DNA from: Armatimonadota bacterium
Lineage (GTDB): Bacteria; Armatimonadota; UBA5829
Assembly: GCA_023474015.1 (NCBI GenBank)
Contig: JAMCYN010000092.1
Location: forward strand, 62,001-126,000
Length of the DNA stretch: 64,000 bases
Direction of reading: 5' to 3'
Under the pieces are notes generated by a model that saw only the letters and a list, made by a program, of their open reading frames with translations, was not told the origin of the DNA and searched no databases. Positions within the stretch are counted from its first letter, which is position 1; the number at the start of each line of letters is the position of its first letter. The position numbers were made by a program, and so were the translations under genes. This document shows positions 1-64,000 of this stretch, piece by piece.

Positions 1-459
1 AAGCCCACCCCGACCGGCAAGATCGTGCTCGATTTTCTAAATGGGAAGATGACAGGGTATGTCGATACCGGGCTGAACCTGATCGCGGTCGAGGATGTCG
101 CCGAGGGTCACCTGCTGGCCGCCGAGAAGGGCAAAGTGGGGGAACGCTACGTCCTGGGCAACCGCAACGTCACGTTGAAAGAAATCCTCGATATACTCGC
201 CTCTATCACATCGCGCAACCCGCCCACTTTGCGGGTTCCTCGATGGGCCGCCCTCGCAGCGGCGATAGTCGATACGGCCGCCGCCAGGCTATCCGACAGA
301 GAACCCAACATACCGATCGAGGGCGTGCTGATGTCGAGAAAGAAAATGTTCTTCTCCGCCGAGAAGGCCGCGCGTGAACTGAATCTGCCACAGAGTTCGA
401 TTGAAGACGCGCTGGCAAGGTCAGTAAGGTGGTTCCAAAACAATGGCTATGTGAGGTAA
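1..459 (+). CDS. hpnA: NAD-dependent sugar epimerase, C-terminal part (HpnA-like)
   Basis: The reading frame is open from base 1, so the gene begins outside the window and only about 152 C-terminal residues are seen. The segment GYVDTGLNLIAVEDVAEGHL followed by GERYVLGNRNVTLKEI is typical of extended short-chain dehydrogenase/epimerases of the hopanoid-associated HpnA group, which act on sugar or isoprenoid-linked substrates with NAD(P). The Rossmann glycine motif and the catalytic Tyr-x3-Lys lie upstream and cannot be checked. The family is clear; the HpnA subgroup is an inference from the C-terminal signature. A convergent membrane-protein gene follows after 7 bases. Confidence 0.75.
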   Translation, partial: KPTPTGKIVLDFLNGKMTGYVDTGLNLIAVEDVAEGHLLAAEKGKVGERYVLGNRNVTLKEILDILASITSRNPPTLRVPRWAALAAAIVDTAAARLSDREPNIPIEGVLMSRKKMFFSAEKAARELNLPQSSIEDALARSVRWFQNNGYVR

Positions 460-466
460 TCGGATA

Positions 467-769
467 CTAGAATCCCAGGTTGATTATCACAAACAGCACC
501 AGGTAAACGCCGACATACGCCACAATCGTCGCGCGGAGCATTATGCGAACGAATCTCGGACGATACTGCTTGCACCACTCGAATATGAATATCGGCAGGA
601 AAACCAGGGCCACCTTCATCATTATGAACGTGCCCACGCCGAACTTCAAGTAAAACGCCATCAGCGAGTTGCCTTCATAGGCGTGCTTGCCCCTGAGCAG
701 CAACAGCGTGCTGATCAAATCAATCGCACATAGCGCGGTCAACACCAGGCTTTCCTTCGTAAGCGTCAT
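467..769 (-). CDS. Small membrane protein, DUF5658-like
   Basis: This 100-residue protein is almost entirely hydrophobic, with about three membrane segments (roughly residues 8-26, 40-64 and 77-98) joined by basic loops such as CKQYRPRFVR. The first segment carries a polar pair (CAIDLIST) like that of the small DUF5658 inner-membrane family, whose role is unknown. It is convergent with the epimerase fragment and has no operon partner. Membrane location is seen in the sequence; the family name is my recollection of the pattern and is tentative. Confidence 0.6.
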   Translation of the reverse strand: MTLTKESLVLTALCAIDLISTLLLLRGKHAYEGNSLMAFYLKFGVGTFIMMKVALVFLPIFIFEWCKQYRPRFVRIMLRATIVAYVGVYLVLFVIINLGF

Positions 770-962
770 CTCAGTCCTCGGATATCTCCATAATCCTTAT
801 TCCCGCTTTTTTCACGAAATTTCCAACCTACATTGTGCATAGGCGTCAAAAGGCGATTCATACTTGCATTCACCTCCACCTTCTTGTTTAGTTTCCCGAC
901 GCTTGTAGCAATAAACTCAATGAGGATGCGGCGGTTATGAAGTATTATTGAGGTGGGTCACA

Positions 963-1235
963 ATGATCGGAAGGCGCGGAAGAAACAGGAGAATCTTGTT
1001 GGTAACGATAGGGATATTGGCCCTTTGCGTGGTCTACGTTGCGATAGCGCAATCTTATTGGGAGACCAAGGCCAAGGTAGACGCGAATCAGTTCCTCAGC
1101 CCCTGGGACATGTCATACGCTCCACGGGAGACCAGGCAACCGTCCGCGTCAGGACCTGTGAAGCAAACTCGCTACGTCCAGCACGACATCACAATGCGGG
1201 TAGCAACGGCGGACATGCGTTCTGCGTCCAGGTAG
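963..1235 (+). CDS. Hypothetical single-pass membrane protein
   Basis: A 90-residue frame. The ATG at 963 is preceded by GAGGTGGG at the right distance, so I prefer it to the TTG at 948. Basic residues (RRGRNRR) precede one membrane segment, about residues 12-31 (LLVTIGILALCVVYVAIA), and the rest is a polar tail of about 55 residues without recognisable motifs. The positive-inside pattern suggests a cytoplasmic N-terminus and an exported tail. An overlapping frame starting at 953 lacks the membrane segment and is less likely. I do not recognise a family. Confidence 0.5.
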   Translation: MIGRRGRNRRILLVTIGILALCVVYVAIAQSYWETKAKVDANQFLSPWDMSYAPRETRQPSASGPVKQTRYVQHDITMRVATADMRSASR

Positions 1236-1265
1236 CTACTGGTGAGACATAAGGAGCTATCACTA

Positions 1266-2036
1266 TCACTTCGGCGGGGGGTTGTAGAACGGATTATCCC
1301 ATTTCCCCGTGTTGTCGATAAATTTCTGGCGCTCCACAGGCGTGACCGTCTGGACGTGCTGATCGAGGAAAAGCACGTTCATACACCTGACTTCCTGCGG
1401 CGAAACTCTCGTGGGCGGGTTGAAGTAGTCGTTCCTGTCTCGTTGCACGCGCCGCCCAGTGTGGAAGTCGGGCCAGTAATCCGCCAGCAGAATATCCTGC
1501 TTGTGGTTGCGCCACATTAGAGGCTTACGCGGCACAACGTCTTCCTTCACATAGGGATCATCCTCCTTACCCTCTATGGTACTCACCATATAGGCAGTCG
1601 GACCGGGATACAGATAGCTTGAACCGCAGAAGAACCAGAAAGGCATGTCCAACTCGCTCATTCCCCGATATACGTCGCCTGGGCATACCCAGAGGCGTTT
1701 CGGCTGCTGGCGAGCCTTATCTAAGTCGTCGCTCGTCGTGTGAATCTCGTTGAGGAGATCGGATTTTGATGCGGCAATGTAGTCCGGCACAAGCGGCAGT
1801 GGACAAAGCATCCACTTGTTCTTATATAGAGAAGGCGGACATGGCAGGCCGTAGCCATTGTTGTCGTCCATATATCGGGTGATTGCTGCGCCGAGCTGTT
1901 TGAGATCAACAATGCAGACGCGCATCCTGGCCGCTTCCTTGGCCTGAAGTATCACGGGCGCAAGCATAGCCGCCAAGATGGCAATAACAGCTATCACCAC
2001 CAGCAACTCCACCAACGTGTAGCCGCGGTTTCTCAT
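1266..2036 (-). CDS. Type II/IV pseudopilin-like protein with prepilin N-terminus
   Basis: A 256-residue protein beginning [20 protein letters not shown]. This is a class III prepilin signal: a short basic leader, cleavage after Gly, Glu at +5 of the mature protein, then a long hydrophobic helix. The body has no cysteine pattern. Near the C-terminus, [12 protein letters not shown] matches the H-X9-DG type end found in large families of such proteins in Planctomycetes and Armatimonadota. It should be processed by a PilD-type peptidase and placed in the inner membrane or a pseudopilus. It stands alone, away from secretion ATPases, which is usual for this expanded family. Confidence 0.85.
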
Positions 2037-2373
2037 CGCGTCCGGACTCCATTTCCCGTCATCGGGGCAGCATTAGCGGGAAAACTGCACACACCTTCCC
2101 ACTCATTTGCATTCTACACCACGCAAGTCAAGCTGACAATCATCCATCTCGCTTATTGTGTATAGTACGCCCGCACTAGCCTGCTGTAATACCAAAGAAC
2201 TATTGCTTGACGAAAAGTAAAAGCAGGTATATGATTCCTGCATAGCTAAGTATGATAATGGACATGGCTGTGGGCGACTCAACCATCCACGCTTTGAATT
2301 GTAGCACAATCACAGTCTAAGTCAAGTCTGTCGGCATTGGAGGGCTATTACGGAAGAAACAGGAAAAGAAAAA
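2037..2373. other. Intergenic region, divergent, no gene
   Basis: This gap of 337 bases between divergent genes has no convincing coding frame. The only structure I can support is a promoter candidate pointing to the response-regulator gene, listed separately. Confidence 0.5.
2207..2235 (+). promoter_or_regulatory. Candidate sigma-70 promoter for the two-component pair
   Basis: TTGACG and TATGAT are separated by 17 bases. Transcription would start near 2242, giving a leader of about 130 bases before the GTG at 2374. The assignment rests on pattern only. Confidence 0.4.
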
Positions 2374-3015
2374 GTGACGGTTCTGATAGCCGACGACCAT
2401 GGCATCCTGAGAGAAGGACTTCGGGGCCTGCTCGAGGAATATGGTGACCTGGTAATTGTGGACGAGGCTACCACCGGCGCACAGGCGGTGAGCAAAGCAA
2501 AGGAGCTGAAGCCGAGCATTCTACTGCTTGATCTGATCATGCCGGAGATGGGAGGCGTCGAGGTGCTGGAAGCGCTCGCCGCCGAAGCACTGCCGACCAA
2601 GGTAATCGTGCTCACCGGCGCGGACGATGACGAACTCCTCGCTCGCTGTATTCAGAGCGGGGCAATGGGCTATTTGCTTAAGGACGCGGCGTCGAATCAA
2701 CTCGTCGACGCGATCCGCACTGTGGCTGAGGGTGGTTGCTGGCTGCCCGCCGACCTGACCGGCAAGTTGTTCCATGGCATGGCAAAGAAATCTCAGGGAG
2801 GAGATTCCGCAAGGATATCGCTGCTCACCGCGCGCGAGATGGAGGTGCTCAAACTCCTCGGTGAAGCAAAGACCAACGGTGAAATCGCCGATCAACTGTA
2901 CATAAGCGAGCACACCGCTAAGGTGCATGTCAGCCGGATACTGGAAAAGCTGGGCTTGTCGTCTCGATCTGAAGCGGTGAGATTCGCCATTCGCAGCGGA
3001 ATCGTGCAGGCATAG
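2374..3015 (+). CDS. Response regulator, NarL/FixJ family
   Basis: A 213-residue DNA-binding response regulator. The receiver domain covers about residues 1-118, with acidic pair D7/D8, phosphoacceptor D53 (LLLDLIMPEMGG), T81 and K103. A LuxR-type helix-turn-helix covers about 148-205 (LTAREMEVLKLLGEAKTNGE). The start is GTG at 2374 behind AGGAAAAG. The sensor kinase gene begins 5 bases after the stop, so the two form an operon and a cognate pair. It should activate or repress promoters when phosphorylated; the target genes are not evident. All catalytic receiver residues are present. Confidence 0.95.
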   Translation: MTVLIADDHGILREGLRGLLEEYGDLVIVDEATTGAQAVSKAKELKPSILLLDLIMPEMGGVEVLEALAAEALPTKVIVLTGADDDELLARCIQSGAMGYLLKDAASNQLVDAIRTVAEGGCWLPADLTGKLFHGMAKKSQGGDSARISLLTAREMEVLKLLGEAKTNGEIADQLYISEHTAKVHVSRILEKLGLSSRSEAVRFAIRSGIVQA

Positions 3016-3020
3016 CCCAA

Positions 3021-4712
3021 ATGAGGTCTTCGCAAGTCTATAGCCTAACGTCGGAAAGACTCTCCGTCGAGCGCCAACTGGCGGCCATACGGCTGCTTAT
3101 GTCGCTCACCACCTCCCTCCTGCTGCTCAAGTTCTACTTCGATCAGAGCCTTCCTGGAGCGAGCGGGCCGGATATCGAGCATGTCGGAATCGGCAGCATC
3201 GCCGTGCTGATCGCGCTTTTCGCAATCTACAGCGCCGGCATTTGGGCGTGGCTCAAGTGGCGCCCCGACGGGTTGATCTCGGCGATGGCGATCAGCAGCG
3301 TGCTGGAAGTAATGCTCATAATCTATCTTCTGCGCAGCCCGGCGGCCTCAGAAATCCCATTCTACCTCTGGTATGTATTCTATGTCGCGAGCGTCGCCAT
3401 GCGCTACGGATGGCGGCTGTCGATATTGGCCCTCAGCGCGAGCATCGGCTCGTTTGTGATTAGCAACTTGGTGGAAGGGCAATATGTTGTTCAAATACTT
3501 TCGAACCTCGGATTTACGGCGTTCCTGCTGGTCCTCGCGTTCTTCTTCGGCCAGATATCGGAGAGGCAATTCAACTACCAGGCAAGTCTTTCCATAGTCA
3601 ACGAGTTCAGGGCCGAGCTCGCCGGACTGACCACCACCTCGGAGATCATCAACCACCTGCTCGTAAGGGCGCGAGACATACTGAGGGTCGAACAGGCATG
3701 GTTCCTGCCTGCGCGCAGGGGAGCCGACGGCTCGGAGGCGCCGGGGCTGCGGTCCGCGGGCGCCGACCCCGTGCTGCTGTCTACTTTCCGCGAGGGCGGC
3801 GCGGATTGGAACGTAGAGGAAATCCTAAATGGTCAACGTGCGCTTGTCTCCAACACCCCTCACGCCGACTCTTCTCTGCCGAAAGGGGTCGCGGCGAGGC
3901 TGGGCCTCAAGAACCTGGCTGCGGCGCCGCTGATCGTCGGTGGGATACACGTGGGGGTGGTGTATGCCGCGAATAAGAAGGAAAGTCCGCTGTCGAACCA
4001 GGACCTACGGCTCCTTGAACTCATCGCGACGCAGGCCGCTCCGGTCGTCGAAAACGCCCTGCTCTGGGAACGGCTGCGGGAGGCCGCCACGTCCGAGGAA
4101 CGCATCCGCATCGCCAGAGATTTGCACGACAACTTCCTTCAGACCCTTGCCGCGATCAAGCTCCACCTGGAGCGCTGCAAGCTGCTGGTCCAGAAAGACA
4201 CCACGCGCGCCCTCGACGGCATAGACAAGATCCACCAGATCGCCTCACGCGGCTTGGGCGAAGTGCGGGCGTATCTTTCCGAACTCCGAGTCATGGGCCC
4301 CGAGCCCAGCCGTTTCCGCCAGGCCATCGAGCGTGCCTCCGCTGAAGCGGCAACCAAGGCCGGCTTCAAGACTCACCTCGAAGTACACCTCCCCGATGAA
4401 TGCCTGCCGCCAAATGTGGCCCTCGCCGCGTTCCAAATACTCCGCGAATTGCTCAACAACGCCGCTTCACACTCGGGCGCGGAGCACGTTCAGGTGAGGG
4501 TGTTCACCGAGGAGGGCAACCTTGTTCTCGAAATCGAAGACGATGGCAAGGGCTTCGACGTGGCCAGTGTACGGGCTGAAAAGGCGTCGCAGGGTCACCT
4601 CGGCCTTGTGGGGGTCGAAGAACGCGCCAAGCAGTCGAATGGAACTCTCACGGTGACAAGCCAGCCCGGCAAGGGTACCCGCGCCACGGCATATCTAGCC
4701 CTGCAAAGTTGA
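3021..4712 (+). CDS. Sensor histidine kinase, NarL-type (7TM/GAF/HisKA_3/HATPase)
   Basis: A 563-residue membrane kinase. About six hydrophobic segments lie between residues 20 and 185, followed by a GAF domain (about 205-340). A HisKA_3 dimerisation helix holds the phosphorylated histidine H369 in the motif ARDLHDN. The HATPase_c domain (about 455-560) shows the N box ELLNNAASHS, the G1 box EDDGKGFD and the G2 box GHLGLVGVEERA. It partners the response regulator just upstream. The signal is unknown: the membrane part looks like a sensor of the 7TM type, and the GAF domain could bind a small ligand. The promoter of the next gene overlaps its stop codon. Confidence 0.93.
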   Translation: MRSSQVYSLTSERLSVERQLAAIRLLMSLTTSLLLLKFYFDQSLPGASGPDIEHVGIGSIAVLIALFAIYSAGIWAWLKWRPDGLISAMAISSVLEVMLIIYLLRSPAASEIPFYLWYVFYVASVAMRYGWRLSILALSASIGSFVISNLVEGQYVVQILSNLGFTAFLLVLAFFFGQISERQFNYQASLSIVNEFRAELAGLTTTSEIINHLLVRARDILRVEQAWFLPARRGADGSEAPGLRSAGADPVLLSTFREGGADWNVEEILNGQRALVSNTPHADSSLPKGVAARLGLKNLAAAPLIVGGIHVGVVYAANKKESPLSNQDLRLLELIATQAAPVVENALLWERLREAATSEERIRIARDLHDNFLQTLAAIKLHLERCKLLVQKDTTRALDGIDKIHQIASRGLGEVRAYLSELRVMGPEPSRFRQAIERASAEAATKAGFKTHLEVHLPDECLPPNVALAAFQILRELLNNAASHSGAEHVQVRVFTEEGNLVLEIEDDGKGFDVASVRAEKASQGHLGLVGVEERAKQSNGTLTVTSQPGKGTRATAYLALQS

Positions 4713-4737
4713 CCCCTTTCAGATTCTGAGATATACT
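4709..4737 (+). promoter_or_regulatory. Sigma-70 promoter of the YebC gene
   Basis: TTGACC and TATACT are separated by 17 bases and overlap the stop of the kinase gene. The start of transcription would be near 4744, leaving a leader of about 58 bases. Confidence 0.65.
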
Positions 4738-4801
4738 AGGATTGCGCGTGAGCGCGATTAGTGACACGCCACGCCATTTGACAAACGAGGTGCCTTCATA
4801 A

Positions 4802-5554
4802 ATGTCAGGTCATTCCAAGTGGCATAATATTCGCCTGCGCAAGGGAAAGCAGGACGCCCAGAGGAGCAAGCTCTTCACCAAGATGGCCCGCGAGATCATC
4901 GTGGCGGCGAAGGATGGCGGCGGCAACCCGGACGCCAACCTGCGCTTGCGCCTCGCCATCCAGAAAGCCCGCGAGGTCAGTATGCCCAACGACAATATCA
5001 AGCGCGCAATCCAGCGTGGAACGGGCGGGGGCGACGGGGCCAACTTCGATGAGGTCACATATGAAGGCTACGGGCCGGCGGGGGTGGCAATACTGGTCGC
5101 ATGCCTGACCGACAACCGCAACCGCACTGTGGCGGAGCTTCGCAACGTCTTCACGAAGACCGGCGGAAATCTCGGTGAGAGCGGCTGCGTGGGATGGATG
5201 TTTGACGCGAAAGGCCTGATCGAAATACCCGGGGACAAGTCCGACGAAGAGACGGTTATGATGGCGACCCTGGACGCGGGCGCGGAAGACATAAGGATGG
5301 AAGACGGCACTATCGAGGTCCTATGCCAGCCGGTGGACCTTGCGAAGGTCCGAGAGGCGATCGAGGAGGCCGGGATCGAGTACACGTCCGCCGAGTTCAC
5401 GATGCTCCCCCAGAACTCTGTTAGAGTCGAGGATACGAAGGAAGCCGCTCGCATATTAAGGCTGATGGATGCCCTGGAAGACCTCGACGACGTCCAGCAG
5501 GCCTACGCGAACTTCGATATCCCGGACGACATTATGCAGGAAGTCGCCGGCTAG
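4802..5554 (+). CDS. yebC: YebC/PmpR/TACO1 family protein
   Basis: A 250-residue protein with the family's N-terminal signature MSGHSKWHNIRLRKGKQDA and the conserved GxNPDANLRLRLAIQKARE region. Length and the three-domain fold pattern are normal. Family members were first described as transcription regulators, and more recent work gives a role in relieving ribosome stalling at proline-rich stretches, so the exact job is open. The ATG follows GAGGTG. It is transcribed from its own promoter. In many genomes yebC lies near ruvC or ruvA, but not here. Confidence 0.95.
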   Translation: MSGHSKWHNIRLRKGKQDAQRSKLFTKMAREIIVAAKDGGGNPDANLRLRLAIQKAREVSMPNDNIKRAIQRGTGGGDGANFDEVTYEGYGPAGVAILVACLTDNRNRTVAELRNVFTKTGGNLGESGCVGWMFDAKGLIEIPGDKSDEETVMMATLDAGAEDIRMEDGTIEVLCQPVDLAKVREAIEEAGIEYTSAEFTMLPQNSVRVEDTKEAARILRLMDALEDLDDVQQAYANFDIPDDIMQEVAG

Positions 5555-5627
5555 GCAACAATTTATTTTGAAAACCGCGAACCGCAAGCCCGGTTCCGCC
5601 GTCTAACAAACCGGACGGTATCTCGAA

Positions 5628-5852
5628 ATGATAAGACTGAGAGTCGAATGGCGATGTGCATGCTCCGGCTGTGGAACGGAGCTGGTCACCGATTTCTTCG
5701 ATGACTCGGTGGATGTTGCCGCCTGCCCGTGGTGCGGATGCATCGCGGATTCCCCTCACGCCTCGACCAGCGACGCTATGCGGGAGTATATCGCAAAAGC
5801 GATCAAGGACATCGAGGACAAGGCCAATAGAAAGGTCCCGGTCAAAGGCTAG
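5628..5852 (+). CDS. Small zinc-ribbon-like protein, function unknown
   Basis: A 74-residue protein with cysteines arranged as CACSGCG and CPWCGC about 23 residues apart, which suggests one treble-clef or ribbon zinc site. The C-terminal third (REYIAKAIKDIEDKANRK) is a charged helix. There is no signal or membrane segment. It follows yebC by 73 bases on the same strand and may be cotranscribed. I do not recognise a named family. The cysteine spacing makes it likely to be a real gene. Confidence 0.6.
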   Translation: MIRLRVEWRCACSGCGTELVTDFFDDSVDVAACPWCGCIADSPHASTSDAMREYIAKAIKDIEDKANRKVPVKG

Positions 5853-5914
5853 GGCAGGAATTTCCAGCCCCTCTCTTTCCTTTCGCGCTTTTACAGTTAT
5901 TACCGTTTACAGTT

Positions 5915-5983
5915 ATTTCGGGAAACCCTTTCCCGAAATGCCCCCGCTTACCGAGATGTATCGGGAAAAGGGTTTCCCGATAC
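5915..5983. repeat. Twin hairpins sharing one inverted word
   Basis: Two palindromes lie 18 bases apart. Positions 5915-5939 have 11-base arms (ATTTCGGGAAA) with a 3-base loop, and 5958-5983 have 11-base arms (GTATCGGGAAA) with a 4-base loop. The loop-and-flank word GGGAAACCC of the first is the inverse of the second's, so the two can also pair with each other. They end the yebC transcription unit and precede the iron promoter. Confidence 0.7.
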
Positions 5984-6050
5984 AACGGAAGCACGCGCCT
6001 TTGCGATTAGAAAGCTACCCTGAATGTGGGACGCACCCCTATCGTTTTTG

Positions 6051-6080
6051 TTGACAGCTTCGCCGCCCCTATGGTATAGT
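6051..6080 (+). promoter_or_regulatory. Sigma-70 promoter of the feo operon
   Basis: TTGACA (6051-6056) and TATAGT (6075-6080) are separated by 18 bases. The -10 element runs into the DtxR-type palindrome, so a bound repressor would block RNA polymerase. Confidence 0.75.
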
Positions 6081-6109
6081 TAGGTATGGCTAACTTAGGC
6101 ATACCTAAC
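6079..6109. promoter_or_regulatory. DtxR/IdeR/MntR-type operator
   Basis: This 31-base dyad has outer arms GTTAGGTATG and CATACCTAAC and a nearly symmetric centre (GCTAACTTAGG). The TTAGG...CCTAA halves resemble the known DtxR/IdeR box. It covers the -10 element and transcription start of the operon that itself encodes a DtxR-family repressor, so metal-dependent autoregulation is the natural reading. Confidence 0.75.
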
Positions 6110-6127
6110 TGATCCTTGGAGGCAGCT

Positions 6128-6868
6128 ATGGCCACGCCGGAAGCGAAACTATCACGATCACTCGAAGACTACCTCGAGGCGATCTATAACCTCAAGGTCA
6201 GAAACCAGTTCGCGCGCGTCAAAGACATCGCGCGGCTGATGGAAGTCAAGATGCCGTCCGTCACGGAAGCCATTCGCTCTCTGACCTCCAGGGGGTTAGT
6301 CAAACACCAGCCCTACGAGAACGTCGAACTCACCGAGGAAGGTCTCGACCGCGCCCGCGGGATAGCCCACCGCCACAGCGCCGTCAAGGAGTTCCTGACA
6401 AGCGTTCTGGGGCTGAACGAAAGTGACGCCGAGACCGAGGCGTGCGGCATCGAGCACGCCATCCGGCCCGACACGCTGGATAAACTCCTGAAGTTCGTCG
6501 ACTTCGTGCGCGCGTGCGGGGGCGACAATCCCATGAAACTAGACGACTTCAAGCACTACATCGAGCACAACGCCTACCCCGACGGCTGCGATTACCGGCC
6601 GGCCCGACCGGGCGTATGCGGACTACGCTCGACCATCACCTCCACCAAGATGAGTGATCTGTGCCCGGGGATGACGGGCCGCATCGCGTTCGTCTCCGGC
6701 AAGGGCCAGATTCGCAAGCGGCTGATGGAGATGGGGCTGACTTCGGACACAAAGTTCGAGGTCATCAGAGTCGCCCCACTCGGCGATCCGGTCGAGATCA
6801 AGATACGAGGCTACCACCTGTCGCTGCGCAAGAACGAGGCACACCACATCGAAGTCGAACTGGAGTAG
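6128..6868 (+). CDS. DtxR-family metal-dependent repressor fused to a FeoA domain
   Basis: The preferred start is the ATG at 6128 behind GGAGG (6118-6122), giving 246 residues. An N-terminal winged helix (KLSRSLEDYLEAIYNLKV... MPSVTEAIRSLTSRGLV) is followed by the metal-binding and dimerisation domain (RHSAVKEFL... ACGIEHAIRPDTLDKL). A C-terminal SH3-like FeoA domain covers about residues 175-246 (CPGMTGRIAFV... RLMEMGLTSDTKFEV... GYHLSLRKNEA). It probably senses Fe(II) or Mn(II) and represses its own operon through the upstream palindrome. The feoB gene follows after 8 bases, which favours iron. No separate feoA gene is present. Confidence 0.93.
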   Translation: MATPEAKLSRSLEDYLEAIYNLKVRNQFARVKDIARLMEVKMPSVTEAIRSLTSRGLVKHQPYENVELTEEGLDRARGIAHRHSAVKEFLTSVLGLNESDAETEACGIEHAIRPDTLDKLLKFVDFVRACGGDNPMKLDDFKHYIEHNAYPDGCDYRPARPGVCGLRSTITSTKMSDLCPGMTGRIAFVSGKGQIRKRLMEMGLTSDTKFEVIRVAPLGDPVEIKIRGYHLSLRKNEAHHIEVELE

Positions 6869-6876
6869 AAGCGAAC

Positions 6877-9039
6877 ATGCGAAAGCGCGCAAGATTTGGA
6901 TGGCTTGATCGTCCCCATGGCAGGCGGTGGAATGAAAGCAACGCGGAAACAGGTTCTCCGCCTGGCCGGACGGGGGCCGGGGTTCTCGGCCTATCGGCAT
7001 CGGACAGGTCAGACCGCAAAGAGATAGTAATCGCCCTCGCCGGAAATCCCAACTCGGGTAAAACCACGGTCTTCAACGAGCTGACCGGCGCGCATCAGCA
7101 CGTCGGCAACTGGCCGGGGGTGACGGTCGAGCGCAAGGAAGGCGTAGTCAAGAAGAACGGCCGTGTCTTCCGAATTGTCGATCTCCCCGGAACCTACAGC
7201 CTCTCCGCATACTCCCAGGAAGAAGTAATCGCCAGGGACTTCCTGATCGACAGCCACGTGGATGTGATCGTGAACGTGGTCGACGCCACGAATCTCGAAC
7301 GCAATCTCTACCTCACCACCCAGCTTCTGGAACTCGGCATAAGCACTATCGTCGCCTTGAACGTCGTCGATATGGCCGAGCAGATGGGCCAGAAGATCGA
7401 TATCGACAAACTCTCGGCGTTTCTCGGCGCCGCAGTGGTCCCCACCGTCGGCCACAGGGGCGAGGGTGTCGATGAGATATTGGATAAGGCCGCGGAGATC
7501 ACGGGGCGCGGGCTGTGCGAACATCCGCGCAGCGCCCGATACAGTCCCGAGATCGAGATCGAGGTCGGCAATCTCGAGAGCAGGCTGAAGCTCGATCCGG
7601 AACGCGCCCATGCCGTCAGATGGCTTGTTATCAAGGCCCTTGAAGGCGACTCGGAGGCCAGGACGCGCCTTGCTCAGAGCACACTCGACCCCGACCACGC
7701 GCTCCGCGAGATAGACGGCACGCGCCGCCACCTGGAGCAGCACTTCGGCAGCGACCTTGAGACAGTGATCGCCGACGGCCGCTACGGGTTCATCGGGGGC
7801 CTGCTGCGCGAGGTCATAATTCGGGCGCAAATCGAGGACAGAATCGACGTGACCGAGAAGATCGACAATGTCGTTCTGAACCGCGTGCTGGGCCTGCCAA
7901 TATTCCTCGTGCTGATGTGGCTCACGTTCAAGCTGACGTTCGATATCGGCGGGGTATTCGCCAATCTGCTGGAAGGTGGAATCGGCTCCCTGAGCGCCTT
8001 CGCCGCGACTCACCTGCCGCCCGGCCCGGTGTCGTCGATGATCACCCACGGCATAATCGCGGGTGTCGGCGGTGTGGTCGTGTTCATGCCGAACATCATG
8101 GTCATGTTCATTATCATATCGTTCCTCGAAGGCTCGGGGTATATGGCTCGGGCGGCGTTTCTGATGGATAGGTCGATGCACGTGCTCGGCCTCCACGGAA
8201 AATCATTCATTCCGATGCTGATGGGGTTCGGCTGCAACGTCCCCGCCGTGATGGCGACGCGCACCCTGGAGTCTCCGGAGGACCGCCTGATCACTATCAT
8301 GATAACGCCTCTGATGTCGTGCACCGCGCGCCTGCCGATCTACATCCTCTTCACCGGCGTCTTCTTTTCGCGAAATGGCGCGTGGATCATATTCTCGATC
8401 TACGCGCTTGGCGTGATCTTGGCGGTCGTCTCCGGGAAGCTGTTCAGGAAGGTCTTCTTCCCAAAATCCGTCTCGCCATTTGTCATGGAACTGCCTCCCT
8501 ATCGCATGCCGACGCTCAAGGGCACCATTATCCACGTCTGGGAGCGGACCTCGCTGTTCCTCTCAAAGGCTGGAACGGTGGTCCTTGCCGCATCAATAGT
8601 CATCTGGGCGCTGGGCTCGTTCCCGTGGGGAGTGGAGTTCGGCGGGACTGACAGCCTGGTCGGGCACTTCGGGCGATGGATCGAACCGGTGGTCAGACCG
8701 CTGGGCCTGGACTGGCGAGCCGCGGTCGCGCTGTTCTTCGGTTTGGGAGCGAAGGAGGTCGTCGTGAGCACGCTCGGGGTCCTCTTCGGCGCGGGCCAGG
8801 TCGGCGTGGGAGGCAAGGGGCTGCAGGGTGCGCTGAGCCAATCGTTTACTCCGCTGACCTCGTTCACGTTTATGATACTCAGCCTGATCTACATACCCTG
8901 CATCGCGACCATCGCCACCATCAGGCGCGAGACGAACTCCTGGAAGTGGACCCTCTTCGCGCTGAGCTACAGCCTGGCGCTCGCCTATGGCGTGGCGTTC
9001 GTGATCTACCGCGCCGGGCTGTTTATGGGGCTCAAATGA
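6877..9039 (+). CDS. feoB: Ferrous iron transport protein B (FeoB)
   Basis: A 720-residue Fe(II) transporter. An N-terminal GTPase domain shows G1 GNPNSGKT (about residues 56-63), G3 DLPGTYSL (about 103) and G4 NVVD. It is followed by the helical GDI-like segment and a membrane region with two Gate motifs (the first near GCNVPAVMATRTLES) and the FeoB C-terminal domain. ATG 6877 is the only reasonable in-frame start downstream of the repressor stop. It leaves about 47 non-conserved residues before the GTPase core, which is longer than usual. The next gene overlaps its stop (ATGA). It acts in the inner membrane for anaerobic or low-oxygen iron uptake. Confidence 0.95.
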   Translation: MRKRARFGWLDRPHGRRWNESNAETGSPPGRTGAGVLGLSASDRSDRKEIVIALAGNPNSGKTTVFNELTGAHQHVGNWPGVTVERKEGVVKKNGRVFRIVDLPGTYSLSAYSQEEVIARDFLIDSHVDVIVNVVDATNLERNLYLTTQLLELGISTIVALNVVDMAEQMGQKIDIDKLSAFLGAAVVPTVGHRGEGVDEILDKAAEITGRGLCEHPRSARYSPEIEIEVGNLESRLKLDPERAHAVRWLVIKALEGDSEARTRLAQSTLDPDHALREIDGTRRHLEQHFGSDLETVIADGRYGFIGGLLREVIIRAQIEDRIDVTEKIDNVVLNRVLGLPIFLVLMWLTFKLTFDIGGVFANLLEGGIGSLSAFAATHLPPGPVSSMITHGIIAGVGGVVVFMPNIMVMFIIISFLEGSGYMARAAFLMDRSMHVLGLHGKSFIPMLMGFGCNVPAVMATRTLESPEDRLITIMITPLMSCTARLPIYILFTGVFFSRNGAWIIFSIYALGVILAVVSGKLFRKVFFPKSVSPFVMELPPYRMPTLKGTIIHVWERTSLFLSKAGTVVLAASIVIWALGSFPWGVEFGGTDSLVGHFGRWIEPVVRPLGLDWRAAVALFFGLGAKEVVVSTLGVLFGAGQVGVGGKGLQGALSQSFTPLTSFTFMILSLIYIPCIATIATIRRETNSWKWTLFALSYSLALAYGVAFVIYRAGLFMGLK

Positions 9040-9212
9040 CTACTATCATACAATGGATAATCGTGGGGGCGGCAGTCGCCATCGCGGCGATATACCTGAT
9101 TCGCAAGTTGCGCCGCGAAAGCACCGGCGACTGTGACGGCTGCTGCGAGGGATGCAAAACACGGGAGGACTGCCGGGACGTATCCGTGGCTGAGTCCCGT
9201 AAGCACGAGTGA
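9036..9212 (+). CDS. FeoB-associated Cys-rich membrane protein
   Basis: A 58-residue protein whose ATG overlaps the feoB stop (ATGA), so it is translationally coupled. One N-terminal membrane segment (about residues 4-21) is followed by RKLRRE and a cysteine cluster CDGCCEGCKTREDC. This matches the small FeoB-associated family found directly after feoB in many anaerobes; it is thought to assist FeoB, perhaps by binding iron at the cytoplasmic face. It is the third and last gene of the operon. Confidence 0.88.
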   Translation: MTTIIQWIIVGAAVAIAAIYLIRKLRRESTGDCDGCCEGCKTREDCRDVSVAESRKHE

Positions 9213-9241
9213 TGCCGTGCCGGATTCCGCACGAACGCTGT

Positions 9242-9352
9242 AATCTTGTCATGCTGAGTAAAGCGAAGCATCTGCTTTGAACCGAAGGCATGGACTACCC
9301 ACGAAGGGTTCAAAGCAGATTCTTCGCCTCCGGCTCAGAATGACAAGACTTA
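9242..9352. repeat. Intergenic inverted repeat of the CAGATTCTTCGC...CTCAGAATGACA kind
   Basis: The outer arms are CTTGTCATGCTGAG and CTCAGAATGACAAG. The inner arms ATCTGCTTTGAACC and GGTTCAAAGCAGAT are perfect complements. Words of this type are widely dispersed in bacterial intergenic DNA. A short fragment (CAGCATGACAAGAT) recurs at about 54633-54646. It may end the feo operon transcript. Confidence 0.7.
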
Positions 9353-9358
9353 AGATTG

Positions 9359-9460
9359 AGGCGAAGCATTTGCGACTAGGATTATAGCTTCGATCAGAGG
9401 CAGGGCTAAGTACCTAATCCAAACGTTGATTATAAACAAGGGCAAATGCTATCGCCCCTA
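9359..9460. repeat. Dispersed inverted repeat, copy 1
   Basis: The arms GGCGAAGCATTTGC and GCAAATGCTATCGCC flank an unconserved centre and are followed by CCTACG. A second copy with the same arms lies at 62111-62220. Confidence 0.65.
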
Positions 9461-9527
9461 CGCCTGGCACATGCCCCGATTATGCCTTATTCCTTTTTCG
9501 GGCTTTCGTGGTGAAATTCCCTGCTGC

Positions 9528-10421
9528 CTATCCCAGCCCCCGTCCAAGCGCCCGCGTCCGAAGCAGGTCTTCGTAATATAGAAATTCCTGCGCCCAGCCT
9601 GCGTATCGCCCGTAGCGCTCGATGAAGGACTCCACAATCCGCCGGTACACTGCCTCGGTGACCGTCCTCTCCTTCATTTGCGGCAGGAACAACCGATGCG
9701 CAAGTTGGCGGACGTGAGTGTCCACCGGAACCGCCTCGTCCTTATCCAACGAGAACAGGCAGGCGCAGTCGGCTATCTTCCGCCCCACCCCGTGTATACC
9801 GAGCAGTTCGGCCCGAGCATGGGCATAGCTCATACCGCGCAGTGACGCCAGCCAGCCCTCCCCTCTCTCCCAAACCTGCTCCGCGACCATCTTCAGGTTC
9901 CGCCCCCTGAATGCCAGCCCCCGAGTGGACTCCAACGCAGAGCTGTGCGACTTCGCGACCGTCTCAACGCGAGGGAATGCGTAATAACATATGCCGCCCT
10001 GCTCGCACACAAGGCCGCCGTATCTCTCTGAAAGGCTCTCGACGGCAGTCATTATCCGAGGGATGCTGTTCGCCGCCGAGCAGATAAACGTGAGCAGGGT
10101 TTCGGTCGGGTCCTGGCGCACCAGCCGCAGGCCGTGGAATCTCTCGATGAGCGCCGCCAGGTGCGGGTCGGTCGCCGACAGGTGGGCATAGATTGCGTTC
10201 ACGTCATCCGAAAGCCTCAGGTAATCGCGAACCAATGGCAGGTCGCTGGCGGGGTTCGTGCGCCACATCACCTGGCCGTCACGGGTCGCCAGTTCAACGA
10301 GCTTGTCGCGGACCACTCCGCTCCAGACCCCGTCCGGCCGCCTCCGCCAGCGGAACGCCTGCCCGCAGTTGAATGTGAGTTCGAGATCGAGGGGTTGGCC
10401 CTGCAGATCGAGTCTTTCCAA
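9528..10421 (-). CDS. ogg: 8-oxoguanine DNA glycosylase/AP lyase (OGG1 type)
   Basis: A 297-residue protein starting at a TTG behind GGAGGAGC. The N-terminal OGG_N domain (LELTFNCGQAFRWRR) is followed by the HhH-GPD fold. The hairpin GIHGVGRKIADC supplies the catalytic lysine, and VPVDTHVRQL supplies the conserved aspartate. It removes 8-oxoguanine paired with C and nicks the backbone. The OGG1 architecture is eukaryote-like but is also common in anaerobic bacteria. There is no Fe-S cysteine loop, which separates it from MutY and Nth. It stands alone between palindromic gaps. Confidence 0.9.
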   Translation of the reverse strand: MERLDLQGQPLDLELTFNCGQAFRWRRRPDGVWSGVVRDKLVELATRDGQVMWRTNPASDLPLVRDYLRLSDDVNAIYAHLSATDPHLAALIERFHGLRLVRQDPTETLLTFICSAANSIPRIMTAVESLSERYGGLVCEQGGICYYAFPRVETVAKSHSSALESTRGLAFRGRNLKMVAEQVWERGEGWLASLRGMSYAHARAELLGIHGVGRKIADCACLFSLDKDEAVPVDTHVRQLAHRLFLPQMKERTVTEAVYRRIVESFIERYGRYAGWAQEFLYYEDLLRTRALGRGLG

Positions 10422-10462
10422 TAGCTCCTCCGTGTAGTCACTCCGTACTTAGCTGTCGAATG

Positions 10463-10637
10463 GATGAAATCCTGCCCTCACGACGCGTTGCTTTGTCCCT
10501 TGATCGCACGCGATATGTTATCGTGTGCGAAACAGAATCTCGGGATTTCAAATCCCCAAGGTTCTGTTTCGGGCGTCATCAGAGATAACGCCCAATCAAG
10601 GGATCAAGGATCAAGAGATTAGATGAAATCCTGCCCT
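10463..10637. repeat. Nested palindromes bounded by a 16-base direct repeat
   Basis: GATGAAATCCTGCCCT occurs at 10463-10478 and again at 10622-10637. Between them sit a CCCTTGATC / GATCAAGG inverted pair and a hairpin (10529-10570; arms GAAACAGAA and TTCTGTTTC, with CGGGATTT facing AAATCCC). It looks like a small non-coding element. Confidence 0.6.
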
Positions 10638-10649
10638 TTGCCGCCATCA

Positions 10650-10678
10650 TTGACACCGGGCGCTGTGAATGTTAGAAT
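10650..10678 (+). promoter_or_regulatory. Sigma-70 promoter of the FemAB gene
   Basis: TTGACA and TAGAAT are separated by 17 bases. The expected transcription start (about 10685) lies only about 6 bases before the ATG at 10691, and no ribosome binding site is seen, so the message may be leaderless. Confidence 0.6.
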
Positions 10679-10690
10679 CAGCCCATTGAT

Positions 10691-11770
10691 ATGGAATTTC
10701 GAGTAGCCACAGAACAGGATCGCAAGAGATTCAATGACTTCATCGCCCGTTTCGAGACGGGCGATTTGCTTCAGTCGTTCGAGTGGGGCGATTTGAAAGC
10801 CCACAGCGGGTGGAGGCCCGTGAGGGTATGCGCCGAGCACGGCGGCGAGATCATCGCCGCGGCGTCGATTCTGAAGCGCGCCATCCCGAAGGTCGGCAGG
10901 TGCATTATGTACGCGCCTCGTGGGCCGGTGATGGATACGCGGGACGACAAGTTAGTCCAAGAATTTACGGCTTATCTTAAACAGGTCGCGCGACAACACA
11001 GGGCGATTCTGCTCAAGATCGACCCTCCCGTCCCCATCGAGGACACGCAGACCGATGCGAACCTGCGGGCCGCCGGCTTCAATCCCGTCTCCCTCAAGGG
11101 CTTCGGCGGGACTCAGCCCAAGTGCGTCATGCAGCTTGATTTGGACAAAAGCCCGGACGAGATTATGGCCTCGTTCAAGGAGAAATGGCGTTATAATATC
11201 CGCCTGGCGGCGCGCAAAGGGGTCACGGTTGATATGGACCGCGGCCGCGACGACCTGCCGATATTCTACAAGCTCCTCAAGGAAACCTGCGAGCGCGACG
11301 GCTTCCTGGTGCGAGGATTGAGCTATTTTCAAGACATGTGGGACTCGCTGACCCCGCCGGGCTATATGAGGCTCGTGCTGACCTATTACGAAGGCATGCC
11401 GGTTGCGGGCGCGATTGCGTATCTTTTCGGCGACAAGGCGATGTATACCTACGGGGCATCATCCAACGAGCATCGCAACGTCATGCCCAACCACCTGATG
11501 CAGTGGACTATGATCCAGTGGGCCATGGAAAACGGCTGCAAGTGGTATGATTTCCGAGGAGTAAGCCCCAAGAAGGACGACGGCGATGATCACCTGCGCG
11601 GCCTCAACAGGTTCAAGGAGGGATTCTCGCCGCGATTCGTCGAGTATATAGGTGAGTATGACATGGTCCTCTCACCGGCCTGGTACTGGCTGTGGAACGT
11701 CGCGCGGCCACGGATACAGAGTATGCTGAAGGCACGGCGGAAGGCGGAAGAGAGAAGGATTGCAGATTGA
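10691..11770 (+). CDS. FemAB-family peptidoglycan bridge aminoacyltransferase
   Basis: A 359-residue protein with the two GNAT-like halves of the Fem family. Signatures are LLQSFEWGDLKAHSGW, YAPRGPVMD, KEKWRYNIRLAARKGV, and near the end WYDFRGVSPKKDD with LNRFKEGFSPRFVEYIGEYD. Such enzymes use aminoacyl-tRNA to add amino acids to lipid II or peptidoglycan stem peptides in the cytoplasm. Length is normal for FemX-like members (about 340-420). A bridge peptide in this organism is therefore likely; the amino acid added cannot be told. The alanine racemase gene follows, separated by a palindromic repeat, which fits a wall-synthesis context. Confidence 0.88.
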   Translation: MEFRVATEQDRKRFNDFIARFETGDLLQSFEWGDLKAHSGWRPVRVCAEHGGEIIAAASILKRAIPKVGRCIMYAPRGPVMDTRDDKLVQEFTAYLKQVARQHRAILLKIDPPVPIEDTQTDANLRAAGFNPVSLKGFGGTQPKCVMQLDLDKSPDEIMASFKEKWRYNIRLAARKGVTVDMDRGRDDLPIFYKLLKETCERDGFLVRGLSYFQDMWDSLTPPGYMRLVLTYYEGMPVAGAIAYLFGDKAMYTYGASSNEHRNVMPNHLMQWTMIQWAMENGCKWYDFRGVSPKKDDGDDHLRGLNRFKEGFSPRFVEYIGEYDMVLSPAWYWLWNVARPRIQSMLKARRKAEERRIAD

Positions 11771-11850
11771 TGATTGCAGAATGCAGAATGAAGGGACCTC
11801 ACAACGCTAGGTATTCTGCATTCTGCAATCTGCATTCTGCAATTCCCTTC
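11771..11850. repeat. Inverted repeat with tandem-word arms (GCAGAAT type), copy 1
   Basis: The left arm is built of TGCAGAATGCAGAATGAAGG, and the right arm of TCTGCATTCTGCAATCTGCA plus CCCTT. The same words build the repeat at 17006-17100. Confidence 0.7.
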
Positions 11851-11876
11851 CCCTTTCACGAAATTGAGGCAAGCAT

Positions 11877-12980
11877 TTGGTTAATGATATCTGGGTAGAG
11901 GTCAATCTGAAGTCGCTGATGCATAATCTCCGGCGGGTGCGGGGGTTGGTCGGCGACGACGTGAAGATAATGGCGGTGGTCAAGGCTAACGGCTATGGGC
12001 ATGGCTACGTCGAGCCGTCGGGCGCGTTTCTCGATGCCGGGGCAAACGCATTGGGCGTCACGCGGCTCGACGAGGGACTCACGTTACGAAACGCCGGTAT
12101 ATCCGCGCCAATCCTGCTCTTCGCTCCCATTCAGCCGACGAACGCGCCGGATGCTGTCGAAGCCGACCTCGACCTCACAATCTCCGACCTCTTCCTCGCT
12201 CGCGCGATCTCCAGGGCCGCCGTGGAACTTAAAAAGACCGCGCGGGTCCATGTGAAGATCGACAGCGGCATGGGCCGCGTCGGCATCACTTCCGAGAGCG
12301 CGCCCGAGTTCTTCAACCGGCTCAAGGAGCTGCCGGGAATCGACATAGCCGGAACCTATACCCACTTCGCCACCACCGCCGACAGCGATCTGGAGCCGTC
12401 CCATGAGCAGTTCCACAGATTCAAGGCCGTACTGGACGAACTCAAGGCCGCCGGGGTCGGCCACGGCCTGGCACACGCGGCGAACAGCGCGGGCATGATC
12501 CGGCTGCCGGAGTCGCAGCTCGACATGGTCCGTCCCGGCACTATCCTCTATGGCCAGTATCCGTCGGAGCACGTCCCTCGGTCCCTCGACCTCCTGCCGA
12601 CCTGGAAACTCAAAACCAGAGTCTGCCAGGTGACGAGTCTCCCAAGCGGAGCGCCCATCGGCTACGGCGCCGAGTTCATTACCAGGCGGCCTACGCGTAC
12701 GGCAATCGTCCCAATCGGGTTCGCCGACGGGTACACACTCGCCCCCGAGGGCCCCATCTATCGCCAGAGTCTGCTGAAGCTCGCGACAAAGAGGATGAAA
12801 CGGTCGCTGACGATGGAAATACGGGGCAAGAAGGCGCCGGTGATCGGCCGCGTGGCGATGCAGATGACGATTCTCGACGTGACGGACATAGGCGTCGTCG
12901 AGGTCGGGGATGAGGTCATCGTTCCGGCGATGAGGATACCGACGAGCGCGCTGATCCCGAGGGTCTACTTCGACAAATAG
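11877..12980 (+). CDS. alr: Alanine racemase
   Basis: A 367-residue PLP enzyme (fold type III) that converts L-alanine to D-alanine for peptidoglycan. The PLP lysine is K36 in AVVKANGYGHG. The barrel shows VHVKIDSGMGRVGI and THFATTADSD, and the second catalytic tyrosine lies in GYGAEF. The C-terminal beta domain carries VPIGFADGY and GRVAMQMTILDV. The start is a TTG at 11877 with GAGG seven bases upstream; no in-frame ATG fits the family N-terminus. Length is typical. It may share a transcript with the FemAB gene. Confidence 0.95.
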   Translation: MVNDIWVEVNLKSLMHNLRRVRGLVGDDVKIMAVVKANGYGHGYVEPSGAFLDAGANALGVTRLDEGLTLRNAGISAPILLFAPIQPTNAPDAVEADLDLTISDLFLARAISRAAVELKKTARVHVKIDSGMGRVGITSESAPEFFNRLKELPGIDIAGTYTHFATTADSDLEPSHEQFHRFKAVLDELKAAGVGHGLAHAANSAGMIRLPESQLDMVRPGTILYGQYPSEHVPRSLDLLPTWKLKTRVCQVTSLPSGAPIGYGAEFITRRPTRTAIVPIGFADGYTLAPEGPIYRQSLLKLATKRMKRSLTMEIRGKKAPVIGRVAMQMTILDVTDIGVVEVGDEVIVPAMRIPTSALIPRVYFDK

Positions 12981-12983
12981 CGC

Positions 12984-13310
12984 TCAGTCATACCGCCGTT
13001 TTTTGCCGACCACTTTATCATTCTTATCGAGCCGGAAGTCATAGCACACGTTGTAGTAGAACCACCGAGGCGGCGAGCACACGTGTAATTGCATCACAGC
13101 CCCCCGCCTCGGCACGTGAGTAGTGACGCGCCTTACGGACCTCGGGCGTAGCGGCTTGAACCGGCTTTCCACAGTCGAAGCCGCCATCCCCGACTTGATG
13201 CCCGCAAACACGCTATCGAATGCATGGCCGCGCGAGCGCATCTGCGTAATAGCGGTCGCACCCCAAATCACGCCAATCACAACAACTATGATTCCGATAA
13301 GTCGGCCCAT
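12984..13310 (-). CDS. Hypothetical membrane-anchored protein
   Basis: A 108-residue protein with an N-terminal membrane segment (about residues 3-23, LIGIIVVVIGVIWGATAI) and a basic exported or cytoplasmic domain. That domain contains two cysteines (QLHVCSPPRWFYYNVCYDF) that could form a disulfide, and ends in KKRRYD. It lies 75 bases downstream of the AI-2E permease gene on the same strand and may be the last gene of the stress operon. I recognise no family. Confidence 0.55.
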   Translation of the reverse strand: MGRLIGIIVVVIGVIWGATAITQMRSRGHAFDSVFAGIKSGMAASTVESRFKPLRPRSVRRVTTHVPRRGAVMQLHVCSPPRWFYYNVCYDFRLDKNDKVVGKKRRYD

Positions 13311-13385
13311 ACTTGCCCCTATCCTGTGTTAGCATGTAAGCTAATACGAGCTGGGGTGGCAGGACGGTTCCTATTGCCCAGTGGA

Positions 13386-14510
13386 TTAATTCTGCTTGGT
13401 AGCCTTGCCCGTCATCGACACCCGCAGGTCGTCGTATATGTTCGGATACACCTGCCCAATCGCGACCTGCATCGAGGCCACCACTGGCACCGCCAGCAGC
13501 ATCCCGACCACTCCGAACAACTGCGCGCCCAGCGCCAGCGAGAAAAGCATCAGCACTGGGTGCACCCCGACGCTCTTGCCCACCACTCTGGGGAATATAA
13601 GCTGATCGAAAACGACCATGCTCAGCACAAGCATCACCAGGCACAGCAGCCCGGTGTAACCCAGGCTGAAACTCGGCTGAACAACCGCCGTAATCCCAAC
13701 CATCAGGACAATAAAGATGTTGCCCACGATAGGAATCAGATAGAACAACCCCGAGAGCGCCCCTATCACCAGCGCGTACGGCAGCCCCAGCGCGCTCAGA
13801 ACAATCGCCGCGACAACGCTGTATAGAATGGCCACCGAGATCATTCCGCGTACATACTTCCCGAACACTCCCCCGACAGCCGAACTGAGCGTTACCAACC
13901 CCTCGCGGCGATGTTCGGGAGTCAGGTGGACGGTCTTGGCCTTGAGGTAGTCGAGGTCCTTCAAAAGAAGCAGAGTCGAAATCGGAATAATAACTATCCA
14001 GAGGAACTTTGAAGCCATCGAGCTCAGCGCAGTCGCCACGAACCCCAGACTCGCTTGTGCCACATTCTCAAGCTGCGCCGAATAGCGCTTTGACCACTCG
14101 CCCGTGGTAGTCGGCAGATGAAGCCTCTGGAGCAGGCTCTTGTGCCCTTCGAGGACTTCATTGATCGCGTCCTGCGCTCCCTGGGCATACTCCTGTGAGT
14201 TTTCCGCAAGCGCCGCGGCCTGCTCGGCCACCCTCGGCACTACCAGGAAGCCCACCAGCCCGAACACGATGAGGAACGACAGCCCCACGACCGCTACCCC
14301 CAAGCCCCGCGACATACGCCTGCGCTCAAACCAGTCCACTACGGGGTCCAACAGGAACGCGATCACAAACGCTATGGCGAACGGCGGCACGACGCTCAGA
14401 ATCGGCCTTATCACGGGATCGTAGATCAGGCGTAAGGCGTAGACAGCCGCGGCGACAGCCACGACAAACGCCGCCAATACGAACACACGCGGATATGACT
14501 CGCTTTTCAT
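13386..14510 (-). CDS. AI-2E family transporter (permease), copy A
   Basis: A 374-residue membrane protein of the AI-2E exporter/PerM family. About eight membrane segments include an N-terminal hairpin, the long extracytoplasmic region at about residues 100-150, and the family core GLPYALVIGALSGLFYLIPIVGN followed by VFDQLIFPRVVGKSVGVHP. Members export AI-2 or transport ions; the substrate here is unknown. It follows the sigma factor gene by 16 bases, so it belongs to the same unit. A paralogue lies at 27063-28190. Confidence 0.9.
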   Translation of the reverse strand: MKSESYPRVFVLAAFVVAVAAAVYALRLIYDPVIRPILSVVPPFAIAFVIAFLLDPVVDWFERRRMSRGLGVAVVGLSFLIVFGLVGFLVVPRVAEQAAALAENSQEYAQGAQDAINEVLEGHKSLLQRLHLPTTTGEWSKRYSAQLENVAQASLGFVATALSSMASKFLWIVIIPISTLLLLKDLDYLKAKTVHLTPEHRREGLVTLSSAVGGVFGKYVRGMISVAILYSVVAAIVLSALGLPYALVIGALSGLFYLIPIVGNIFIVLMVGITAVVQPSFSLGYTGLLCLVMLVLSMVVFDQLIFPRVVGKSVGVHPVLMLFSLALGAQLFGVVGMLLAVPVVASMQVAIGQVYPNIYDDLRVSMTGKATKQN

Positions 14511-14526
14511 CCTGAGAGGTACCTTG

Positions 14527-15318
14527 CTACGCGCTCAGTAGCTCCTTGAGTCTCCTAAGCGCCTTTTGCTGAAGCCGCGACACGTGCATCTGCGAGATAT
14601 TGAGCCTCTTGGCCACCTCGGTCTGCGACATGTCCTTGAAGAACCGATAGTAGATGATCGCCTTTTCGCGAGGCTCCAGGCAATCCACCGCCTGCTTCAG
14701 ATCACCGTAGGTTTCGATGCTCTGCAGCGAGGCGTCCAGATCGCCGACAAACTCCGCCAGGGTCAGCGGGGCGCTCTCGCCCTCGTGCGGCAGCTTGCTG
14801 TCCAGCGACACCGTGTCGTAGGCGTTTCCAAGTTCGATAGCCTCCAGCGTCTCTTCCTCGCTGGCTCCGACCCTCGCGGCGATCTCCTGCACGGTGGGCG
14901 GATGCCCGAGGTGCTGGCTGATCTCCTCCGCGGCCTTGTTCGCCGCCAGGTTGAGCTCCTGCAGGCGTCTCGGTACTTTGAGGCTCCATGCCTTGTCCCT
15001 GAAGTGCCGCCTGATCTCTCCGACAATCGTCGGGGTGGCATAAGTCGAAAACTTAGTACCCCGTTCCGGGTCGAACCGGTCAATGGCATTGATAAGCCCG
15101 ATCACACCGACCTGCACCAGATCCTCTAGCGGCTCACCCCTATTGGCAAACTTCCCGGCCAGGAAGCGCACCAAGTTCTGGTGCATTATAACTAGCTGGT
15201 CTCTGACCTTGGGACTCCTGGTGCGTATATACCTTCGGAAAAGTTCCTCGGTCTCCTGATCAGTCCAATCCGCCACGCTTCCCTTCTTTCGCCCAGCCGC
15301 ATTATCGTTGTCCCGCAT
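14527..15318 (-). CDS. RNA polymerase sigma factor, SigB/SigF/SigG group
   Basis: A 263-residue group 3 sigma-70 factor. Region 2 (RSPKVRDQLVIMHQNLVRFL... DLVQVGVIGLINAIDRFDP) includes the -10 recognition helix FSTYATPTIVGEIRRHFRD. Region 3 (VPRRLQELNLAANKAAEEIS) and region 4 (LEPREKAIIYYRFFKDMSQT... ISQMHVSRLQQKALRRLK) follow. It overlaps the anti-sigma gene by 17 bases, the classic arrangement of the partner-switch operon (rsbV-rsbW-sigB or spoIIAA-AB-AC). It is expected to direct a general stress or differentiation regulon when released from the anti-sigma factor. Confidence 0.95.
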   Translation of the reverse strand: MRDNDNAAGRKKGSVADWTDQETEELFRRYIRTRSPKVRDQLVIMHQNLVRFLAGKFANRGEPLEDLVQVGVIGLINAIDRFDPERGTKFSTYATPTIVGEIRRHFRDKAWSLKVPRRLQELNLAANKAAEEISQHLGHPPTVQEIAARVGASEEETLEAIELGNAYDTVSLDSKLPHEGESAPLTLAEFVGDLDASLQSIETYGDLKQAVDCLEPREKAIIYYRFFKDMSQTEVAKRLNISQMHVSRLQQKALRRLKELLSA

Positions 15319-15724
15319 ACTTGACCATCCGAACGTGCGTGCCCCCGTCGTTCGGCACTACCGTAACCTCGTCAACCAGCAAAGTGATAAGCAGCGCACC
15401 CAAGTTCTCCGGTTCCTGCTCGGCATCGCCACCCGCGGCCTCGTTAGCCCGCGCCCCCGCATCGTCATATATGTCAACCGTCAGTTTCTCGGCCTCTATC
15501 TCGCTGCGGAGAGTTATACACGCGTCGCCTTTGCTGTTTCGCTCCGCCCACTCGACGGAAGTCGTGCACGCCTCACCGACGGCAAGGCGCACGTCTTCCA
15601 CTTCGTCGTAAGAAAACCTCATCCTACTGGCCACGCCGAGGATAGCCAGTCTCGCGACGCCAACATACTCCGGCTTGCACGGAATTTTTAACTCCACGCA
15701 CGCTGGGCATTCGCAATTTGGCAC
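15302..15724 (-). CDS. Anti-sigma factor, RsbW/SpoIIAB-type ATPase fold (divergent)
   Basis: A 140-residue GHKL-fold protein located between the antagonist and sigma genes. The family frame is visible (EDVRLAVGEACTTSVEWA... LTVDIYDDAGA... LGALLITLLVDEVTV). The N box is altered: where related proteins have E-A-C-T-N-x-x-E-H, here T replaces the Mg-ATP-coordinating Asn and W replaces His. The N-terminus has four cysteines (CECPACVELKIPC, C4, C6, C9, C16), unusual for the family. Start is GTG at 15724. It should hold the sigma factor inactive; whether it still phosphorylates the antagonist is uncertain. Confidence 0.88.
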   Translation of the reverse strand: MPNCECPACVELKIPCKPEYVGVARLAILGVASRMRFSYDEVEDVRLAVGEACTTSVEWAERNSKGDACITLRSEIEAEKLTVDIYDDAGARANEAAGGDAEQEPENLGALLITLLVDEVTVVPNDGGTHVRMVKYAGQR

Positions 15725-15726
15725 GT

Positions 15727-16083
15727 TTACACAGTCTCCTTTCCCATTGCCTCCTGGGCATCTTCCTGGGAATTATAGATATCGAAAATCTTGTCCAGGC
15801 CGGTAATCTCGAACACTCGGCGGATCCGCGGGCTTGGGCAAACCAATGCCATATTCCCGTCCACCTCGCGCATACGCTTTAGTCCGCCTATAAGTACACC
15901 CAGGGCGGTGCTATCGAGGTAGTCGACTTTCGTGAGATCGACCACCAGTTCCCTGGCGCCGCTTTCCAGCACGCCAATTACCTGCTGTTTGAGCTGCGGC
16001 GCCGTATAGACATCAACCTCCCCCTCGAGTTCGATGATGGGGAGCTTCTCATCTACTGTGTGCATATCCATCTTGAAATTCAC
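15727..16083 (-). CDS. Anti-sigma factor antagonist, STAS domain (RsbV/SpoIIAA)
   Basis: A 118-residue STAS protein. The GTG at 16083 has AGGAGG six bases upstream; a longer frame would run into the previous gene. The phosphorylatable serine is S58 in VDYLDSTALGVLIGGLK. The N-terminal strand IIELEGEVDVYTAPQLKQQV is typical. Unphosphorylated, it binds the anti-sigma factor and frees the sigma factor; a PP2C phosphatase is needed to reset it. The only PP2C protein in the window is the CheB-CheR fusion at 56442-60290. The gene is 2 bases from the anti-sigma gene. Confidence 0.93.
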   Translation of the reverse strand: MNFKMDMHTVDEKLPIIELEGEVDVYTAPQLKQQVIGVLESGARELVVDLTKVDYLDSTALGVLIGGLKRMREVDGNMALVCPSPRIRRVFEITGLDKIFDIYNSQEDAQEAMGKETV

Positions 16084-16093
16084 CTGACACCTC

Positions 16094-16423
16094 CTAGCCC
16101 TCTTCAGCCTTCTCTTCCATCTCCTGCTTCTTGCAGGCCATGGCCTGCTTGCCGGCATCTACGGCGCTCTGCACTTTCGCCTTGGTCGCGTCAAGGAGTT
16201 CCTTGCTTTTCTTTACCAATTCTTCGCTGGACTCAGACAGGTCGTGAACCACTTTGTTCGCCTTAGCGCGGAACTCTTCCGTCGCATTCTTGATGTCCTG
16301 CCTCGTCTCCGTCCCCGCCTTGGGAGCCAGCAGAAGCGCGGTTGCGGCTCCAACCAGCGCGCCCAGGCCCAGTCCGGCCAGGAAGTTCAGAACTACGCTT
16401 TTTTCTTCATGCTCGTTGCTCAT
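16094..16423 (-). CDS. YtxH domain protein
   Basis: A 109-residue protein with the YtxH signature: one glycine-rich membrane segment (NFLAGLGLGALVGAATALLL) followed by APKAGTETRQDIK and a long charged amphipathic helix ending KKQEMEEKAEEG. YtxH proteins are small general-stress membrane proteins in Bacilli and others. It lies 10 bases upstream of the STAS gene, so it belongs to the same stress operon, as does the DUF948 protein before it. Confidence 0.88.
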   Translation of the reverse strand: MSNEHEEKSVVLNFLAGLGLGALVGAATALLLAPKAGTETRQDIKNATEEFRAKANKVVHDLSESSEELVKKSKELLDATKAKVQSAVDAGKQAMACKKQEMEEKAEEG

Positions 16424-16439
16424 CGTTGGATTCCTCCCA

Positions 16440-16476
16440 ATTTAGAAGTTAGAGGTTAGAGGTTGGAGGTTAGAAT
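16440..16476. repeat. Tandem heptamer tract (GAGGTTA type)
   Basis: GAAGTTAGAGGTTAGAGGTT and its continuation are near-perfect tandem copies of a 7-base word. The same words occur at 22853-22889 and 32530-32668. Confidence 0.65.
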
Positions 16477-16502
16477 CCAGCCCCATACCGCCGTTGAAAC
16501 CC

Positions 16503-16931
16503 TTAATTCTCCTTACTGCATTCAGAAGCCGGGCCCGATTCCTCGTGCTCCCCCTTTCGGGTTCGCAGCGCGTGAATCCCCTGCTTGATCCCCTCCACCA
16601 CCGAGATCAACGTCGTCCTCGACGTCGAAACCGCGGCGCTTGCGGCCCTGGTCAGGGGCTTGCCCTCCAGTATCTGCTCGACGCTGTCGGCCAGCTTCTG
16701 TATTCGCCCTACTTGCTCCCTAGCGGTGACTACCAGCCCGTTCGTCTCGACGATAAGCCGCCTGGCATCTTCCGCCAACGGCACTATCTTTTCCCGCAAG
16801 GACGCATGCGTCGCCTGTATCTCCACCACGGCATCATTAAGCCGCCTGATATACAACAACAAGCCGACAACCAATACAATCAACGTCGCGGCCATCAGCA
16901 CCGCGACCACGACCAACAGAGCGGTCACCAT
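16503..16931 (-). CDS. DUF948 domain protein
   Basis: A 142-residue protein. The ATG at 16931 has GGAGG eleven bases upstream. One N-terminal membrane helix (about residues 2-25) is followed by a long helical region (RLNDAVVEIQATHASLREKI... VQRIQKLADSVEQILE type) and a charged tail rich in Glu and Ser. DUF948 proteins commonly pair with YtxH proteins, as here, in general-stress loci. It is the first gene of the partner-switch operon; the molecular role is unknown. Confidence 0.82.
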   Translation of the reverse strand: MVTALLVVVAVLMAATLIVLVVGLLLYIRRLNDAVVEIQATHASLREKIVPLAEDARRLIVETNGLVVTAREQVGRIQKLADSVEQILEGKPLTRAASAAVSTSRTTLISVVEGIKQGIHALRTRKGEHEESGPASECSKEN

Positions 16932-17005
16932 GCGGTACAATACCTCCAATCAAGTGCCCGGGAATCCTGCGTATTATACTTTATCTACGCGGAACTGGCA
17001 AACCG

Positions 17006-17100
17006 GGAAGGGAAATGCGGAATGCAGATTGCAGAATGCAGAATGACTTATCGTTGCAGGGTCCCTTCATTCTGCATTCTGCATTCATCATTCTGCATTT
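17006..17100. repeat. Inverted repeat with tandem-word arms (GCAGAAT type), copy 2
   Basis: The left arm has GGGAAGGGAAATGC then GGAATGCAGATTGCAGAATG. The right arm has CCCTTCATTCTGCATTCTGC and CATCATTCTGCATT. The right arm runs into the last codons of the rarA gene. Confidence 0.7.
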
Positions 17101-18425
17101 GCCTGCTCCTCGCCTCTCAGCCTCCTCAGCCGCTCCTTGAACTTCGCCTCGTGGCCGTGTTCGGTCGGCTCGTAGTATGGCCCGCTTGTTGCGCCCGGAG
17201 GCAGATACTCCTGCTCCGTATAGTGACCGGGATAGTCGTGCGGGTACTTGTAGCCTTTGCCGTGCTCCAGCGCCTTGGCTCCGGGATAGCTGGTATCTCG
17301 CAAGTGTTTTGGCACGGGCGGACCTTTTCTCTCCGCGATATCCTTATTGGCCCGGTTTATGGCGACGTAGCTTGCGTTGCTCTTGGGCGCGCACGCCAGG
17401 TAGATCGCGGCCTGTGCAAGGGGGATTTGCGCCTCGGGCATGCCCACGAATTGTACGGCCTGGGCCGCGGCGTTCGCCACGACCAGTGCCATAGGGTCCG
17501 CATTGCCTACGTCCTCGGCCGCCTGGATAACAATTCTCCGGGCAACGAACTTCGGGTCCTCCCCAGCACTGAGCATTCGCGCAAGCCAATACACCGCGGC
17601 GTCAGGGTCGGAGCCCCGCATCGACTTGATGAACGCCGAGATTGTATCGTAGTGGTTATCCCCATTCTTGTCGTAATTCAACACCCGTTTCTGGACTGCT
17701 TGCTCAGCTATTTTTTCGGTGACGGTCTTGACGCCGGTTTCCGCATCCGCCGCGGTGGCCATAACCGCAAGCTCAAGCGCGCTCAACGCGCCTCGGGCAT
17801 CTCCCTGGGACACGTCCACTATGTGATCGAGCGCCTCGGGTTTAAGATCGATCTTCTCGCGCCCAAGCCCGCGCTCTCCGTCGGCGAGCGCCCTTAGAAC
17901 AAGCCGCCGCACGTCTTCATCGCTCAGGGCCTCGAACCGAAAAATACGTGATCGGGAGATCAGAGGTGAGTTGACCTCAAAGTAAGGATTCTCGGTAGTC
18001 GCGCCGATCAGCAGGACCGTCCCGTCCTCGACATACGGCAGCAGCGCATCCTGCTGGGCTTTATTGAAGCGATGGACCTCATCGATGAAGAGAATGGTGC
18101 GCAGGCCGGTCTTACGCCGTTCCTTGGCACGCTGGAACACCTTACGCAGATCAGGCACGCCGGACGTGACCGCGCTGAAGTTCTCGAACGCGCACTTGGT
18201 GTGCTCGGCGATAATAGCCGCGAGCGTGCTCTTCCCGCAGCCGGGTGGTCCCCAGAAGATCATTGATGTGAGCTGATCATTTTCGATGGCGGCGCGGAGA
18301 AGGGTACCGGAGCCGACGATCTGCTCCTGGCCAACGAGCTCGTCCAGCGTCGTCGGTCTCATACGCGCGGCAAGGGGCTGCCAGGAGAGGTCACTTGTTG
18401 AGGACTTGTCGAATAGGTCGGTCAT
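17088..18425 (-). CDS. rarA: Replication-associated recombination protein A (RarA/MgsA)
   Basis: A 445-residue AAA+ ATPase of the clamp-loader group. Walker A is GPPGCGKST, Walker B is ILFIDEVHRF, sensor 1 is IGATTENP, and the C-terminal tetramerisation part shows MRGSDPDAAVYWLARML and AAEDVGNADP. Full length for the family. It acts at stalled replication forks in the cytoplasm. The extreme C-terminus overlaps the palindromic repeat, which may have altered the last residues (LRRLRGEEQANAE). The HEPN gene lies just upstream on the same strand, only 2 bases away. Confidence 0.95.
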   Translation of the reverse strand: MTDLFDKSSTSDLSWQPLAARMRPTTLDELVGQEQIVGSGTLLRAAIENDQLTSMIFWGPPGCGKSTLAAIIAEHTKCAFENFSAVTSGVPDLRKVFQRAKERRKTGLRTILFIDEVHRFNKAQQDALLPYVEDGTVLLIGATTENPYFEVNSPLISRSRIFRFEALSDEDVRRLVLRALADGERGLGREKIDLKPEALDHIVDVSQGDARGALSALELAVMATAADAETGVKTVTEKIAEQAVQKRVLNYDKNGDNHYDTISAFIKSMRGSDPDAAVYWLARMLSAGEDPKFVARRIVIQAAEDVGNADPMALVVANAAAQAVQFVGMPEAQIPLAQAAIYLACAPKSNASYVAINRANKDIAERKGPPVPKHLRDTSYPGAKALEHGKGYKYPHDYPGHYTEQEYLPPGATSGPYYEPTEHGHEAKFKERLRRLRGEEQANAE

Positions 18426-18427
18426 TG

Positions 18428-18808
18428 TCAGCTTCTTATGAGCTGGATAAGTTTGTTCCGCATCTTCGTAGCCACACCGATCGCCAGCTCAGCCTCCTCT
18501 CGATCAGCCGACTCCCCGGGATAACGGAAAAGCACCGCTGCTCGATCAAGCAGCCTCAAGTCCGGAAGTGGCCATGACCAGTCTGCCTTTTCCGAACTCA
18601 AGAGGCTGTCGAGCAATATCAAACTGTGTGTCTTGGGCGGCACTACATTGCGAACGATCAGTGCCGCCTTCATAAGCTTCTCGATGCACTGCTGCGCATG
18701 AAAACAGACAGCGTCGTAGTTGGGATCGGCTGCCGCTGAAAACTCACGGTTGGCCGTGCGGAAGTCGCCCTCTGCTTTCTCAACCCACTCGTCAACGACC
18801 GCGCTCAT
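18428..18808 (-). CDS. HEPN domain protein
   Basis: The start at ATG 18808 gives 126 residues; a longer frame adds nine unlikely residues. The HEPN signature is seen in YDAVCFHAQQCIEKLMKAAL and PPKTHSLILLDSLL. The protein overlaps the upstream nucleotidyltransferase gene by 17 bases, the usual tight MNT-HEPN pairing. In such pairs the HEPN member is often an RNase toxin and the nucleotidyltransferase its modifying antitoxin. The strict RX4-6H active motif is not obvious (R-N-V-V-P-P-K-T-H has seven residues between), so toxicity is uncertain. Confidence 0.85.
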   Translation of the reverse strand: MSAVVDEWVEKAEGDFRTANREFSAAADPNYDAVCFHAQQCIEKLMKAALIVRNVVPPKTHSLILLDSLLSSEKADWSWPLPDLRLLDRAAVLFRYPGESADREEAELAIGVATKMRNKLIQLIRS

Positions 18809-19109
18809 ACACCACCGCTCCCCTATCAAGCGCATCCCTTATCAGAGGATCGCCCTCGGCATACCGCCTGGCGGTATCGTCCGGACGCCGGGCGATCAAA
18901 TCAACCGGAAAGCGCGGGTCTACTTTGTTCAGGATTTCAAGTGACTTGCGGAAACTCTTGCCCTCGAAAGGCAAAATGACAAGGAGATCGACGTCCGACT
19001 CATCAGATGCAGTGCCGTAGGCATAAGAACCGAACAGGATGATTCTGTCGGGGTCAAAATCCGCCGCTATCTTCTGGCTCAGCTCTTGGATTGCACTAGT
19101 GGAAACCAT
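18792..19109 (-). CDS. Minimal nucleotidyltransferase (MNT/MntA-like)
   Basis: A 105-residue protein with the polymerase-beta-type core: GSYAYGTASDESDVDLLVI carries GS-x(n)-D-x-D, and a third acidic position may be the D in FPVDLIARRP. It is downstream of a Phd-type antitoxin by 3 bases and overlaps the HEPN gene. Related proteins AMPylate the HEPN partner to silence it. ATG 19109 is used. Confidence 0.88.
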   Translation of the reverse strand: MVSTSAIQELSQKIAADFDPDRIILFGSYAYGTASDESDVDLLVILPFEGKSFRKSLEILNKVDPRFPVDLIARRPDDTARRYAEGDPLIRDALDRGAVVYERGR

Positions 19110-19112
19110 AGC

Positions 19113-19316
19113 TTATTTCCTTGACAACTGCCGATACACCTCATCATCGTTGCGCGCCATCGCATCTTGCAACGCCTCCAGGTGCTCAAATAACTCAACC
19201 GACATCGCTACCACGAACGGCCTATTGTGCTTGGTGATCGTAACCGGCTCCCTGCGGGCCGTGTCCATTAATACCCCGAACTTTTCCTTGGCCTCTTTGG
19301 ATGTCAATACTACCAT
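19113..19316 (-). CDS. Phd/YefM-type antitoxin
   Basis: A 67-residue protein with the Phd/YefM fold signature: KEAKEKFGVLMDTARREPVTIT and NRPFVVAMSVELFEHLE, an N-terminal DNA-binding part and a short C-terminal helix. A RelE- or Doc-type toxin would be expected next, but the following genes are an MNT-HEPN pair. It is the first gene of this three-gene unit and has a promoter with a small dyad immediately upstream. Confidence 0.88.
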   Translation of the reverse strand: MVVLTSKEAKEKFGVLMDTARREPVTITKHNRPFVVAMSVELFEHLEALQDAMARNDDEVYRQLSRK

Positions 19317-19332
19317 GGAGTGCGCCCCCTTT

Positions 19333-19349
19333 CATTAGTGTCCCTAATG
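19333..19349. promoter_or_regulatory. Candidate operator of the Phd-MNT-HEPN unit
   Basis: CATTAG and CTAATG form an inverted repeat with a 5-base spacer, just downstream of the -10 element. The position fits autorepression by the Phd-type protein. Confidence 0.5.
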
Positions 19350-19352
19350 TCC

Positions 19353-19381
19353 ATTATATACATATTGACTATTCCCGTAAA
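19353..19381 (-). promoter_or_regulatory. Sigma-70 promoter of the Phd-MNT-HEPN unit
   Basis: Read on the minus strand, TTTACG (19381-19376) and TATAAT (19358-19353) are separated by 17 bases. Confidence 0.6.
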
Positions 19382-19404
19382 GGGGCCAATTCGTAACCGA
19401 AAGG

Positions 19405-21159
19405 CTAATCCTCAACAATCTTTATGTGAAGCTCCTTCAACTGCGCCGCATCCACCTCGGACGGCGCGTTGGTCATCGGGTCTATACCCGTTGCGGTCTT
19501 GGGGAATGCCATCACCTGGCGGATATTGTCGTCGCCGGTCAGGATGGTCACGAGCCTGTCGATGCCGGGGGCGATACCGCCGTGCGGGGGCGCGCCGTAT
19601 TCGAAAGCGTCGAGCATGTGCCCGAACCGAGCCTGAATCTCATCGTTGCTCAAATTGATGAGCTGGAATATCTTGTTCTGGATATCCCGGCGATGGATTC
19701 GGATGCTGCCCGATGCAAGCTCGCTGCCGTTGCATACGAGATCGTAAGCCTGCGAGCGCGCCTTGCCGGGGTCGGTCTCCAGCAGCGCGATGTCGTCCTC
19801 ATGCGGCATCGTGAACGGGTGGTGCGACGGGTCCCAGCGGCTCTCGTCCTCATTCCAGTCGAACATGGGGAAGTCCACGACCCACGCGAACGCCAGCACG
19901 CTATCATCACGCAGCCCCAGCCGCGTTCCCATCTCGTTTCGCAGATTGGCAAGCGCCTGGGCGACGATCTTGGGCCGGTCAGCCACTATCATGATAAGGT
20001 CGCCGGTCTTGGCCTTGGCGCGCTCGATAATAGCGTTGACCTCCTCGGGTTTCAGGAACTTGGCGATGGGCGACTTGACGCCCTCTTCGGTGAGGGCGAT
20101 AGTGGCGAGGCCCTTCGCGCCGAACCTCTTCGCAAGCTCGGTGAGCTCATCGATCTGGCTGCGGCTGTAGTTCCCGCACCCCTCGGCGCATATCCCCTTC
20201 ACCTGCTCGGCTGATTGGAACACCTTGAACTCGCTGCCGTTGGCGATGTCCGTGATATTGAACAGTTCCATGCCGAAGCGCAGGTCGGGCTTGTCGATGC
20301 CGTACCTATCGAGCACGTCGGCGTAGGTGAGCCTCGGGAACGGCTTGAACATCAGCTTCTTGTCCGAGAGCGTCTCGATGAGCTTGACAAACAGCTCGTC
20401 CAGCAGATCGAATATGTCCTCCTGCTTTACAAACGACATCTCCACGTCGAGCTGTGTAAACTCCGGCTGCCGGTCCGCGCGCGGGTCCTCGTCACGGAAG
20501 CACTTCGCGATCTGGAAATACTTGTCGAACCCGGAGACCATCAGAAGCTGCTTCAACTGCTGAGGGCTCTGCGGAAGCGCATAGAACGTCCCCGGATAGA
20601 GCCTTGCAGGCACGAGATAGTCCCGCGCGCCCTCGGGTGTGCTCTTGATGAGAATCGGCGTCTCGACCTCGACGAAGGCCCTCTCGTCCATGAAGTCGCG
20701 CATCAGTTTGATCACTCGATGCCTCAGGAACAGCCTCCGCTGCATCTCAGGCCTGCGCAGGTCCAGATATCGATACTTCAGGCGGACCATCTCATCGGTG
20801 GTGATGCCGTCTTCTATCGGGAACGGCGGCGTGTTCGACGTATTGAGGACCTCCAGGCGCTTGATCCGCATCTCGACCTGACCGGTAGACAAGTTCGGGT
20901 TCTCGGTCCCCTCGGGCCGCTTGGTAACGTCACCCTCGATCTCAAGCACGAACTCGCTGCGGACCGACTCCGCCACCTTGAACACATCCGGCGCGGCCTG
21001 AGGGTCGATCACGGCCTGCACCAGCCCCTCACGGTCACGCAGGTCGATAAAAATCAGCCCGCCATGGTCCCGCCGCCTCTGCACCCAACCCTGGAGCACA
21101 ATCGACTTGCCAATATCCTCAACACCGACTTCACCGCAGTACTTACTTCTTTGTTGCAT
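19405..21159 (-). CDS. aspS: Aspartyl-tRNA synthetase (bacterial type)
   Basis: A 584-residue class II synthetase. The N-terminal OB anticodon domain has GKSIVLQGWVQRRRDHGGLIFI. Motif 2 is CFRDEDPRADRQPEFTQLD. The bacterial GAD insertion lies at about residues 290-410. Motif 3 is in PPHGGIAPGIDRLV. It charges tRNA-Asp; whether it also charges tRNA-Asn cannot be told without checking for an asnS or gatCAB elsewhere. The hisS gene lies upstream on the same strand, a common pairing, but here a palindromic element separates the two. Confidence 0.97.
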   Translation of the reverse strand: MQQRSKYCGEVGVEDIGKSIVLQGWVQRRRDHGGLIFIDLRDREGLVQAVIDPQAAPDVFKVAESVRSEFVLEIEGDVTKRPEGTENPNLSTGQVEMRIKRLEVLNTSNTPPFPIEDGITTDEMVRLKYRYLDLRRPEMQRRLFLRHRVIKLMRDFMDERAFVEVETPILIKSTPEGARDYLVPARLYPGTFYALPQSPQQLKQLLMVSGFDKYFQIAKCFRDEDPRADRQPEFTQLDVEMSFVKQEDIFDLLDELFVKLIETLSDKKLMFKPFPRLTYADVLDRYGIDKPDLRFGMELFNITDIANGSEFKVFQSAEQVKGICAEGCGNYSRSQIDELTELAKRFGAKGLATIALTEEGVKSPIAKFLKPEEVNAIIERAKAKTGDLIMIVADRPKIVAQALANLRNEMGTRLGLRDDSVLAFAWVVDFPMFDWNEDESRWDPSHHPFTMPHEDDIALLETDPGKARSQAYDLVCNGSELASGSIRIHRRDIQNKIFQLINLSNDEIQARFGHMLDAFEYGAPPHGGIAPGIDRLVTILTGDDNIRQVMAFPKTATGIDPMTNAPSEVDAAQLKELHIKIVED

Positions 21160-21171
21160 ACTTCCTCCAGA

Positions 21172-21470
21172 AACGGGAAGGGAATTTTCATCGCGAAAAC
21201 GCGAAAAGGCGAAAGCGCGAAAAGGGAACAGGGAATGGAGCGCAATCCATAACTACACCGTAGGCCCTGAGTAGCCCAGTAGGAGTTAGCTGTTTTGAGA
21301 AGGCTTGGTGGGCGCATCGAAGGGCCGGATAGATTGCAACCAAAGCCTGTACCTTCGCAGCCGCCCTTCGATACGGCCCTTCGACAAGCTCAGGGCCTAC
21401 TCAGGGCTTACGGAGCACAATCCCTTCCCCTTTCGTGCTTTCGCTATTTCGTGTTTTCGTGATTAAAAGA
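21172..21470. repeat. MITE-like intergenic element, copy 1
   Basis: The core 21258-21413 (156 bases) begins CCGTAGGCCCTGAGTAG and ends CTACTCAGGGCTTACGG, which are near-perfect inverted ends. Inside are further palindromes (TCGAAGGGCC facing the GGCCCTTCGA type). The core is flanked by outer arms of tandem GCGAAAA-type words and their complements next to CCCTTCCCC. A second copy is at 29338-29612. Confidence 0.8.
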
Positions 21471-21479
21471 CCTCCCGCA

Positions 21480-22748
21480 TCAATCTAAGTCCACGCTCTT
21501 AAGCACCTTCGCCAAATCCGCTAGCGGAACGCTCTTTTGCTCGGAGCTTCGCATGTCGCGGACGGTGGCGACCCCATTTGCGATCTCATCTTCGCCGATA
21601 ATGAGGGTGTATCTCGCGCCGAGCTTGTCCGCGACCTTCATCTGCGCCTTGAGGCTGCGGCCAGTGTAGTCCATATCGCACGGGATGCCCTCGCCGCGCA
21701 GTGCCCACACCAGCTTCACCGCCGCCGCATGCCCCTCATCTCCGAGGCCGGCGACAAACGCCGTCGTGCCGTTTCTCACAGGCAACTCTACACCAAGCGA
21801 CTCAAGCGTCAGCGCGAGCCTGTCAAGGCCAAGCCCGAAGCCGATCCCGGGCGTGGGCGGCCCGCCAACCTCCTCCACGAGGTTATCGTATCGCCCTCCG
21901 CCGCCTATGGCATTCTGCGCGCCAAGCTCGCCGGATACGAACTCGAACGCCGTCTTGGTATAGTAATCGAACCCCCGCACGAGCGTCGGGGCGAGCACGA
22001 ATCCTATCCCAAAATCGGTCAAGTAGTCCCGGACCTTCGCGAAATGCTCCGAGCACTCGTCGCACAAATAATCCACCATCCTCGGGGCGTCACGCAATAT
22101 CTCCTTGCACGCCTCGATCTTGCAATCGAGCATCCGCAGGGGGTTCTGCTCGTATCGAGTCGCGCACGCCGGGCACAGCTTCTCAACCTTCTCCCTGGCG
22201 AACTCGACCAGCGCCCGCCGATAATCCGGCCTGCACTTGGGACATCCGATTGAGTTCAGCTTCAGATCGAACTGCCTCACGCCAACTTCGGTGAAGAACC
22301 GCGCGGCGAGCGAGATCACCTCGGCGTCGATAGCGGGATCCGACGACCCCACGGCCTCTACCCCAAGCTGAGTGTGCTCGCGATACCGCCCCGCCTGGGG
22401 CCTCTCGTATCTGAACAGCCTGCCGATGTAGTATAGCTTATTGACGGGCAGGTTCGTGCCGAGGTTGTGCTGAACATAAGCTCGAATGGCGGGCGCGGTC
22501 CCCTCCGGGCGCAGTGTCAGGCTCTTGCCGCCGCGCGTCTCGAAGGTATACATCTCCTTGCTGACGACATCCGTGGTCTCGCCCAGGTTGCGCGTAAAAA
22601 GTTCGGTGTGCTCGAACGTGGGCGTGCGGATCTCGCTGTATCCGTACAACCCGCATATCTCCGCGAACTTCGATTCGAGATACCGCCACTTGGGCGTCTC
22701 GCCCGGAAGGACATCCCTTGTCCCCCGAGGCGCAACATACTCGGCCAT
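21480..22748 (-). CDS. hisS: Histidyl-tRNA synthetase
   Basis: A 422-residue class II synthetase. It has the N-terminal PRGTRDVLP motif, motif 2 RYERPQAGRYREH(T), the histidine motifs A (LVRGFDYYTKTAFEF) and B (GGGGRYDNLVEEVGG), and motif 3 in GIGFGLGLDRLALTLE. The C-terminal anticodon-binding domain includes CDMDYTGRSLKAQMKVADKL. Complete and normal in length. A four-cysteine insert (CPKC... CPAC... CDECS) is seen at about residues 165-235, probably a zinc-ribbon-like loop found in many bacterial HisRS. Confidence 0.96.
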   Translation of the reverse strand: MAEYVAPRGTRDVLPGETPKWRYLESKFAEICGLYGYSEIRTPTFEHTELFTRNLGETTDVVSKEMYTFETRGGKSLTLRPEGTAPAIRAYVQHNLGTNLPVNKLYYIGRLFRYERPQAGRYREHTQLGVEAVGSSDPAIDAEVISLAARFFTEVGVRQFDLKLNSIGCPKCRPDYRRALVEFAREKVEKLCPACATRYEQNPLRMLDCKIEACKEILRDAPRMVDYLCDECSEHFAKVRDYLTDFGIGFVLAPTLVRGFDYYTKTAFEFVSGELGAQNAIGGGGRYDNLVEEVGGPPTPGIGFGLGLDRLALTLESLGVELPVRNGTTAFVAGLGDEGHAAAVKLVWALRGEGIPCDMDYTGRSLKAQMKVADKLGARYTLIIGEDEIANGVATVRDMRSSEQKSVPLADLAKVLKSVDLD

Positions 22749-22852
22749 TTACTTCCGCTCCGGTAAAATCTTGCTGATCATGACTAAAGCGAGGAAGCAT
22801 AACGCATCCCCCGCTCCACACATATTGTAGGGGAACGAGAGGGGGACTGTCA

Positions 22853-22889
22853 ATTAGAGGTTAGATGTTGGAGGTTAGAGGTTAGAAGG
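22853..22889. repeat. Tandem heptamer tract (GAGGTTA type), second site
   Basis: AGAGGTTAGATGTTGGAGGT and its continuation repeat the 7-base word seen at 16440-16476, followed by AGAAGGGAAT. Confidence 0.6.
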
Positions 22890-22896
22890 GAATCGA

Positions 22897-22912
22897 TTTG
22901 ACGCATGTCAAA
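22897..22912. promoter_or_regulatory. CRP/FNR-family binding site
   Basis: TTTGACGCATGTCAAA is a 16-base palindrome with the TTGAC-N4-GTCAA form of CRP/FNR-superfamily sites. Its centre (22904.5) is 41.5 bases before the start expected from the -10 box at 22934-22939, the class II activator position. Confidence 0.65.
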
Positions 22913-22933
22913 GACCACAACCGCCATCCCGGC

Positions 22934-22939
22934 TATAAT
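22934..22939 (+). promoter_or_regulatory. -10 element of the sirohaem protein gene
   Basis: A perfect TATAAT with no good -35 hexamer at 16-18 bases, as expected for an activator-dependent promoter. GGAGG (22955-22959) lies six bases before the ATG at 22966. Confidence 0.6.
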
Positions 22940-22965
22940 AAGATCAGATAACCCGGAGGCCGCCC

Positions 22966-23829
22966 ATGAATTGGAATGAAGATGCTCGGTCATCGCTCGC
23001 GAAAGCCCCTTTCTTCGTCAGGGGAATGATAACAAAACGCGTCGAGAAGCACGTGCTGGAGCATGGGCGCGAAACCGTTACGCTCGCCGATCTCAAGGAA
23101 CTGCGTGCGAGCGTGATGGGTGAAAGCGACGAGCAGGCGCGCCTCGGCGGATTGACATCCGAGCAAATCGCGAGCGTAGTCCGAAACAGCCGCCCACAGC
23201 TTGTCGCCGACGAGCGCACTTATGAGGTCAAGGTCTGCAACTTGGCCGGCTGCCCGCGCGAGCTGTTCGACGCGCGCTCCCTTGCGGAGAAGATGGTCGG
23301 GGTAATTGAGGAAAGCGGCGTGCCGGAGGCCGTGGCCCGCCGTGTAAGCGGTCCCATTCTCCGGCATCACAGGCTCACGGTCTCGATTTCCGGGTGCCCC
23401 AATAGCTGCTCCCAGCCGCAGATAGCCGACTTCGGAGTCCAGGGCCGCGCCAGGCCCGTCATAGGAAATGGGATATGCTCGGGGTGCGGCGCATGCGTCA
23501 GGGCATGCGCGGAGGCCGCCGTCATGGTTACTCGAAAGACGCCAGTGTTCGCGGCGGCCCGATGTATTGATTGCGGTGACTGCATACGCGCCTGCCCCAG
23601 CCAGGCCATAACTACTTGGGAGTACGGCTTCAGCGCCCTCATCGGAGGCAAGCTGGGCCGTCACCCCCAGCTTGCCCGGACGCTGTTCGGTTTCACCGAC
23701 GAACGAACGCTTCTCTCCGCGCTCAGGATCACCTGCGGGATATTCGCAAGCGAACTGAAGCCAGGCGAGCGACTGGCAAACGCCATCGACCGGATCGGCC
23801 TTGAGGAAATAGCGCGGCGGTGCGGTTAG
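22966..23829 (+). CDS. Sulfite/nitrite reductase-like sirohaem Fe-S protein with two ferredoxin clusters
   Basis: A 287-residue protein. The N-terminus (about 8-45; APFFVRGMITKRVEKHVLEH) resembles the small helical PCP_red-type domain. A nitrite/sulfite-reductase half domain follows, with cysteines CNLAGC (C-x4-C) and GCPNSCSQ (C-x3-C) that can hold a sirohaem-linked 4Fe-4S cluster. Two ferredoxin motifs (CSGCGACVRACAEAA and CIDCGDCIRACP) come next. It is a compact AsrC-like reductase subunit; substrate (sulfite, nitrite or other) is not decided by sequence. It stands alone and is preceded by a CRP/FNR-type site, which suits anaerobic expression. Its stop overlaps that of the convergent next gene (TTAG). 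Confidence 0.82.
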   Translation: MNWNEDARSSLAKAPFFVRGMITKRVEKHVLEHGRETVTLADLKELRASVMGESDEQARLGGLTSEQIASVVRNSRPQLVADERTYEVKVCNLAGCPRELFDARSLAEKMVGVIEESGVPEAVARRVSGPILRHHRLTVSISGCPNSCSQPQIADFGVQGRARPVIGNGICSGCGACVRACAEAAVMVTRKTPVFAAARCIDCGDCIRACPSQAITTWEYGFSALIGGKLGRHPQLARTLFGFTDERTLLSALRITCGIFASELKPGERLANAIDRIGLEEIARRCG

Positions 23830-24860
23830 TTCACCCCGCTTACGTCGTACGCAAGCCACTTCGACTGCCGCTCCCGTATGGTGAGGGTCTTGGGTTGTAG
23901 ATCACTGGGGATGGAGTAGAAGAATCTGAACCTCATCTCCTGCCCCGGCTCTATTCGCTGCTCCAGCGCCTTGTTCCGGCTTGCTTGAAGCATATCGCCG
24001 TTCCACTCCACCTCGGCGCCGTCCACGTCCGCCAGCTTCGCCACAAACGTGTCAAAACGCATCAACCAGGGCATTGCTTCGCAGTTCTTCGCGGTGAAAT
24101 TCAGCACCAGGTGTCGGTTCCCCTCTTCAAGCTCACCATTGCCGAGCTTATCGGTGGTATAGGTCGCGCTGTCCAATTTCAAGTCAAAATTGTCGAGAGG
24201 ATAGTAAGCACCCATCTGAGCCGGAACTTTTTCAAGGGCCGTCGCGCCAGTCTTATCGGCGGGGTCAGCGTACGGAGCAGGCAGGCCCTTTACCTTGCCG
24301 CGCAAGTCGTAACGCAGGACCAGCTTGTCGTAGCTTTCGATCATCAGCTTCGGCATCTCGCCGCTCGCCGGGACCACGACAGCGGTGTAAAGCCCCATCT
24401 TCTGGGCTGGCTTGATCTGCGACTCGATCCTGTCCTGGTTCTTTTCACTGCCGATCTCGCTGATCGATTTCAGGTTATTATCCTTGGAGTCCACGACGGT
24501 GAAATGCAAAGTATCGAAGCGCATAAGCTGCTGCTCGGGCCGTGGATTGTGCACCTTGTAGTGAAGCACCAGCAGCTTCTCGTTCGCGTTGGGGATATAC
24601 CTCCTGTCGCCAATCTTAAGGCGGTCGACCGAGTATTCCGCGCTCACCAGGGTGATATTCCACGGGTAGTATTTGCCCAGCGTATAGGTCGAACCGAAAT
24701 CGGCATATTCCCCCTTCAACTGGGTCGTGCCCATGGTGGCGTGGTTCGAGGCCGGTTTCTTGACGGCCGGCTTCTTCGCCTTGGCAGCATAGCCCACCGA
24801 TGCGACCGACACGCAAAGAGCCAGGGAAAGCATCAGGCCAGTTATTGACTTCCTACTCAT
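23826..24860 (-). CDS. Secreted protein with two DUF4352-like beta domains
   Basis: The start at ATG 24860 behind AGGAGGTG gives 344 residues. There is an N-terminal signal peptide (SITGLMLSLALCVSVASVGYAA) and a Lys/Ala-rich linker. Two similar domains of about 140 residues follow, each with the pattern YYPxNxxLxxAxYxxDxL... LVLxxxxxN... LMRFDTxxxxxxD. This is the DUF4352-like immunoglobulin fold seen in extracellular proteins. The duplication is seen in the sequence; the role is unknown. There is no lipobox. It is convergent with the sirohaem protein gene. Confidence 0.7.
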   Translation of the reverse strand: MSRKSITGLMLSLALCVSVASVGYAAKAKKPAVKKPASNHATMGTTQLKGEYADFGSTYTLGKYYPWNITLVSAEYSVDRLKIGDRRYIPNANEKLLVLHYKVHNPRPEQQLMRFDTLHFTVVDSKDNNLKSISEIGSEKNQDRIESQIKPAQKMGLYTAVVVPASGEMPKLMIESYDKLVLRYDLRGKVKGLPAPYADPADKTGATALEKVPAQMGAYYPLDNFDLKLDSATYTTDKLGNGELEEGNRHLVLNFTAKNCEAMPWLMRFDTFVAKLADVDGAEVEWNGDMLQASRNKALEQRIEPGQEMRFRFFYSIPSDLQPKTLTIRERQSKWLAYDVSGVN

Positions 24861-24964
24861 CTTTGCACCTCCTGCAAGTGGGTACAATTCTAAGGTGCGC
24901 TGAGGAGCAAGTCAATATGGTTGAGGTGGATGTGATTGAGAAACAAGAGGTTGGCACAGGACGT

Positions 24965-25138
24965 TCAGGAGGCTTTCTTTCCCTGAACGACCTTGCGCTG
25001 CAATTCGATTAACTCGTCAGTACGTACCCGCCAATACTCCAACTGTTCTTCCCGAGACATTCCCGCCAATCTTGCCTGCACTTTTGCCGCACCTTTGTGC
25101 TTCATGTCCACGCAATCAAAGCTCTTCTTCGTTGCCAT
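24965..25138 (-). CDS. Small hypothetical protein upstream of nothing known
   Basis: The start at ATG 25138 behind GGAGG gives 57 residues (MATKKSFDCVDMKHKGAAKV..., MSREEQLEYWRVRTDELIEL). It has a short N-terminal strand with one cysteine and a long charged helix that could dimerise. I have a sense that similar small proteins occur widely in uncultured bacteria next to toxin or nuclease genes, but I cannot name the family. The PD-(D/E)XK-like gene lies 35 bases upstream on the same strand, so the two may form a unit. Confidence 0.6.
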   Translation of the reverse strand: MATKKSFDCVDMKHKGAAKVQARLAGMSREEQLEYWRVRTDELIELQRKVVQGKKAS

Positions 25139-25173
25139 AATGTAAGACCTCCGGGGGAGAGTAGATAAACCGC

Positions 25174-25860
25174 TCACGGATTGCCGGACACGGGCAGAAA
25201 CACCTTGTGGACGCCATGAGCCTCCTGCACATCCCAAGAAATACCGATGTGGTCGTACATAACCTGAAGTATCTTTTCCCACCCAGCCTCAGACACTGGG
25301 CAATTGCGGCTCCCCATGATATCGCCGGTGAAGTAGATGAACAAGAGACGCGCGGGAATTTGGTTCTTGCGAAGAAAGTGCAGCACGGCCAGGCGATTGC
25401 AGTATTGGTAGTAGGGTCCGGTCCAAGGCGCTCCTTTGGTAGCACCGAACGCCGATTTTGCCTCGTCTAACGATTTGACGATGAGCGAACGTCCGCCTCT
25501 CTCCTTTGCGCCGCAGTCAGAGGTCAGTTCGGTCTCATGGCACTTCGCTTCCACGAGGAGCAACTCATACTGAGTGCCGTTTCTAAGCCAGCCTACTGCA
25601 TCCCAGTTTTGAGAGTTGCCGCTTTGGGGCCAGAACTGCGCCCACTTCTCCTTGAGACTGTCGGCTGTTTCCCCGAACAGGAACTCAAGCCCCTTATGTT
25701 CAGCCAAATATGGTCGTTGGTCGCCGAACGGGAAGTCCAACCAATCCACGAGCTGTGCGCCCGTAACCTGACAGACCTTTTCGTTGAGTCGATTGCGATG
25801 GCGCCCGAGGTAGCGCATCAGGTGCCACTCACTCCCGTAGCCGTGACCTATATCGCCCAT
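25174..25860 (-). CDS. Hypothetical protein with PD-(D/E)XK-like motif
   Basis: A 228-residue cytoplasmic protein. The segment NWDAVGW (D87) followed by ELLLVEAK (E104, K106) has the spacing and strand pattern of a PD-(D/E)XK nuclease core, and a later YYQYCNRLAVLHFLRK helix fits the fold. It has no detectable methylase or specificity partner. It could be an orphan restriction-type or DNA-repair nuclease, or a catalytically dead relative. The small gene at 24965-25138 follows it. The core motif is seen; the function is inference. Confidence 0.55.
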   Translation of the reverse strand: MGDIGHGYGSEWHLMRYLGRHRNRLNEKVCQVTGAQLVDWLDFPFGDQRPYLAEHKGLEFLFGETADSLKEKWAQFWPQSGNSQNWDAVGWLRNGTQYELLLVEAKCHETELTSDCGAKERGGRSLIVKSLDEAKSAFGATKGAPWTGPYYQYCNRLAVLHFLRKNQIPARLLFIYFTGDIMGSRNCPVSEAGWEKILQVMYDHIGISWDVQEAHGVHKVFLPVSGNP

Positions 25861-25995
25861 GCAAAGCCTCCATTTGATTGTAGGGCCTTACTTTATTGCA
25901 AGCTGCGCGAACTCTTGGCCGTAGAGTCGGGTGCAAGCAGCCGCTCCCCCAGGATACTGCGAGACTCTTCGAAGAGTTTCGCAACGGTCCAATCT

Positions 25996-26205
25996 TCAGG
26001 CGTACTTGAGCCGGCCCCCGGGCTGGGGAATCGAGCGGCCCATCTCAGTGGCGGTTTCTATCCACTCCCGGATGACCACTTCCGCGTTTGCGATGGCCTC
26101 CTGATAGGTCTTGCCATCCGCCATGCAGCCCGGAAGCTCGGGCACCTCGGCAATATACGCCTGGTCCTCATCGCTCCAATATATGATTATCTCATACTTA
26201 CTCAT
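25996..26205 (-). CDS. hicB: HicB-type antitoxin, orphan
   Basis: A 69-residue protein with the HicB partial RNase H-like fold: YEIIIYWSDEDQAYIAEVPE and LPGCMADGKTYQEAIANAEV. No C-terminal DNA-binding domain is present, and no HicA (short double-stranded RNA-binding toxin) frame is seen on either side. It therefore belongs to the short, solitary HicB proteins. It is downstream of uppP on the same strand. Confidence 0.82.
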   Translation of the reverse strand: MSKYEIIIYWSDEDQAYIAEVPELPGCMADGKTYQEAIANAEVVIREWIETATEMGRSIPQPGGRLKYA

Positions 26206-26260
26206 TCCGGCCTCCGAGCTTGTAGCGAATGAACAACGCTCGCACCTGCTTGACCTGAAG

Positions 26261-27055
26261 CTACCTCACCACCAAGAACACCACCACCATGAACACCGCG
26301 AACACCATCCGGTAACCTACAAACACATTCAGCGACCGCGTCCGCAGATAATTCATCAGGAACTTGATCGCCAGGTAGCCCGTCAGCGCGGCGGTGAGAA
26401 AACCGAGGAAGAACGGCAGGCGCTCGTCGAGGGGTATGCCCGTCTTCGCGACATCTTTCAGCTTCATCATGGCCGCGCCGAAGATGATCGGCATCGACAT
26501 TAGGAAGCTGAACCGCGCCGCCGAGGCCCGGTCAATGTCCCGGAACAGCCCCGCGCTGATCGTAATCCCCGACCTCGATACGCCCGGAAACAGCGCCAGA
26601 GCCTGCGCGCAGCCGATGGTGAGGTAGTCGCCCCAGTTCATCCGGGCCATATCGCGCCGCCTCTTGCCCAACTTCTCAGCCAGCAGCATCACAATGCCAA
26701 AGATCACCAGCGACCCCGCGACCCAATACCACTCGCGGAGTTTCGTCTCGATGAAGTTATCAAGCGTGGCCCCCACGACCGCCGCCGGGATACACGCCAC
26801 GATAATGGGAACCAGCAACCGGCCTTCGGCGTCGTCCTTGCCGCGCCTGCCAAGAATCTTGACCCAGTCACGCCAGAAGTAGGCGACCAGCGCCACCAGG
26901 GTCCCAAAATGCAGCGACACATCGAAAGACAACCCCATGTCCTTCCAGTGCATAAGCGCGGGGATGGCTATCAGGTGGCCGGAACTGCTGACTGGGATAA
27001 ACTCGGTGAGCCCTTGTATGGCGCCGAGGATAATGGCTTGAATGATCAACAACAA
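26261..27055 (-). CDS. uppP: Undecaprenyl-diphosphate phosphatase
   Basis: A 264-residue membrane phosphatase (BacA type) that recycles undecaprenyl diphosphate for cell-wall and glycan synthesis. The signature AIQGLTEFIPVSSSGHL holds the active-site Glu and Ser-His pair. The second motif PGVSRSGITISAGLF carries the catalytic arginine. About eight membrane segments. The TTG start follows GAGG. It lies 7 bases after the AI-2E permease gene and ends the rpiB-to-uppP run. Confidence 0.95.
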   Translation of the reverse strand: MLLIIQAIILGAIQGLTEFIPVSSSGHLIAIPALMHWKDMGLSFDVSLHFGTLVALVAYFWRDWVKILGRRGKDDAEGRLLVPIIVACIPAAVVGATLDNFIETKLREWYWVAGSLVIFGIVMLLAEKLGKRRRDMARMNWGDYLTIGCAQALALFPGVSRSGITISAGLFRDIDRASAARFSFLMSMPIIFGAAMMKLKDVAKTGIPLDERLPFFLGFLTAALTGYLAIKFLMNYLRTRSLNVFVGYRMVFAVFMVVVFLVVR

Positions 27056-27062
27056 CGAAACC

Positions 27063-28190
27063 TCACACCACGGCCAGTGGCGTTTCTTTCTCTTGAGCTT
27101 TTTTTGCCGCCCGACAGGCTTGGTTTCGCGGCACGATGTAGTAGAGCCTTATCAGCTCCCTGATTATCGCCGCGACGGGCGCAGCCAGGAACATACCTAT
27201 CAATCCGAAGAACTCCGCGCCGATCAACAGCACGATTATCACCACCGCCGGATGCAAATGCAGCCTCTCACCGATCAGAGCGGGCATTATGAACTTGCTC
27301 TCCACGAAGTGCATCACCGTGACGAATATCAGGAGCTCAATCGGCACCGCGTAACTGCCGTGCGAGTTCAGCAGCCCAACGAGCACTATCGGTATCCCGC
27401 TCACCACCGGCCCAATAATGGGTATCGCCCTCGTGATCGCGGCGAACAGCGCCAGCACGACCGCGTACGGCATCCCTATGATCGTCAGGAACGACCATGT
27501 GAGTATCCCCGCAAGCGCACATAGAATGATCTGCCCGATCACATAACTTTGCAGTATCTCTCCGACATCGCGGCCTATCCTGAGCGCGTCGTGCCTGCGT
27601 CTCTTCGGCACCAGCCCGTAGAACTCACGCGACAGCGTTCGATAGTCCAGCACGAAGTAGAACGCAAGCACTGGTATCAAGATCAACTCGAACGCGACCC
27701 CTATCCACGACTGAGTCAGCACCAGCGCCCCCTGCACGTAGCTTGTCAGCGACTTGGTCAGGCTCGCATAGTCGAACTTCTCGATCACGCCCTTCAGGTC
27801 GTCCGGGACCGCCTTGTACCATTTGCCCGCCGCCTCGATCCAGTCGTTGACCTGATCGGTGTATTGCTGCGAACTGGCCAGGAACCCCTTCATCTCGACA
27901 GTGAACGGCGTCAGGATGACCTTCACTGTCAGCCCAAGCAGCATCAGGAATACCACGAAAACGATCACCGTCGCGGCAAGCCTCTGCCCCTTCGAACACT
28001 GGCGCGACTTGCTCCCACGGCATATCCAATCGACGAACGGCAGCAGAACGTAGGTAAGGAGAATAGCAATGAGAAGCGAGATGAGGACCGAGCGGACCCG
28101 GTACAGGAAATACACCGTCGCGGTGACGGCGACGACCCTGAGCAGCAGCCCCCATATCACACGGATAGAGTTTTCAACATTGCTTGCCAT
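27063..28190 (-). CDS. AI-2E family transporter (permease), copy B
   Basis: A 375-residue paralogue of the protein at 13386-14510, with the same core GMPYAVVLALFAAITRAIPIIG and FVESKFIMPALIGERLHLHP. Its ATG overlaps the wecB stop by one base (TGATG), which indicates translational coupling. Position between wecB and uppP suggests a role in envelope metabolism; some family members have been linked to lipid or ion export, but the substrate cannot be told from the sequence. Confidence 0.9.
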   Translation of the reverse strand: MASNVENSIRVIWGLLLRVVAVTATVYFLYRVRSVLISLLIAILLTYVLLPFVDWICRGSKSRQCSKGQRLAATVIVFVVFLMLLGLTVKVILTPFTVEMKGFLASSQQYTDQVNDWIEAAGKWYKAVPDDLKGVIEKFDYASLTKSLTSYVQGALVLTQSWIGVAFELILIPVLAFYFVLDYRTLSREFYGLVPKRRRHDALRIGRDVGEILQSYVIGQIILCALAGILTWSFLTIIGMPYAVVLALFAAITRAIPIIGPVVSGIPIVLVGLLNSHGSYAVPIELLIFVTVMHFVESKFIMPALIGERLHLHPAVVIIVLLIGAEFFGLIGMFLAAPVAAIIRELIRLYYIVPRNQACRAAKKAQEKETPLAVV

Positions 28191-29320
28191 CAGGCCCTAA
28201 ACCGGGAACGAATTATCTCCCATATCCTTTCCGCCGCGTGTCCGTCGCCGTAGGGATTGTTCACCCGCGCCATTTGTTCGTATGCCGCGGGATCATTGAG
28301 CAGCCTTTCGGCCTCGGCCACGACGTTTTCGACATCCGTACCTACCAACTTAGCGCTTCCCGCCTCGACTCCTTCCGGCCGCTCCGTCGTTTCTCGCAAG
28401 ACCAATACCGGCTTGCCAAACGACGGCGCCTCCTCCTGCACCCCGCCGGAGTCCGTCAAGATCAAATGCGCCGCTTTCATCATATGAACGAACGGCACAT
28501 AGTCCGGCGGCTCGATTAATACTACGCCATCCACATCCTGAAGTTCCGGAAAAACGATGTCGCGAACAATAGGGTTTTTGTGCACGGGGAAAACGACCGA
28601 GTATCCGGGGTGATCGGCCAGTATCCGCTTGACCGCCGTGCAGATGTCCCGCATCGGCTCGCCCCAGTTCTCGCGCCTGTGAGCGGTCATCAGGATCATC
28701 TTGCCGGACTCGGCGGCGGCCCGCACGCGCTCATCGTCGAACTGATAATCCCTCGCGGCGATACTCAGCAGCGCGTCGATGACCGTATTGCCCGTCACGA
28801 ACACATCGCTCTCGGGAACACCCTCGTTGAGCAGATTTTGCCTCGAAAGCTCGGTCGGGGCGAAGTGTAGATCGCACAAGACGCCGGTCAGTCGTCGATT
28901 GATCTCTTCGGGGAAGGGATTGAACTTGTTATCGGTCCGCAGCCCGGCCTCGACGTGGCCGAACGGGACCCGATGATAGAACGCGGCGAGGCTGGCGACA
29001 AACGTCGTGGTTGTATCGCCCTGGGCGAGCACCAGGTCCGGCTCGGTCTTGGTAATCACCGATTCCAGCCCCTCCAGCGCGCGGGTGGTAATCTGCGTAA
29101 GGGTCTGCCGCGCGGACATGATATTGAGGTCATAGTCCGGGTGCATATCGAACGCCTCCAGCACCTGCACCAGCATCTCCCTGTGCTGGCCGGTCACAGC
29201 CAGAACCAGATCGACCTCCCCCGGATGCTTCTTCAGCTCACTCACGACCGGAGCCATCTTCACCGTATCCGGCCGCGTCCCGCACACCGCCAGAATCTTT
29301 AATCTATTGCTGCCTGCCAA
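28190..29320 (-). CDS. wecB: UDP-N-acetylglucosamine 2-epimerase (non-hydrolysing)
   Basis: A 376-residue GT-B-fold epimerase that makes UDP-ManNAc from UDP-GlcNAc for surface polysaccharide or teichoic-type glycans. Signatures are VCGTRPDTVKMAPVV, QGDTTTTF, HVEAGLRTDNKFNPFPEE, TAHRRENWGEP and TDSGGVQEEAPSFGKPVLVL. It starts at a TTG behind GGGGGGCGAG. It works with the WecA-type transferase gene upstream. Complete. Confidence 0.95.
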   Translation of the reverse strand: MAGSNRLKILAVCGTRPDTVKMAPVVSELKKHPGEVDLVLAVTGQHREMLVQVLEAFDMHPDYDLNIMSARQTLTQITTRALEGLESVITKTEPDLVLAQGDTTTTFVASLAAFYHRVPFGHVEAGLRTDNKFNPFPEEINRRLTGVLCDLHFAPTELSRQNLLNEGVPESDVFVTGNTVIDALLSIAARDYQFDDERVRAAAESGKMILMTAHRRENWGEPMRDICTAVKRILADHPGYSVVFPVHKNPIVRDIVFPELQDVDGVVLIEPPDYVPFVHMMKAAHLILTDSGGVQEEAPSFGKPVLVLRETTERPEGVEAGSAKLVGTDVENVVAEAERLLNDPAAYEQMARVNNPYGDGHAAERIWEIIRSRFRA

Positions 29321-29337
29321 ACTCGCCCCCCAGTCAC

Positions 29338-29612
29338 GTCATTGAATCACGAAAGTACGAAAGGAACGAAAACACGAAAGGGAATAGAATACAGTACTCC
29401 GTAGGCCCTGAGTAGCCCAGCAGGAGTTATCTACTCTTGATTAGGTATGGTGGGCGTATCGAAGGGCCGGCTAGTTCTCAACCAAAGCCTGTACCTTCGC
29501 AGCCGCCCTTCGATACGGGCCTTTGGGCCTACTCAGGGCTTACGGCCTTACCAATCTTGGCCATAGTCCCTTCCCCCTTCGCGCTTTCGCTCTTTCGCGT
29601 TTTCGCGATTAA
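29338..29612. repeat. MITE-like intergenic element, copy 2
   Basis: The core 29399-29545 (147 bases) has the same inverted ends as copy 1 (CCGTAGGCCCTGAGTAG and CTACTCAGGGCTTACGG) and a conserved interior (CAACCAAAGCCTGTACCTTC; GCAGCCGCCCTTCGATACGG). It is again enclosed in arms of tandem CGAAAA-type words and CCCTTCCCCC. A short stretch near the right end is missing relative to copy 1. Confidence 0.8.
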
Positions 29613-29616
29613 TAGA

Positions 29617-30594
29617 CTACTTCGCATAAACGAACAGTATATAAGCCGCCGCGCACAGCACCAACGTCAGCGCATAGATAAACCATATCACCTGCCGGTG
29701 CGAGAGGCCCTTATCGACCAGTCGATGATGCAAGTGACTGGTGTCGGCCTCGTGAATCCTCTTGCCTGTAACCACCCGCCTGAGCACGACAAACGTTGTG
29801 TCGAAAAGCGGGACGCCTAACACCAGCACCGGCGCGGCAATCGCCACCAGGGTCGTTAGCTTGAATGCGCCGACGATCGAAATCGCGGCAAGCATAAAAC
29901 CCAAGAACTGCGCCCCCACTGTGCCCATGAATATCTTCGCCGGGGGATAATTGGAGCGTAGAAATCCTAGAGCCGCGCCCATCAATGCGGCAGCCATTAT
30001 ATTAGATACGCGGTAACCGAGCCCAGGCTCACCGTGAATACTTCGAATCATCATCATCAAAGTCGCGGCCGCGATTGCGGATATTCCGGCAGCAAGACCA
30101 TCCAATCCGTCCATGCAGTCTACCGCCTTCGTCACCATCAGAACCCACAAAATTGTAATTGGGGCGGTAAAGTAGCCCAGAGACAAGAGCCACCCGCCTT
30201 TGAACGGGTTCGTGATGTAGTGGACCTTGACTCCGAAGAGAAACAGCACCACTCCCCCAAGCACGAGCGCCGCGGCCTGCACCCACCCCGGCAGCTCATA
30301 CTTATCGTCCAATACCCCGACGATAGCGACAAACGTCCCTCCGAGTAAGATGCCAACGACTTGCCGGTCGAATGTAAGCCCGTGGTCGTAGATGATAGCG
30401 AGGACCACGGCCAGAGTGAATGCCAGATACATCGCCACCCCGCCCAGCAGCGGCGTCGCCCTGGCGTGGACACGTCGCCCACCCGGATGCGCCACGATAC
30501 CCAGCCGAATCGCGAGCGTCCGGATCAACGGCGTGAATATAAGCGCGATCAAAAGAGAGATCAGCGCAGCCAGGACAGTCGTATAAGTTCGCAA
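29617..30594 (-). CDS. wecA: Undecaprenyl-phosphate GlcNAc-1-phosphate transferase (WecA/TagO type)
   Basis: A 325-residue member of the MraY/WecA group with about ten membrane segments. Motifs are GVLDDKYELPG (the Asp pair), AVDCMDGLDGLAAG (catalytic Asp) and the cytoplasmic HEADTSHLHHRLVDKGLSHRQ histidine loop typical of WecA rather than MraY. It starts glycan synthesis on undecaprenyl phosphate. TTG start behind AGGAAG. The MITE-like element separates it from wecB downstream. Confidence 0.93.
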   Translation of the reverse strand: MRTYTTVLAALISLLIALIFTPLIRTLAIRLGIVAHPGGRRVHARATPLLGGVAMYLAFTLAVVLAIIYDHGLTFDRQVVGILLGGTFVAIVGVLDDKYELPGWVQAAALVLGGVVLFLFGVKVHYITNPFKGGWLLSLGYFTAPITILWVLMVTKAVDCMDGLDGLAAGISAIAAATLMMMIRSIHGEPGLGYRVSNIMAAALMGAALGFLRSNYPPAKIFMGTVGAQFLGFMLAAISIVGAFKLTTLVAIAAPVLVLGVPLFDTTFVVLRRVVTGKRIHEADTSHLHHRLVDKGLSHRQVIWFIYALTLVLCAAAYILFVYAK

Positions 30595-30608
30595 TTCGCT
30601 CTTCCTGG

Positions 30609-30708
30609 GTTAGGGAGTTAGCAGTTATCAGTTGTCGGTTGTCAGTTGAAGGGAACCCTCCCTTCCCAACTGTCAACCGTCAACCGTCAACCGTGAACTT
30701 CCCTTCAC
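30609..30708. repeat. Inverted repeat with tandem-word arms (GTCAACC type)
   Basis: The left arm is GTTGTCGGTTGTCAGTTGAA plus GGGAA, and the right arm is CAACTGTCAACCGTCAACCG continuing to CTTCCCTT. It has the same plan as the repeats at 11771, 17006 and 21172. Confidence 0.7.
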
Positions 30709-31994
30709 ACATAAACCGGAAACGCGGCCGTCAGTTCCTTGACTTCCCTGGCAACTTTGGCGCGCTCGGCGATATCGTCGGGCGAATCGGAGATATGCCT
30801 CAGGCAGCGAACGATCAAGTCCGCGATCTTGTCCATCTCCGGCTCTTTCATGCCACGCGTTGTGACGCAGGGGGTCCCGAGTCTGATGCCGCTGGTGACG
30901 GTCGGCTTCTGCTTGTCGAAGGGAATCATATTCTTGTTGGCGACTATGCCGGTGACATCCAGCACCTCCTGCGCGGCCTTGCCCGTGATCCCCAGCGGCG
31001 AGACATCGACCAGCATCAGATGGTTGTCCGTGCCGCCGCTCACCAGCCGCAGGCCCCTCTGGGCAACGGCCTTGGCGAGCGCGGTGGCGTTGAGCCTGAT
31101 CTGCCTCTGATAATCCTTGAACGACGGCTGCAGAGCCTCGCGCAGGCACACCGCCTTCGCCGCAATCACATGCTCAAGCGGCCCGCCCTGCAGACCGGGG
31201 AACACAGCCTTATCGATAGCCTGGGCAAACTCCTGATGGCATAGTATCATACCCGCGCGCGGCCCGCGAAGAGTCTTATGGGTGGTAAATGTGACGACCT
31301 GACAATGCGGCACAGGCGACGGGTGCTCGCCCCCGGCGACCAGCCCCGCGATGTGAGCAATATCGGCCATCAGAATGGCCCCCACCCCATCGGCGATCTT
31401 GCGCAGCCGCTCCCAGTCCCAGAACCTCGGGTAGACAGTCGCGCCGGTGACGATCATCTTGGGCCGGCACTCCTTCGCCAGGCGCTCGATCTCGTCGTAG
31501 TCGAGCATCTCCGTCTCGGCATCGACGCCGTAGTAGCATGGATTATACAGAATACCCGAGAAATTGACGCGGCTGCCGTGCGTTAGATGCCCGCCGTGCG
31601 CAAGCTCCATCGCAAGAAAATTATCCCCCGGCTTCATGAAGGTGAAGTATGCGGCCTGATTGGCCTGAGAGCCGGAGTGGGGCTGAACGTTCGCGTGGTC
31701 CGCGCCGAAAAGCTCCTTGGCGCGCTCGACGGCCAGGCGCTCGACCGCGTCCACGTTCTCGCACCCGCCATAGTAACGCTTGCCGGGATAGCCCTCGGCA
31801 TATTTATTCGTCAGCACCGAACCGTTCGCCTCAAGGACAGCCCTGCTGGCGTAATTCTCAGAGGCGATTAGGACTATCTTCTCGTTCTGGCGTCTGAGTT
31901 CCCGCTGTATGAGTTCAGCGACCTCGGGGTCCACCTGTTCCAACGGCGCATTGATCTCGCTTACTATCTTGCTCGTAATCTCGCTAATTCCCAA
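30705..31994 (-). CDS. glyA: Serine hydroxymethyltransferase
   Basis: A 429-residue PLP enzyme that interconverts serine and glycine with tetrahydrofolate. The PLP lysine lies in [14 protein letters not shown]. Other signatures are [20 protein letters not shown] and [12 protein letters not shown]. The TTG at 31994 follows AGGAGATG. The rpiB gene ends 10 bases upstream, so the two share an operon. The order rpiB-glyA-wecA-wecB recurs in several bacterial phyla and often leads to the atp operon, which is absent here. Confidence 0.97.
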
Positions 31995-32004
31995 AGGTCA
32001 TCTC

Positions 32005-32472
32005 CTAGCACGCATCCAGCGCGTTGATCTTGCCGACCCGTCGCGCGTGCCGCCCGCCTTCGAACTCGGTTTCAAGGAATGCGCCGGCAATCTCCACGGC
32101 AAGCCCCGGCCCAACCACACGCGCGCCCATGGCTAGGACATTCGCGTCGTTGTGCGCCCTGGACATTCGGGCCGAGAACGATTCGGAGCACACAGCCGCG
32201 CGGATGCCATTGACCTTGTTCGCGGTAATCGAAATCCCAATCCCAGTGCCGCAAATCAATATTGCCCGCTCGAACTTCCCGGCCGCCACCGCTTCGGCCA
32301 CTTCCCGCCCAATATCGGGATAATCCACCGATTCCAGCGAGAACGTGCCAAAGTCCTGAAGCTGATAACCCAGCTCTCTTAGTTCCTTGATCAGCTCTTC
32401 CTTAAGCGGAAATCCCGCGTGGTCCGATCCTATCACAATAACGGCTCTCTTGCCGCTTTGTTTCTCAGTCAT
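32005..32472 (-). CDS. rpiB: Ribose-5-phosphate isomerase B
   Basis: The start at ATG 32472 (GGGAG upstream) gives 155 residues. The RpiB/LacAB signature is complete: IGSDHAGFPLKEEL, CGTGIGISITANKVNGIRAA (active-site cysteine) and SRAHNDANVLAMGARVVG. It isomerises ribose-5-phosphate and ribulose-5-phosphate in the pentose phosphate pathway. First gene of the rpiB-glyA operon. Confidence 0.96.
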   Translation of the reverse strand: MTEKQSGKRAVIVIGSDHAGFPLKEELIKELRELGYQLQDFGTFSLESVDYPDIGREVAEAVAAGKFERAILICGTGIGISITANKVNGIRAAVCSESFSARMSRAHNDANVLAMGARVVGPGLAVEIAGAFLETEFEGGRHARRVGKINALDAC

Positions 32473-32517
32473 TGCTTCACACTCCCAGGGCATATTATAA
32501 CCCCGCCTTGGAAGGGT

Positions 32518-32668
32518 TGTAAAGGAGAATAGAAGTTAGGAGTTAGGAGCCGGACGACAATATGGGCGCCCAGTGCATTCACCAAGCGCCCATATCGAAA
32601 AACAAAAATCAGAAGTCACGACATCGAGGTTCTAACCTCTAACACCTAACTTCTAACTTCTAGATCTA
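32518..32668. repeat. Inverted repeat with tandem-word arms (GTTAGGA type) around a 10-bp hairpin
   Basis: The left arm is AGAAGTTAGGAGTTAGGAG, and the right arm is TCTAACCTCTAACACCTAAC and onward. In the middle, ATATGGGCGC (32560-32569) pairs perfectly with GCGCCCATAT (32586-32595). It lies after the RRM gene and may end its transcript, but no T-run follows the hairpin. Confidence 0.7.
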
Positions 32669-32992
32669 CCAGCGTCGTCCGCCGCCGCCGCCGAAACCGC
32701 CGCCACCGCGACCACCGCCGCCGCCGAAGCCGCCGCGTCCGCCACCGCCGCCACTGCGCTCGGTCTTGGGTCTGGCCTCATTAACGGTGAGGGTCCTGCC
32801 GCCAACCTCTTTGCCATTAGTGGCATCGATGGCTGCCTGCATGTTCTCCTCGGGAATCTCAACGAACCCGAAGCCCTTGTCGCCGATGATTCTAATCTCA
32901 GCAATGGGGCCGTACGGCTCGAATAGAGTGCGAATTTCGCTCTCGGTGGTATTGTAGGACATATTTCCTACGTAAAGTGATTTGTTGGCCAT
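32666..32992 (-). CDS. Glycine-rich RNA-binding protein (single RRM)
   Basis: The start at ATG 32992 behind GGAAGGAAC gives 108 residues. One RRM covers residues 1-80: RNP2 is LYVGNM and RNP1 is KGFGFVEI. A C-terminal tail of Gly and Arg repeats (RGGFGGGGGRGGGGFGGG) follows. This architecture matches the Rbp proteins of cyanobacteria and other bacteria, which bind RNA and are often cold-induced. The long leader (about 340 bases to the next gene) could hold a temperature-responsive 5' region, but I see no specific element. Confidence 0.9.
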   Translation of the reverse strand: MANKSLYVGNMSYNTTESEIRTLFEPYGPIAEIRIIGDKGFGFVEIPEENMQAAIDATNGKEVGGRTLTVNEARPKTERSGGGGGRGGFGGGGGRGGGGFGGGGGRRW

Positions 32993-33332
32993 TTTATTGC
33001 CAGTTCCTTCCGGGAATATCCCTTTGATTCTCAACGGGAGCACATGACACAATTGTCATCTAGCGGGGGTTCGGTCGGTCGCAGAAGGAAAAGCAATCCA
33101 CGGGGAACGAAGACACCGGTGCTGGTCGTTGATGTAGTTAGGTTCACTATACACCAACTTTGGAAAACATGCAAGCTATTTTTTTCGATATTTTCATTGT
33201 CGAGGCCAAGAGAGTTGGAGGGGCACTCTGACCCTCCGACTCTCCAACCCTCAGACTCCCTTCCATTTCATGGCCAGTTAAGCTATAATTAGTCGGGGAA
33301 CGCCAACTAATCCGCCCCTCAAGGATGTAACG
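32993..33332. other. Intergenic region between divergent genes
   Basis: These 340 bases have no coding frame I can support. The right part holds an inverted-word repeat (about 33205-33262) and a -10-like TATAAT at 33284-33289 for the plus-strand gene with a poor -35. Confidence 0.5.
33205..33262. repeat. Inverted repeat (GAGAGTTGGAGGG type)
   Basis: GAGAGTTGGAGGG is answered by CCCTCCGACTCTCCAACCCT with a second partial arm. It is followed by CCCTTCC, as in the other tandem-word repeats of the window. Confidence 0.55.
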
Positions 33333-34442
33333 ATGTCTTTTTCTAAATTGCCCGCCCTGCGGATCGCTGACCTTGAGATCAATCCGCCGATCATTCAAGG
33401 TGGAATGGGGGTCAGAGTTTCCGGAGCGCGACTTGCCGCCGCCGTCGCCAACGAAGGCTGCGCGGGCGTGATCGCAAGTGTGGGGCTGGGCAGGTTCGAG
33501 GATTCCCCAGGCAGCCAGTTCGTGAAGCTCAACGACGATGCACTGCGCTCGGAAATCAGGAGAGCGCGAAGCCTCAGCAAAGGCATCATCGGCGTCAATG
33601 TGATGGTTGCGCTATCCAACTACGAAAACCTTATTCAAGTCGCCGCCGAGGAGAAGGTCGACTTCATCGTATCCGGCGCCGGCCTGCCCCTTGAGCTTCC
33701 GGGACTCGTCGAGGATCGCGGCATAAAGCTGATCCCCATCGTCTCCTCCGCAAGGGCGCTCAGGATTATATGCTCCAAGTGGAAGAAATACGACCGTATG
33801 CCCGACGCGGTTATCCTCGAAGGCCCCAGGGCAGGCGGGCACCTAGGTTTCAAGCACGATGATCTCGATCAGGATGGGCAATCCACCCTTGAGGACCTGC
33901 TGGTCGAGACCGTTGAACTGGCAAATACATACGACCCGCCAATCCCCGTGATCGCGGCGGGGGGCGTGTACGACGGCGCCGACATTGTCAGGATGCTGGA
34001 GCTTGGCGCGTCAGGGGTCCAGATGGCGACCCGCTTCGTTTGCACCGAAGAATGCGACGTGGACGACCGGTTCAAGGCGGCTTATGTCAATGCCTCGGCG
34101 AATGATGTAACAATCATCCACAGCCCGGTAGGCATGCCCGCCAGGGTCATCAGAAACGCGTTTGTGGACAGAATCAGCCGGGGCGAAACCATGCCGTTCA
34201 GATGCGAATATCGATGCCTGAAGACCTGCGACCCGTCCACAGCCCCATACTGCATTGCGAAGGTTCTCGCCAACGCCTCAAAGGGCATTATGGAGGAATC
34301 ATTCGCCTTTGCCGGCTCGAATGCGCCCAGGTGCACGGAGATAGTCACGGTAAAGGAACTCATCAAGCAGTTGGTCGACGACGCCGAAGCTGTCCAGCGC
34401 GAGGCGCGAGGCGAGTTGACGGTGGGACAATCCGCCGGGTGA
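33333..34442 (+). CDS. Nitronate monooxygenase / FabK-like flavoprotein
   Basis: A 369-residue FMN-dependent TIM-barrel protein. Signatures are NPPIIQGGMGVRVSGARLAA, GAGLPLELP, EGPRAGGHLGF and PVIAAGGVYDGADIVRMLEL, then GVQMATRFVCTEEC. Members oxidise nitronates or act as enoyl-ACP reductases (FabK); the two cannot be told apart by eye. The C-terminal cysteines (CRCLKTCDPSTAPYCIAK-like) are characteristic of a longer subgroup of unknown substrate. The dGTPase-like gene follows by 3 bases. Confidence 0.88.
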   Translation: MSFSKLPALRIADLEINPPIIQGGMGVRVSGARLAAAVANEGCAGVIASVGLGRFEDSPGSQFVKLNDDALRSEIRRARSLSKGIIGVNVMVALSNYENLIQVAAEEKVDFIVSGAGLPLELPGLVEDRGIKLIPIVSSARALRIICSKWKKYDRMPDAVILEGPRAGGHLGFKHDDLDQDGQSTLEDLLVETVELANTYDPPIPVIAAGGVYDGADIVRMLELGASGVQMATRFVCTEECDVDDRFKAAYVNASANDVTIIHSPVGMPARVIRNAFVDRISRGETMPFRCEYRCLKTCDPSTAPYCIAKVLANASKGIMEESFAFAGSNAPRCTEIVTVKELIKQLVDDAEAVQREARGELTVGQSAG

Positions 34443-34445
34443 TCG

Positions 34446-35498
34446 ATGGACACCATCCGCGAACGCTACGAACAGCTCGAACGCGAAATCCTCTCACCCA
34501 GGGCGACGCTGGCGCGCGAATCCAGGGGGCGACTGGCTGACGAACCCAAGGACCCGGTTCGCACGGAGTTCCAGCGGGACCGCGATCGGATCATCCACTG
34601 CAAGTCATTCAGGCGGCTCAAGCACAAAACGCAAGTCTTTATCGACCCCGAGGAAGACCACTACCGAACCCGCCTCACCCACACGCTCGAAGTCGCCCAG
34701 ATCGCCCGCACTATCGCTCGGGCGCTACGGCTCAACGAGGACCTCACCGAAGCCATAGCCCTCGGCCACGACCTCGGCCACACGCCGTTCGGACACGCGG
34801 GAGAATCCGCCCTGAACGAGGTGGTCCGAGAGTTCGTGCCGAGTATGGCTTTCAGGCACAGCGAGCAGAGCCTGCGCGTAGTGGACGTCCTTGAGAAGAA
34901 GGGCCAGGGGCTTAACCTCACTTTCGAGGTCCGCAACGGCATTCTCCACCACTCCAAGGGCAACGCCGACCTCTCCATCGACTCCAAAGGCCCGGCCACG
35001 CTGGAGGGCAAAGTCGTCAAGATCAGCGACCGCGTGGCCTACATCAATCATGACATCGACGACGCCGTGCGGGCGGGCATTATTACTGTCGATGATCTTC
35101 CCGAAGAGGCCGTAAAGGTGGTCGGCAGGTCACACGCGCACCGCATCGGGGCCATGGTCACAAACGCTATCGAGTTCAGCCGCGACAGCGACAACATCGG
35201 CATGAGCGAGGATTTCAGGAAAGCGACCGACCGGCTGAAGGATTATTTGTTTGCCGAGGTCTACGGCCGCGATGTCACCGGTATCGCCGAGCTCAGGCAC
35301 GCGGGGGATATGCTGAAGGAGCTTTTCAGGTTCTATATGAGCCACCCGGAGGAAGTCCCGGACCTCGCCGGGGACTCTCCGCTCGACCAACCCACCGACA
35401 CGACCTCCCTTGCCCGGCGGGTCTGTGATTTTCTCTCCGGCATGACGGACCGCTACGCGCAGAAGGATTACGCGGAGAGGGTTCGGAGACAAGGATAG
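34446..35498 (+). CDS. dgt: dGTPase-like HD-domain triphosphohydrolase
   Basis: A 350-residue HD-superfamily protein. The motif H...HD...D is seen in RTRLTHTLEVAQIARTIARA and ALGHDLGHTPFGHAGE, with a later D in RVAYINHDIDDAV. An upstream RDRDRIIHCKSFRRLKHKTQV is the dNTP-binding signature of the dGTPase type 2 group. It hydrolyses dNTPs to nucleosides and triphosphate and so controls the DNA precursor pool. It is cotranscribed with the preceding flavoprotein gene (3-base gap). Confidence 0.92.
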   Translation: MDTIRERYEQLEREILSPRATLARESRGRLADEPKDPVRTEFQRDRDRIIHCKSFRRLKHKTQVFIDPEEDHYRTRLTHTLEVAQIARTIARALRLNEDLTEAIALGHDLGHTPFGHAGESALNEVVREFVPSMAFRHSEQSLRVVDVLEKKGQGLNLTFEVRNGILHHSKGNADLSIDSKGPATLEGKVVKISDRVAYINHDIDDAVRAGIITVDDLPEEAVKVVGRSHAHRIGAMVTNAIEFSRDSDNIGMSEDFRKATDRLKDYLFAEVYGRDVTGIAELRHAGDMLKELFRFYMSHPEEVPDLAGDSPLDQPTDTTSLARRVCDFLSGMTDRYAQKDYAERVRRQG

Positions 35499-35540
35499 CC
35501 GGACTTCCTTGCCAAACTGCCTTTTTTTCGCTCATTTCCA

Positions 35541-35569
35541 TTGGCAACCGGGGGAGAGCATGATATAAT
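35541..35569 (+). promoter_or_regulatory. Sigma-70 promoter of the zinc-ribbon gene
   Basis: TTGGCA and TATAAT are separated by 17 bases. The start would be near 35576, followed by GAGGAGG and the GTG at 35601. Confidence 0.7.
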
Positions 35570-35600
35570 GTGAGTGTGGAACTTGAGGAGGTGTGCTTAA

Positions 35601-35936
35601 GTGAGAACCGCAATCAAGTGCAACTGCGGCCAGCGTATACTTGCCAAAGATGTAATGCAAACCGGCTATTATCTTCGACTCATAGGTCCCAGCTTCGTAT
35701 ATGTAAAGTATCGCTGCTCGCGGTGTAAGAAACTCGGGGAGCAGTTCGTAAAGCAGGAAGAGTGGGAAGAAGGAATACTGCACGATGTGCCCAGCGAGAT
35801 CGAGCCCCGGGAGAAGTCGAAGTTCGACAAGATGGGACAGATCAACATTCACGAGTGCATCGATGCGCATTTCGAGCTTGAGAACATAACCAACCTGCGC
35901 GAACTGCTGGAGGCCCTTGAAGAAGCTAAGAGCTAG
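35601..35936 (+). CDS. Zinc-ribbon protein, function unknown
   Basis: A 111-residue cytoplasmic protein starting at GTG 35601 behind GAGGAGG. Two cysteine pairs (CNCGQ near residue 7 and CSRCK near residue 39) fit one zinc ribbon. The C-terminal half is acidic and helical (ELENITNLRELLEALEEAKS). It has its own promoter and a clear terminator hairpin after it, so it is a single-gene unit. I do not know the family. Confidence 0.7.
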   Translation: MRTAIKCNCGQRILAKDVMQTGYYLRLIGPSFVYVKYRCSRCKKLGEQFVKQEEWEEGILHDVPSEIEPREKSKFDKMGQINIHECIDAHFELENITNLRELLEALEEAKS

Positions 35937-35967
35937 AACCAAAAGCTATCATACACAGACACGGGAG

Positions 35968-36002
35968 AAGAGCGTGCCCTTTGCGGGTGGCGCTCTTTCT
36001 TT
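35968..36002 (+). terminator. Rho-independent terminator
   Basis: AAGAGCG...CGCTCTT forms a 7-base-pair stem extended by an inner CCC/GGG pair, followed by TCTTTG. It follows the zinc-ribbon gene by about 30 bases. Confidence 0.75.
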
Positions 36003-36036
36003 GTACCCGCTTGAAAAAGGAGACTAAAAACACGCA

Positions 36037-36801
36037 ATGTCAAGAAAAAGCTACCTGCTCGATATGGACGGGGTCCTGGTCAGGGGCAACACGGCCATCC
36101 CCGGCGCGCAGCAGTTCATCGAGGGACTAATCGCCAAGGAAGTGCGCTTCGCCATCCTCACGAACAACCCGCTGTATACGCCTCGCGACCTACAGCACCG
36201 TCTGGCGCACATGGGGCTGAGCGTGCCCGCCGACCATCTTTTCACATCGGCCATGGCGACCGCGCAGTTTCTCCACAGCCAAATGCCGGGCGGCACCGCC
36301 TACGTAATCGGAGAGGCCGGCCTTACCACCGCGCTGCATGACGTCGGGTTTGTCCAGACGGAGCGCAACCCGGACTATATGGTCCTGGGCGAGTCCACGA
36401 ACCTGAACTACGAGCAAATCTCCAAGGCAGTCCAACTGGTCGCCAACGGCGCCCGGTTCATCGCCACCAACCCGGACCCATCCGGGCCTAACGAGAACGG
36501 CATCGGCCCGGCTTGCGGAGCCTTAGCGGCGCTAATCGAGAGCGCGACGGGGGTGAAGCCCTACTTCATCGGCAAGCCGAACCCGCTCATGATGAGGGCG
36601 GCGCTAAGGTTCGTCGGCGCGCACTCGGAGGAAACCGTGATGGTGGGCGACAGAATGGACACGGACATGGTCGCCGGTATCGAAAGCGGCCTGGAAACCA
36701 TACTCGTCCTGACCGGGGTCACGGCGGAGTCTATGGTCCCCCTCTTCCCCTACCGCCCGATGCACATAGTAGCTTCCGTGGCGGATATCGATGTCGGATA
36801 G
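36037..36801 (+). CDS. HAD-IIA family sugar phosphatase (NagD-like)
   Basis: A 254-residue HAD phosphatase. Motif 1 is DMDGVLVRG, motif 2 is ILTNNP, and motif 4 is [13 protein letters not shown], with the lysine in [12 protein letters not shown]2 cap typical of the NagD/PGP group lies in the middle ([20 protein letters not shown]). It dephosphorylates small phosphates such as UMP, sugar phosphates or p-nitrophenyl-type substrates; the physiological one is unknown. Complete. Confidence 0.92.
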
Positions 36802-36806
36802 GCCGT

Positions 36807-36944
36807 TTACACCCCTATCCCTTCTTCACTTCTTCCAAAGACTTCAATTCCCCTGTCCCCTAGTGCGCGTAGCGTTTTCATATACTCCACCACGCGGTCA
36901 GAAGCCACGGACAGATCGGCTGCCAAAAGCACTTTGCTAAACAC
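36807..36944 (-). pseudogene. N-terminal fragment of a universal stress protein
   Basis: A 45-codon frame with a GTG start behind AAGGAGG: VFSKVLLAADLSVASDRVVE then YMKTLRALGDRGIEVFGRSE. It matches the first strand and helix of UspA domains (FKKILVATDxSxASxxALxY), but stops where a normal domain of about 140 residues continues. It follows the ACR3 gene on the same strand by 39 bases. It could be a decayed gene or a short expressed remnant. The similarity is clear by eye; a database search would settle it. Confidence 0.6.
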
Positions 36945-36983
36945 TATCTTGGCCTCCTTCACTCCGGAGGGCGCTATGTTAAG

Positions 36984-38048
36984 CTAACTCACCGTCTGCT
37001 GTTTGAAGTACTTCCTCTGGAAGAACAGGGAAACATTCACCAGACTGATAAGCACCGGAACCTCGACCAGCGGTCCGATGACCGCCGCGAACGCCTGGCC
37101 GGAGTTGATTCCGAACACCGCTACGGCCACGGCGATGGCTAATTCGAAGTTGTTGCTTGCCGCAGTGAACGAGAGCGTTGCCGTCTTGGAGTAGTCCGCG
37201 CCGATCTTCTTGCCCATGTAGAAGCTCACCAGGAACATCACGACGAAGTAGATAAGGAGCGGAATAGCGATTCTGACCACATCCAGCGGCAGCCGCACGA
37301 TGTATTCGCCCTTGAGAGAGAACATCACAATGATGGTAAAGAGCAGCGCGATCAGCGTGATGGGGCTGATTCTCGGAATAAAACGTCTTTCATACCACTT
37401 GCGCCCCTTGGTCTTCAGCCCAACGATCCTGCTCAGGATGCCTGCGATGAACGGGATGCCGAGATAGATGAACACGCTCTTGGCTATCTCACCGATGGTC
37501 ACATGCACCGCACTGCCCTTCAGCCCGAAGAGCGGCGGCAGGACCGTGATGAAGACGTAGGCATAGACCGAGAAGAAGAGCACCTGGAAGATAGAGTTGA
37601 ACGCCACCAGACCTGCCGCATACTCTGTATCACCCCTGGCAAGCTCGTTCCATACGATCACCATCGCGATGCACCGCGCGAGACCGATCATTATAAGGCC
37701 AACCATAAACTCGGGATATCCGCGCAGAAATGTTATCGCCAAGAAGAACATCAGGATCGGCCCGATGATCCAGTTCTGCACCAGCGACAGGACCAGTATC
37801 TTATAGTTGCGGAAGACCTCCCCCAGTTCCTCATACTTTACCTTTGCAAGCGGCGGGTACATCATAAGGATGAGCCCTATCGCTATCGGAATGTTGGTTG
37901 TGCCGACGGCAAAACGGTTCCAGAAACCGGCAGTGCCGGGCACGAGGTAACCTGCTCCCACACCGATGGCCATCGCCAGGAATATCCATAAAGTCAGGTA
38001 ACTGTCCAGGAACGACAACCGTCTTGTGATCGTTTGACTGCTTTCCAA
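36984..38048 (-). CDS. acr3: ACR3-type arsenite efflux permease
   Basis: The TTG at 38048 has AGGAGG six bases upstream and gives 354 residues; an earlier start would overlap the upstream gene. Ten membrane segments of the ACR3/BASS fold, with the family signatures [19 protein letters not shown] (the cysteine in membrane segment 4 used for transport) and [20 protein letters not shown] (conserved Glu). It exports As(III) from the cell. Last full gene of the ars operon, with arsC and the MtrA-like gene upstream. Confidence 0.95.
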
Positions 38049-38085
38049 ATGGCTCCTCCTTGTTGTCCTCTGAGCATCCGTGTGG

Positions 38086-38823
38086 CTACTGACCTTCTTC
38101 CAGTCGCTTCGCTTCCATCTTGGCCTTGATTTCAGCCATGAGATTCTGCAGGCGGTCCGCCGCGGCCTGCTCGTCCGCGTTGCGAGGCGCATACCAGGGT
38201 TGACGCACCCTCCACGTTATGGATGTGCATATCGGCTCGCAAGGCAGCGCGCCGGGGTCAAAGAGGGTGTAGTCGCCGAACGGGGTTGGCTGCTCCTGAT
38301 AGCACGACCATATTGCGTCGCGCACCTGCCTGTGATCGCCTTCGTCTATGAGGTCGATTATCTTCACCTGTTGGCGAAAGCGCTCGACGGCCTCGCGCGG
38401 GATGTTATAGAGATACGGCGTTGGAGACTCCGAGCCGATGATCCGAGAGCCGTCGTCGGTGCCGTTGAGGCTCAGTGCCTTTAGGCTATGGCCGACCAAA
38501 TGGCCGGGGGATTCCGGGCCGCACACCACAAGGTATCGGATGTTGGGATTGGCGACGATGTTGCAGATCATCTTCTCGGTGCCGATGTTTTCGGTCTGCA
38601 GCGTTCCCGACAGAGCCGCGCCCGTCTCAACGCCCAGTCTCACCAGGTCTTCGATTTCCTTTGGAATCTCGTCCTCGCGCCATTTGAGTATCACACACAC
38701 GGCTACGGGGGACATATCATTGCCCCGCAAATATCGTCCCTCTTCCGGTGGGTAGCCGGTCGAAGGCTGTATCTTATGGCCCGGATTCGGCGTCCATTCC
38801 CCGAAATCGCCCCCGCTATTCAC
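38086..38823 (-). CDS. MtrA-like corrinoid protein in an ars operon
   Basis: A 245-residue soluble protein. [60 protein letters not shown] and [16 protein letters not shown] match subunit A of tetrahydromethanopterin S-methyltransferase (MtrA), the cobalamin-carrying subunit in methanogens. The candidate axial histidine is H108 in [10 protein letters not shown]. The C-terminal membrane anchor of methanogen MtrA is absent; instead the tail is charged and helical. Start GTG 38823 (GGAGG nine bases upstream) overlaps the arsC stop by 8 bases, so it is coupled to arsC. A corrinoid methyl-transfer or regulatory role in arsenic handling is inference. Confidence 0.85.
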
Positions 38824-39238
38824 GGCTAAGCTCCTCCACGAGATTTTCGACCCGCCGCCTGATCTGATCGCGTATCTCGCGGACCTTCTCTATTGGCTCT
38901 CCCTTGGGGTCTTCGAGGCCCCAGTCCTCGGATTCAACGAACACGGCAGGGCAGACGGCCCCGCCGTGCTTGATGTCATCGAGGTTCACGCCGCAGCCCA
39001 TAGTGATCACCTTGTCTGCACTCTCGACCATCTCCGACGTCATTACCTTGGGGTAGTGGCGGCTCATGTCGTAGCCGATCTCTTCCATCGCCTCAACAGC
39101 TTGCGGATTAAGCCCTGCGCCCGGCTGGGTCCCCGCCGACTCCGCGAGAATCCTACCCTCGCCGAGCCTCTTTGCGAACGCCTCGGCCATCTGGCTGCGA
39201 CCGCTATTGTGGATACAAACAAATATGACTTTCTTCAA
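38816..39238 (-). CDS. arsC: Arsenate reductase (low-molecular-weight phosphatase fold)
   Basis: The TTG at 39238 behind GAGGAG gives 140 residues. The P-loop CIHNSGRS (C-x5-R-S) starts the protein, and later cysteines near residues 80-95 (VITMGCGVNLDD, GGAVCPAVF) are placed for the thioredoxin-linked relay, with acidic DWGLEDPKGEP. It reduces As(V) to As(III), which ACR3 exports. Coupled to the MtrA-like gene by overlap. Confidence 0.93.
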   Translation of the reverse strand: MKKVIFVCIHNSGRSQMAEAFAKRLGEGRILAESAGTQPGAGLNPQAVEAMEEIGYDMSRHYPKVMTSEMVESADKVITMGCGVNLDDIKHGGAVCPAVFVESEDWGLEDPKGEPIEKVREIRDQIRRRVENLVEELSRE

Positions 39239-39429
39239 GATACTTCTCCTCTGCTTACTATTTCGTTGTTGGTTGTGCGGCACTACTTGCAGCAAGCCGC
39301 GAATTGAGCAGTCCGGCTTGTTTCAGCTTCCAATGTGAAGTTGCGCTTGTTGGCCTGTTGGCGCAATAACCAAGTAGCCGGACAAAAAGAGAAGCTCTCT
39401 CAAGCTCATCACTTACACATACACATAGC

Positions 39430-39741
39430 TTATCCGACGAGTTCCATCTTCTCCTTGGCGTTAGACTTCATCACCGCCTCAACGCAGCCAAAGAAGCTAA
39501 CTATGCATGGAACCCGGAGACTGTAGAACACCTGCTGTCCTACCTTGCGGTCGTCGACTATTCCGGCCTCTTTCATAAGCGCCAGGTGCTTCGAGACGGT
39601 GGACATATCGGAGCCCACCAGTTCCCGAAGCTCACAGACGCACTTTTCGCCATCTACCAGCGCATCCACCATCATAAGCCGGCTGGGATGCGCCAGAGCC
39701 TTTATGATCTTTGCTCTCTCTTCGTACGCTCGCCTGTTCAT
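39430..39741 (-). CDS. arsR: ArsR-family arsenic-responsive repressor
   Basis: The start at ATG 39741 gives 103 residues. The winged helix includes ALAHPSRLMMVDAL and MSTVSKHLALMKEAGIV. The metalloid site is EKCVCELRE (C34, C36), like the ELCVCDL motif of classical ArsR, with further cysteines near the C-terminus (VPCIVSFFGC). It should repress the operon from the dyad upstream and be released by As(III) or Sb(III). The 190 bases to arsC contain no gene I can support. Confidence 0.94.
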   Translation of the reverse strand: MNRRAYEERAKIIKALAHPSRLMMVDALVDGEKCVCELRELVGSDMSTVSKHLALMKEAGIVDDRKVGQQVFYSLRVPCIVSFFGCVEAVMKSNAKEKMELVG

Positions 39742-39761
39742 GTCTGGTTGTTCCCTCTTAC

Positions 39762-39777
39762 TTGGTATTATAACCAA
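39762..39777. promoter_or_regulatory. ArsR operator dyad
   Basis: TTGGTATTATAACCAA is a near-perfect 16-base palindrome overlapping the -10 element of the arsR promoter. Its position fits direct repression. Confidence 0.7.
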
Positions 39778-39795
39778 ATAATACCGACAGGTCAA
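39767..39795 (-). promoter_or_regulatory. Sigma-70 promoter of the ars operon
   Basis: On the minus strand, TTGACC (39795-39790) and a perfect TATAAT (39772-39767) are separated by 17 bases, and the operator lies over the -10. Confidence 0.75.
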
Positions 39796-40171
39796 GGGTG
39801 CGGCTGGCCTGTCCCCGATTCCGTGGAGACCTTGTTAGAGAGTCGTATAATGGAACCGGGGACAAGCCATACCTCCTTGGGGTATGGGATGGGTCTGAGG
39901 GCAGGAAAGGGCCGGGATTCACGCTCCCGAGCCCTCCGAAAAAATTCCCCTCTCGTAATTATAAGACGAGAAGCAGGACTTATTTGAGACATCAAAGTGG
40001 GGATGTTTTCGTTAATTCTAGCATGTCCTAACTCGGCTTGGAGCGAACCGATCCTGAACGTCGGGCCAGCGCGCTTCGAGTCGCGATCGCCCGGCTTATG
40101 GAACACGACAGCACCGATCCGGGAGCCGTAGAGGAACTTTGCTTGTCAACGACGACCGTGACCTTCGTCTA
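39796..40171. other. Intergenic region, no supported gene
   Basis: These 376 bases lie between the ars promoter and the end of the Ehr operon. A plus-strand frame near 40038-40180 (ERTDPERRASALRVAIARLM) looks protein-like for about 40 residues but has no good start or family, so I leave it unannotated. Confidence 0.4.
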
Positions 40172-40915
40172 TCATAATCGTCCCATCGCCAGTAGAATTC
40201 CGTGTATGATACTCCACGGGTGCGGGGGGTCGCCCGGAATGAACGAACATACAGGTAATATGCTTGACGCCCCGTTTGCTTCTGCATAACCACCACTGTG
40301 TAAGCCTCCGCTGATGGCGCTAGTGCCCACCGCGATGACGATGCGAGGTTCAGCCATTGCCTCATAGCACCGGCGCAACGGTTCCTGCATTGCTCGACCT
40401 ACGGGGCCGGTAACGAGTAGAGCGTCGGCAAAGCGAGGCGACGCAACGAAATGAACTCCAAAACGAGCGATATCGAATATCGCATTTGTGCTGGCAATCA
40501 CTTCCAGATCGCTCGCATTGTCGCCCGTGGAGACTTCACGAATATGCATAGATCGCCGGAATGGCAGTTTATTTGGCATTGATGTGGGGGCAAGCTCGGG
40601 GCGGTTGGTTAGGACAAGTTCTTCTCGCGTGCTGACTGCTGTTTTCGTCGAACGGTCTGCTATGATGGTTCCCGATGCGCATACTCCAAGACAGGCATCA
40701 CAGCTAATGCATCGTCCACGATCGAGAGTGACTGCCTCACCAGACACGCTTATGGCCTTGGTAGGGCAGACTTTGGCACAACGCCCGCAATCAGCGCCTA
40801 AACACGGAGATACCGTTACCGTCGGCAGCCCGTTAGCATCATCGGATAACATTGGGAACAACTCTCGTTGGGTGATTATTCCCGTTTTCAATATTGTGAA
40901 GAATGGATTCCCCAT
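40172..40915 (-). CDS. Ehr/Hyf-like complex: small (NuoB/HycG-type) subunit fused to a ferredoxin domain
   Basis: A 247-residue fusion. Residues 30-85 hold two 4Fe-4S motifs (C38, C43, C46, C50 and C69, C72, C75, C79), as in HyfH/NuoI. Residues 118-247 are a NuoB/HycG-like domain (RRSMHIREV... VTGPVGRAM... IPGDPPHPWSIIHGIL). All four ligands of the proximal N2-type cluster are replaced: D132 and S135 stand where C-x2-C is expected, S199 in VGTSA where VGTCA is usual, and D229 in PGDPP where PGCPP is usual. The complex therefore lacks this cluster. Last gene of a six-gene operon. Confidence 0.85.
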   Translation of the reverse strand: MGNPFFTILKTGIITQRELFPMLSDDANGLPTVTVSPCLGADCGRCAKVCPTKAISVSGEAVTLDRGRCISCDACLGVCASGTIIADRSTKTAVSTREELVLTNRPELAPTSMPNKLPFRRSMHIREVSTGDNASDLEVIASTNAIFDIARFGVHFVASPRFADALLVTGPVGRAMQEPLRRCYEAMAEPRIVIAVGTSAISGGLHSGGYAEANGASSILPVCSFIPGDPPHPWSIIHGILLAMGRL

Positions 40916-40927
40916 TAGCTCACTTTC

Positions 40928-42436
40928 TTAGAGGTCATTTCCGCTGTAAGACAGATTAAAGCTCTTGTTGCAAAGTGGGAAGTCGGTGACCAGGTTCCCG
41001 CGAGCAGCTATTGCTAGTCCCGTCCAGTTGTTGAAACTCGGGTCTTTGATGGCATAGCGCGATATCGCCCCCGTGGTGTCCGTGGTTATCCAGTGAATGA
41101 GTTCACCTCGCCAGGCTTCCACTATTCCAATGCCAAAATCGTCCGGTGATAGAGCCTTGTCTTGGCAATTAAAATAGATAGGACCAGCCGGAAGACTTTC
41201 CAACAGTTCGTTTACTATATGAATGCTGGAGCCAATCTCATCCACACGGATCTGCGCGCGCGCCAACACATCGCCTGTATCACGCAAGGCGGGTTTTGGA
41301 GCGTATTTAGGATAGACACCATGCGGATAGAATCTACGTGTATCGTAATCACTCCCGCTTGCGCGTCCAGCAGGCCCAACCAGATTAAAATCCCGAGCCA
41401 ATTCGCGAGTGATGCGGCCAGTGCCATCCATTCGCTCAAGGACTGAAGAATTCTCAAGAACAAGTGGAATCAACTCCCGCAGGCGAGTCTCTATGTCTGA
41501 AAGCTCTTTTTTGATTGATCTTCTTCGGTCATCATCCAAGTCGCGCGCCACTCCGCCGGGCTTGATGTAATAACGTTGTCGCCGACTGCCGGTGAGCATC
41601 TGCGCCAATGTCAGTATCGCCCCGCGCATGGGCGGGAAGAGCGCCGCGCCCGCGCTGTAACCGATGTCACCCGACAACGCTCCTATGTCGCCGATATGAT
41701 TTGCCAGGCGCTCGAACTCCAATGCTATGGTGCGCAATGCGTGCGCTCTGGGCGGCGGATCGATGCTCAAGAGCTGTTCCATTGCGATGGCATGCGCCAG
41801 TGCGTTGCCGATTGCGGTATCCGTGCTGGCGGATTCAGCAAGATAGCAGGCCTGCTGCCAGGGAAGTTCTGTAAGTCTTTTCTCGATTCCGCGATGTTGA
41901 TAGCCAAGGCGAATATCCAGATTGGTTATGATCTCACCGGCGCAACTGAACCGGAAATGCCCAGGCTCGATAATCCCCGCATGTATCGGCCCAACCGGGA
42001 TCTCGTGAATACCTTCGCCTGTTACCTCCAGAAACTGGTAAGGCTCCCGGTGACCACGGCTCATCGGCGAAAGAGGGAAAAGGTCATTTGGCCATGCGCC
42101 ATCGTGAAGTATCAGACTCTTCCAACGCGGGTGATCCAATGCGCGCAGGCCGAAAAGATCCCCCATGGCGCGCTCTGCCCAGTGAGCGGCCGGAACTCCC
42201 AAAGTGACCGAAGGATATTCAGTCTCGCCATCCACAAGCGGCACGGTAATAATCACACCGCCATTCGCATTCGTATCAAGCAACAGAACTTGGATTGCCA
42301 GAGTATTGCCGTCACAGACCCGTGCTGTCAGGTGGCCAAACCGCCTGCCCGGCTGTTGCAGATAGTTACGCACCGTTGCGGCCAGCGCGTTTGGTGTTTC
42401 AGATATCCGCTTGAAGTTTCGATCAATCTGATTCAT
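40928..42436 (-). CDS. Ehr/Hyf-like complex: large (HycE/NuoCD-type) subunit without NiFe ligands
   Basis: The ATG at 42436 gives 502 residues. An N-terminal NuoC-like part (AERAMGDLFGLRALDHPRWK) is fused to a NuoD/HycE-like part (LDIRLGYQHRGIEKRLTELP). In hydrogenases the next segment carries C-G-I-C; here residues 204-207 are STDT. The C-terminal DPCxxC is replaced by DFPLCNKSFNLSYSGNDL with a single cysteine, C489. It cannot bind a NiFe centre in the usual way. This is the hallmark of energy-converting-hydrogenase-related (Ehr) complexes. Overlaps the upstream gene by 4 bases. Confidence 0.88.
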   Translation of the reverse strand: MNQIDRNFKRISETPNALAATVRNYLQQPGRRFGHLTARVCDGNTLAIQVLLLDTNANGGVIITVPLVDGETEYPSVTLGVPAAHWAERAMGDLFGLRALDHPRWKSLILHDGAWPNDLFPLSPMSRGHREPYQFLEVTGEGIHEIPVGPIHAGIIEPGHFRFSCAGEIITNLDIRLGYQHRGIEKRLTELPWQQACYLAESASTDTAIGNALAHAIAMEQLLSIDPPPRAHALRTIALEFERLANHIGDIGALSGDIGYSAGAALFPPMRGAILTLAQMLTGSRRQRYYIKPGGVARDLDDDRRRSIKKELSDIETRLRELIPLVLENSSVLERMDGTGRITRELARDFNLVGPAGRASGSDYDTRRFYPHGVYPKYAPKPALRDTGDVLARAQIRVDEIGSSIHIVNELLESLPAGPIYFNCQDKALSPDDFGIGIVEAWRGELIHWITTDTTGAISRYAIKDPSFNNWTGLAIAARGNLVTDFPLCNKSFNLSYSGNDL

Positions 42437-43881
42437 GGCCGCGCCCCCTGTTGTGCCAGGACAGTTAGCATGCGCATCACCGGTGGGGCTACGGCCACTC
42501 CGGCAACAAGCGACATCACCAATAGCAAAGCAGGCGTCAACGCCCATACCCGCACGGGAGCGGTTCTTGCAGGGCTTTGCTCGTGGCCGAAAACTACACG
42601 CCCCACGTGGGTGGTGACAGCGATGAACGTAATGGTCAGCCCGACTATCACGACGATGGTGGCCGATATTTCACCCGAGGCAAACGTATCCCGAAGCAGG
42701 AGCCATTCACTAATGAATGTGCCGAACGGAGGGCTTCCGGCTATAGCGAAACCGGCCACGATCAACACGATTCCCCATACAGGTGATGCTTTCAGGATCC
42801 CACCTAGTTTGGAAAGCTCCTTAGTGCCGTAGACGTGCAGAATTCCACCAGCCACAAGGAACAGAGCCACTTTCACGATACTATGGTTGAACGCATGCAG
42901 AATAAAAAGCTGCCCCGATCCGATGCCGATGGCGAGCGTCAGCAGCCCGACGTGTTCGACACTGGAATAGGCCAACATGCGCTTCAAGTCATGTTGGCGT
43001 ACCAGCATCAGGCTGGCCGCGATCACAGTGATTGCCCCTGCGGGAACAAGCAGTTGACGCACCAACTCCCCTTGGCCGGCAGCTACTACTACCTGAGTCA
43101 GTCTCCATATCGCAACTAAGGCGCAGTTGAGCAGAGCGCCTGAGAGCATGGCGGATACGGGCGATGGCGACTCGCTGTGAGCATCGGGCAGCCAGTTGTG
43201 AAGCGGAAACATGCCCGCTTTTGTTCCATAACCAAGCAAGCAGAAGATGAACCCAAGGCGCAACAGGCGCGGGTCCATACCTTTCGCGCGGGCCATAAGA
43301 TCACTCAGCATCATGGTCTCGCCGTTTCTAAAGGCATGCTGAGCAGCCAGGATCAAGACTGTGCCGAAGAGCGCAAAAGCTATACCTACACTGCACAGCA
43401 GCAGGTACTTCCACGTGGCCTCCAGGGAGTCGCGACCGTGATGGTAGTTGATAAGCGGCGCGGACATCAGCGTGGTAGCCTCAACCGCAATCCAAAGGTA
43501 GCCGATGTGCTGGGCAAGCGGCACGGCATACATCGCGAGAATGAACATACCCGACAGAGTGTAGAAAAAGCAAAACCGCCGATCAGTAATCTTGTGCCCT
43601 TCCACGCGTTCCGCCGGTAGCAACAGAGCAGCTTGAACCATCGCCGCCGCGGCCACCAATGTAGTGATGATCGTAAACGCGGCTCCCATGCCGTCTATGC
43701 GAAAAGCGCCGCAACTGATGATCCCGCCGGAGAAGACGGGAACGCATACCCAAACCACCACGGGAATCTGAGCCACCATGAGAATCGCCCCGGTCCAGGG
43801 CAGCCGACGCGCCGTGCGCGGAATAAGGCCCAAAAATGCCATCAACATCGGCAGCATTGCTATCATTAGGAATGCGATCAA
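42433..43881 (-). CDS. Ehr/Hyf-like complex: antiporter-like membrane subunit (HyfF/NuoN type)
   Basis: A 482-residue protein with about 14 membrane segments. The Mrp/Nuo proton-translocation signatures include KAGMFPLHNWLPDAHSESPSP and HDLKRMLAYSSVEHVGLLTL, with conserved lysines and a glutamate in the central helices. It probably moves protons or sodium ions in the inner membrane. It overlaps both neighbours by 4 bases, so the operon is translationally coupled. HyfF/HycC-like homologues occur in hydrogenase-4, Ehr and complex I; the neighbours identify this one as Ehr/Hyf-like. Confidence 0.92.
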   Translation of the reverse strand: MIAFLMIAMLPMLMAFLGLIPRTARRLPWTGAILMVAQIPVVVWVCVPVFSGGIISCGAFRIDGMGAAFTIITTLVAAAAMVQAALLLPAERVEGHKITDRRFCFFYTLSGMFILAMYAVPLAQHIGYLWIAVEATTLMSAPLINYHHGRDSLEATWKYLLLCSVGIAFALFGTVLILAAQHAFRNGETMMLSDLMARAKGMDPRLLRLGFIFCLLGYGTKAGMFPLHNWLPDAHSESPSPVSAMLSGALLNCALVAIWRLTQVVVAAGQGELVRQLLVPAGAITVIAASLMLVRQHDLKRMLAYSSVEHVGLLTLAIGIGSGQLFILHAFNHSIVKVALFLVAGGILHVYGTKELSKLGGILKASPVWGIVLIVAGFAIAGSPPFGTFISEWLLLRDTFASGEISATIVVIVGLTITFIAVTTHVGRVVFGHEQSPARTAPVRVWALTPALLLVMSLVAGVAVAPPVMRMLTVLAQQGARP

Positions 43882-44522
43882 TGCCGTAACCTCCGCATAT
43901 CAGTGACATCAATATGCTCGAAACTGCGATTGATGCGGAATATGAAAACCCCGGCTATCAGCACCCCAATGAGCACCTCGAAGACGACTCCCATTTCGAC
44001 AAGCATGGGCATGTGGCGTGTCTGCGTGAGAGAGTAGAGAAAAATGCCGTTCTCCATCGTAAGAAAACCAATCACCTGACTAAGAGCCAGGCGACGAGTG
44101 ATCATCAGGAGCATACCAATGAATATGAGCGCCAAAGCCATGCCCGCCGAACCCTGGTTCATCATCGCGGGAACAGCGAAGTCTGGTGCAAGAAAATAGC
44201 CAATAAATAACACGCCGCATCCGATCATCAAGACAAGAGTCGGGCTTATACTCACTCCTTTGTCACGCTCAATAGCCATGCGTTTCGCCGATCTGCCCAG
44301 AAAGACCGGAATGCCTACGGCTTTGATCAGAAACACAACGAGGGCCAAAACAAGCAATTGATTTTGTGCTTCCGCTACGCCCAGCATCACACAAATGCTG
44401 GAAAGCATGGCGGTCTGCAAGACTAAACCCCAAAGTTGAGTCTTCACGCGCGTCACTCCGCACATCCATACTGCCAACACCGCCGCGCATGCAGCAAGAA
44501 GATCGATTTGAGAAAGATTCAT
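43878..44522 (-). CDS. Ehr/Hyf-like complex: HyfE-type membrane subunit
   Basis: A 214-residue protein with about seven membrane segments. It resembles HyfE, a fusion-like relative of NuoK/MrpC: QLLVLALVVFLIKAVGIPVF and the later VIGFLTMENGIFLYSLTQTR, where E in TMENG corresponds to the conserved NuoK glutamate. It lies between the HyfF-like and HyfC-like genes in the same order as in hyf operons. Inner-membrane component of ion translocation. Confidence 0.88.
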   Translation of the reverse strand: MNLSQIDLLAACAAVLAVWMCGVTRVKTQLWGLVLQTAMLSSICVMLGVAEAQNQLLVLALVVFLIKAVGIPVFLGRSAKRMAIERDKGVSISPTLVLMIGCGVLFIGYFLAPDFAVPAMMNQGSAGMALALIFIGMLLMITRRLALSQVIGFLTMENGIFLYSLTQTRHMPMLVEMGVVFEVLIGVLIAGVFIFRINRSFEHIDVTDMRRLRH

Positions 44523-44544
44523 ATTGTAACGCCCTCGCTGCCTC

Positions 44545-45468
44545 TCACGCCTGCGCCGCCGCCACTAACGCCGCCAGTAAGCTCATTACCGCCGCAAATG
44601 CCAGGAAGTTCGGTACGCTCCGCCACTTCAGCTTCACCAATACGGCTTCAGCAATCGCGACCGCTACGCCCAATGCCGTTACGCCGACGAGGCTTATTGG
44701 GTACCGGACCAGCATCGGTAAAGCCTGGTAGGAAGGCCAAGCATGTAGCAGCGTCTGTGTTGCCAGTCCCAGGAATATGCAGGTGCGCAGCGCCGCCGCA
44801 TATTCAATGATCGCAAGGCTTCGTCCGCTATATTCAAGAATCATGGCTTCATGCACCATGGTCAGTTCCAAGTGAGTGGTAGGATCATCAACCGGCATCC
44901 GTGAGAGTTCCGCCAACGCCGCTAACACCAATGCCGCGCCCACCAAAACGGCTATAAACGGACTCGTATGCGCGGAGTAGATTGTCAGCAGATTGGTGCT
45001 TCTCGCCCCCAAAGACAGTGCTCCGATTCCAATAACGAGCGTAGGCTCAACCAGCATCGAGATTGTGGCCTCTCGACTGGCTCCCAACCCACCGAACGCG
45101 GATCCTGTATCTATCGCGGCCAACATGGTGAGGAACTTGCCGAGGGCAAGAAGATAGAGCACCAGGAGGAAATTGGTCGCCGGGGCCCAGTCCAGCGGCA
45201 GGAGCGAACTGGTCCACGGAACCAATACCGCCGCGATGACCGCAACCGCCAGTCCGACTCGCGGCGTCCAAACAAAGACCCAACTCGCGGTCTTGCTGAT
45301 AGTCTCCGCTTTGCGAAGCAGCTTCGCCAGATCATAGAACGGCTGCAATATCGGCGCGCCTACACGGTTCTGCATCAACGCCTTTACCTTACGGATGATC
45401 CCCACCAACAGCAAGGGGAAAATGAGGATGTTTACTAGCTGAATTGCTGTCAAGAGCAGTATTTTCAT
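44545..45468 (-). CDS. Ehr/Hyf-like complex: HyfC/NuoH-type membrane subunit
   Basis: The ATG at 45468 gives 307 residues with eight membrane segments. It is a complex I subunit 1 homologue: MQNRVGAPILQPFYDLAKLL is the cytoplasmic loop that contacts the quinone or cluster module, and MPVDDPTTHLELTMVHEAMI carries the acidic residues of the ion path. It connects the soluble and membrane arms. Start overlaps the upstream gene by 4 bases. Confidence 0.92.
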   Translation of the reverse strand: MKILLLTAIQLVNILIFPLLLVGIIRKVKALMQNRVGAPILQPFYDLAKLLRKAETISKTASWVFVWTPRVGLAVAVIAAVLVPWTSSLLPLDWAPATNFLLVLYLLALGKFLTMLAAIDTGSAFGGLGASREATISMLVEPTLVIGIGALSLGARSTNLLTIYSAHTSPFIAVLVGAALVLAALAELSRMPVDDPTTHLELTMVHEAMILEYSGRSLAIIEYAAALRTCIFLGLATQTLLHAWPSYQALPMLVRYPISLVGVTALGVAVAIAEAVLVKLKWRSVPNFLAFAAVMSLLAALVAAAQA

Positions 45469-47453
45469 CGCCCAACTCCCACCCACAGCAGCAATCCCAA
45501 CACCACCGCCATGTAGACGAGATACTGATGAATGCTGCCTGCCTGCAAACGCATGAGAAAGACGCCTGCCATTCGTTGAATACTCTTGAGCAACGGCGAG
45601 TACACTCTCGTCTCTAGATGCGCTTCGTGCATCGTCTCGACCGCGACAGTCTCCGGGAAATGACGCCGGTTCCGCCCCTTGATAGTGACCTCCACCGCAT
45701 AGCTGTAGATTGCGCCGAACAAACGCGAAATCGGCTGTGCGAAACTAGCGGCCGTATACTGAGTCCGTGGCCCCAGATCGCCGAAGCCGCATTCCCAGGT
45801 TATGAAGCGCCGGGTGGGATGCGAACGGGACAACTCATGCATCCACATCGCCAACACTCCGACAGTGCCGACCATAAGCAGGGCAAGGAGAGCAATCGGT
45901 ATGGTCCAGATGCCGTGAAGTAACGAGGGACTACCCGTCTGAACAGCTATGGCTCCGAGAGGATAAAGGACTAACGGAGCAGCGATCCCAAGTCCAACGC
46001 ATAACAATGCTAACATCACCTGAGCGGCAACCATTCCCTTGCTCGCCTCATGCGCATGTTCTGCCTCCTGGCTTCGTGGGTTGCCTAAAAACACCACGCC
46101 GACTGCCTTGACAAAGCAGGCGATTGCCAATGCGCCGATCAGCGCCAGCCACCCCATCAGCACCAATGCGCCCAGGCGCAATCCTACACTCTGAGCATTT
46201 AGCGCAAGGCCGAAGAACCCCTGGTATAACAACCATTCGCTTGCGAATCCATTCAAGGGAGGCAGCGCGCAGATAGCGGCGCTTCCAACCACAAATGCTC
46301 CGGCAGTCCAGGGCATTCGATGGATCAATCCTCCGAGCCTTTCGACATCATGCAGATGAGTGCGAGCATCTACCGCGCCCGCCCCAAGGAACAGCAGACT
46401 CTTGAAGACGGCATGGTTGAGCGTGTGAAATAGCGCCGCAGCTAGTCCCAGTTGCGTCAGCATTGCAACACCGTAGGACTTGCCCAAAAGCGACACTCCA
46501 AGCCCCATCATGATAATGCCTATGTTCTCCACGCTGTGGTAAGCCAACAGGCGCTTGAGGTCGTGCTGCAGCAAAGCAAAAATTACGCCCCAAAACGCCG
46601 ATATCGCGCCGAGAATCAATATGATCGGCCCGAGAGCTGGCACGGCGAAATGATCACCCAAAACAAACAGCCGCGCCATAGCGTAGATGGCCGTCTTTAT
46701 CATCACGCCGCTCATTATAGCCGACACGGGAGCTGGAGCGGCGGGGTGCGCTATAGGCAGCCATAGATGGAACGGCCAGGCCCCGGCTTTTGTCGCCAAA
46801 CCAATGAAGATCAATAACGCGGGACCTAATGCCACAGCTCCGGAGAGCGCCCATTCAGAGAAGACCCAACTGCCGGTTAGTTGGTGCGCCCAGATGAAAC
46901 CGGCCATTAGGAATGCTGTACCAGTCCGGGTGGCGCCCAGGTAGATAAATGCCGAACGCCTGATATCGCGCTGCTCATGATCGGCGACAACAAGGACGAA
47001 TGAGGAAAGTGCCATAACTTCCCACGCAACCAGAAACACGATTGCGTTTGCAGCCAACACAACCCCGACCATACAGACCATAAGCAGAGCAAAAGCTGCC
47101 CATACAAAACCAAGAGACACGCGGTGGCGCAGATGATGCAAATAGCCTGGAGAAAATAAAGCCACGGGTATTCCCACGACACCTATGATGGCAAGAAACC
47201 AGCGGCTCAGGGGGTCCACCACGAAGCTGAAGCCAGCATCGCCGAGAAACCACGGGGATATAAAGGTCAGTGTGCAGTTCCTTTCGACCAAGGCGGCAAG
47301 TAAGATGAAAGCACAGCCGATAATCGTGGGAACAGAGAAAATCAGCCCGGAATGTTTTCGCTTGAGCAAGCCTGCTGCAGCAACGGCCAGCCACACAAGA
47401 ACAGCGGCCCCGCACAACATGCCGGAGCCGCCAATGAGTTCGGAAACAGACAT
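45465..47453 (-). CDS. Ehr/Hyf-like complex: HyfB/NuoL-type antiporter subunit
   Basis: The ATG at 47453 gives 662 residues; a GTG three codons earlier is possible. About 16 membrane segments with the Nuo/Mrp core KAGAWPFHLWLPIAHPAAPAP and HDLKRLLAYHSVENIGIIMM. The C-terminal extension (about 530-640) has a conserved cytoplasmic segment (RRFITWECGFGDLGPRTQYT) seen in HyfB/HycC. First gene of the operon; the following five genes are all on the same strand with overlaps or short gaps. Confidence 0.92.
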   Translation of the reverse strand: MSVSELIGGSGMLCGAAVLVWLAVAAAGLLKRKHSGLIFSVPTIIGCAFILLAALVERNCTLTFISPWFLGDAGFSFVVDPLSRWFLAIIGVVGIPVALFSPGYLHHLRHRVSLGFVWAAFALLMVCMVGVVLAANAIVFLVAWEVMALSSFVLVVADHEQRDIRRSAFIYLGATRTGTAFLMAGFIWAHQLTGSWVFSEWALSGAVALGPALLIFIGLATKAGAWPFHLWLPIAHPAAPAPVSAIMSGVMIKTAIYAMARLFVLGDHFAVPALGPIILILGAISAFWGVIFALLQHDLKRLLAYHSVENIGIIMMGLGVSLLGKSYGVAMLTQLGLAAALFHTLNHAVFKSLLFLGAGAVDARTHLHDVERLGGLIHRMPWTAGAFVVGSAAICALPPLNGFASEWLLYQGFFGLALNAQSVGLRLGALVLMGWLALIGALAIACFVKAVGVVFLGNPRSQEAEHAHEASKGMVAAQVMLALLCVGLGIAAPLVLYPLGAIAVQTGSPSLLHGIWTIPIALLALLMVGTVGVLAMWMHELSRSHPTRRFITWECGFGDLGPRTQYTAASFAQPISRLFGAIYSYAVEVTIKGRNRRHFPETVAVETMHEAHLETRVYSPLLKSIQRMAGVFLMRLQAGSIHQYLVYMAVVLGLLLWVGVGR

Positions 47454-47463
47454 ATCTAACACC

Positions 47464-47509
47464 TATCCGAACACACAAGCACTAACCCGCTTCGCGGATT
47501 GGATAGGTC
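47464..47509 (-). other. Possible structured leader of the Ehr operon
   Basis: CCTATCC and GGATAGG pair across the leader, enclosing CCGC-GAA-GCGG, which forms a second hairpin. It lies within 60 bases of the HyfB-like start codon and could affect its translation. Confidence 0.4.
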
Positions 47510-47597
47510 ACTACTTGTACGTTCCTTCAATGATTAGAGTGACGTCGTAACAGCCTCCTTGGGTTGTTTTAAGCAATGGCGCACACCCGATGACCTT

Positions 47598-47627
47598 ATT
47601 ATAGCGCATTCGCTGACCTTGCAGCAA
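47598..47627 (-). promoter_or_regulatory. Candidate promoter of the Ehr operon
   Basis: On the minus strand a perfect TATAAT (47603-47598) lies 18 bases after TTGCTG, inside the end of the HTH gene. The -35 is only fair. Confidence 0.4.
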
Positions 47628-48057
47628 ACGCCGACGCAATAAACGGTTTCAGAGTTCTCCAGTATTTTTTCCTGCGGATACCTCGACCCAGTTCCCAAGA
47701 ACATAGAGTAACAGGACAAACCCCAAGCTTTCTAGCCGCCTCTTCCAGTGTGAGGCCCAGGAGCTTGCGGCAAGCCCTTATTCTCTCGCCCTCACTCATT
47801 TCAGAGAGATCGCCATAGGGGACATAACTCAGAAACTCTATGACTTTGGGCATCAGACTAACGGTTGGTGAGACGGTATTGGCTTCCCAATCCGAAACCG
47901 CATAGCGGGAAACACCGAAAAACTCGGCTACCTGTTCTTGAGACAGTCTGCGCTCAAGCCTCGCCCTCTTGATGTGGTCGCCAATCGTCTTTGGTTCCTT
48001 TGGACAACCAGCCGGAAGCGGTTTTTGAGCGTGAAGCACTATATGGCAAAATGGCAA
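47599..48057 (-). CDS. Double helix-turn-helix (XRE-like) regulator, complete copy
   Basis: A 152-residue protein starting at a TTG; a GTG seven codons on is an alternative. The N-terminal motif MPFCHIVLHAQKPLP... KTIGDHIKRARLERRLSQEQ belongs to a family of short XRE regulators. A first HTH (about 25-75; SQEQVAEFFGVSRYAVSDWE) is followed by a second, weaker HTH (about 95-125; LTLEEAARKLGVCPVTLCSW). It lies just upstream of the Ehr operon on the same strand. A second, internally deleted copy is at 60331-60606. Confidence 0.85.
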   Translation of the reverse strand: MPFCHIVLHAQKPLPAGCPKEPKTIGDHIKRARLERRLSQEQVAEFFGVSRYAVSDWEANTVSPTVSLMPKVIEFLSYVPYGDLSEMSEGERIRACRKLLGLTLEEAARKLGVCPVTLCSWELGRGIRRKKYWRTLKPFIASAFAARSANAL

Positions 48058-48075
48058 CGCAACATGGCGATGCCG
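47890..48075. repeat. Direct repeat, left copy (HTH gene 5' half and flank)
   Basis: Roughly 185 bases covering the first half of the HTH gene and about 20 bases of its upstream DNA match 60440-60622 at about 90% by eye, in the same orientation. The two copies bracket about 12.4 kb. Confidence 0.75.
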
Positions 48076-48210
48076 CCACTACGGCTTAGGGGGTAAAATC
48101 ACTAAATATCGCCCTCGGTGAGTAAATGGAACTGTCGCCGAATTGGAGAGCGAATCCATTAGATACTTGTCTACTTAACAGCGCCCTTTGTGTGTGAAGT
48201 CCGGCCCTGG

Positions 48211-49392
48211 TCACGGGTTGGTCATCACTACGTCTCCCTCTTTTAGTCCCGACTTGATGTGCGTATACTTGCCGTCGCTCAAGCCGATCTCTACTATCCG
48301 CTGGCGCCATTGGTTGCCTTCCCTCAACTTCACTGCGTATTGCTTGTCCACCTGATACACTGTGTTGGCGGGCACGGCAAGCACATCATGCACCTCGCCT
48401 ATCTTGATGGAGACCGTAGCATCCATGCCAGGCTTGGCCAGGCCCTTCGTGTTCTTGAAGTCCACAAGGGCAACGTATTTCTGCCCCCGCAGGAAGCCGG
48501 CCTTCTCCGAATATATCTCGTCCAACGAACCGGGAAACTCCACGTTCGGCACTTCCTTGACCGTCACAAGGGCCGGGTTCTTCGGCCTGAGCAAGCTTAG
48601 CCGATCTTCCGCGACTCCAGCCGCGACTTTCAGAGCTTCCAGGTTCACCACCGTAACCAGCGGCTTCTTGTCGCGCGGATTGGGTACCGTTCCCACGCCA
48701 ACATTTACCGCGAGCACAGTGCCGGTAATCGGTGACTTGACCTGAGCGGATTTCCCGCCGGCCTGTGCCGCCGCGAACTGCTCTTGCGCCGCGGCCACAG
48801 CCTGCTGGTAGGCGACCAATCCCTCGGCCATCCTGGCCTGTGCGTCGATAACTGCCTGTTCGTCGGCCTGCCTGTTCGCTGATGAGACGCTGGTGTCAGG
48901 AGGATAGGACGTAGACGCCTCGTCGTCCGCCTTAGGGCTGGCGGTGACTCTCGCCTTCCTCTCGGTCGAGCGGGACAGCGCGAGCTGCTTTTGGGCGGCT
49001 CTGAGTTCCCGGCCGTAATGCCTCCGGGTCTGATCTAGAGCCTTCTGGGCCTGTATCAGCGCGGCGCGCGCCTGGTCGTAGTAAGCCTGGTTTTGCGGTG
49101 CGGAAAAAACGATGAGTGTCTCCCCACGGCTGACGTTCTTCCCCACAGTTACATATACCTTCCCCACAGGCACTTCGTAGGGAGAATCGACGTTCGCCCG
49201 AGCCGATGCCGGGGCGACGACCGTTCCCTGGGCCGGCAGATACGCGGTGATATCACGCCGGCCGGCAGTGGCCTCAGACGACTGCTTTGCGCAGCCGGTT
49301 ATCACCACTACCGAAAGCACGAGGCAGAATATCCCAAGAAACGGCAGAATAACTTTTAGCCCAATCAGGCCACTGTGCGGATGTCGCAACAT
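48211..49392 (-). CDS. HlyD/RND-type periplasmic adaptor lipoprotein
   Basis: The start at ATG 49392 (AAGAAGG upstream) gives 393 residues. A long N-terminal signal ends in a lipobox, VITGC (C34). The adaptor fold follows: a barrel-sandwich half (VPVGKVYVTVGKNVSRGETL), a coiled-coil hairpin (about 115-240; Ala/Gln-rich), the second half (VKSPITGTVLAVNVGVG), and beta-barrel and membrane-proximal domains (EVHDVLAVPANTVYQVDK). Such proteins bridge inner-membrane pumps to outer-membrane channels. No RND, MacB or TolC gene is adjacent, so its pump is unknown. Confidence 0.88.
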   Translation of the reverse strand: MLRHPHSGLIGLKVILPFLGIFCLVLSVVVITGCAKQSSEATAGRRDITAYLPAQGTVVAPASARANVDSPYEVPVGKVYVTVGKNVSRGETLIVFSAPQNQAYYDQARAALIQAQKALDQTRRHYGRELRAAQKQLALSRSTERKARVTASPKADDEASTSYPPDTSVSSANRQADEQAVIDAQARMAEGLVAYQQAVAAAQEQFAAAQAGGKSAQVKSPITGTVLAVNVGVGTVPNPRDKKPLVTVVNLEALKVAAGVAEDRLSLLRPKNPALVTVKEVPNVEFPGSLDEIYSEKAGFLRGQKYVALVDFKNTKGLAKPGMDATVSIKIGEVHDVLAVPANTVYQVDKQYAVKLREGNQWRQRIVEIGLSDGKYTHIKSGLKEGDVVMTNP

Positions 49393-49474
49393 CGCTATAC
49401 CTTCTTTTCCTAATAAGTGTGATCCCGTGACGTCGATCGTGATAGCACCCTCCAGCAACAACACGCCCCGAGGG

Positions 49475-49819
49475 TTACTGACCGCTCGGTGCTGCCGGAG
49501 TGGCCGGAGCCGAAGGACCAGGCGCCCCGGACGGACCGGAGGGTCCTGGTGTACCGGATGGGCCAGAAGGTCCCGGCGTACCGGACGGGCCGGCAGGACC
49601 AGGCGTACCGGGCGGTCCTGGGACCACAGGCACGGGAGGCCCTTGTGGCCCGGGCGTTGTTTCAGTGGTTTGCGGTACCACAACTGTGGTCTCCCGGCTC
49701 GGAGTCCACCAGGCGAAATAGCCGATGGCTAGGATGGCAATGACCACCAATAAGATGATTACCACCGCCGTCCAGGCAGATCTCTCACCAGATGAGGGAT
49801 CTTCTACGTAAGGGCTCAT
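49475..49819 (-). CDS. Membrane-anchored collagen-like protein
   Basis: The ATG at 49819 behind GGAGG gives 114 residues. A short cytoplasmic head (1-15) precedes one membrane segment (about 17-38), a spacer (39-56), and then a Gly-x-y collagen-like tract (about 57-103; GPPGTPGPAGPSGTPGPSGP), interrupted once near residues 61-67. Triple-helix formation outside the membrane is plausible. It lies upstream of the adaptor gene on the same strand, 82 bases away. Low-complexity DNA makes this gene prone to length change. Confidence 0.75.
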   Translation of the reverse strand: MSPYVEDPSSGERSAWTAVVIILLVVIAILAIGYFAWWTPSRETTVVVPQTTETTPGPQGPPVPVVPGPPGTPGPAGPSGTPGPSGPSGTPGPSGPSGAPGPSAPATPAAPSGQ

Positions 49820-49859
49820 GTGTATACCTCCGTTCAAGACTTATGTGAGCAGCCGGCCT

Positions 49860-50132
49860 TTATGGCAACTCCAGTTTATGTCGAATCCTCTTGGATTCCC
49901 AGGTGGCCTCCGACACGGTCTTCCGTCCCATTCGAGCAAAGGCCACCCCGATGAGCGCGATAAGAGATGATCCAGCCGCGACGACCATCAACTCGTAGTG
50001 ACGCGTGGCCACTCCGATAACAGCCGCGGCCAGGTTTACCATGAACAACCAACGGAATGTAGTTACGTAGCGTTGGGCCTGTGTTGTCAGTAGTCCAAGT
50101 TGAGATTCTTGCTTTGACCAATCAGCAACCAT
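49860..50132 (-). CDS. Small two-helix membrane protein
   Basis: A 90-residue protein with ATG 50132 behind AGGAGG. Two membrane segments (about 28-46 and 49-67) are flanked by charged ends (AQRYVTTFRW and RKTVSEATWESKRIRHK). No motif known to me. The strong ribosome binding site and position in a same-strand run support it as a real gene. Confidence 0.65.
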   Translation of the reverse strand: MVADWSKQESQLGLLTTQAQRYVTTFRWLFMVNLAAAVIGVATRHYELMVVAAGSSLIALIGVAFARMGRKTVSEATWESKRIRHKLELP

Positions 50133-50160
50133 GTTGTAATCCTCCTTGTTCAGTTTGAAT

Positions 50161-50736
50161 TCAGTCAGTGAGCTGACTCATGGGCAGCGCGTTGGCAGGC
50201 ATCTCGCGCAAGCCAACGTAAGAGGTGAAGCGCAGCATACAGGCGGGGTTCAGGACGATATAGCCCGCATCTCGACCTCGCGCCAGCAGTCCGCCGGAAG
50301 TCATTATCTGCTGTATGAATATGCCCACGTCCATAGGCAGTTTCTTCTTTTCCAAACCAGTCATGTGCGTTTGCAGGAAGACGCGTTCTCCGGTTACCAT
50401 CTCCCACACACCAAAGACAACTATCTCCTGGTTGGGTAAGCGCTGCACGTCGCGATCCGGATGGCAGCGCGTTTCGAACTCCTCCTGGTTGATTTCCCGA
50501 GTATTGAGTGCCCCGGAAGAGAGAGGCCAGCTCGGGTCCAGATCAGTGATAAAATCCACACGGACGACCAGATGCGGTTGAAATGCGGTCAGCGCATGGT
50601 CGCTGCCAATCAAGAGCTGCGGTGCGGTAAACAGACGGTTTGGCTGAATCGACCCCAAAATACTGCGCGCGACCACCGGGTCGTTCTGGACGAACCGAGT
50701 GACATGCCCATCTTGCAGATAGACACGTATTTCCAA
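50161..50736 (-). CDS. Hypothetical protein
   Basis: A 191-residue protein without signal or membrane segments. It begins at a TTG with no clear ribosome binding site, so the start is uncertain. The sequence is mixed alpha/beta (QPHLVVRVDFITDLDPSWPL; NQEIVVFGVWEMVTGERVFL). I recognise no family. It is placed among secreted-protein genes but looks cytoplasmic. Confidence 0.6.
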   Translation of the reverse strand: MEIRVYLQDGHVTRFVQNDPVVARSILGSIQPNRLFTAPQLLIGSDHALTAFQPHLVVRVDFITDLDPSWPLSSGALNTREINQEEFETRCHPDRDVQRLPNQEIVVFGVWEMVTGERVFLQTHMTGLEKKKLPMDVGIFIQQIMTSGGLLARGRDAGYIVLNPACMLRFTSYVGLREMPANALPMSQLTD

Positions 50737-50852
50737 GACAGAGGACGTATTTATGTTGGCTCTCCCTTCCGGCGTCGGTCAACGACGCGTGCCATTTTGT
50801 CGGTTGCGCTTTTCAAGCCGACTGGTCGACAAAGTCGAACGGCTCAATCATT

Positions 50853-51044
50853 TCACCACACCCCGCCTGATGCCGCGCACGTCCCACGCGCTCCTCGGTT
50901 CGGTAGTCTCCGCTCGCGATGGACAAGTTTCCTTTCAAATCTCTCCAACTCCCTCATGGCGATTTCAGCATTCTGCTGAGTCGGGTAGATGGTGACGGGT
51001 AGGTTCTTACCGATGTTCGGCTGTTCCGGTATCTGTTGTGACAC
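50853..51044 (-). CDS. Small hypothetical protein
   Basis: A 63-residue frame beginning at GTG 51044 with AGGAG eight bases upstream. The N-terminal part (IPEQPNIGKNLPVTIYPTQQ) is followed by a basic helix (MRELERFERKLVHRERRLPN). It lies between two same-strand genes; the good ribosome binding site is the main support. No known family. Confidence 0.5.
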   Translation of the reverse strand: MSQQIPEQPNIGKNLPVTIYPTQQNAEIAMRELERFERKLVHRERRLPNRGARGTCAASGGVW

Positions 51045-51063
51045 TTGGCTTCTCCTGTCGACG

Positions 51064-51498
51064 CTATATCCTTATGTCTATGATCGCGCTCACTCCGACG
51101 CCATATATCCTCTTAATGTTACTGGTCGTCTTGCTGCCTACTGGAACGAGCGCCTTTGCGCGGATGTTCCTGCCGAAGACGGCATTGCCCTCGATCTGAA
51201 CGACAGCCTTGCACTTCGCGACGTTTCCCTTCGTTCCGATAACCTGGGCTGCTCCGATGTAGCCGCCGCCACCAAAGCTGATGATCGGCACTACCTTGGT
51301 CGCTTGCTGTGTCCCGACGTTCTTGTTCGCGGTCAGCGTGTTAACGAATTTGTTGATCTGACTGCCGAACTTGTCGACTATTATCCCTACACCTCCGACC
51401 TTCGCGACATCGCCGAGCAGGCTCCCGTAACTGACTACCGCGGTTAGGGACACGAGGATGGCTATAACTAGGAACAGTGTCTTTACTCTTGTGTTCAT
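51064..51498 (-). CDS. Secreted hypothetical protein with glycine-rich core
   Basis: A 144-residue protein with ATG 51498 behind AGGAG. There is a signal peptide (VKTLFLVIAILVSLTAVVSYG). The mature part has a regular beta pattern (VVPIISFGGGGYIGAAQVIG; CKAVVQIEGNAVFGRNIRAK), vaguely like lipid-binding SYLF-type proteins, but this is a weak resemblance. Exported, probably periplasmic. Confidence 0.65.
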   Translation of the reverse strand: MNTRVKTLFLVIAILVSLTAVVSYGSLLGDVAKVGGVGIIVDKFGSQINKFVNTLTANKNVGTQQATKVVPIISFGGGGYIGAAQVIGTKGNVAKCKAVVQIEGNAVFGRNIRAKALVPVGSKTTSNIKRIYGVGVSAIIDIRI

Positions 51499-51581
51499 AT
51501 CGTCTTCTCCTGTTGATGATTGTGCTTCGTCATGAAAAGATGCACCGAAGCATGATGCACCCGGGCTTTACCCGATGGCCG

Positions 51582-52214
51582 CTAGTGGTTCTTCTTATCT
51601 CGCTTTACCTTTCCGTTTCCATTCGCCTTTCCGTTGCTCGGGTGCTCCGGCGCGCTGTCCCTGGGCTGACGCAACGCCTTTGACTTACCACTTTCACTTG
51701 CCTTTACACCGCCTGGGTAACCCGGCGTACCATACCCGCGCTGTCCCCAAGCCAGCGCCCAGGGTGGAGGCCCGCCATGCCATGGCGGGCGGCTACTCGC
51801 CTTCATTGTCCGCCAGCCGTTTGGGCCCTTGATCTTTATTTCCGACTTGGTCCCATCCCACGTAACTGGGACATTGTAGTACTTCCTGAATGTCTCCAAG
51901 GGGACGTACGTCACTCCGTTCAGAACCACGGGCGGTGACGAAAGCTCAACGCTCTTACCCGCATACAATGCTTTGCGGCTGTTCGGTGTCAGGACGAGAT
52001 CCTCACCCTTGTAGGTGATAACAGTCTGGCCATTATTCGCATCCCACTGCAACGGAGCGTCCAGGAAGCTAGCCGTGCTCTTCAGGGGAACATAGCTACT
52101 GCCTTCATACAAGAACGGCGTCAACCAAGACAGGTCGCTGGCTTCGGTGGACATGCCGGCCAAGCTTACCGTTATAGTCACCAATACGGACATTAGAACG
52201 ATTCTCTTGCTCAT
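51582..52214 (-). CDS. Secreted protein with copper-amine-oxidase-N (stalk) domain
   Basis: The start at ATG 52214 gives 210 residues. A signal peptide (RIVLMSVLVTITVSLAGMST) is followed by one stalk domain of about 95 residues (FLYEGSSYVPLKSTASFLDA; VVLNGVTYVPLETFRKYYNV), the beta-alpha fold named after copper amine oxidase N-domains and used for surface or wall binding. The C-terminus is Pro/Gly/Lys-rich and disordered. The 36-base palindrome lies just upstream. Confidence 0.8.
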   Translation of the reverse strand: MSKRIVLMSVLVTITVSLAGMSTEASDLSWLTPFLYEGSSYVPLKSTASFLDAPLQWDANNGQTVITYKGEDLVLTPNSRKALYAGKSVELSSPPVVLNGVTYVPLETFRKYYNVPVTWDGTKSEIKIKGPNGWRTMKASSRPPWHGGPPPWALAWGQRGYGTPGYPGGVKASESGKSKALRQPRDSAPEHPSNGKANGNGKVKRDKKNH

Positions 52215-52247
52215 GGCTATTCTTCTTCCTCTTCCTGTAGTTTCGCC

Positions 52248-52283
52248 TTTGTTGCTTCGGCTGCATGCAGCCGAAGCAACAAA
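52248..52283. repeat. Perfect 36-base palindrome
   Basis: The half site TTTGTTGCTTCGGCTGCA is followed by its exact complement with no loop. It lies between two stalk-domain genes on the minus strand. A decayed copy is at 60801-60828. Confidence 0.9.
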
Positions 52284-52300
52284 CAACAAAAGCCATTACG

Positions 52301-53284
52301 CTATTCTATTCGCAGGACGCCGGACTGCTGGCTCCAGTAGGCTGTCCTGTGCGTCAGTAATTCGATATAGCTGGCGGGAACGTAGAGCGACCCATTTATG
52401 ATCCGGGAGGCGGCGTCCATTTGGGTGGTCTTGCCGTCGGAATAGACGAGCTTCGTGCCTACGGTATACAGCGCCTGCGGGTCGCCGGTATTCATGCGAA
52501 CCGTCTTCGTCGACGAATCATAGTTGAACGGCATGTCGATCGAGCTCATCACGGAGCGGAACGGCACCATCAGAATGTTTTCCCTCACCAGGGGCTGCAA
52601 GTCCTTGAATGTCACATTCCAGCCGGGACCGACATCCGGGCCGGCTCCGATCGGAGTTGCCAACCTTTGCTCTGGAATTGTGACGTTCTGATCCAGCAGA
52701 ATGCCGAACTGGGTGCCTTCAGCGACTTCCACGTCCTTACCCACGGCAGCTTTGACCTGCGTCCGTCCGTATAGGTAGCCCGCGGCCGCGCCGAGCAGGG
52801 TGCCAATCAAAGGTTTCTTTGAGACGATCTGCCCGATCACCAGCCCCGCTCCCGCGCCGATGGCTGCGAACTTAATGTCGGCCTTGCGCGCATCTGAAGT
52901 ACCCATGAGCCGTCCGGTAGCCGGATCGGTCTTGACGCTTTTATTATCCAGGGACGTGAGTCGACCGTTAATCGGCAGCCATGTGCCATCCGGCAGTCTG
53001 GCGCTCACGAAGCCGACGCCTATTTGGCCCGCCGTCTTCCCCGAGGCCTTCGTCAACGACTCAACCGTTCCCGTGAACTTCGTCTGGTCAGGGAACCCTG
53101 CGTCGTTGCTGCCCTCGTAGTGCGTGGAGAACCTGTCGCCAACTCGGTTCGTCGCCGAGCCGAGCGCGTTATCCAGGGTGACCGGGATGACCGCGTCCCT
53201 CGGAATAACTATCGGGGCGGCCATGGCTGAGACCGCCAGCGCCATCATCAGCGCAGCTATCAGATATCGCGTGTAGCTTTTCAT
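52301..53284 (-). CDS. Secreted glycine-zipper protein with stalk domain
   Basis: A 327-residue protein with a signal peptide (YLIAALMMALAVSAMAA). An N-terminal beta domain (PRDAVIPVTLDNALGSATNR... TKFTGTVESLTKASG) is followed by a glycine-zipper membrane hairpin (about 138-172; AAIGAGAGLVIGQIVSKKPL, GTLLGAAAGYLYG) and a C-terminal copper-amine-oxidase-N stalk domain (LVRENILMVPFRSVMSSIDM; RIINGSLYVPASYIELL). It probably sits in the envelope with the stalk outside. Adjacent to a second stalk-domain gene. Confidence 0.8.
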   Translation of the reverse strand: MKSYTRYLIAALMMALAVSAMAAPIVIPRDAVIPVTLDNALGSATNRVGDRFSTHYEGSNDAGFPDQTKFTGTVESLTKASGKTAGQIGVGFVSARLPDGTWLPINGRLTSLDNKSVKTDPATGRLMGTSDARKADIKFAAIGAGAGLVIGQIVSKKPLIGTLLGAAAGYLYGRTQVKAAVGKDVEVAEGTQFGILLDQNVTIPEQRLATPIGAGPDVGPGWNVTFKDLQPLVRENILMVPFRSVMSSIDMPFNYDSSTKTVRMNTGDPQALYTVGTKLVYSDGKTTQMDAASRIINGSLYVPASYIELLTHRTAYWSQQSGVLRIE

Positions 53285-53330
53285 TAGTTCTTCCTGTTCT
53301 GTGCATCTGGCAAGTGTTCAGATGAAGTTC

Positions 53331-53978
53331 CTACTTAGGAGCCATATCATCCATCGAACCAGCCTTACCGGCTGATTCCATAGGCGGGAGTGTCGTTTGG
53401 GCAAGAACCCGCAGGTCGCCCTTATCTAGCTTAATGACTTCGCCGCCTCTGACAATATAGATGGCGGACGCATCGACGGTTATAGCGGGATGCATGGTCT
53501 GCATCATCTGCATCATAGGCATGCCACCGGGCCCCATCCCGTCGCCCATCATACCGCCTTTCATTCCGCACTGCGCACAGCCTTTCATGCCGGGGCCGCT
53601 CCCCGTCATTCCACCCATTTTGTCGGTCGGTTGCGATGGTGCGGGAAGCATCGTACTGGCGATGACTTTCAGGCTGACTTTGTCGAGCTTGATGATCTCG
53701 TTCCCTCGAACGACATATACATCAGAGGCATCGACAGTTATGGCGGGATGCATGGTCTGCATCATCTGCATCATGGGCATCATGGGCATGCCACTGGGTT
53801 TCATCATGTCGCCCTTTGCGCCGCATTGCATCCCCGTCCCTTTGCAGGCTGAGCAAGCTACTGGGGCCGGCTGTTCGGCATTGATTGCAGTGGTCTTGCT
53901 CGCGGCGATCGTGGCCGAGGCTGAAACTGTCAGCGCTACCAGCAGCGCCAATGTCAGATATCGTGTGTGCATTTTCAT
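53331..53978 (-). CDS. Secreted Met/Cys-rich repeat protein, possible metal binder
   Basis: A 215-residue exported protein (signal about 1-25). Two near-identical units of about 50 residues each read MPMMQMMQTMHPAITVDAS then YVVRG or YIVRG, then IKLDK and L-P, and are separated by CAQCGMKGGMMGDGMGPGG. A CSACKGTGMQCG motif lies near the start. Dense Met, His and Cys suggest Cu(I) or other soft-metal binding, by analogy to Met-rich copper proteins; no known family is recognised. The DNA repeats (about 53481-53520 and 53741-53780) show a recent duplication. Confidence 0.7.
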   Translation of the reverse strand: MKMHTRYLTLALLVALTVSASATIAASKTTAINAEQPAPVACSACKGTGMQCGAKGDMMKPSGMPMMPMMQMMQTMHPAITVDASDVYVVRGNEIIKLDKVSLKVIASTMLPAPSQPTDKMGGMTGSGPGMKGCAQCGMKGGMMGDGMGPGGMPMMQMMQTMHPAITVDASAIYIVRGGEVIKLDKGDLRVLAQTTLPPMESAGKAGSMDDMAPK

Positions 53979-54157
53979 TGGTTAGTCCTGTTCTGTTCAT
54001 CATATGGGTGTTCAGCCAGAGCCAAGTGCTTGGAGGCAATCAAGCTCAGCTGAGGTCATGGCTTGTAGCCAGAGTAGGCGTTCCGGCATCGATGCGCCGG
54101 AGTGCATTGGGGCAGCAATATGTCGGTGCACCAAGAAAGTTAGCGTGCTATTCCGGG

Positions 54158-54592
54158 CTACTGTGCATTACCCGGCGCACCCTCCTGACCAGGCCTGCCG
54201 ACGCCAGGCTTGTCGGGAGTGGACCTGGGGAAGATATTGCGAAGGCGCTCCGCCCAGGTGTTGGCCAGCTTCTCGCTGGTCGTGCCGTTCGCCTCGGCGT
54301 CGGCGGGGCCGACCGTCATGAAGAATGTGTCGTCAACGTAGATGTTGGCATCATTGCCGGACTTCCTGACAGTAAAGGTGGAGTACTCCTTGCCGGCCTT
54401 CAGAAGATTGTTCGCCCGCTGCTGCAGGGCCGCGACTCGTTCATCGACCGTGTAACCTCCCGCAGCGCATCTTACTCTGAGCAGGAGATAGTTCCCGAGC
54501 CTGACCTCCCGGGTGTCCTCCGACCACGCAACTGAACACGCAAGCGTGGCTAGGAGAATGGTGAGAATTGTAATCGTGACATGCTTCTTCAT
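54158..54592 (-). CDS. Secreted hypothetical protein
   Basis: A 144-residue protein with ATG 54592 behind GGAGG and a signal peptide (ITILTILLATLACSVAWS). The mature part (LLLRVRCAAGGYTVDERVAA LQQRANNLL type) resembles the small N-terminal periplasmic domain of some mechanosensitive-channel relatives, here as a free protein. The C-terminus is Pro/Gly-rich. Function unknown. Confidence 0.65.
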   Translation of the reverse strand: MKKHVTITILTILLATLACSVAWSEDTREVRLGNYLLLRVRCAAGGYTVDERVAALQQRANNLLKAGKEYSTFTVRKSGNDANIYVDDTFFMTVGPADAEANGTTSEKLANTWAERLRNIFPRSTPDKPGVGRPGQEGAPGNAQ

Positions 54593-54663
54593 TTTGAGGC
54601 CTCCATTGGCCTGTGCAGATGCTGAAACGAGTTCAGCATGACAAGATCTCTGAACTTTTGCTG

Positions 54664-55119
54664 CTATTTGACATCTATGGCCTTACTCATCCCGCCAAAG
54701 GTCACCATCATACAGCTTCTCTGATCGTGGCCACAATTCAGGATATCCCTGACGTAGACAGTCTTGCCCTGCGCGAAGTACCATCTGAACTGTTCGCTCT
54801 TGCCGGGCTTGAGTATCTTGGTGTACCGAACCGTCGGCGACGACTCTTTGTCAATTCCGATCATCTCCACGCCGCGCGGCTCCGAGGTGCTGTTCTTGAT
54901 GGTTAGCAGGTGGTTGCCCGGCTTTAATGTGCTGGGGGTTGCGACAATGCCTTTGCTGGTCAAAGCAATAGTTACGTGTAGTACCGCCTTGTTGTAGGCG
55001 TCTTGCTTGGCTTTCGATCCGGCTGCTGTCGCGAGCATTGGCATCAAGTACAATGTTGCCAGTGCGACAAGCAGGGCGGTCAGGATGAGACTCTTCGACG
55101 GAAGTCTTCGACATTCCAT
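54664..55119 (-). CDS. Secreted cupredoxin-like or Ig-like protein
   Basis: The start at ATG 55119 (AAAGGAG upstream) gives 151 residues. A signal segment (LTALLVALATLYLMPMLAT) is followed by a beta-sandwich pattern (TLKPGNHLLTIKNSTSEPRG; VRYTKILKPGKSEQFRWYFA) typical of cupredoxin-like domains. The usual His-Cys-His-Met copper site is not complete: Cys (LNCGHDQRSC) and Met are present, but no matching pair of His. Exported; role unknown. Confidence 0.65.
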   Translation of the reverse strand: MECRRLPSKSLILTALLVALATLYLMPMLATAAGSKAKQDAYNKAVLHVTIALTSKGIVATPSTLKPGNHLLTIKNSTSEPRGVEMIGIDKESSPTVRYTKILKPGKSEQFRWYFAQGKTVYVRDILNCGHDQRSCMMVTFGGMSKAIDVK

Positions 55120-55281
55120 ATCTTGTTTCTCCTTTGTGGGCATACATCCCGTGTAATGTTATATTATGCCCCAAACCAGAGCTTGCTAAACGTGTTTCAC
55201 GGAGCGATCAACGTCTGTTCACAACCAATCGCATCTCCGTGGAACCTGAAACCAACGATTGCGGCGGGAAACGCAACGAAA

Positions 55282-55320
55282 ACACGCCGCCTATCAGAGG
55301 ATTTCTGGTAGGCGGCGTGT
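55282..55320 (-). terminator. Terminator of the beta-barrel gene
   Basis: ACACGCCGCCTA and TAGGCGGCGTGT form a perfect 12-base-pair stem with a 15-base loop. On the minus strand it is followed by TTTTCGTT. It lies 29 bases after the stop of the gene at 55349. Confidence 0.8.
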
Positions 55321-55348
55321 GATTGTTCTTTCGATGAGAACTGACTTG

Positions 55349-55996
55349 CTAGAAACCTGCGTTGTAGCTTATTCCCAAACCAAGATTGTCGCCTCCCACG
55401 AGCCCAGCGTGCAACCGCAGGCCGTGGGCAGCCGCGAACTGCAAACCGAAGTTAACGTCATTGGTATCATACTCGACCATTAACTGCATTCGGTCAGCAA
55501 CTTTCGCGGATAATCCGGCAAACACACCATCCAGGCGGCCGCCGCCCACGCCGACGTGCAATCTTGGCGTCCACAGACTCTGGCCCTTCAGTGGAAGTGA
55601 TTTGCTCACAACGACGTACGGAGTTGCATCGAGCTGATCAGCCAGGTCGCTCACGCCGATTGCCAGCGCGGGAGTAGCCATGGTTTCCTTCAACAGTCCG
55701 AACTTGGCATTAATGATACCATTGCTGTCGCCGTGTTCCGGGGAAACCAACGCAGCGCCCACTTCCAGGGAGTCCAGCAGGCCGACGTTAGCTGACCAGA
55801 AAGTCGTATTGTTGTTGTCGTTGGTGAGGAAGACCGCGCCGAGGCCGACACCGCCAGTCTTCAGAGTGTCGGCTGTCGGTGTCAACATGAGCCCGGTATA
55901 CCCGAAGTAGGCCGGTGACGCCGCCACATGGCCGGACACTGCCGCCAAAACAAAGATGGCCAGCAGATACAAGGGAAATCTTCTACAGTTCTTCAA
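55349..55996 (-). CDS. YjbH-like outer-membrane beta-barrel protein
   Basis: The TTG at 55996 has GGGGAGG seven bases upstream and gives 215 residues; an ATG eight codons earlier is possible. A signal peptide (FPLYLLAIFVLAAVSGHVAA) is followed by FGYTGLMLTPTADTLKTGGV, the entry motif of the YjbH/YbjH barrel group. Alternating hydrophobic strands end in an aromatic C-terminus (SYNAGF), as expected for an outer-membrane barrel. It indicates that the organism has an outer membrane. Confidence 0.78.
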   Translation of the reverse strand: MKNCRRFPLYLLAIFVLAAVSGHVAASPAYFGYTGLMLTPTADTLKTGGVGLGAVFLTNDNNNTTFWSANVGLLDSLEVGAALVSPEHGDSNGIINAKFGLLKETMATPALAIGVSDLADQLDATPYVVVSKSLPLKGQSLWTPRLHVGVGGGRLDGVFAGLSAKVADRMQLMVEYDTNDVNFGLQFAAAHGLRLHAGLVGGDNLGLGISYNAGF

Positions 55997-56020
55997 TTCT
56001 TTGCCTCCCCAAGCGTGCAT

Positions 56021-56441
56021 GTGATTTTGACGCCGTGGATAAACACAACGACGACAGAAAGTTTGTGCACAGCTCGTTAAATACCAGGCGGATGACAGCT
56101 CTTCGGCTGAACAGAGCCACTCCGTCCTAGCTCAACACTGGGCTATATACCCCCAACGGTATGGAAGCCAAACTAACTCAACATAATGCTCTCCGCTGTT
56201 CGCGTCGTGGGGCGAGTTCGGTGTTTCAGGATTTGTCGTTCAGTGGACTTTATCATTGATTAGAGCGTATACTACATGTCACAGGCGTCATATAGATGGG
56301 GTTGTAATTTGGACCCGATGGGTATACTGTAGAGGTTGTCTGAGTCCGCGCGGGCTGTTGTGCCCGACGATGACGACATAAGATGCTCGGCTCTCCGCCA
56401 GGTTCCGCCATGGGAGGCATCGTGAGGTATCATCACAAATA
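56021..56441. other. Intergenic region between divergent genes
   Basis: These 421 bases have no coding frame I can support. A TATACT at 56323-56328 with TTGTAA 15 bases upstream may be the promoter of the fusion gene, but the spacing is short. Confidence 0.4.
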
Positions 56442-59400
56442 ATGAATCAACGCAGACAGGGCGAGAAACGTGAGAGCTTTGCGGCGCCGGCGGATGCGCG
56501 CCCACCAAACAACACAAAAGATGGCCCAAGCTATATTGTAGCCATCGGCGGGTCAGCGGGTGGGTTAGAGGCTTTTGAGCGCTTCTTCGCGGGTATACCG
56601 CCCAATACCGGCATGGCTTTCGTGGTTATCCAGCATCTTGACCCAAAACACAAAGCCCTTATGCCTGAGCTGCTGCAGCGTTCCATAGCGATGCCCGTCC
56701 GGGAGATTGAGGACGGGGTGAATGTCGAGCAGGACCACATCTATGTTATTCCTCCAAACACCGACCTCTCGATTTCCGACGGACGCCTCCACTTAGGCGT
56801 GCCTTCAGAAGCACATGGGCATCGCCTGCCCATTGACTCATTCTTCCGTAGCCTTGCCGCCGAATGCGGCGACAAGAGCATCGCGGTCATCGTCTCAGGT
56901 ATGGGTACCGATGGCACACTCGGGCTCAAGGCCATTAAGGAAGCGTCCGGTGTTGTGCTGGTGGAGAGCCCCGATTCGGCCAAGTTCGACGGAATGCCCA
57001 GGAGCGCCATAGGCACCGGACAAGTGGACTACGTTGTGCCTATTGATGAACTCCCAATAGAACTCATGGCCTACGTGAACCACGTGCCAAGACTGCGCAA
57101 AGAAATAGCGCGGGGCGACAGCCAGCCTCCCGGCGCGCTGCAGAAGATTCTGCGCATGCTTACGACTCGCACCGGTCATGATTTCTCCCTATACAAGAAG
57201 AGTACTCTCTACCGGCGGATCGAGAAGCGCGCGAGCCTTCACCAGATCGACGGGATATCCGAATATGCCGGCTACGTGGAACAAAGCCCCGAGGAGATGG
57301 ATGCCCTATTCAGAGAACTGCTGATAGGAGTAACCAAATTTTTCCGGGACCCGGAGGCGTTCGAATACCTGCGGGACGAGGTCATTCCCGACCTTGTGAA
57401 GAGCGCGGCACGGGGAGGGTCGATCCGGGTATGGGCGCCGGCCTGTTCCACCGGCGAGGAGGCGTATTCGCTGGCTATCCTTTTGCGGGAATGCCTGGAC
57501 AGGCTACGGCCCAGCGCAGGGATCAAGATACAGGTATTCGGCACGGATATTGACGAACGAGCCATCAAGGTAGCGCGCAAAGGGCTCTTCCCCGCCAGCA
57601 TCGAGGCTGATGTACCACCTGAACGGCTACGGGGATTCTTTACCCAGACCGAGAGCGGCTACGTAGTCAAGAAGCTGATACGCGAGACGGTGGTGTTCGC
57701 GCCGCAAGACCTGGCGACTGATCCTCCATTTACCAAGATGGATATGGTCTCCTGCAGGAACCTCTTGATCTACTTCAGCCCCGAGCTGCAGAGGAAGGTC
57801 CTCGCGATCTTCCACTATGCTTTGAACCCAAACGGCATCCTTTTCCTGGGGACGGCGGAAGGCGTCGGGAGCCTCGAGGAGATGTTCTCTACGATCGATA
57901 GCAAGCGGAAATTGTTTAGGCGCAAGGAAACGCCGGCGGTTCGGACACGGCTGATGGAAATCCCGTTCCGCGCGCCGTTTGTTGAGACACCCGAGTTCGA
58001 TCATCTGGAAATGGATGCCACCACGGATGTTAAAGAGGCGTTGTGGCGAACGCTCTTGGAACGATATGCTCCTCCGTCGGTCGTCGTAACCGCCGATGGA
58101 GGCATTACTCTTATAAGCGGGAGGACCGGCAAGTACCTGGAACCAGCCGAGGGAAGGGTCAACTGGAATGTAAACGCCATGGCCCGCGAGGGGCTTAGAC
58201 TGGAACTGCCGGGGGCTATCCACAGAGCGGTTACACATAGGACCGTTGTTTCACTTCAGGGGCTGAACGTGAGGACGAACGGCGACTACCAGAAAGTGAA
58301 CGTTACAGTAAGCCCGTTGGTGCAGCCCGGCGCGAGCGAGCTGTTCGTGGTGACATTTGAGGATGTCGCGCCTCCTGAGGCAGCCGACACCACTGTCGCA
58401 GGGCCGTCGGACGAGCGGGACGAGAGATATGTGGGACTGAAAACGGAACTCGCCTACACGAAAGAGCGGTTGCAGAGTACCCTCGAAGGGATGGAATCGA
58501 CTTCCGAGGAGCTAAAATCCGCCAATGAGGAACTGCAATCGACCAACGAGGAGCTTCAAAGCACAAACGAAGAGCTGACCACGTCCAAGGAAGAACTGCA
58601 GTCCCTTAACGAGGAACTGGTTACGCTTAACACCGAACTCCAGTCGAAAGTCGATGATGTAACCGCCCTGAACAACGACATAGTGAACCTGATGAACAGC
58701 GCGCAGGTCGCCACGATCTTCCTGGATAATGAGCTGCGCATCAAGCGGTTCACTCCCGCCGTGGTGGGGACTTTTAACCTTCGCTCTATCGATGTTGGGC
58801 GGCCGATAACCGATATCACTCAGAACCTGAGATATGATACCATCGAGCCGGACGTACGCGACGTGCTGGATACTCTCGCGATCCGCGAACTCCAGGTAGA
58901 GAGCAATGACGGACGCTGGTTCATCATGCGTATCGTGCCTTACCGGACTTTGGACAACGTGATTGACGGCGTTGTGATCACATTCAGCGATATCACGCAA
59001 CTGAAGGACTTGGAAGCAGCACTGCTCAAGAGCGAGAGCTTGGGCCTCGCGCTCAACGTCATCCACGTGGCGATAAGCTCCTCCCTCGACTTCCATGAAG
59101 TGATGCGCGCTGTCGTCGTGAAAGCAGCGGAAGCAATTGGCGTTGAGCTTGGCATGATTTCAATGTGTGAGGATGGCCAGTGGGTGGTGCGATACGTCTC
59201 CGATGAAGAGAAGCTGCCCCCGGGATTGCGGTTTACCTCGGAGCAGGCGCCATACTATGCGCTTATCTCGGAAACGACGGAGCCTACGGCCATAAACGAT
59301 ACCAGCGCGGACCCGGGAGTGTGTCCCGAAATATGCGAAGAGTTCGGCATGCGCTCAATCCTCGGCATACCATTGATCTCGGGAAGAAAACTGCTTGGCG

Positions 59401-60290
59401 TGCTCTCGCTTATCAGCACGTCAAGCCTCATCAACTTCACCGATGCCGACATGGACTTCGCTCATAAGCTGGGGCTTGCCGTTTCCCTGGCGCTCGACAA
59501 CTCGCGCCTATATGAAGCCGAACACGAAGCGAAACTGGACGCGGAAGTGGCCAGGCAGTTGCTGGTGGAAGATCACAGTATGCTCCAGCGGGCGCTTCTC
59601 CCCGGTGAACCGCACATTACGTCAGGATATCAGTTGGCTACCAGGTTCGTCCCCGGCGCTATCGGTAAGCAAGTCGGCGGCGACTTCTATGATGTGTTCG
59701 AGACAGAAGATGGCAAAACCGCCATACTGATAGGTGACGTCTCGGGCAAAGGGGTAGAGTCGGCATCAATGGCCGCCGCGACTCGCAGTACTGTCCGCGC
59801 ATTTGCCTACGACCTCGGCGATCCGGCACAGGCGCTAAACCACACGAACGTCGTCATAAGCAAGGGCCCTACTTACGAACATTTCGCAACAGCATTCCTC
59901 GCAGTGCTGGACCCGGCCATGGGTCGGTTCACCTACTCAAGCGCCGGTCACCCTCCGGCGATGGTCCGCAGGGCAGGCGGTAGTGTTGATTTGCTGGACA
60001 ACGGCTCGTTTCCGATTGGAATAACAGGTGACGTTGAGTATACTCTACACGAGTCGCATCTGGCTGACGGCGACCAGCTTGTTGTCTATACCGACGGCAT
60101 TAGTGAAGCGCGCAAGGGGCAGATATTGTTCGATATGGAGGGAATACAGGAAACCTTGGTTAAGTGCCGCAATCGTTCGCCGGACGACACCCTGGAAGCG
60201 CTGTTTGCGGCCGCATTGGACTTCAGTGGGGGACACCTTGCGGACGATGCCGCCGTGGTCATCATAGAGCGGAGTAAGGAGAAACTCTAG
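56442..60290 (+). CDS. CheB-CheR-PAS-GAF-PP2C (SpoIIE) fusion protein
   Basis: A 1282-residue cytoplasmic protein. Order: CheB methylesterase (about 30-215; S38 in GGSAGG, H65 in IQHLD, D157 in GMGTDGTLG); CheR methyltransferase (about 230-495; GVTKFFRDPEAFEYL, APACSTGEEAYSLA); an alpha-helical linker; a Glu/Leu coiled coil with repeats SANEELQSTNEELQSTNEEL (about 665-740); PAS (about 750-860); GAF (about 870-1025); and a PP2C-type phosphatase (about 1045-1281; GGDFYDVFETEDG, IGDVSGKGVESASMAA). There is no CheB receiver domain and no kinase. CheB-CheR fusions usually end in PAS plus histidine kinase; here a RsbU-like phosphatase takes that place, pointing to partner-switch signalling. Confidence 0.93.
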   Translation: MNQRRQGEKRESFAAPADARPPNNTKDGPSYIVAIGGSAGGLEAFERFFAGIPPNTGMAFVVIQHLDPKHKALMPELLQRSIAMPVREIEDGVNVEQDHIYVIPPNTDLSISDGRLHLGVPSEAHGHRLPIDSFFRSLAAECGDKSIAVIVSGMGTDGTLGLKAIKEASGVVLVESPDSAKFDGMPRSAIGTGQVDYVVPIDELPIELMAYVNHVPRLRKEIARGDSQPPGALQKILRMLTTRTGHDFSLYKKSTLYRRIEKRASLHQIDGISEYAGYVEQSPEEMDALFRELLIGVTKFFRDPEAFEYLRDEVIPDLVKSAARGGSIRVWAPACSTGEEAYSLAILLRECLDRLRPSAGIKIQVFGTDIDERAIKVARKGLFPASIEADVPPERLRGFFTQTESGYVVKKLIRETVVFAPQDLATDPPFTKMDMVSCRNLLIYFSPELQRKVLAIFHYALNPNGILFLGTAEGVGSLEEMFSTIDSKRKLFRRKETPAVRTRLMEIPFRAPFVETPEFDHLEMDATTDVKEALWRTLLERYAPPSVVVTADGGITLISGRTGKYLEPAEGRVNWNVNAMAREGLRLELPGAIHRAVTHRTVVSLQGLNVRTNGDYQKVNVTVSPLVQPGASELFVVTFEDVAPPEAADTTVAGPSDERDERYVGLKTELAYTKERLQSTLEGMESTSEELKSANEELQSTNEELQSTNEELTTSKEELQSLNEELVTLNTELQSKVDDVTALNNDIVNLMNSAQVATIFLDNELRIKRFTPAVVGTFNLRSIDVGRPITDITQNLRYDTIEPDVRDVLDTLAIRELQVESNDGRWFIMRIVPYRTLDNVIDGVVITFSDITQLKDLEAALLKSESLGLALNVIHVAISSSLDFHEVMRAVVVKAAEAIGVELGMISMCEDGQWVVRYVSDEEKLPPGLRFTSEQAPYYALISETTEPTAINDTSADPGVCPEICEEFGMRSILGIPLISGRKLLGVLSLISTSSLINFTDADMDFAHKLGLAVSLALDNSRLYEAEHEAKLDAEVARQLLVEDHSMLQRALLPGEPHITSGYQLATRFVPGAIGKQVGGDFYDVFETEDGKTAILIGDVSGKGVESASMAAATRSTVRAFAYDLGDPAQALNHTNVVISKGPTYEHFATAFLAVLDPAMGRFTYSSAGHPPAMVRRAGGSVDLLDNGSFPIGITGDVEYTLHESHLADGDQLVVYTDGISEARKGQILFDMEGIQETLVKCRNRSPDDTLEALFAAALDFSGGHLADDAAVVIIERSKEKL

Positions 60291-60330
60291 GGTCACGCAG
60301 CCGCATGTCTTCTCCCTGAACGCGACTTTG

Positions 60331-60606
60331 CTACCGACACTTAACGGAAGAGGCAGAAGCAATGAATTGTTCCATCACTCTCATATATGACTTCTTGCAA
60401 ATGCCCCGGCCATTCTCCCAAGACGAGAGAGCCTCCCAAGCCGAAACCGCATAGCGGAAAACTCCGAAGAACTCGGCCACCTGTTCTTGAGACAGTCTGC
60501 GCTCAAGCCTCGCCCTTTTGATGTGGTCGCCTATTGTCTTTGCTTCTTCTGGACAGCCTGCCGGAAGCGGTTTTTGAGCGTGGAGCACTATATGGCAAAA
60601 TGGCAA
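60331..60606 (-). pseudogene. Internally deleted copy of the HTH regulator
   Basis: A 91-residue frame. The first 56 residues match the protein at 47599-48057 almost fully (MPFCHIVLHAQKPLPAGCP; KTIGDHIKRARLERRLSQEQ). It then jumps from ...SAWEAL to SSWENGRGICKKSYMRVMEQ, the matching C-terminal end, so about 55-60 middle residues including the second HTH are gone. The frame is kept, so a one-HTH protein could still be made. Same orientation as the complete copy. Confidence 0.7.
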
Positions 60607-60622
60607 CGCAACATGGCCATTC
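60440..60622. repeat. Direct repeat, right copy (HTH gene 5' half and flank)
   Basis: Right-hand member of the direct repeat whose left copy is at 47890-48075; homology extends upstream of the start codon (GGCAACGCAACATGGC). Confidence 0.75.
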
Positions 60623-60993
60623 CGTCATAAGTATTCTCGGGTTGTTTTGGTTAAATGTTGTTCACTGGTTGTTGATGGGGCGCATGTTGGGCGTGGGAAG
60701 GCGATTCGGGGGTGGCCGATGGGGACCCTGCGAATGAATTCACGGCTGTAGCTACTGCGTGCCATCCAATTCGGTTATTCTCGTAACATGCGGTCACGGC
60801 TCCGGCTGCATGCAACCGAAGCAACAAACGGATTGTACACATACGCTGTCGGTTTTCACGCTTCGGCATCACAACCGAGAAGTTGTTTCCAAAGGCCAAT
60901 CTTCTTCATTCTTGCCTCCTGACGTAGTTCCTATCACTGGAACGGCGGTATGCACGGGGCTACCGATGACAACGAAGCCAAGTTCCCGCAGCA
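60623..60993. other. Intergenic region with a decayed palindrome
   Basis: No supported gene. The one clear element is 60801-60828, which matches 28 of the 36 bases of the perfect palindrome at 52248-52283 with two mismatches. Confidence 0.55.
60801..60828. repeat. Decayed copy of the 36-base palindrome
   Basis: TCCGGCTGCATGCAACCGAA then GCAACAAA: the left outer arm is lost and two bases differ. Confidence 0.7.
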
Positions 60994-61752
60994 TCAAGAA
61001 TCGGGCTTAGCGGCTTTTGTGTACGGCTCTAAACGCAAGCGCGCCTGCTCGAGTACCCTATCAGCGTCCAGATTGAAGTGCTGATTCGCTTTCTGTAGAC
61101 ATAAGCCAAACACGAGGCAAACAAAGCCAATCCACCACGTGGACACGTCGAACAGGGGCCCATTGTTGATCTGCAAAGGCTCTGTGTTAGAAGCCTCCAC
61201 GTACTTGCTCAGCATAACGGGGCTGTTGTGCAGCAGATCGCTATGGTACTTGTATATATTCTGGAAATGAGCTAGTCCGCTTTTCTTCGCTCTATACTCG
61301 GGATTCTTGTCGTACCATTCTGTCGGAACACGCCCTTTCTTAATCCTGTAATTCTCACAGAACTCCTTGACAGGGTCACCATATTGCTGCACATCAGATT
61401 GGGCTTCCGCAATTCGTCCCTTATCTCGCAAGTACTGGAGGCGAGATGCTGCTTGGTGCATAAGATAGCGTTTGCCTAGGTTCTGTGGATCGGTTTCTAT
61501 GAATTGCCAGTCAACAAAAGTCTCAAAGAACGGTCTGATAAGAAGCTCTGCTTCAGGTCCAAAACCTTGTTGGAGTAGACGGCTGAAAGCTCTAAATATT
61601 CTCGTGGTCTTGATGAAGAAAACGACGTAGGCTCCTTTCGCACAAAGCTCGTCTTCCGCGCACGTCAGAGATGTAATGCGTCCCTCCAGCACGGTCGCCG
61701 TTTCTTCGAGCAGATGAAGCACTTCGATTGTGTTGGGATCAAGGCCGCCCAT
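60994..61752 (-). CDS. DUF5677-type protein
   Basis: A 252-residue helical cytoplasmic protein. Motifs are ELLIRPFFETFVDWQFI, RYLMHQAASRLQYLRDKG and YKYHSDLLHNSPVMLSKYV, the pattern of DUF5677 proteins (helical, with conserved R..E and HxxxH-type residues). The role is unknown, and members often occur alone in variable regions. ATG 61752 (GGGCGGCC context) is the natural start. Confidence 0.75.
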   Translation of the reverse strand: MGGLDPNTIEVLHLLEETATVLEGRITSLTCAEDELCAKGAYVVFFIKTTRIFRAFSRLLQQGFGPEAELLIRPFFETFVDWQFIETDPQNLGKRYLMHQAASRLQYLRDKGRIAEAQSDVQQYGDPVKEFCENYRIKKGRVPTEWYDKNPEYRAKKSGLAHFQNIYKYHSDLLHNSPVMLSKYVEASNTEPLQINNGPLFDVSTWWIGFVCLVFGLCLQKANQHFNLDADRVLEQARLRLEPYTKAAKPDS

Positions 61753-61805
61753 TTCATTCTCCCATGCATCCTATTACGTACTAGATGCTGGCTTGTCGCA
61801 TACTG

Positions 61806-62012
61806 CTAATATTCTAAAGCGCCTCCTCCGGCTCCTTCTTTCTTCCCTTCCCGCCTCTCCGCTTTCCGCTCCCCCAGCACCTTCCTCAAGAGCTGACCCG
61901 TATACGACTCCTCCACGTTCCCCACCTGCTCCGGGATGGCGGTGGTGACTATGGTTCCACGCTTGTCTCCGCCCTCGGGGCCGAGGCCGGAGATGTAGTC
62001 GGCACTTTCGGG
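61806..62012 (-). pseudogene. uvrA: 3' remnant of uvrA
   Basis: Read on the minus strand, the frame gives ESADYISGLGPEGGDKRGTI then PEQVGNVEESYTGQLLRKVL and a charged tail to a stop at 61806-61808. It matches the conserved C-terminus of the excision-repair ATPase UvrA (DLGPEGGxxGGxxVxxGxPExV...SYTGxxL). The rest of the gene (about 900 residues) is absent upstream. The 5' limit is approximate. It suggests a past deletion or rearrangement here, or displacement of the tail by a replacement. Confidence 0.75.
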
Positions 62013-62110
62013 ATTTCCGGAGCAGTTATAAGGTTCGACCCGGGACCGGCAGGTCGGTACCGGGGCGTCACATCGTGAAACACGCGACGCCGAAGCTTCG
62101 GGTCAAAAAG

Positions 62111-62220
62111 TAGGGCCGGGCGAAGCATTTGCGGCTGGGATTGCGCGTTGAATCACACCGAGGGGCAAGTGCTTGACTCAAGGCACGATCAGACACCGGG
62201 GCAAATGCTGTCGCCCCTAC
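62111..62220. repeat. Dispersed inverted repeat, copy 2
   Basis: The arms GGGCGAAGCATTTGC and GCAAATGCTGTCGCCC match the copy at 9359-9460; the centres differ. Confidence 0.65.
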
Positions 62221-62221
62221 G

Positions 62222-62267
62222 GCCGGTGCATACACAAGTTTCGGCATTGAAATGCCGAAACACCGGC
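62222..62267. repeat. Hairpin with 10-bp perfect inner stem
   Basis: TTTCGGCATT-GA-AATGCCGAAA (62239-62260) is enclosed by CCGGTG and CACCGG. It lies just after the ywbE stop on the minus strand. Confidence 0.65.
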
Positions 62268-62291
62268 ACGAACACCGAAACAGCGACAGTG

Positions 62292-62486
62292 TTACGCAAC
62301 GATTGCCTGCACGCGTCCGACGCGGCCATCTACCAGCATCACCTTGATGCCATGGGGATGGGATGGGCTTTTGGTGAGGATTCGCGCGACGGCGCCCTCG
62401 CTGTGCAGGCCGGTCGGCTGGTTCTGTTTCTCAATTATCCGCACCCGTTGGCCGGGGCGGATTTCGATTCGTGTTGGCAGGGACAC
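62292..62486 (-). CDS. ywbE: YwbE family protein
   Basis: A 64-residue protein from GTG 62486. The whole length matches YwbE: TRIEIRPGQRVRIIEKQNQP TG then EGAVARILTKSPSHPHGIKV and VDGRVGRVQAI. It has a KOW/OB-like beta fold; the cellular role is unknown. It lies 71 bases downstream of the glutamate dehydrogenase gene on the same strand, with a strong hairpin between. Confidence 0.9.
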   Translation of the reverse strand: MSLPTRIEIRPGQRVRIIEKQNQPTGLHSEGAVARILTKSPSHPHGIKVMLVDGRVGRVQAIVA

Positions 62487-62512
62487 GGCGTTTTGACTCC
62501 ACCTTATATGAC

Positions 62513-62538
62513 CGCCCGGCTCATGGATGAGCCGGGCG
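62513..62538 (-). terminator. Hairpin after the glutamate dehydrogenase gene
   Basis: CGCCCGGCTCAT-GG-ATGAGCCGGGCG is a 12-base-pair stem with a 2-base loop, 20 bases after the stop. No T-run follows, so it may reduce rather than end transcription into ywbE. Confidence 0.6.
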
Positions 62539-62557
62539 AACGGAAATTACATTTGTT

Positions 62558-63745
62558 CTATATCTGTCCACGGTCGCGCATGGACTCGACGACCTCCTCG
62601 ACCGCCAGCGCCTGCGCGGCGAGCCGGTAACTGATACCCTGGCGCTCGACCATCTCACGGACCCGGTCGTATGCGCCGATCAACTGCTTTTCGATCTCGG
62701 CATAGGTCTCACTCTTCTCCGTAAGGCTCCCGGACTTCGCCTGGCGCCACTCGGTATACGACGCGACCACGCCGCCCGCGTTCGCCAGGATATCGGGAAT
62801 CACGCTCACGCCGCGTCCCTGAAGAACGGCGTCGCCCTCCGGCAGGGTCGGGTCGTTCGCCGCCTCGACCACGAGCTTCGCATTCATTCGCGAGGCCACA
62901 TCTCCCGTTATCACGCCCCCGATTGCCGCCGGGACCATCACGTCGACAGGCAGCGTAAGCAGATCATCGCGCGGGATGGTCGGCAGGCCGGCATCAGCCA
63001 GCGAGCTTACAGTCGCCAGATCGGCAATCGGCAGCCCTTTCTCCGAATATACCGCCGCGTCCACATCCGAGATCGCCACGACCCGCGCGCCCCACTCGGA
63101 GAGTATCCTTGCCGTCCAGCAGCCGACATTACCAAACCCCTGCACGGCCACGGTGACGTCCTTAAGGTCCTTGCCCAAAAGCCTCGGGGTCGATTCCCGA
63201 ATGATGGAGGCAACGCCGTAACCGGTCGCCTCTTTGCGACCAGGAAGCCCGCCGATCCGAGGCGGCTTGCCCGTGACGGACTCCAGCACGTGCGTGGCGC
63301 CGTAGATAGTGGCCATGTCTCCGGGGCCGGTGCCTATATCAGGAGCGGGAATATATGTGCCGGAGTCGAGATAGGTCCCGAATACGTGGACGTACTCCGA
63401 GATCAGCGCCCGGCGCACCTCCGGATTGAGGGTCTTGGGATCAATGCAAATGCCCGACTTCCCGCCACCGAACGGTATCCGGACAAGCGCGCATTTGTAG
63501 GTCATCAGCTCCGCAAGCCTGCGGGTTTCCTCGAGGCTTACGTCCATCGCGAGACGGATTCCACCCTTGGCGGGTCCGCGCACCATGCTGTGGAAGACAA
63601 CATAGGCGTCGGCGCGGATTACGCGGCCATCCCACTTTAGGCTGAGGTTGGAATAGTGCTCCTGCTCACTTCTCGACAGAAGCTGCATGGCCTCATCGCC
63701 AACATTCACATACCTCGAAATTTGGTTAAGATCTACTACACTCAC
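62558..63745 (-). CDS. gdhA: Glu/Leu/Phe/Val-type dehydrogenase (glutamate dehydrogenase-like)
   Basis: A 395-residue NAD(P)-dependent enzyme. The N-terminal domain shows FHSMVRGPAKGGIRLAMDVS and KCALVRIPFGGGKSGI (catalytic lysines), then PAPDIGTGPGDMATIYG. The Rossmann domain has VAVQGFGNVGCWTARIL and the conserved EAANDPT. Length and motifs are closest to hexameric glutamate dehydrogenases of about 415 residues; leucine or phenylalanine dehydrogenase cannot be fully excluded. GTG 63745 lies behind AAAGGAG. Confidence 0.93.
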   Translation of the reverse strand: MSVVDLNQISRYVNVGDEAMQLLSRSEQEHYSNLSLKWDGRVIRADAYVVFHSMVRGPAKGGIRLAMDVSLEETRRLAELMTYKCALVRIPFGGGKSGICIDPKTLNPEVRRALISEYVHVFGTYLDSGTYIPAPDIGTGPGDMATIYGATHVLESVTGKPPRIGGLPGRKEATGYGVASIIRESTPRLLGKDLKDVTVAVQGFGNVGCWTARILSEWGARVVAISDVDAAVYSEKGLPIADLATVSSLADAGLPTIPRDDLLTLPVDVMVPAAIGGVITGDVASRMNAKLVVEAANDPTLPEGDAVLQGRGVSVIPDILANAGGVVASYTEWRQAKSGSLTEKSETYAEIEKQLIGAYDRVREMVERQGISYRLAAQALAVEEVVESMRDRGQI

Positions 63746-63925
63746 AGTTCATCTCCTTTGATGATGCCGCGTCGTCGCGGCTGATCAAACCGGCGCTGGG
63801 CGACAGGCGGCCCTCGACGCCCAATGCCATACAGTATTTATTTCGCCAGCGCCTACTTACTGTCCTTCACTTGCTTGCAGAAGGCCTCGGAAACCGCCAT
63901 GTTTACCGGTTTTCACAAAATGCTA

Positions 63926-63955
63926 TTGACACCCGCCGAGTTGGGCCGGTATACT
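63926..63955 (+). promoter_or_regulatory. Sigma-70 promoter near the right edge
   Basis: TTGACA and TATACT are separated by 18 bases. The start would be near 63962, about five bases before the ATG at 63967, so the transcript may be leaderless. Confidence 0.65.
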
Positions 63956-63966
63956 ATTGTTAATCA

Positions 63967-64000
63967 TGAGCACGTCATCCTATCTAATCATACACGGTGG
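63967..64000 (+). CDS. Start of a gene cut by the window edge
   Basis: Only 11 codons are seen (MSTSSYLIIHG). A strong promoter immediately upstream supports it. The LIIHGG-type beginning would fit an isoaspartyl peptidase/asparaginase (LIVHGGAG) or an alpha/beta hydrolase, but this is a guess from very few residues. Confidence 0.4.

Follow-up and report, generated by a model that had tools for sequence, protein, structure and literature searches.

Ehr complexes, known from Geobacter, comammox Nitrospira and Melainabacteria, are built from a group 4 hydrogenase-like set of subunits in which the NiFe ligands are missing, and in the available portions of the reports concerned no settled role is given for them and no loss of the N2 (proximal) cluster is described (PMC6349859, PMC10284858, PMC7894505). 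Likewise, no description of N2 loss in Ehr complexes, or of a carbonic anhydrase (CA) neighbourhood, was found among the titles and abstract openings listed from the open literature. The locus described here shares with the Ehr complexes the subunit set and the missing NiFe ligands, but differs from them in having lost the N2 ligands and in carrying a ferredoxin domain fused to the small subunit. Among solved structures, the top matches of both soluble subunits are to the formate hydrogenlyase and hydrogenase 4 of E. coli (HycG, HycE, HyfB-F), with which a HyfB/C/E/F-like membrane set is also shared; unlike these enzymes, which have a separate HycF/HyfH, the complex has a fused ferredoxin domain and neither NiFe nor proximal-cluster ligands, and in contrast to formate hydrogenlyase no formate dehydrogenase occurs among the recurrent neighbours of the family (those in at least four loci). 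With complex I (NuoB/NuoD) it has in common the fold, the HRGxE motif and the antiporter-like subunits, but not the N2 ligands, and its operon lacks the NADH-oxidising subunits. Antiporter-like subunits are also found in DAB/MpsAB and NDH-1MS, CO2 uptake systems made from NuoL-like or complex I-like parts, where, according to the available portions of two reports, they serve inorganic-carbon chemistry without redox (DAB) or with it (NDH-1MS) (PMC13144422, PMC6981117). However, Pfam detects neither DabA (PF10070), with its Cys2His zinc site, nor CupA among the six proteins studied here, and the link of our family to carbon comes from the gene neighbourhood of relatives alone.

The window (the whole stretch of 64,000 nucleotides that was analysed) holds a tightly packed operon of six genes on the minus strand, reading from 47462 to 40172: a HyfB-like antiporter subunit (45465..47462), a HyfC/NuoH-like subunit (44545..45486), a HyfE-like membrane subunit (43878..44522), a HyfF-like antiporter subunit with a Proton_antipo_M domain (42433..43881), a NuoC+NuoD/HycE-like large subunit (40928..42547) and, as the last gene, the small subunit (40172..40915). 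Judging by the nearest relatives that carry a name, the host is probably a member of the Armatimonadota. The first-pass annotation had seen in these genes an Ehr/Hyf-like complex without NiFe ligands, and both claims are borne out: the Pfam and NCBIfam assignments of the six subunits and the order of the operon give a group 4 hydrogenase-like composition, and the HycE alignment puts S241, T244, S533 and G536 where a group 4 [NiFe] hydrogenase has its four NiFe cysteines, the absence of which is typical of Ehr. The predicted fold of the large subunit is still HycE-like (TM 0.84). Its listed reading frame overlaps the HyfF gene by 115 bases, and residues 1-40 of this long form have a pLDDT below 50 in the AlphaFold model; the real start is probably M38 (42436), which leaves a 4-base overlap with the hyfF stop. 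All six genes are present in 32 of the 34 loci L119-L152, with HyfB clipped by contig ends in three. At L137 (G356) the small subunit is N2-less and the other five genes were not found within 16.5 kb, and at L128 (G461) only the two soluble subunits are present, membrane subunits not being found nearby. A second NuoH-type gene occurs in 14/14 Armatimonadota/UBP13 hosts, and the Ehr complex is therefore not the cell's sole complex I-like machine; among the Bacteroidales hosts, three of eight have a single NuoH-type match, the Ehr one. Directly downstream of the window operon, on the minus strand at 36984-39795, lies an arsenic-type cluster with an ArsR regulator, a low-molecular-weight phosphatase/ArsC-like protein and an SBF-family (ACR3-like) transporter; between them is a match to MtrA, subunit A of the tetrahydromethanopterin S-methyltransferase (E=8.4e-43), an unusual neighbour for the arsenic genes of a bacterium.

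The small subunit, 247 aa long from an ATG start, joins a 2[4Fe-4S] ferredoxin domain, at the N terminus, to a NuoB/HycG-like domain. Pfam finds ferredoxin models in the stretch 32-90 and, over 136-241, Oxidored_q6 (NuoB; E=1.8e-18), and the C-terminal half aligns to HycG (7z0s_G), MbhJ and NuoB in a phmmer search against PDB chains. As the first-pass annotation had it, the eight ferredoxin cysteines of the two clusters are intact (C38, C43, C46, C50, C69, C72, C75 and C79; 40679..40804, minus strand), while other residues stand in place of the N2 cysteines: the phmmer alignment sets D132, S135, S199 and D229 opposite the four cluster cysteines of HycG. The codons of these residues, all on the minus strand, lie at 40520..40522 for the first ligand position (Cys in N2-bearing relatives), 40511..40513 for the second, 40319..40321 for the third (the Cys of a G-x-C-A motif) and 40229..40231 for the fourth (PGCPP). 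The subunit has neither the proximal [4Fe-4S] ligands of group 4 [NiFe] hydrogenases nor the N2 ligands of NuoB in complex I. In the AlphaFold model (pLDDT 87.5, pTM 0.86) the chain retains a NuoB-like fold and superposes on HycG at an rmsd of 1.1-1.2 Å over 131 columns. Beyond the ferredoxin motifs the chain contains only C183 and C223, of which the former sits in a predicted helix distant from the ligand motifs and the latter is Cys in just 8 of the best 120 of 5394 homologues, so that no alternative cysteines are left to fill the N2 site; other cysteines in the cluster positions, which would have undone the earlier observation, were looked for and discarded as candidates. C183 itself (codon 40367-40369, minus strand) is Cys in 120/120 of both homologue sets used here (best 120 of 5394 and best 120 of 7995), whereas N2-bearing relatives have Cys, Thr or Ala at its position, and the N2-less L068, L070 and L094 have Thr.

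Conservation in the window's clade was assessed on the best 120 of 5394 homologues (62-100% identity, P0001 being the window itself). Among these 120, the eight ferredoxin cysteines are invariant (120/120), and so are the residues around the ligand positions, namely G131, D136, E138, G197, A200, G203, P227, G228 and P231. The ligand positions themselves belong to the NuoB-domain columns of higher variability (ranks 90-119 of 135), with Asp in 82, Cys in 21 and Ser in 17 at position 132; Ser in 59, Thr in 34, Cys in 14, Ala in 11 and other residues in two at 135; Ser in 86, Asp in 19, Cys in seven, Gly in five and other residues in three at 199; and Asp in 101, Ser in 11, Glu in six, Ala in one and Cys in one at 229. 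No N2 cysteine remains in 88 of these sequences, one in 22, two in nine and three in one, and none of the 120 keeps all four. The nearest homologues read D-C-S-D (P0002-P0005, 85-86% identity) or D-S-S-D (P0006 and P0007, 84% and 83%). Since none of the best 120 homologues, these included, has the full set of four N2 cysteines and the ferredoxin cysteines are kept in 120/120, a local sequencing error, for which relatives with all four cysteines would have spoken, is excluded.

A different picture emerges outside this clade. Scanning of genome contigs gave 50 loci, with a fused small subunit in L001-L026. The Melainabacteria-type relatives (L005-L025 minus L007; 46-59% identity, all 19 genomes within the class of G009) have cysteines at all four positions (CCCC) in 19/20 cases, L010 being CCDC, and the same holds for 48 of 49 distinct Melainabacteria-type operons. 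The loss of N2 seen in the Armatimonadota/UBP13 clade is therefore clade-specific and not Ehr-wide, and the earlier notion of a systematic loss of the proximal cluster stands for that clade but not for Ehr complexes generally. Fused small subunits were found in 12/291 genomes in the phylum to which L002 belongs (Armatimonadetes; E < 1e-90), 2/3 in that of L001 (UBP13) and 12/98 in that of L024 (E<=1e-45), as well as in 55/247 from the L026 order (E<=1e-45, where two of the 57 matches are without the ferredoxin part) and 75/194 from the L012 class (E<=1e-55, a sample overlapping that from the L024 phylum); the loci taken from this last class exclude G739, a partial gene at a contig end, and most lower-scoring genomes. 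Of 66 fused rows, 32 are CCCC at the N2 site, three have three cysteines and 31 at most two. Intermediate states such as CTCC (L064, L065, P0089), CTCS, CTSS and CTDS suggest a stepwise loss in the Armatimonadota line, as far as can be read from sequences. In other genomes of the Armatimonadetes phylum, unfused NuoB-like proteins are CCCC in 17/17 usable rows (of 18, L071-L088; the L075 row is a ferredoxin-like ORF and was left out). The ligands of ferredoxin cluster II (C50/C69/C72/C75), which we take to be N6b, adjacent to N2, by complex I numbering, are complete in 66/66 fused rows and in 33/33 rows of a later locus set. Mirror cases also occur (L024, L158, L163, L112 and L114-L118), with N2 intact, cluster I ligands lost or partly lost, and cluster II complete.

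A second loss is evident in a Bacteroidales-type clade. Of L026 and L090-L107, 17 read DCDN at the four positions and one DGDN, and L092 is CCCC. Among the best 120 of 7995 homologues of L026 (scored within the 8000 candidates sharing the most words), position 132 is Asp in 120/120, the N2 site is intact in 0/120 with never more than one of its cysteines per sequence, cluster II is complete in 119/120 (the remaining row is gapped), and none of the 12 commonest patterns of cluster I has more than one Cys. Both the large-subunit and the small-subunit tree show two big clades on long supported branches with N2-bearing members in each, and the starred branches force at least three changes of state on the small-subunit tree and at least four on the large-subunit tree; L027 (an unfused, tandem-cysteine NuoB) and the unfused L071-L088 were left out. 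A single N2 loss common to both clades was rejected by an AU test on the large-subunit tree with all N2-less rows forced into one clade (p=0.000125), a value to be read with caution given that the trees are quick ones and the tested group was chosen after the small-subunit tree had been seen. By these sequences, N2 is lost at least twice: in the Armatimonadota/UBP13 clade and in the Bacteroidales-type clade, there together with ferredoxin cluster I. On the large-subunit tree the N2-bearing L128 and L131 (Bacteroidales-order, CCCC) nest inside the N2-less clade, a position that may reflect repeated loss within that clade, gene transfer or wrong placement.

The residues that replace the cysteines are often acidic. 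Exactly two Asp/Glu are present among the four positions in 98 of the best 120 of 5394 window homologues, as opposed to a mean of 68 after shuffling of columns, with 0/5000 shuffles reaching 98; kinship is ignored in these figures, which are not probabilities. The 21 rows with fewer than two acids are those still with Cys at 132, and one row has three. Among the best 120 of 7995 L026 homologues, exactly two acids are found in 117 and three in the other three, a two-acid count that every shuffle reaches, so that the control is uninformative for this set. The acidic pair differs, being 132+229 in the window, 199+229 in STDD and 132+199 in DCDN. D132 is present in 31/31 N2-less rows of the 66 fused ones, 25 of which have two acids; the other six, deep-branching Armatimonadota without Cys132 (L063 DSSH, L066 DAAG, L067 DTAS and L068-L070 DTQN), have one acid only and weaken the idea of charge replacement. 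The arginine of the HRGxE motif (R219) is kept in 58/58 large subunits, N2-less rows among them; the available portion of one report places this residue close to N2 in complex I and describes a mutant complex I without functional N2 which assembles and does not reduce quinone (PMC8042128). Since such a mutant cannot reduce quinone, passage of electrons to the large-subunit cavity is unlikely in the window complex, and by this analogy quinone reduction through N2 would not be expected of it.

Sequence conservation argues that the complex is not decaying, as the operon, the charged residues of the membrane arm and the arginine facing N2 are all kept. The membrane residues hardly vary, whether the rows are Armatimonadota, Melainabacteria-type or Bacteroidales (at least 75% per group, mostly 100%): E148, K225, H232, K303, H350 and K354 in HyfB; E134, K221, H333, K337 and E392 in HyfF, where K300 reaches 75% in Armatimonadota; E147, E193, D201, E207 and E213 in HyfC; and K67 and E157 in HyfE. 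The Lys, Glu and His residues of the antiporter-like subunits are thus retained in the manner of Mrp-type antiporters. In the large subunit D243, N527 and K528 are found in 58/58 rows, C202 in 57/58 and C526 in 55/58, HycE and MbhL having other residues at the two cysteine positions in the alignments; position 242, which we take to be the equivalent of the quinone-ligand Tyr of complex I, is S/G/T. C526 is replaced by Ile (CTCC-type rows) or Asn in L121, L122 and L143, and C202 is missing in L145. Over the six genes dN/dS is 0.03-0.17 for one N2-less pair (L001/L003), others tried being too diverged. In the nine loci L119-L127 the alignments of the six genes to relatives span 74-100% of the query and are free of stops, the exceptions being the small subunits of L126 and L127, whose alignments contain one stop and whose frames (those of L069 and L070) are open over 256 and 260 aa.

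The gene neighbourhood offers a hint at function in one clade. In Melainabacteria-type loci, SulP anion transporter or beta-carbonic-anhydrase-like genes adjoin the operon in several orientations: 34/49 operons have one of them within 5 kb (14 SulP, 20 CA-like, none both), against an expected adjacency of 1.6% per operon (from 50 Pro_CA and 80 SulP matches in 19 host genomes, related operons not being independent), and among operons fetched after the profiles were built the count is 19/29. L165-L168, which are copies of L016, L021, L013 and L022, were left out of these counts. The SulP matches are strong in Pfam, and one type of carbonic anhydrase (L009, L019) scores above the cut-off; the second type matches weakly (E 0.006-0.007; none for L016), with C-x-E-x-R and H-x-x-C motifs recognised by eye, and without the nine of the 20 CA-like cases that depend on it the count becomes 25/49. 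The N2-bearing Melainabacteria-type complexes probably have a job connected with inorganic carbon (CO2/bicarbonate) or with pH homeostasis. Such neighbours were found at 0/15 Armatimonadota/UBP13 loci (window included), 0/17 Bacteroidales-order loci and 0/9 other loci, flanks being cut by contig ends in six of these (L004, L007, L128, L130, L145 and L149), and it is therefore in the Melainabacteria-type clade alone that the carbon link is seen. Nor is it family-wide, since the loci without CA or SulP genes include 11 N2-bearing ones (L128, L131 and L144-L152), L147-L152 sharing the class of the 49 operons. The window complex may share this job, an extrapolation that is the weakest part of our explanation. 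No dehydrogenase or maturation gene family was found to recur in at least four of the clustered loci. A partnership of formate dehydrogenase (FDH) with Ehr, put forward for Margulisbacteria and Saganbacteria and also considered for Melainabacteria in the available portion of one report (PMC6349859), was rejected as a candidate here, no formate dehydrogenase being present among the families examined at that threshold. Directly downstream of the N2-bearing L131 there are NuoEF-like and NuoG/HoxU-like genes and a second NuoB-family (small-hydrogenase-like) gene, a module that is possibly a redox partner. An ArsR-type regulator adjoins 22/49 Melainabacteria-type operons and 8/15 Armatimonadota loci (upstream in L120-L127). 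The ArsR of the window, 341 bp downstream of the operon, scores more weakly (5e-19 vs 1e-37 to 1e-53 for those of L120-L127) and sits in the arsenic-type cluster, and was not counted as a regulator of the operon.

We suggest, at a probability of a little under one half (roughly 0.46), that the window encodes an Ehr-type ion translocator whose redox exit is closed, with carboxylates in the place of N2. The six-subunit complex, a member of the complex I/group 4 hydrogenase superfamily, would no longer receive electrons at its large-subunit site; the N2 cluster would be absent from the protein, and polar side chains, as a rule including two acids, would occupy its space and probably hold, fully or in part, the negative charge once supplied by the cluster beside the invariant HRGxE arginine. 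Such a complex would still be assembled and under selection, with an intact proton- or cation-translocating membrane arm, and would most likely exchange protons, or sodium for protons, driven by or coupled to ion gradients and not to redox at the NuoD site, while the remaining ferredoxin clusters may be structural or may sense redox state and gate the complex. The membrane arm, the family motifs of the large subunit, cluster II and almost always the operon are common to complexes with and without N2, so that the function outlives the loss of both NiFe and N2 and is unlikely to be the delivery of electrons to the large subunit. What speaks against this reading, besides the six one-acid rows, the possible redox partner beside L131 and the lack of CA-like or SulP neighbours outside the Melainabacteria-type clade, is that both ferredoxin clusters are kept in 120/120 of the window clade (best 120 of 5394), more than a purely non-redox role needs. 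The same conservation speaks for the main rival, a different electron exit, in which the ferredoxin domain would swap electrons with a soluble ferredoxin or another partner and redox there would drive the pump conformationally; the retention of cluster II (66/66 and 33/33 fused rows, 119/120 of the Bacteroidales-set rows from the best 120 of 7995) and the NuoEF/HoxU-like genes beside L131 point the same way. Yet no partner oxidoreductase recurs in at least four clustered loci, and cluster I, presumably the entry cluster N6a by complex I geometry, is lost in the Bacteroidales-type clade, L024 and L158 while the rest of the complex is conserved, and we regard this exit as a serious but distinctly less probable account. 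The first-pass annotation had posed the choice between a complex without redox at this site and one with another exit; the evidence favours the former as the more probable of the two.

The N2 pocket might instead still hold a cofactor, either a mononuclear metal ion or an Fe-S cluster with Asp/Ser ligands, given that the replacements are mostly acids and hydroxyl or amide residues capable of binding metal, that they recur in two clades and that D132 is found in every one of the 31 N2-less fused rows. The shifting acidic pair is unlike a fixed coordination shell, however, the remaining positions hold a wide range of residues (S, T, C, A, G, M, V, I, Q, N), and we know of no precedent for an all-oxygen 4Fe-4S site, all of which makes a cofactor unlikely. 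Slightly more doubtful again is a large subunit serving as the catalytic centre of a gradient-driven system for CO2 hydration or bicarbonate, with a role like that of DAB or NDH-1MS, for which no redox centre would be needed. This would fit the retention of C202 and C526, a candidate zinc site, and of D243 and N527-K528 in the former NiFe/quinone subunit, the two cysteines setting it apart from HycE and MbhL, as well as the CA-like/SulP neighbours of the 34 Melainabacteria-type operons and the combination in DAB2 of a Cys2His zinc site with a NuoL-like subunit, given in the available portion of one report (PMC13144422); but the cysteines are not universal (C526 is missing from three loci and C202 from one), the neighbours may already provide carbonic anhydrase, and the N2-less loci lack them. 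Decay of a complex that has become dispensable in the lineage, under relaxed selection, would account for the variability of the ligand columns, but is very improbable in view of the invariant flanking residues, the low dN/dS of the one pair, the near-complete six-gene alignments of L119-L127 and the recurrence of like replacements in a distant clade. A bolder form of the preferred reading combines several of these elements into a machine of the complex I superfamily that dropped N2 at least twice, replaced its charge with mimicking carboxylates and handles CO2/bicarbonate purely by ion gradients, possibly with a new C202/C526 metal site at the place of NiFe; as a whole we consider it improbable.

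How quinone or metal-site chemistry near N2 drives proton pumping at a distance is a central open question of complex I, and complexes which keep the apparatus for coupling and pumping, lack both NiFe and N2 and carry acids at the N2 position are natural tests of whether the charge of N2, as opposed to electron transfer, sets the state of the pump. If the gradient-run carbon reading is true, the family would represent a third way, besides DAB and NDH-1MS, of building an inorganic-carbon machine from the parts of complex I. Inorganic carbon or pH is also a concrete candidate function for the Ehr complexes.
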